Shown piece by piece: positions 1 through 13,101 of a stretch of DNA of 13,101 nt; the stretch's first letter is position 1, and the number at the start of each line of letters is the position of its first letter. The stretch is from Bacteroidales bacterium (GTDB taxonomy: Bacteria; Bacteroidota; Bacteroidia; Bacteroidales; UBA932). The position numbers and the translations under genes were made by a program. The notes beneath the pieces were generated by a model, which was not told the origin of the DNA, did not search any database, and worked only from the letters and a program-made list of their open reading frames with translations. The stretch covers positions 1 to 13,101 of the forward strand of contig JAGAAU010000198.1 of the NCBI GenBank assembly GCA_017615135.1. Direction: 5' to 3'.

Positions 1-971
1 CCCATGGCACGGTAGTATTCGCAAATGGTCATTGCCGTGTAGACCGAGGCCTCGCGGGCCGCCACAGGCATGTTGGAAGTGTTGCAGATGATGGTGGTAC
101 GTTCCATCAGCTTGCGGCCGGTGTGCGGATCTACCAGCTCGGGGAACTCGGTGAAAATCTCCACCACCTCGTTGGCGCGTTCGCCGCAGGCGGCCATTAC
201 TATCACGTCAGCCACGCCCTGCTTGGCTATAGCGTGCTGAAGAACGGTCTTTCCGCATCCGAAGGGCCCGGGGATGAATCCGGTGCCGCCCTCGGCTATG
301 GGGTTGAAACTGTCTATTACGCGCACTCCCGTTTCCATGATTTTCTGCGGACGCGGTTTCTCGCGATATGCCTTTATAGCCACTTTGGCGGGCCATTTCT
401 GCATCATCGTAACATCGTGGTCCACTCCCTCGGCATCGGTCAGTACGGCTATTCGGTCGCTTACCTTATAGCTCCCTGCCGCCGCAACGCTCTTTACGGT
501 GTATTCTCCCTTGAAGTTGAAGGGCACCATTATTTTGTGGGGCAGCCAGCCTTCCTTTACCTCTCCCAGCCAGTCTGCGGCGCGCACTTTGTCGCCGGCT
601 GCGGCCAGGGGAGTGAAGTCCCAGAGTTTATTCAAATCTAGCGGGGCTGTGTATTCACCCCTTTTCAGGAACACCCCTTCCATGGTGGTGAGGTCGTTCT
701 CCAGACCGTCGTAGATGCTGGACAGCAGCCCGGGGCCTAGAGTAACTTCGAGCATCCTGCCCAGAAATTCCACTTTGTCTCCGTTCTTCAGCCCGCGGGT
801 GCTCTCAAACACCTGCACGGAAGCCTTGTTGCCGCTGAACTTGATTACTTCGGCCAGCAGGGGAGTGCCGCCTGCGTGTACGCTGCAGAGTTCGTTCTCG
901 GCCACCGGGCCGTCTACCTGCACCGTAACGAGGTTGGAAACTATTCCTGTTACAATTCCTGATGTTGCCAT
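1..971 (-). CDS. atpA: V-type ATP synthase subunit A, catalytic (3' end outside window)
   Basis: This is the catalytic nucleotide-binding subunit of the V/A-type ATPase, part of the cytoplasmic A3B3 head that couples ATP hydrolysis or synthesis to ion transport across the inner membrane. The first 323 codons are present and the frame runs off the window. Visible features are an N-terminal beta-barrel domain (about residues 1-70), the bulge region typical of V/A-type A subunits (about 110-200), the Walker A loop GPFGCGKT at 235-242, the GER-x-NE motif near 263-268, and the conserved stretch SNMPVAAREASVYT near 299-312. The ATG at 971-969 directly follows the TAA of the DUF2764 gene with no spacer, which implies cotranscription and probably translational coupling. 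The full protein is usually about 580-590 residues. The assignment is secure. Whether the ion is H+ or Na+ cannot be told, because the membrane subunits lie outside the window. Confidence 0.97.
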   Translation of the reverse strand, partial: MATSGIVTGIVSNLVTVQVDGPVAENELCSVHAGGTPLLAEVIKFSGNKASVQVFESTRGLKNGDKVEFLGRMLEVTLGPGLLSSIYDGLENDLTTMEGVFLKRGEYTAPLDLNKLWDFTPLAAAGDKVRAADWLGEVKEGWLPHKIMVPFNFKGEYTVKSVAAAGSYKVSDRIAVLTDAEGVDHDVTMMQKWPAKVAIKAYREKPRPQKIMETGVRVIDSFNPIAEGGTGFIPGPFGCGKTVLQHAIAKQGVADVIVMAACGERANEVVEIFTEFPELVDPHTGRKLMERTTIICNTSNMPVAAREASVYTAMTICEYYRAM

Positions 972-1553
972 TTATTCCTTTGTTTTTCTTATTTCCTTTA
1001 CCAAATCGCGGAAGATTTCCCGCCCGGTGGCGGGATCCAGTTTCTGCCAGCGCTCCACCTGCCTGAGTTTCACGAGAAATCCGAGAATGAGGTCGAGATT
1101 CAGCACATCCAGGTTGTTCAGTTCGTCCACTTTCCCGCGCACCATACGGTCCAGCCCCCTCTCCCTTTCAAGTATGTCGGGCTGGGAGAGTACGGCCGAT
1201 GCCGCCGCGGCTTCGTCGAACCCGAAACCTGGATCTTCATCGTCCGAGAGGAGCACCAGATCAGTTCCTTCCGGTCTTCCCAGCCTGGAATTAAGGTATG
1301 AGACCTTGGCGTTCCGGAGTTTGCGGTCGAAGCTGAAAAATTCGCGGATGAAACGGTTGCGCTTGCCGGCGCATTCGAGGTAGAAATCCCTGTCGAGCGT
1401 GCGTCCGTCCAGGCTGCCGAGCAGAAAATCCACCAGCTCCCTGTCCTTGACGGAACACTGGGAGCGTATCTCTTCCACGATTGCCGGAACGTCTGGAGTT
1501 TCAGCCTCCTGCAGTACCGGCAAAGACGCGATTATATATTCGTAATTATTCAC
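972..1553 (-). CDS. DUF2764 family protein of the V-type ATPase operon
   Basis: This 193-residue soluble protein has no signal peptide and no membrane segment. It looks mostly helical and is rich in charged residues, with an early NNYEYIIASLP motif and a later motif SYLNSRLGRP near residues 105-114. It matches the DUF2764 family by sequence character and by position. In Bacteroidota, spirochaetes and chlamydiae a gene of this kind lies between the genes for subunits E and A. Those operons lack recognisable subunit C and F genes, which occupy this place in Thermus or Enterococcus. An inferred role is therefore a central-stalk or assembly component. The start is GTG at 1553, inside the end of the subunit E gene (an 8-base overlap), and the stop abuts the subunit A start. 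Family assignment is good; function is unknown. Confidence 0.88.
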   Translation of the reverse strand: MNNYEYIIASLPVLQEAETPDVPAIVEEIRSQCSVKDRELVDFLLGSLDGRTLDRDFYLECAGKRNRFIREFFSFDRKLRNAKVSYLNSRLGRPEGTDLVLLSDDEDPGFGFDEAAAASAVLSQPDILERERGLDRMVRGKVDELNNLDVLNLDLILGFLVKLRQVERWQKLDPATGREIFRDLVKEIRKTKE

Positions 1554-2151
1554 CGAACAGAATCTTTCTCGTTACCGGTCTGAGGTATGATGAGATGAGG
1601 TCTGTGAAGGTTTCGTCGCTGAAATCCACGTACCAGCTGCCGTCTGCGGGGCCTATCTTGAACCCGCCCGCAAGCCTGGATGAGAATTTTCCCTCCACTC
1701 CGTGCTTCAGTTTGGCGGCAAGGCTGCCCCGGAGCCATGGTTCAAGCTCTCCCTGGAGTTTTTCCGGCAGCACGAGGGAAAGGTCCTGCGAGCTTTCGCT
1801 GTCGAAGCGTGCGGCCACTGCGCTGATTATTTCTTTCATGAAAGCCGCATCCGAGCAGAGTTCCTTCACCGGGGCTGTTGCCGACATGGTAACTACTCCC
1901 TCGATATCCTTCTTGCTGGCCTGCAGGGCCTGTTTTGATGCGGTTATTACGTCCGATTCCGCTTTCTTGCGAAGGGCTTCAGCCTGCGAGCGGGCCTCGG
2001 CCACCAGCCTTTCCGCTTCTTTTTGGGCTTCGGCTACCAGCCTGTCTGCTTCTTCGCGTGCCTGGGCGAGTATCCTTTCGCCCTCTTCCTTACCCTTGGC
2101 CAGACCTTCGCTGTAGAGTCTGTCGGTAAGTTCCTGCAATTTATTCTGCAT
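1546..2151 (-). CDS. atpE: V-type ATP synthase subunit E (peripheral stalk)
   Basis: This 201-residue subunit belongs to the peripheral stalk, which holds the A3B3 head against the membrane subunit I. Residues 1 to about 75 form a long charged helix rich in Ala, Glu, Arg and Lys with heptad-like spacing, for example KEEGERILAQAREEADRLV, as expected for the coiled coil that pairs with a partner helix. The rest is the C-terminal globular domain that contacts the head. The length is normal for the family. The ATG at 2151-2149 has no clear Shine-Dalgarno sequence. The gene overlaps the DUF2764 start by 8 bases and begins 11 bases after the stop of the hydrolase fusion gene. It is normally the first gene of this ATPase operon. 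The symbol atpE is also used for the F-type c subunit; ntpE is a synonym here. Confidence 0.93.
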   Translation of the reverse strand: MQNKLQELTDRLYSEGLAKGKEEGERILAQAREEADRLVAEAQKEAERLVAEARSQAEALRKKAESDVITASKQALQASKKDIEGVVTMSATAPVKELCSDAAFMKEIISAVAARFDSESSQDLSLVLPEKLQGELEPWLRGSLAAKLKHGVEGKFSSRLAGGFKIGPADGSWYVDFSDETFTDLISSYLRPVTRKILFGE

Positions 2152-2162
2152 TTTATCTTGTA

Positions 2163-4799
2163 TTATTTCTGTTCTTTAGCACCCAGAATCTGCCTTGCAA
2201 GCAGCGGGCTGTTTGTGGTTATGGCATCTACACCGGCATTTGCCGAGGCCTTGATGTCATTTTCTCCGTTCACCGTCCATACATTCACGCTCATGCCACG
2301 TGCGTGGGCGTCTTCAATCCATTCAGGATGCTGCATTAGCACCTGATATTTATAATCCAGTCCGTTGATTCCGGCCGATTCCAGCCTTGCCGGCGCGTAG
2401 TTCCCGCTGAGGTACTGGCAGGTGAACTCCGGCGCAATCCTGGCTATCTCGGAGCAGATGTGCCAGCTGAAGGAAATGAAAACCACTTTGGAAGGATCCC
2501 AGAGCCCGTGGGCCTTGACGGCCTCCAGCGTTTTGGAGAGCAGCAGGTCTTCCCTGGTGTAATCTTTCTGCTTTTTCAGCTCTATTACCAGCACGGTTCC
2601 GCCCTTCTCGCCCTGGGTGAGGTATTCATCCAGGCTGGGCCGCCTTTCGCCGTTGGGCAGGGTAAAGGCCGCGAGGGTTTCAAAATTGTTGTCTTCAATC
2701 GCCAGCCCGGCTATCTTCGCATCGTGGTTCACTATCACCACGTTATCGGCGGTGAGGTGAATGTCGAACTCGGAGCCCCACACTCCGGCTTTCTGAGCGC
2801 TGCGGAGCGATGCTATGGAATTCTCGCTGAACCCTGCCTCTTCGCAGTTCCAGAAGCCGCGGTGAGCCACTATCGCGGTCTTTCCGCTGAATCCGGCAGC
2901 CGGGAATTTTTTGCCGGCCCCAAGGGAGGATATCACCGATGTGTTGATGGCGTTCAGGCTCGCTTCGTTAACCTTGATGACCTTGCGGTCGTAGGTCATG
3001 ATGCCGTTCACCTCCACTTCCACGTCCGTGGTTTGGGTATAGACGGCAGCACTGCAGCCCGTCTTGATATAGTCCTTGAGTATGCGGGCGAAGTCTTCAT
3101 ACTGGTCCAGGACTTCCTGGCCGCTGTGCTTCACTCCGCCGTAACCCCAGTTTTTGTCGCTTATCTTCCAGAGGTGTCCGTCTACCGGCCAGCCAATTCC
3201 GCCGTATTCCCCGAGCACGTTTACGACCTTTCCCTCGAACGCTTTCATGGCAGGGCCGGGGTAGTGGTGCACGTCCAGTATATCTCCGAGCTCCTCAAGG
3301 CTGAAATTACCCCCGGAGGAGGGGTTGATGAGGCGGGTGGCGTCTTTGCTCCTTGTGAAGCGTACCACTTCCGGAGTGTCGAACTGGCCCCAGGCCTCGT
3401 TGAAGGGTACCCAAACCACTATGCTCTGGAAGCATTTCAGACAGTCCATTATCTCGCCCCACTCCTTGTAGTAATTGTCTTTCCATTCCTGCGGAACCGT
3501 GCAGTCCGTGCCTCCGATGAAAGAGTCGCTGGCCCAGACGTTGGTCTGCATATCCTTGAGCTCCTGGCTGCGGTTCAAGGCCCTTCCGTTGCGCTTGCCG
3601 CCGTGGTCTGCTATGCTGGGCATATCCTGCCAGACCATGATGCCGAGTTTGTCGCACCACCAGTACCAGCGGGCAGGCTCCACCTTGATGTGCTTGCGGA
3701 TCATGTTGAATCCCCAGGCCTTGGTGCGCTCTATATCGTAGCGAAGGGCTTCATCGGTGGGGGCGGTGTAAAGGCCGTCCGGCCACCAGCCCTGGTCCAG
3801 CGGGCCGTACTGGAAGAGTATCTCGTTGTTCAGTGCCAGCCGGTTGAATTTGTTGGGGGTGCTTTCCTTAATTACGGAAATCTTGCGCATCGCCGTATAG
3901 CCTTTAACCGCATCGGTGGCGCTTCCATTTTGCGACAGGCTTATTTCTATATCGTACAGGAAAGGTGAATCGGGGCTCCAGAGTCTGGGTTTCTCCACTT
4001 TGAATACGGGATTCTCTCCGTCGGCCTCGGCTATCTTCACCCCGTCTTCATACAGGCAGCTGTGAAGCTCGCCTTCTCCGGGTTCGGATGTGCTGATATT
4101 CAGGCTTATGGTGCCGGCATCTATATCTGAAACTGCGAGGTAATTTTCGATGTGGTTGGCGGCTACAGGTTCCATCCATACGGTCTGCCAGATGCCGGTA
4201 ACGGGTGTGTACCATATTCCGACTGGCATCATCCACTGCTTGCCCCTGGGCTGCCAGGAAGAATCGGTGGCGTCCTGCACCTTAACCCGCAGGGTTTGCT
4301 TTCCGCTCTTCTTCAGGTAGGGGGTGATGTCGAAGCTGAAGGGTGCGTATCCGCCGGTGTGCTCTCCCACCTTGCTGCCGTTAACCCAGACGTCGGCCTT
4401 CCAGTCTACCGCGCCGAAGTGCAGCAGAATATTGCCGGAACGCCATTTTGAGGGTATGCTGAAACTGCGCTCGTACCAGAGAGCCTCATGCTCGTTCACT
4501 CCTCTGCCAACTCCGGAAAGGGAGGATTCCACTGCAAAGGGAACCAGAATGCTGCCTTCAACGCTGAAATCGGCAGATTCTGCCTCGGTGATTCCATAGT
4601 TCCAGAGACCGTTCAGGTTCATCCATTCGGCGCGCTGCATCTGCGGGCGCGGGTATTCCGGAAGAGGGTTGGCAGGGTTTACCTTTTCCGCCCATGTCGT
4701 TCTTATGTTGCTGCCTGCCGGAGCCCATTCGGGGGCTTTAGCATAGGCTGTTGAAATAGAGAGGATTAGGGCAGATATTAAACAAACGAAATTCCGCAT
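2163..4799 (-). CDS. Secreted GH2 glycoside hydrolase fused to glycerophosphodiester phosphodiesterase
   Basis: This 878-residue exported protein has two enzyme domains. Residues 1-20 are a signal peptide ending ISTAYA; no lipobox is seen. Residues about 40-210 form the jelly-roll sugar-binding domain of glycoside hydrolase family 2, with WVNGSKVGEHTGGYAPFSFD at 138-157. Residues about 215-305 form an immunoglobulin-like domain. Residues about 310-600 form the TIM barrel, with GFNMIRKH at 363-370, the likely acid/base E468 in VPFNEAWG, and the likely nucleophile E531 in LGEYGG. Residues about 640-875 form a complete glycerophosphodiester phosphodiesterase domain: H646-R647, E659-N660, the metal ligands E677 and D679, N691-H692-D693, E740, and the late WTVN motif at 841-844. 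The family 2 sugar specificity cannot be read from sequence. By inference the pair degrades glycosylated glycerophosphodiesters such as teichoic-acid or glycolipid fragments in the periplasm or outside the cell. Confidence 0.93.
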   Translation of the reverse strand: MRNFVCLISALILSISTAYAKAPEWAPAGSNIRTTWAEKVNPANPLPEYPRPQMQRAEWMNLNGLWNYGITEAESADFSVEGSILVPFAVESSLSGVGRGVNEHEALWYERSFSIPSKWRSGNILLHFGAVDWKADVWVNGSKVGEHTGGYAPFSFDITPYLKKSGKQTLRVKVQDATDSSWQPRGKQWMMPVGIWYTPVTGIWQTVWMEPVAANHIENYLAVSDIDAGTISLNISTSEPGEGELHSCLYEDGVKIAEADGENPVFKVEKPRLWSPDSPFLYDIEISLSQNGSATDAVKGYTAMRKISVIKESTPNKFNRLALNNEILFQYGPLDQGWWPDGLYTAPTDEALRYDIERTKAWGFNMIRKHIKVEPARWYWWCDKLGIMVWQDMPSIADHGGKRNGRALNRSQELKDMQTNVWASDSFIGGTDCTVPQEWKDNYYKEWGEIMDCLKCFQSIVVWVPFNEAWGQFDTPEVVRFTRSKDATRLINPSSGGNFSLEELGDILDVHHYPGPAMKAFEGKVVNVLGEYGGIGWPVDGHLWKISDKNWGYGGVKHSGQEVLDQYEDFARILKDYIKTGCSAAVYTQTTDVEVEVNGIMTYDRKVIKVNEASLNAINTSVISSLGAGKKFPAAGFSGKTAIVAHRGFWNCEEAGFSENSIASLRSAQKAGVWGSEFDIHLTADNVVIVNHDAKIAGLAIEDNNFETLAAFTLPNGERRPSLDEYLTQGEKGGTVLVIELKKQKDYTREDLLLSKTLEAVKAHGLWDPSKVVFISFSWHICSEIARIAPEFTCQYLSGNYAPARLESAGINGLDYKYQVLMQHPEWIEDAHARGMSVNVWTVNGENDIKASANAGVDAITTNSPLLARQILGAKEQK

Positions 4800-4816
4800 G
4801 GTCTATTTTCTTTGGT

Positions 4817-4824
4817 TAGGTTTG
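4817..4824 (+). promoter_or_regulatory. Putative -7 box of the RelA/SpoT homologue gene
   Basis: TAGGTTTG at this position matches the Bacteroidota -7 consensus TAnnTTTG exactly. No good TTTG lies at -33; only a weak TTCC near 4792-4795 is found. A start of transcription near 4831 would give a leader of about 50 bases to the ATG at 4881. It would lie downstream of the alternative TTG codon at 4812, which argues against that codon as the start. Confidence 0.45.
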
Positions 4825-4857
4825 CGAATATACTCAATTTTTCCGACATTAGCGAAA
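4825..4857 (-). promoter_or_regulatory. Putative promoter of the GH2-GDPD gene
   Basis: On the minus strand, TATATTCG at 4832-4825 is one base off the Bacteroidota -7 consensus TAnnTTTG. A TTTCG at 4857-4853 lies 21 bases upstream as a weak -33 element. Transcription would start about 25 bases before the ATG at 4799. The box directly abuts the opposing -7 box of the RelA/SpoT gene. Confidence 0.4.
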
Positions 4858-4880
4858 CCTTTTTGAGAAGTAAGTTGGAA

Positions 4881-6749
4881 ATGGAAGAAAACGTTCAGGA
4901 GAGAATTCAGACTGCCGCGAACGAGGTGTTCGAGGCCATGGCTCCAAGGGTGAGCGCCGAAGACCTTTCCCGCATACGCAGGGCGTTCGAGTTCGCGCGT
5001 GCCGCGCATGAGGGACAGAAGCGCATGTCCGGAGAGCCGTACATAATGCACCCCATCGCCGTTGCCAGGATTGTGGCCAAAGAGCTGGAGTTGGATGCCA
5101 ATCCGGTAATCGCGGCGTTCCTTCACGATGTGGTGGAGGATACAGATGCCACCATAGAAGACATCCGCACGCAGTTCGGAGACGATGTGGCCTTCCTGGT
5201 AGATGCAGTTACCAAACGCAAGAAGGAGAAGTACGAGTACACCAAGCAGGTGGATAATTTCCGCCAGATAATAGAGTCCGTACACTACGATGTGCGAGCC
5301 CTCCTTGTAAAACTGTCCGACCGGCTGCACAATATGCGTACCCTGGACAGCATGCGGCCCGACAAGCAGATGAAAATAGCGGGGGAGACCGATTTCTTCT
5401 ACGCTCCGCTCGCAAACCGTCTGGGGCTCTATCCTCTCAAATCCGAGCTGGAGAACCTTTCCTTCCGTTACCGCTGCCCCCGGGAGTTCGTGGAGCTCGA
5501 GCAGCAACTCGCCCAGGACCGGGAGCGCACTGCGAAGGCAGTGGAAGAATTCTCCTCTGAAATCCGCGCAATACTGCTCGAAAAGGGAATAGAAGTTCGC
5601 ACAGAAACGCGCTACCGCAAGCCCTACAGCATCTGGAGGGACATGCAGGAAGACGGGGTGAATTTCTCGCACGTAGATTTCAAACACTACATCAGGGTTA
5701 TCTATTCGCTTCAGGGAGACCAGTGGTCCGAGAAGGATATGAGCCTGTATATCTACTCCCTGCTCTCCAGCCGTTTCCAGGAAAAGCCCGGCAGTATCAC
5801 CAACTATATAGACCATCCCAAAGATAACGGCTATCAGGGCTTCCATGTAACCATGCTCAACCGCCAGGGTGCCTGGGAGCAGCTGCATATCTCCTCAGAG
5901 CGCATGATGCGCAACGCCCGTCTGGGCTGTGTGGTAGAGAGAGACGAGGCCTGGCTGGAACGCTTCAAGGCAGTGCTTCAGGATATGGCGGAGCATCTGA
6001 ATCCGCTGGATTTCATGGAGGGCGTAAACTCCTCATTCTATAACGAAGACATAATTGCCTATACTCCCAACGGCCGGGGCGTTATCCTTCCAAAGGGTGC
6101 CACAGCCCTGGATTTCGCTTATGAAATCCATACCGATATAGCGGAAAGGGCCAAATTTGCCCGCATCAACGGCAAACTCTTCCCGCTCAAGACCGAACTG
6201 CACCGCGGAGACTGCGTGGAGATAGGAGTTGCGGACGATGCGCGCCCCAACCCGGAATGGAAATCCTTCGTTACCACCTATAAGGCCAAAAAGCACCTGG
6301 CCAACTACCTGAAGCACCTGGGTAATTCAGATGTCGTGCGATGCCCACTCTGCCTGCCGCTTCCTGGCGACGAGGTGATAGGCTTCCGCGGGGCGGACGG
6401 CGTAATTACCATCCACAGCCGCCACTGCACCGAAGCAATCAAACTCGCATCGGAGAAGGGCGATTCCATTGTAAACCTCAATTTCAAAGAAGAACCAGAC
6501 AAAGTCTATCCCGCATCAATAAAGATTACAGCGGTAGACCGTTATCACCTGCTGCGGGACATTATAGACTGCATAGTGGAGCAGCGGCATCTTTCCATGT
6601 CGCATCTTACCACATTTACTGAAGATCAGATTGTTACCTGCGAGATAGGCATGTTCGTGCATTCAGCGGATGAATTCCAGCAAACTATTTCAGGTATCTC
6701 GGCAATTCCTGGAGTAGACGAGGTTCAGGATACTACCAGGCAACATTAG
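4881..6749 (+). CDS. Long RelA/SpoT homologue, probable (p)ppGpp hydrolase with degenerate synthetase domain
   Basis: This 622-residue protein has the full long-RSH domain order. The HD hydrolase domain (about 35-165) keeps H57, H82-D83, E86-D87, D147 and N151, in HP, HDVVEDT and LSDRLHN motifs. The synthetase domain (about 240-350) keeps the fold and the DNGYQGFH motif, but its key positions have changed. The substrate-binding GRPKHIYS region reads TRYRKPYS, the metal-binding Asp position has shifted in FKHYIRV, and the EVQIRT catalytic motif reads QLHISS. A TGS domain (about 391-452), a zinc-finger-like region (C488, C491, H515, C516) and a C-terminal ACT domain (about 540-620) follow. By inference it degrades (p)ppGpp and lacks or has little synthesis activity, like the SpoT-type second RSH of Bacteroidales. 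The open frame extends to a TTG at 4812; the ATG at 4881 is preferred because the intervening residues look non-conserved and overlap the promoter. Confidence 0.93.
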
Positions 6750-6757
6750 AAAATTTG

Positions 6758-6845
6758 CGGAGAGACAGGGATTCGAACCCTGGATACCCTTTGGGGGTAC
6801 ACGCGCTTTCCAGACGCGCCTCTTCAGCCACTCGAGCATCTCTCC
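6758..6845 (-). tRNA. tRNA-Ser (anticodon GGA)
   Basis: The 88-base gene folds fully. The acceptor stem is GGAGAGA with TCTCTCC and discriminator G. There is a short D stem. The anticodon stem carries the loop CTGGAAA with anticodon GGA at 6811-6809. A long variable arm has the stem TACCC/GGGTA, typical of tRNA-Ser, and the T arm is CAGGG-TTCGAAT-CCCTG. It reads the serine codons UCC and UCU. The CCA end is not encoded: after the discriminator the DNA reads CAAA. It converges on the RelA/SpoT gene with eight bases between the stop codon and the tRNA 3' end. Confidence 0.97.
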
Positions 6846-6855
6846 GAAGGGGATG

Positions 6856-6886
6856 CAAAGTTAGCTATTAATTATAACTTTCCAAA
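6856..6886 (-). promoter_or_regulatory. Promoter of tRNA-Ser
   Basis: On the minus strand a TTTG (6886-6883) is followed by exactly 19 bases and then TAACTTTG (6863-6856). This is a full match to the Bacteroidota housekeeping promoter (TTTG, N19, TAnnTTTG). The predicted start lies a few bases before the tRNA 5' end at 6845, so the leader is very short. The tRNA is therefore independently transcribed and does not depend on the upstream surface-protein operon. Confidence 0.8.
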
Positions 6887-6893
6887 TTTCGGA

Positions 6894-6915
6894 GCCATTT
6901 ATTTGTGAAAATGGC
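6894..6915 (-). terminator. Small hairpin after the surface-protein operon, possible weak terminator
   Basis: The 7-base arms GCCATTT and AAATGGC enclose an 8-base loop and begin one base after the TAG stop codon of the last operon gene. No run of T follows in the minus direction (TCCGAAATTTGG), so it is not a classical intrinsic terminator. It may stabilise the 3' end of the message or do nothing. Confidence 0.3.
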
Positions 6916-6916
6916 G

Positions 6917-8503
6917 CTAATAAATCAAGCGAAGGTCGTCCAGATGGAGCACGCTGGATGAAGAACCGGTAAACCAGTCTCCAAGCCGGCTGGCAGCGGC
7001 CGATACGATGATGTGGGTGGGAACCCGGAAATTGTCCCGGTATTCAAGTGGAATTTCCACTTCCATCCACTCTTTAATATCTTCGTTCGCAATGAAGGCG
7101 CCGTAGGCAATCACCCCGGGACCGTCCGGATTGAAGAAGGTATCCTTGTCGGTGGTGTTGATGCAGAGCGGACTTTCCGGAATTCCGCCGTATTCCCTGT
7201 AATCCCAGTCTCCCAGGGCGATATATACCTGAGATTTGTCGCGGGCGCCTATTCGGGCGTCGTCGCCTTCAGGAGCGCCGCCGAAGCAGTCTATGATGCC
7301 GCAGTCGTACTTCACCCACAGCTTCACGCTGCGCGGACGCTCGGTAAACGGCCGGCCGAAGTTGACGGTGGCCCCGGCGGTGCCCATCAGCTGCCCGAAG
7401 CTGCCGGAGAAGATGTTGCCAGCCGCGAACTTCACAATCACGTTGCGCGATACAAGTTTGGCGCTGGCGGCTCCGGAAACGAAGTCTTCCGTATCCGGGA
7501 TGCTTATGCAGTATGAAGCGCCCACCATGGTGGAACCGATGTTTCCGCTGTCCCACCATTTAATCTGCCCCGCGGAGAGGTTGTACCAGGAAAAATAATT
7601 CGGGGATTCATCGTGGGCGAAGACCTCGAAGTCCGAATTCGGAATCTGAGTCTCGGCCCCGGTAGTGAACTCCATTATTTCCGTCTGCTCCTCGTCGCTG
7701 AATGCCAGGCACTCGTAGGTGGTCAGGGGCTCCAGGTCTTCCAGGCATGCTATTACGCTGCCCTCCGAACCCTCGGTCTCTACTTCAATCCAGTCCTGCG
7801 TATGCTTCATCCGGTAGAGGAAGCCGTTCCGTTTCTCGTCCGGTGCGTTTGCACTTACCCAGCATCTGCGGGTGTGCGGACTTATCTGCCCGAACTCTAC
7901 GGACAGTTCAGACTGCTCTGCATATACCGTCCAAACCTCCACTACATCGCGGTAGCGGACTATTATCTCTGCCGCCCCGGACAGATCTGCAACGTCCGCT
8001 GCCTGAATGGAATAGCTGCTGATATCTCTTGGCCCCAGCTTGATGGACCTAAGCTCCACCCGGGTGAGGGGAGTGGCCTTGGAAACCTTCAGGAAGATTC
8101 GCCTGCTGGCTTCGTCTATTATTGCCGCTCCAATCTGCCCGCGCACGGAAAATTCCCGGCTTATAGACTGTGTGGCCCGGATTTTCCACTTATAGTCCTG
8201 ATAGGTGCTGAGCACGAAGCTCAGGGGGTTGCGCAAATCGAAGGTGCCGGTAAGCTCAATGGAGCTTTTTGTATTGGGGTAATTGAATGATACTGATTTT
8301 ATTACTACGGCGGAAAGGTCGCAGATTTCGTCCATTTCCAGCGTTACGCAGCGTGTCTTCTCGTCCAGGTTGACAGACAGCGCTCCCTCTGCCTCCAGCG
8401 CGGTTATTGCCGCCGGCTGATAAGGCATCGGGATGTCGTTTTCTATGCAGGAAAGCGGCACGAAGCACAATGCGGAAAGTAGTAAAATCAGTCTTCTTCT
8501 CAT
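6917..8503 (-). CDS. PCMD domain surface lipoprotein
   Basis: This 528-residue protein begins with a lipoprotein signal peptide (MRRRLILLLSALCFVPLSC). The lipobox cysteine is C19, followed by Glu and Asp at C+2 and C+4, which suits export to the cell surface in Bacteroidota. Residues about 30-200 contain two repeated beta-rich stretches, each with an LTRVELRS- or LSAVVIKS-like strand. Residues about 203-282 look like a degenerate fibronectin type III domain ending in EIMEFTTGAE. Residues about 287-528 are a PCMD domain (named a putative carbohydrate metabolism domain), with IPNSDFE, VKFAAGNIFSG, NFGRPFTERP and INTTDKDTFF. The same signatures recur in the lipoprotein encoded at 10191-11993. 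It is the last gene of the operon, with a 3-base gap from the preceding barrel gene. PCMD domains are beta-sandwich folds suspected of binding glycans; no activity can be assigned. Confidence 0.88.
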   Translation of the reverse strand: MRRRLILLLSALCFVPLSCIENDIPMPYQPAAITALEAEGALSVNLDEKTRCVTLEMDEICDLSAVVIKSVSFNYPNTKSSIELTGTFDLRNPLSFVLSTYQDYKWKIRATQSISREFSVRGQIGAAIIDEASRRIFLKVSKATPLTRVELRSIKLGPRDISSYSIQAADVADLSGAAEIIVRYRDVVEVWTVYAEQSELSVEFGQISPHTRRCWVSANAPDEKRNGFLYRMKHTQDWIEVETEGSEGSVIACLEDLEPLTTYECLAFSDEEQTEIMEFTTGAETQIPNSDFEVFAHDESPNYFSWYNLSAGQIKWWDSGNIGSTMVGASYCISIPDTEDFVSGAASAKLVSRNVIVKFAAGNIFSGSFGQLMGTAGATVNFGRPFTERPRSVKLWVKYDCGIIDCFGGAPEGDDARIGARDKSQVYIALGDWDYREYGGIPESPLCINTTDKDTFFNPDGPGVIAYGAFIANEDIKEWMEVEIPLEYRDNFRVPTHIIVSAAASRLGDWFTGSSSSVLHLDDLRLIY

Positions 8504-8506
8504 CCG

Positions 8507-9310
8507 TTACAGATAAAAATTCAGTCCGAAGTCCAGTCTGGACAGATTCAGTCTGGCGGCGGCGTTGAATTTGTCGCTCTTGCCTATTACCTGTCCGTTC
8601 TCGTAGTTGCGGGCGAAATTGTACGAAATGTCCGCCAGACCAATCTCGAAGTGCAGTGAGAGCCGGTTCATAAGGAACAGCTCGAATCCGGGGCAGAACG
8701 AGAGCGCCATCCGGCGTATGTCGGTCTGATTCGGTGCAAGCCCGATGCGGGAGTTGCTGTAAGAACCTTCCAAGTCGATGAAAAGTGCGCATCTGCCTCG
8801 ACGGTCGAGCCCGAAATAACTTCTGTGGTAGATGGCACCGCCGAAGTTGTGCAGGCTGCCGCCGCTTTCTCCGAGGCTGAAGCTCATGTCGTCGCTAAGC
8901 AGCGAAATATTCGCTCCTCCAAGCTCCACTTCGGCCCAGGTGTAAGAGAATTTTATTCCCAGCATCTGGTTATTGTGGTAGCACCAGGCAAAAGACGGGG
9001 CAAGACGCATCATGCTGGCCTTGCCGCTGAGCCCTGTGAGCATCATAAATGCCTGGCTGTCTGAGGAATCAAAGTTCAGATATATGCCCTGCAGCCCCAG
9101 CTTGAGGCTGTTTTTCTGCATAAATAGCCTTTTGGGGAAGCTGCGTCCGGAAAGTTTGGAACTGTCCCGCCCCATTATGTCGCCGGTTTTAATTGTAATG
9201 GCCTCGGGGGACTTTTTGCCGGCGTTGTTTCCGGCAGAAAGGGGCAGAGTCATAAGTGCGCTTGCCATAATCATCAAAGCGGCTGCTAAAAATCTTTTCT
9301 TCATAACCAT
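8507..9310 (-). CDS. Outer-membrane beta-barrel protein, second paralogue
   Basis: The 267-residue product has a Sec signal peptide (cleavage probable after LMTLPLSA, near residue 26). A mature region follows with alternating strands of the outer-membrane type, for example KLGLQGIYLNF, LHFEIGLADISYNF and the closing strand LDFGLNFYL. The number of strands cannot be fixed by eye; 8 to 10 fits the length. It aligns along its length with the neighbour encoded at 9317-10198, for example APSFAWCYHNNQMLGI against SPQFCWMFADNMGI. The two therefore arose by duplication. The ATG at 9310 is used here; the ATG at 9304 (MKKRF) gives a more standard signal peptide and is equally possible. It lies 6 bases after the first barrel gene. 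Specific function unknown. Confidence 0.82.
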   Translation of the reverse strand: MVMKKRFLAAALMIMASALMTLPLSAGNNAGKKSPEAITIKTGDIMGRDSSKLSGRSFPKRLFMQKNSLKLGLQGIYLNFDSSDSQAFMMLTGLSGKASMMRLAPSFAWCYHNNQMLGIKFSYTWAEVELGGANISLLSDDMSFSLGESGGSLHNFGGAIYHRSYFGLDRRGRCALFIDLEGSYSNSRIGLAPNQTDIRRMALSFCPGFELFLMNRLSLHFEIGLADISYNFARNYENGQVIGKSDKFNAAARLNLSRLDFGLNFYL

Positions 9311-9316
9311 ACCGCT

Positions 9317-10198
9317 TTAGAGATAATATGAAATTCCGAACGACAGTGCCATGAGGTCTACCATGAAACTGGCGTTGAGTTTGGTGTTGCCGCCGCTCTC
9401 TATCTGATTGTGTATCTGATTGCTGCGGCTGTATCCGAAGTCCAGCATACCCACGCACAGGTTCACTGCCAGATGCGAGGTAAGAAATGCCATCAGTCCG
9501 GTGTTGAGCGCTATGTCGGCCGAGAATCCGGTATCGAAACTACCGCGGATGTTCTCGTTGTGTGCATCCTGTACTTTGGTCTGGCTGCCTCCGATTGCCA
9601 CCTCCGCATCAGCGAATGCTGCAAAGCGGCCGCTGGGGCCGAGCGGACGATAGTAACGGAAAAATACAGCTCCGAGGTACTTGTGCTTCAGGTATGAGTA
9701 GTTCTTTACGTCCAGGGAGATGTCTCCGAAGCCTGCGGACGCATTGTCTACGTTCAGGAAGGACCTGGAATAGCGGCCTCTGAACCCTATTCCCATGTTG
9801 TCTGCAAACATCCAGCAGAACTGGGGGCTGACCTGCAGGGAATGATGGTTGGAGGTGATGCCGCTAACTACGGCAAATGTGTAGTTGTCCTGCGCTCCGG
9901 CGCCGAAGCCGACGTTCCCGCCTATCATCCAGCTGCCTTTGCGTGCGATTACCGCCAGGGGCTTGTTCTCGTCGTAACCACGGTTGTACACCGGCCTCTT
10001 CTGCGCCATCGCGGCATTGCTGCCTAAAAGTAGAAACAGCAAGGCAAGAGCTGCCAGTGCGGGAGCTCTGTGGGTGCGACAACCGTCGCTTCGCGACCCC
10101 TCTCTAAAGGGCCCCTCCCTCTTACGTTGCCGAGGGTGGCACGGGTTGCTGCACCCAAGCAGCTCCCGCGCTTCTCCGGACCGCCAAACGCTATTCAT
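9317..10198 (-). CDS. Outer-membrane beta-barrel protein, first paralogue, with in-frame insertion in signal peptide region
   Basis: The 293-residue frame begins at an ATG overlapping the stop of the upstream lipoprotein gene by 8 bases (ATGAATAG). Residues 1-9 are followed by about 37 codons supplied by a palindromic element. Then comes a strong hydrophobic stretch (residues 47-59) and a cleavage site after SNAAMA at residue 65. The mature part carries outer-membrane-type strands and ends LSFGISYYL. Without the element the N terminus would read MNSVWRSGEALAALALLFLL, an ordinary signal peptide. With it, the n-region is about 46 residues long, very basic and has three cysteines. No other in-frame ATG gives a signal peptide; the one before GCGCAGAAG (residue 64) would give no export signal. 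The protein may be exported with an unusually long leader, or the gene may be impaired. No stop codon or frameshift is present. Confidence 0.8.
   Translation of the reverse strand: MNSVWRSGEARELLGCSNPCHPRQRKREGPFREGSRSDGCRTHRAPALAALALLFLLLGSNAAMAQKRPVYNRGYDENKPLAVIARKGSWMIGGNVGFGAGAQDNYTFAVVSGITSNHHSLQVSPQFCWMFADNMGIGFRGRYSRSFLNVDNASAGFGDISLDVKNYSYLKHKYLGAVFFRYYRPLGPSGRFAAFADAEVAIGGSQTKVQDAHNENIRGSFDTGFSADIALNTGLMAFLTSHLAVNLCVGMLDFGYSRSNQIHNQIESGGNTKLNASFMVDLMALSFGISYYL
10059..10169. repeat. 111-base palindromic (REP/MITE-like) element
   Basis: The ends are 26-base imperfect inverted repeats (10059-10084 and 10144-10169) that match at 21 of 26 positions, including the outer nine (GCGGGAGCT). 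The interior has a small hairpin GTCGCTTCGCGAC at 10085-10097, a GGGCCC palindrome near the centre (10109-10114), and purine-rich GAGGG blocks. The length is exactly 37 codons, and the element is read through in the first barrel gene. No transposase is encoded, so it would need one elsewhere. A clear target duplication cannot be seen; at most a GC dinucleotide is ambiguous. Copy number elsewhere in the genome is unknown. Confidence 0.72.
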
Positions 10199-11993
10199 AA
10201 AGGAACTCCGCTTTATCCATCCACAGTTTGCTCTCGTCGCAACCAGTGAAGTAGTCGCCGTACATACTGGAGGCGCAGGAAACGATTATATATTGAGGCT
10301 TGGTGACTTCGTCGCGCCAAACTATCGGAATGGTATATTCCTTCCAGCTGTTAAGCGAGTTGGCTGCATCGCCTGCAAGTACAACCTCGCCATAGGATAG
10401 GGTAGAGGCGTCTGTGTCGTATTTAAGGAAGGTAGACTGGTCTGTGGTGTTCCAGAGGATAGGACATTCCTTGGTGCCTCCGTAAACCTTGGGAGACCAG
10501 ACTCCGCATGCAACCTGAATACGCGCACAGTCATAGTCGTTGGTGGTAACGGTAACTCCTGCGGGATAAGAGTCTATATGGTTCACCTTGCCGGTTTTGT
10601 ACTTGAGCCAGATGCGCAGTGCGGTGGGGCGTCCGGTGAAAGGACGTCCGAAATACACCTTTCCACCCTTGGTTCCCACCAGGCCGCCGAAGTAGCCGGT
10701 AAAGAGGTTTCCAGCTGCGAACTTGATTACTGCATAGGTAGACTGGAGCAGAACAGACTGGTTTCCGTCTACTTTGTTCTCGGTATCTACTGTGGTTATA
10801 AGGTAACCCATGTCGGCGGAACCGTCAATTCCGGGGCTGCCGTTACCGGATCCCCACCAGGGGCTCTGGCAGAGCGGATCTGAGGAATTGCTGTCGTAGA
10901 ATTCCTGATATTTGCCGGAAGCGGAAGGAGAGGTGTACTCGAAGCTTCCGTTGGGTATTGCAGGTGCAGAGTCGGTTGTGAACTCCATCGGGTCTCCCTG
11001 AACCTCGCCGCCGGCTTTCAGGCGGTATTTGTAGAGGGTGGAGGGGGTAAGACCGGTAAGAAGGGCGGAATAGGTGCCTTCAGAATCGCGATTTGCCGCG
11101 ATTGCGGTCCAGTTGCTGCCGTCTGTGCCGTACTCGAAGAAGATAGTGGAAGGATCGTCGAATTCACCCTCGTCTACATCGGCGTGAATGGTCGCGTGTC
11201 CGGCCCATATTTCATAATCGGCAGAAGCCACGAGTCCGGTGGATACGGGTTCGAATACTATTATGTTCTCTATGGTGGTGAGTTCGGTATCTACGTAGAT
11301 ATTGAAGTCTACATCGCCCTCGCGCACAGTGTATTTGATGGTAAGGTCATAGGCCTTGCCTGGTTCTACTCCGTTTATGACTCCGCTGCGTTCCACGGGA
11401 GTGCCGGTCTTTTTCTTTACACCTTCGAAGCGCCAGCTCAGCGCGGGCTCGTCGAGGTCGCTTACGAGTATGAATCCGGGGGCTCCAGCGTTGGAGGCAT
11501 TGTAAACCAGGGCGTTCTCTGTGTCGGGGCCGATGGTAAGGCTGTAGCCGTCGTTGAGGTTGGCGGGAACATTGTTCTTGAAATTCACCCTAACTACGGC
11601 ACAGCTCACTCCGGCTTCAACCTGCACGTTGCTGTCTTTGCCGCCGCTGATTTCGAAGGTGGTTGAACCCTTGTAGCTTATCTGCTCCCAGTTGGAACGG
11701 CGGGGATTATCCTTTGACTGCTCTCCTGCAACCACATCTACACGGTAGGAATTGGCGGGGAGGTAAATCTTCTCGGGCATCTGGCCGTAGCGGTACTGTT
11801 TCACCAGTCCGGAGTAGTCTGCGTAATATATGCTTACCAGAGCCGATGAAAGCAGTTCGCCCTCGGTCATGGCTGCTTTGGAGCTGTTATCCAGCGCCAC
11901 TCCGAGCCTCAGGGCTCCGGGTTCGCCGGCTTGTTTGTTACAGGCGCAGAGCATCAGGGCGCCTGCCAATATAAAGACAACGGACTTTTTCAT
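10191..11993 (-). CDS. DUF4493-Fn3-like-PCMD surface lipoprotein
   Basis: This 600-residue protein has a lipoprotein signal peptide (MKKSVVFILAGALMLCAC) with lipobox cysteine C18. Residues about 25-245 resemble the DUF4493 domain, including the LPANSYRVDVVAGE motif at 78-91. The upstream gene has the matching LLAGDYRLEVISGE, so the two proteins share this domain. Residues about 255-340 resemble a fibronectin type III domain, with LLTGLTPSTLYKYRLKAGG. Residues about 345-600 are a PCMD domain with IPNGSFE, IKFAAGNLFTG, YFGRPFTGRP and WNTTDQSTFL, close to that of the last operon gene. Its ATG overlaps the upstream stop by one base (TAATG), and its stop overlaps the downstream start by 8 bases, which suggests translational coupling on both sides. 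It is probably anchored in the outer membrane. No acidic surface-export signal follows the cysteine, so surface display is less certain than for the other PCMD protein. Confidence 0.88.
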   Translation of the reverse strand: MKKSVVFILAGALMLCACNKQAGEPGALRLGVALDNSSKAAMTEGELLSSALVSIYYADYSGLVKQYRYGQMPEKIYLPANSYRVDVVAGEQSKDNPRRSNWEQISYKGSTTFEISGGKDSNVQVEAGVSCAVVRVNFKNNVPANLNDGYSLTIGPDTENALVYNASNAGAPGFILVSDLDEPALSWRFEGVKKKTGTPVERSGVINGVEPGKAYDLTIKYTVREGDVDFNIYVDTELTTIENIIVFEPVSTGLVASADYEIWAGHATIHADVDEGEFDDPSTIFFEYGTDGSNWTAIAANRDSEGTYSALLTGLTPSTLYKYRLKAGGEVQGDPMEFTTDSAPAIPNGSFEYTSPSASGKYQEFYDSNSSDPLCQSPWWGSGNGSPGIDGSADMGYLITTVDTENKVDGNQSVLLQSTYAVIKFAAGNLFTGYFGGLVGTKGGKVYFGRPFTGRPTALRIWLKYKTGKVNHIDSYPAGVTVTTNDYDCARIQVACGVWSPKVYGGTKECPILWNTTDQSTFLKYDTDASTLSYGEVVLAGDAANSLNSWKEYTIPIVWRDEVTKPQYIIVSCASSMYGDYFTGCDESKLWMDKAEFLYE

Positions 11994-13101
11994 TACTGTA
12001 CAATCATTGTGACTGCAACTTCCTTGCGGCAGTTGTCGTTGTCTGTTAATTTCATAGTAAAGGTATGGGTGCCGCTAAAGCCGAGGATGGGGCCCTGGGC
12101 TGCACTCAGGTCCAGATGAACCTCGGTGGCTCCCAGCAGGTCGGTTCCGTGCGGGAACGGCACAACCTGGAAGATAACCTCAGATTCGGCGGAAGGGTTC
12201 ACGAGGTCCAGTTCAGGACCGCCGGCCGCTTCAACAGCTCCGAGGAAGGCAGCGGATGTGGAGCTGATAACTACACCCATTTTCTTGATTCCGCCGGGGC
12301 AGCTGATAACCAGGCGCAGGTCCATGGTGCCCGAGGTGGGAACCACTATGTTGTCCAGGTCGCTGAACATAGTGCAGTCCGGCTCGAATGCGAGGGTGAT
12401 ACCGCCGTCGCCCTTGGGAGCGTCGGGGTCCTCGCCAATTACATCCAGCTGAGGAGCAGCCACAAAAGCTTGAAGCTCAGCGTCTTCTACATAGCCGTTA
12501 ATGGTTACGTCAACAGTGGCCTCGCCTTCGGCGTTTACTTTCTTGATGAAGATTATCTTGCGAAGTTCGCCGACCTTTACGCCGCTGATGTACTTGGTCA
12601 TCTTCTGGGTGCTGCCGTTCACTTTGCCGCTGAAAGAGACTATCATTGTGTTGGAACCGCTGGCCATGGAGAAATAGCCGGTGCGCTGGTCGCAGCTGAC
12701 GTTGCCGCCGTTGTAGTTTACTGCATAGGAGAGGGGATAGCCGCTGGTAACTTCTACCTTGGCCACGCCGTCGCCGGTCATGATCTCCTTAAGGGCGTCG
12801 TCGTAATCTACCGTGGCGGCGCACTGTAGAATGGTGCAGATAACGCTCTCCAGGTCTGTCTTCTGCCCGGCGATTATGTTGAACAGAGCGTCTGCGCCGT
12901 ACACCGGAGTGTCGAAGGCGGCGATAGGAAGTTCCCCGGAAATCACCTCCAGGCGATAGTCTCCTGCAAGGAGTTCAATGCCGTAATCGCTCTGTTTTAC
13001 AGTGGCGTAGGTGGTGGAGGTCACGAGGTTGTCGTCTTCGTCGTAGATATTGATTATATAGTCTCCGGAGGCTTCGGTTGCAGCTTTGCTGACAACCTCC
13101 A
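11993..13101 (-). CDS. DUF4493 domain protein (5' end outside window)
   Basis: At least 368 residues are present. The frame is open to the window edge, 25 codons beyond the first possible start at 13024 (a GTG inside the domain), so the true start and any signal peptide are missing. The N-terminal half matches DUF4493: an NIYDEDDNLV strand, then LLAGDYRLEVISGE, then an ALFNIIAGQKTDLESVICTI region comparable to the following gene. The C-terminal half, from about PQLDVIGEDPDAP onward, is beta-rich and immunoglobulin-like, ending TFTMKLTDNDNCRKEVAVTMIVQ without a PCMD domain or sorting signal. It is the earliest visible gene of the operon; its stop TAA shares a base with the next start. Such proteins are usually lipoproteins at the cell surface in Bacteroidales. 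No catalytic residues are evident. Confidence 0.8.
   Translation of the reverse strand, partial: EVVSKAATEASGDYIINIYDEDDNLVTSTTYATVKQSDYGIELLAGDYRLEVISGELPIAAFDTPVYGADALFNIIAGQKTDLESVICTILQCAATVDYDDALKEIMTGDGVAKVEVTSGYPLSYAVNYNGGNVSCDQRTGYFSMASGSNTMIVSFSGKVNGSTQKMTKYISGVKVGELRKIIFIKKVNAEGEATVDVTINGYVEDAELQAFVAAPQLDVIGEDPDAPKGDGGITLAFEPDCTMFSDLDNIVVPTSGTMDLRLVISCPGGIKKMGVVISSTSAAFLGAVEAAGGPELDLVNPSAESEVIFQVVPFPHGTDLLGATEVHLDLSAAQGPILGFSGTHTFTMKLTDNDNCRKEVAVTMIVQ

Follow-up and report, generated by a model that had tools for sequence, protein, structure and literature searches.

On the minus strand of the window, by which we mean the whole 13,101-nt stretch of Bacteroidales DNA that was analyzed, positions 9317-10198 carry a gene for a barrel-like exported protein that has no Pfam match and is 293 amino acids long if translated from the ATG at 10198. 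Near the start of this gene, and sense to it, lies a palindromic element of 111 bp (10059-10169, minus strand), which is supported by a repeat search, shuffled controls, a covariance model, and the sequence itself. According to a preliminary description, the stretch is 111 bases long, its terminal arms of 26 bases match at 21 positions, and it has no stop codon in the frame of the gene; each of these details was borne out. As it had also proposed, the flanks of the element, when joined by script, form the signal peptide MNSVWRSGEALAALALLFLLLGSNAAMAQ. Because the element begins at frame offset 29, codon 10 of the gene is split. Elsewhere in the window, a single frame (2163-4799, minus strand) joins glycoside hydrolase family 2 domains with a glycerophosphodiester phosphodiesterase domain.

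Read along the minus strand, the element opens with the 26-nt 5' arm of an outer stem, P1 (10144-10169), whose sequence is specific to the window copy. Hairpin P2 follows (10125-10143, a position read from the element sequence) with the loop ACCCTC, in which CCCTC (10132-10136) forms the 5' side of a proposed pseudoknot and GAGGG (10117-10121) the 3' side. Next come P3 (10102-10111), a short hairpin that varies in length among copies and has one mismatch here, and P4 (GTCGC GAA GCGAC; 10085-10097), which is nearly invariant in the sampled copies, partly by construction because the sampled loci were chosen by an exact core 20-mer that draws on this string. The 26-nt 3' arm of P1 (10059-10084) closes the element.

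An independent repeat search recovered 29-nt arms, 79% complementary, at this location, and the predicted fold was better than that of 200 out of 200 shuffled sequences on each strand (z of -4.6 and -5.3). The covariance model placed the window copy at exactly 10059-10169, and the ends derived from other copies coincide with those first proposed, stem pairing dropping after 26 positions. The window's own genome bin (1.5 Mb, 62% complete) yielded 12 DNA matches at E<=0.001 and 19 at E<=1, and the palindrome is therefore not a product of chance. A chance hairpin is ruled out by these repeat copies together with the covariation of the stem and the spread of the element over the genus.

Conservation of the fold

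The outer stem differs in sequence from copy to copy and is nonetheless paired, with a conserved core inside it. Loci L020-L138 were picked by the exact core 20-mer, and copies were then gathered with patterns that tolerated up to 2 substitutions per block. Among 107 copies that remained after filtering for similar flanks, at least 82% were Watson-Crick paired at each of the 26 outer-stem positions, beyond which pairing fell to 65, 56, 46, and 36%. The core keeps the order of hairpin P2, pseudoknot from the P2 loop, variable hairpin P3, and hairpin P4, and the P2 core string was exact in 97 of the 107. When 51 proposed pairs were evaluated over 50 copies, 94.5% of the cells were paired, compared to 70.2% when the partners were shuffled and 38-48% when they were slid. 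Changes on both sides were documented for 38 of the 51 pairs, including all 26 of the outer stem.

A pseudoknot in the core is supported by comparison of copies. The P2 loop is able to pair with the GAGGG that follows it, and the sequence of this pairing hardly varies within the genus, where L127 has CCCCC with GGGGG; outside the genus, four copies from two genomes (L278, L279, L322, and L323) have CCCGT with ACGGG. In 34 copies, double changes affected three of the five pairs. Pair 38/52 was UA in 26, GC in 6, and CG in 2, while pair 39/51 was CG in 29 and UA in 5, with none unpaired in either case; pair 35/55 was less well supported, with a single double change and 7 copies unpaired.

Stem mismatches have a direction. 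On the element strand we counted 101 G.U and 40 A.C combinations, the latter divided into 1 in copies sense to the host gene, 2 in antisense copies, and 37 in the remainder. The G.U to A.C ratio was 11:1 for sense and 13:2 for antisense copies, sets that were picked by locus and may include a few misfiled copies. Since the excess is seen in both orientations, it suggests that what folds is the strand of the element itself and not the mRNA of the host. Alternatively, mutational bias may have generated the excess; the numbers are small and the copies partly related.

Stem length was 25-31 in 99 of 136 copies by a simple scoring, a narrow range that disfavors preexisting hairpins as the targets of insertion. 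We also considered and rejected a longer, autonomous version in which a gene would separate the two halves of the core: for 158 of 187 left halves, a right half lay no more than 100 nt away, for 2 (L094 and L156) it lay at 100-4000 nt, and 27 had no right half.

Distribution of the element family

In a DNA search of 41 genomes, 15 had matches, all of them among the 25 that belong to the genus of the window, and the 16 genomes from outside the genus had none. A covariance model built from 50 copies had matches in 127 of the 151 genus genomes surveyed; of the 62 with a completeness of 90% or more and a contamination of 5% or less, 54 were matched. Among 198 genomes drawn from across the order, the model matched 4, namely the window's own, one in the same family but a different genus, and two in different families. 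Copy numbers per genome are lower bounds (24 candidates were scored in the genus survey and 18 order-wide), and a plain pattern count was set aside since its reversed-pattern control equaled the signal in some genomes. The exact core 20-mer occurred in at least 119 stretches of public genomes; among the matches listed, 79 of 80 belonged to bins of Bacteroidales or Bacteroidia, many of them of ruminant origin, and the remaining one was an Aquamicrobium bin (L082) that matched over 20 nt only. Copies are about 110-165 bp long. At L328 and at L281, both outside the genus, two matches each represent differing copies that lie close together in opposite orientations.

A viral, plasmid, or phage origin was rejected in the absence of exact 20-mer matches in viral contigs and of matches at E<=0.001 in plasmid and phage collections. 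Likewise, searches with Rfam 15 gave no known RNA family for the element. The covariance models had no match on the window stretch at E<=10, found only tRNAs at the gathering threshold in 14 sources with copies, and at E<=0.1 in 6 sources returned a TPP riboswitch beside the L041 copy and nothing on the element. At L041 (6019-6115 and 6120-6242, minus strand), the element copy lies 4 bases upstream of that riboswitch.

Copies within protein-coding genes

Copies occur in both orientations, between genes and within conserved genes. According to a heuristic gene caller, 35 of 114 copies are inside open reading frames, although one of them, L100, is really at a gene boundary; the lengths of 25 are divisible by three and those of the other 10 leave a remainder of 2. 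The translated inserts comprise some 37-55 residues within recognizable enzymes. Profiles confirmed 13 host gene families: RibF, YggS, TrmB, TruA, TilS, DapF, YgiQ, MtaB, a Thump-like methyltransferase, MurB, TruB, an M20 peptidase, and a family-2 glycosyltransferase. The profile matches mostly flank the insert on both sides or span it. For the host at L033, which we take to be a CYTH/TTM protein, there was no NCBIfam match. These in-frame copies uphold the suggestion that the lineage has repeatedly acquired the element as a protein-coding insertion.

We also evaluated reading frame without assuming that the frame is open. After 6 of 136 copies with short flanks were dropped, 28 of the remaining 130 had both flanks coding on one strand; in 7, the two flanks were coding but on opposite strands, in 61, only one flank had coding signal, and in 34, neither did. 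Among the 28, which are not independent because several are orthologous, 26 were in frame and 23 were also free of stops. By eye, the five exceptions consisted of three gene boundaries (L100, L130, and L137) and two doubtful cases (L122 and L211). A length divisible by three was not significantly enriched within genes (26 of 38 versus 56 of 98; p = 0.25), and no in-gene copy had a length with a remainder of 1, versus 22 of 98 others (p = 0.0005). At the boundaries L100 and L130, the element lies between codirectional genes, presumably gmk and nadD in the first case and xseA and xseB in the second; at L100, the upstream frame enters the element and stops inside it.

Empty sites, occupied sites, and reversal

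Homologous loci with and without the element were found for several hosts. For the window protein, 9 of 13 homologues besides its own entry have an ordinary signal peptide (P0002, P0004-P0006, P0008, P0009, P0011, P0012, and P0014), P0007 and P0010 begin too late to judge, and P0003 and P0013 carry a reversed element ahead of the hydrophobic core. Plain signal peptides are also found in syntenic genes of the genus that are more distantly related, such as L167, L168, and L170. For DapF, we fetched 30 loci from the genus and parsed 27, of which 2 carried the element (L216, at the same place as L163, and L217), 1 carried another repeat (L220), and 24 carried neither; L074, L128, and L095 are further DapF carriers. 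Filled and empty loci were compared for target duplication, but they are at most 79% identical and the junctions are not legible. Possible remnant short hairpins are present at the L260 TruA site and the L223 DapF site, and L259 possibly retains part of an arm. The preliminary description had named two observations that would count against a mobile insertion, a leader conserved in relatives and a single-copy element that lacks an empty site. What we found instead were two leader-bearing relatives with the element reversed, and a multicopy family, both in its own bin and across the genus, with empty sites in barrel and DapF homologues. The proposal that a mobile or REP-like sequence was inserted in frame is thereby sustained.

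Reversal was most extensively sampled in TruA. We parsed 119 sequences from a set made up of the best 120 of 7996 matches to a query that itself carries the insert, so the set is uninformative about how frequent the insert is. The element was antisense in 64, sense in 52, and unclear in 3; a stricter classification gave 61, 49, and 6 of 116, respectively. For 59 of the 116 oriented proteins, there was a partner of opposite orientation that was at least 97% identical outside the insert. In two pairs, L056 with P0016 (237 of 244 residues identical outside the insert) and L044 with P0037 (235 of 244), the residues encoded by the arms largely agree and the core is reversed. The arms may mediate the reversal. 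Most other close reversed pairs differ just outside the arms too, which makes replacement of the whole allele an alternative to flipping. Arms are also more alike at the same site (mean similarity of 0.718 over 30 pairs) than at different sites (0.601, standard deviation of 0.065, over 531 pairs), which supports descent at a site.

The TruA loop appears to be a tolerant place because unrelated short repeats sit there too. In other species it holds CHSERSEES (L254 and L256), PGLTGNPD (L262), or VISSEVEKSP (L264), and other arrangements of arms plus core occupy it in L253, L257, and L261. An AlphaFold2 model of an insert-bearing TruA was of modest quality, with a mean pLDDT of 62.7. Its longest stretch with pLDDT below 50, residues 183-232, covers nearly the whole insert and lies between strands at 166-180 and 237-244. 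The best structural matches of the model were TruA enzymes, with 1dj0 at the top (E = 2.6e-19), at TM-scores of only 0.38 and 0.42.

Discussion

On comparative evidence, we consider it likely that the element is a nonautonomous, invertible, protein-invading palindrome now dispersed across one Bacteroidales genus. This explanation is favored by its presence in 127 of 151 genomes, the covarying stem, the in-frame copies, the empty sites, and the reversals. Under this scenario, the mobility machinery would recognize a folded single strand, and selection would retain insertions that are in frame and located in spacers, at termini, or in loops that tolerate them. Once inserted, the arms could act as inverted repeats that allow the core to flip in place, while copying from arm to arm might preserve pairing as the sequence of the stem drifts. 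In the window, the insertion would have placed 37 codons in the n-region of a signal peptide, leaving the hydrophobic core and the cleavage region. Several points count against the explanation: no mobilizing enzyme was found near copies in the transposase loci examined, lengths divisible by three are not significantly enriched in genes, many in-gene copies are orthologous and hence not independent, and the database gene call for the window protein skips the leader. Flipping, in particular, is countered by DapF at L095, which differs from L074 in both stem and orientation despite flanks that are 93% identical.

A more specific form of the same explanation, and not one separate from it, is that a Y1 (HUH) transposase mobilizes the element as a REP or MITE by working on a folded single DNA strand, as has been proposed for REPs and RAYTs. 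We regard this form as possible but doubtful. Y1_Tnp genes, present in 45 of 61 genomes of the genus, track high element counts (Fisher p = 2.4e-5, kinship ignored), whereas reverse transcriptases (p = 0.78) and DDE_Tnp_1_6 (p = 0.4) were not associated with element counts in the same genomes. In addition, G.U predominates over A.C on the strand of the element irrespective of the direction of the host gene, as would be the case if that strand itself folds. Yet the element model had no match at E<=1 in 40 Y1 loci, which were taken from a longer list and include 12 in which our script located no Y1 gene. Furthermore, three genomes with no Y1 match (G000, G001, and G014; bins 62-74% complete) have 9-20 elements, while two with 3-4 Y1 matches (G009 and G010) have none. 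The tie to an IS200/IS605-like or RAYT transposase that had been suggested comes down to co-occurrence across genomes. At three of the Y1 loci (L310, L313, and L319), inverted repeats of a different motif lie near NHVHF/NHLHF-type genes; with GGTCC...GGACC at their inner ends, they are REP-like and unlike the element.

From sequence comparison, the outer-membrane-like protein of the window seems to have a signal peptide that the element makes longer. Alternatively, the leader could go untranslated, with a start codon inside or behind the element, which would then be mere 5' sequence. The database gene call for the window protein (P0001) agrees with this alternative, beginning at Met64, behind the leader and the hydrophobic core; because of that start, translation of the leader is argued from the open frame and from relatives. 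A signal-peptide n-region of more than 40 residues is, moreover, unusual. Nevertheless, the frame is open from the ATG at 10198 through the element to the hydrophobic core, there is no ATG between the element and that core, and others have called P0003 and P0013 with the reversed element in the same place. On balance, an untranslated leader is rather unlikely.

Could the element instead be a host RNA, such as a terminator, mRNA stabilizer, or regulator, that is kept for its fold at the ends of genes, with the intragenic copies being strays? The conserved fold, pseudoknot included, would suit such a function, and, going by heuristic gene calls, many of the intergenic copies have a stop codon no more than about 10 nt away. 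But copies take both orientations relative to neighboring genes, roughly 3 in 10 are inside reading frames, their sites are patchy among relatives, and Rfam offers no match, which together leave this possibility improbable. It is similarly a long shot that we are dealing with a pseudoknotted, RNA-like, and invertible counterpart of a SINE, one that would copy itself via a folded strand, rewrite or receive its stem at each site, and flip within open reading frames, so that alternative peptide loops and leaders would keep arising throughout the proteome of a genus from the ruminant gut. Least probable, in our estimation, is a cassette adaptive for the host, in which reversal of the core would switch a surface loop or leader as a form of coding phase variation: near-identical TruA proteins do exist in opposite orientations, relatives carry both orientations in the barrel gene, and elements have more open frames (means of 3.26 in genes and 2.76 elsewhere) than shuffled sequence (1.90), but unrelated repeats fit the same TruA loop equally well, which looks like tolerance, the hosts are mostly housekeeping enzymes, and the reversals come from comparisons between genomes.

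Among known systems, the invading palindrome that we favor looks most like the palindromic elements of Rickettsia (RPEs) and Wolbachia, which, in the available portions of the published accounts, are palindromes of about 100-150 bp found between genes and in frame in conserved genes (PMC2229807, PMC3767692). Like them, our element is of that size, has many copies, and lies in frame in conserved genes at exposed places where it is tolerated (PMC2229807, PMC3767692). It belongs to another phylum, however, and those portions describe RPEs without a copy-specific paired 26-bp stem, a pseudoknotted core, or reversal between near-identical proteins (PMC2229807, PMC3767692). Judged by analogy of architecture and behavior, it would work as RPEs do, yet it looks like a separate family.

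Other short repeats share some of these features. GTAG/CGTC REPs, as far as the available part of their description goes, are units of 20-40 bp that are often just behind coding regions, with some intragenic cases, including in pseudouridine synthase genes (PMC3733652). The element resembles them as a dispersed palindrome with some copies inside genes, pseudouridine synthase genes among them, but it exceeds 100 bp, has a conserved core and a 26-bp stem paired to its ends, and lacks the unpaired GTAG/CGTC tag described there (PMC3733652). Its copies do not flank Y1 genes (0 in 40 Y1 loci), unlike REPs mobilized by RAYTs (the REPtron). Similar to bacterial MITEs, it is short, has inverted terminal arms, and encodes no gene of its own. 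The arms of a MITE are common to all copies because the transposase reads them, whereas here the arms are copy-specific and it is the core that is conserved. Finally, palindromic candidate structured RNAs of the HMP2_4078 type, described from gut Bacteroidetes by their neighboring genes, are also around 100 nt; they were compared by description only, and the available text on them makes no mention of copies inside genes (PMC8040213). In searches of open-access full texts and Rfam, we found no account of this element family, and it is apparently new and of an RPE-like kind.

Most of what is known about protein-invading palindromes comes from Rickettsia and related bacteria, whose obligate intracellular life makes them difficult to study. 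What looks like a separate family is abundant in a genus of gut bacteria represented by the genomes of well over a hundred species, in which one and the same site can be compared in its empty and filled states and with the element facing either way. Such comparisons would open to testing the mode of movement of these elements, their effects on proteins, and their possible role as a source of new protein segments. The combination of a copy-specific paired stem and a conserved pseudoknot is unusual for a REP or a MITE and may point to recognition of a folded strand. On a practical note, gene callers can cut N-termini at such inserts, as happened in P0001.

Additional repeats share these genomes. 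L253, L257, and L261 have long inverted arms around apparently different cores, and L249 has a variant with an expanded P4 region; all could be sister families. Further short repeats are in frame, namely CHSERSEES, CHSERSPKGGVEES, VIPSEVEGS, PGLTGNPD, and a repeated QAGND, which we saw in L021, L114, L129, L163, L061, and L135, in the TruA loci L252, L254, L256, L262, and L264, and in the DapF locus L220. Several coding repeat families therefore coexist in the same genomes, and sometimes in one and the same loop.
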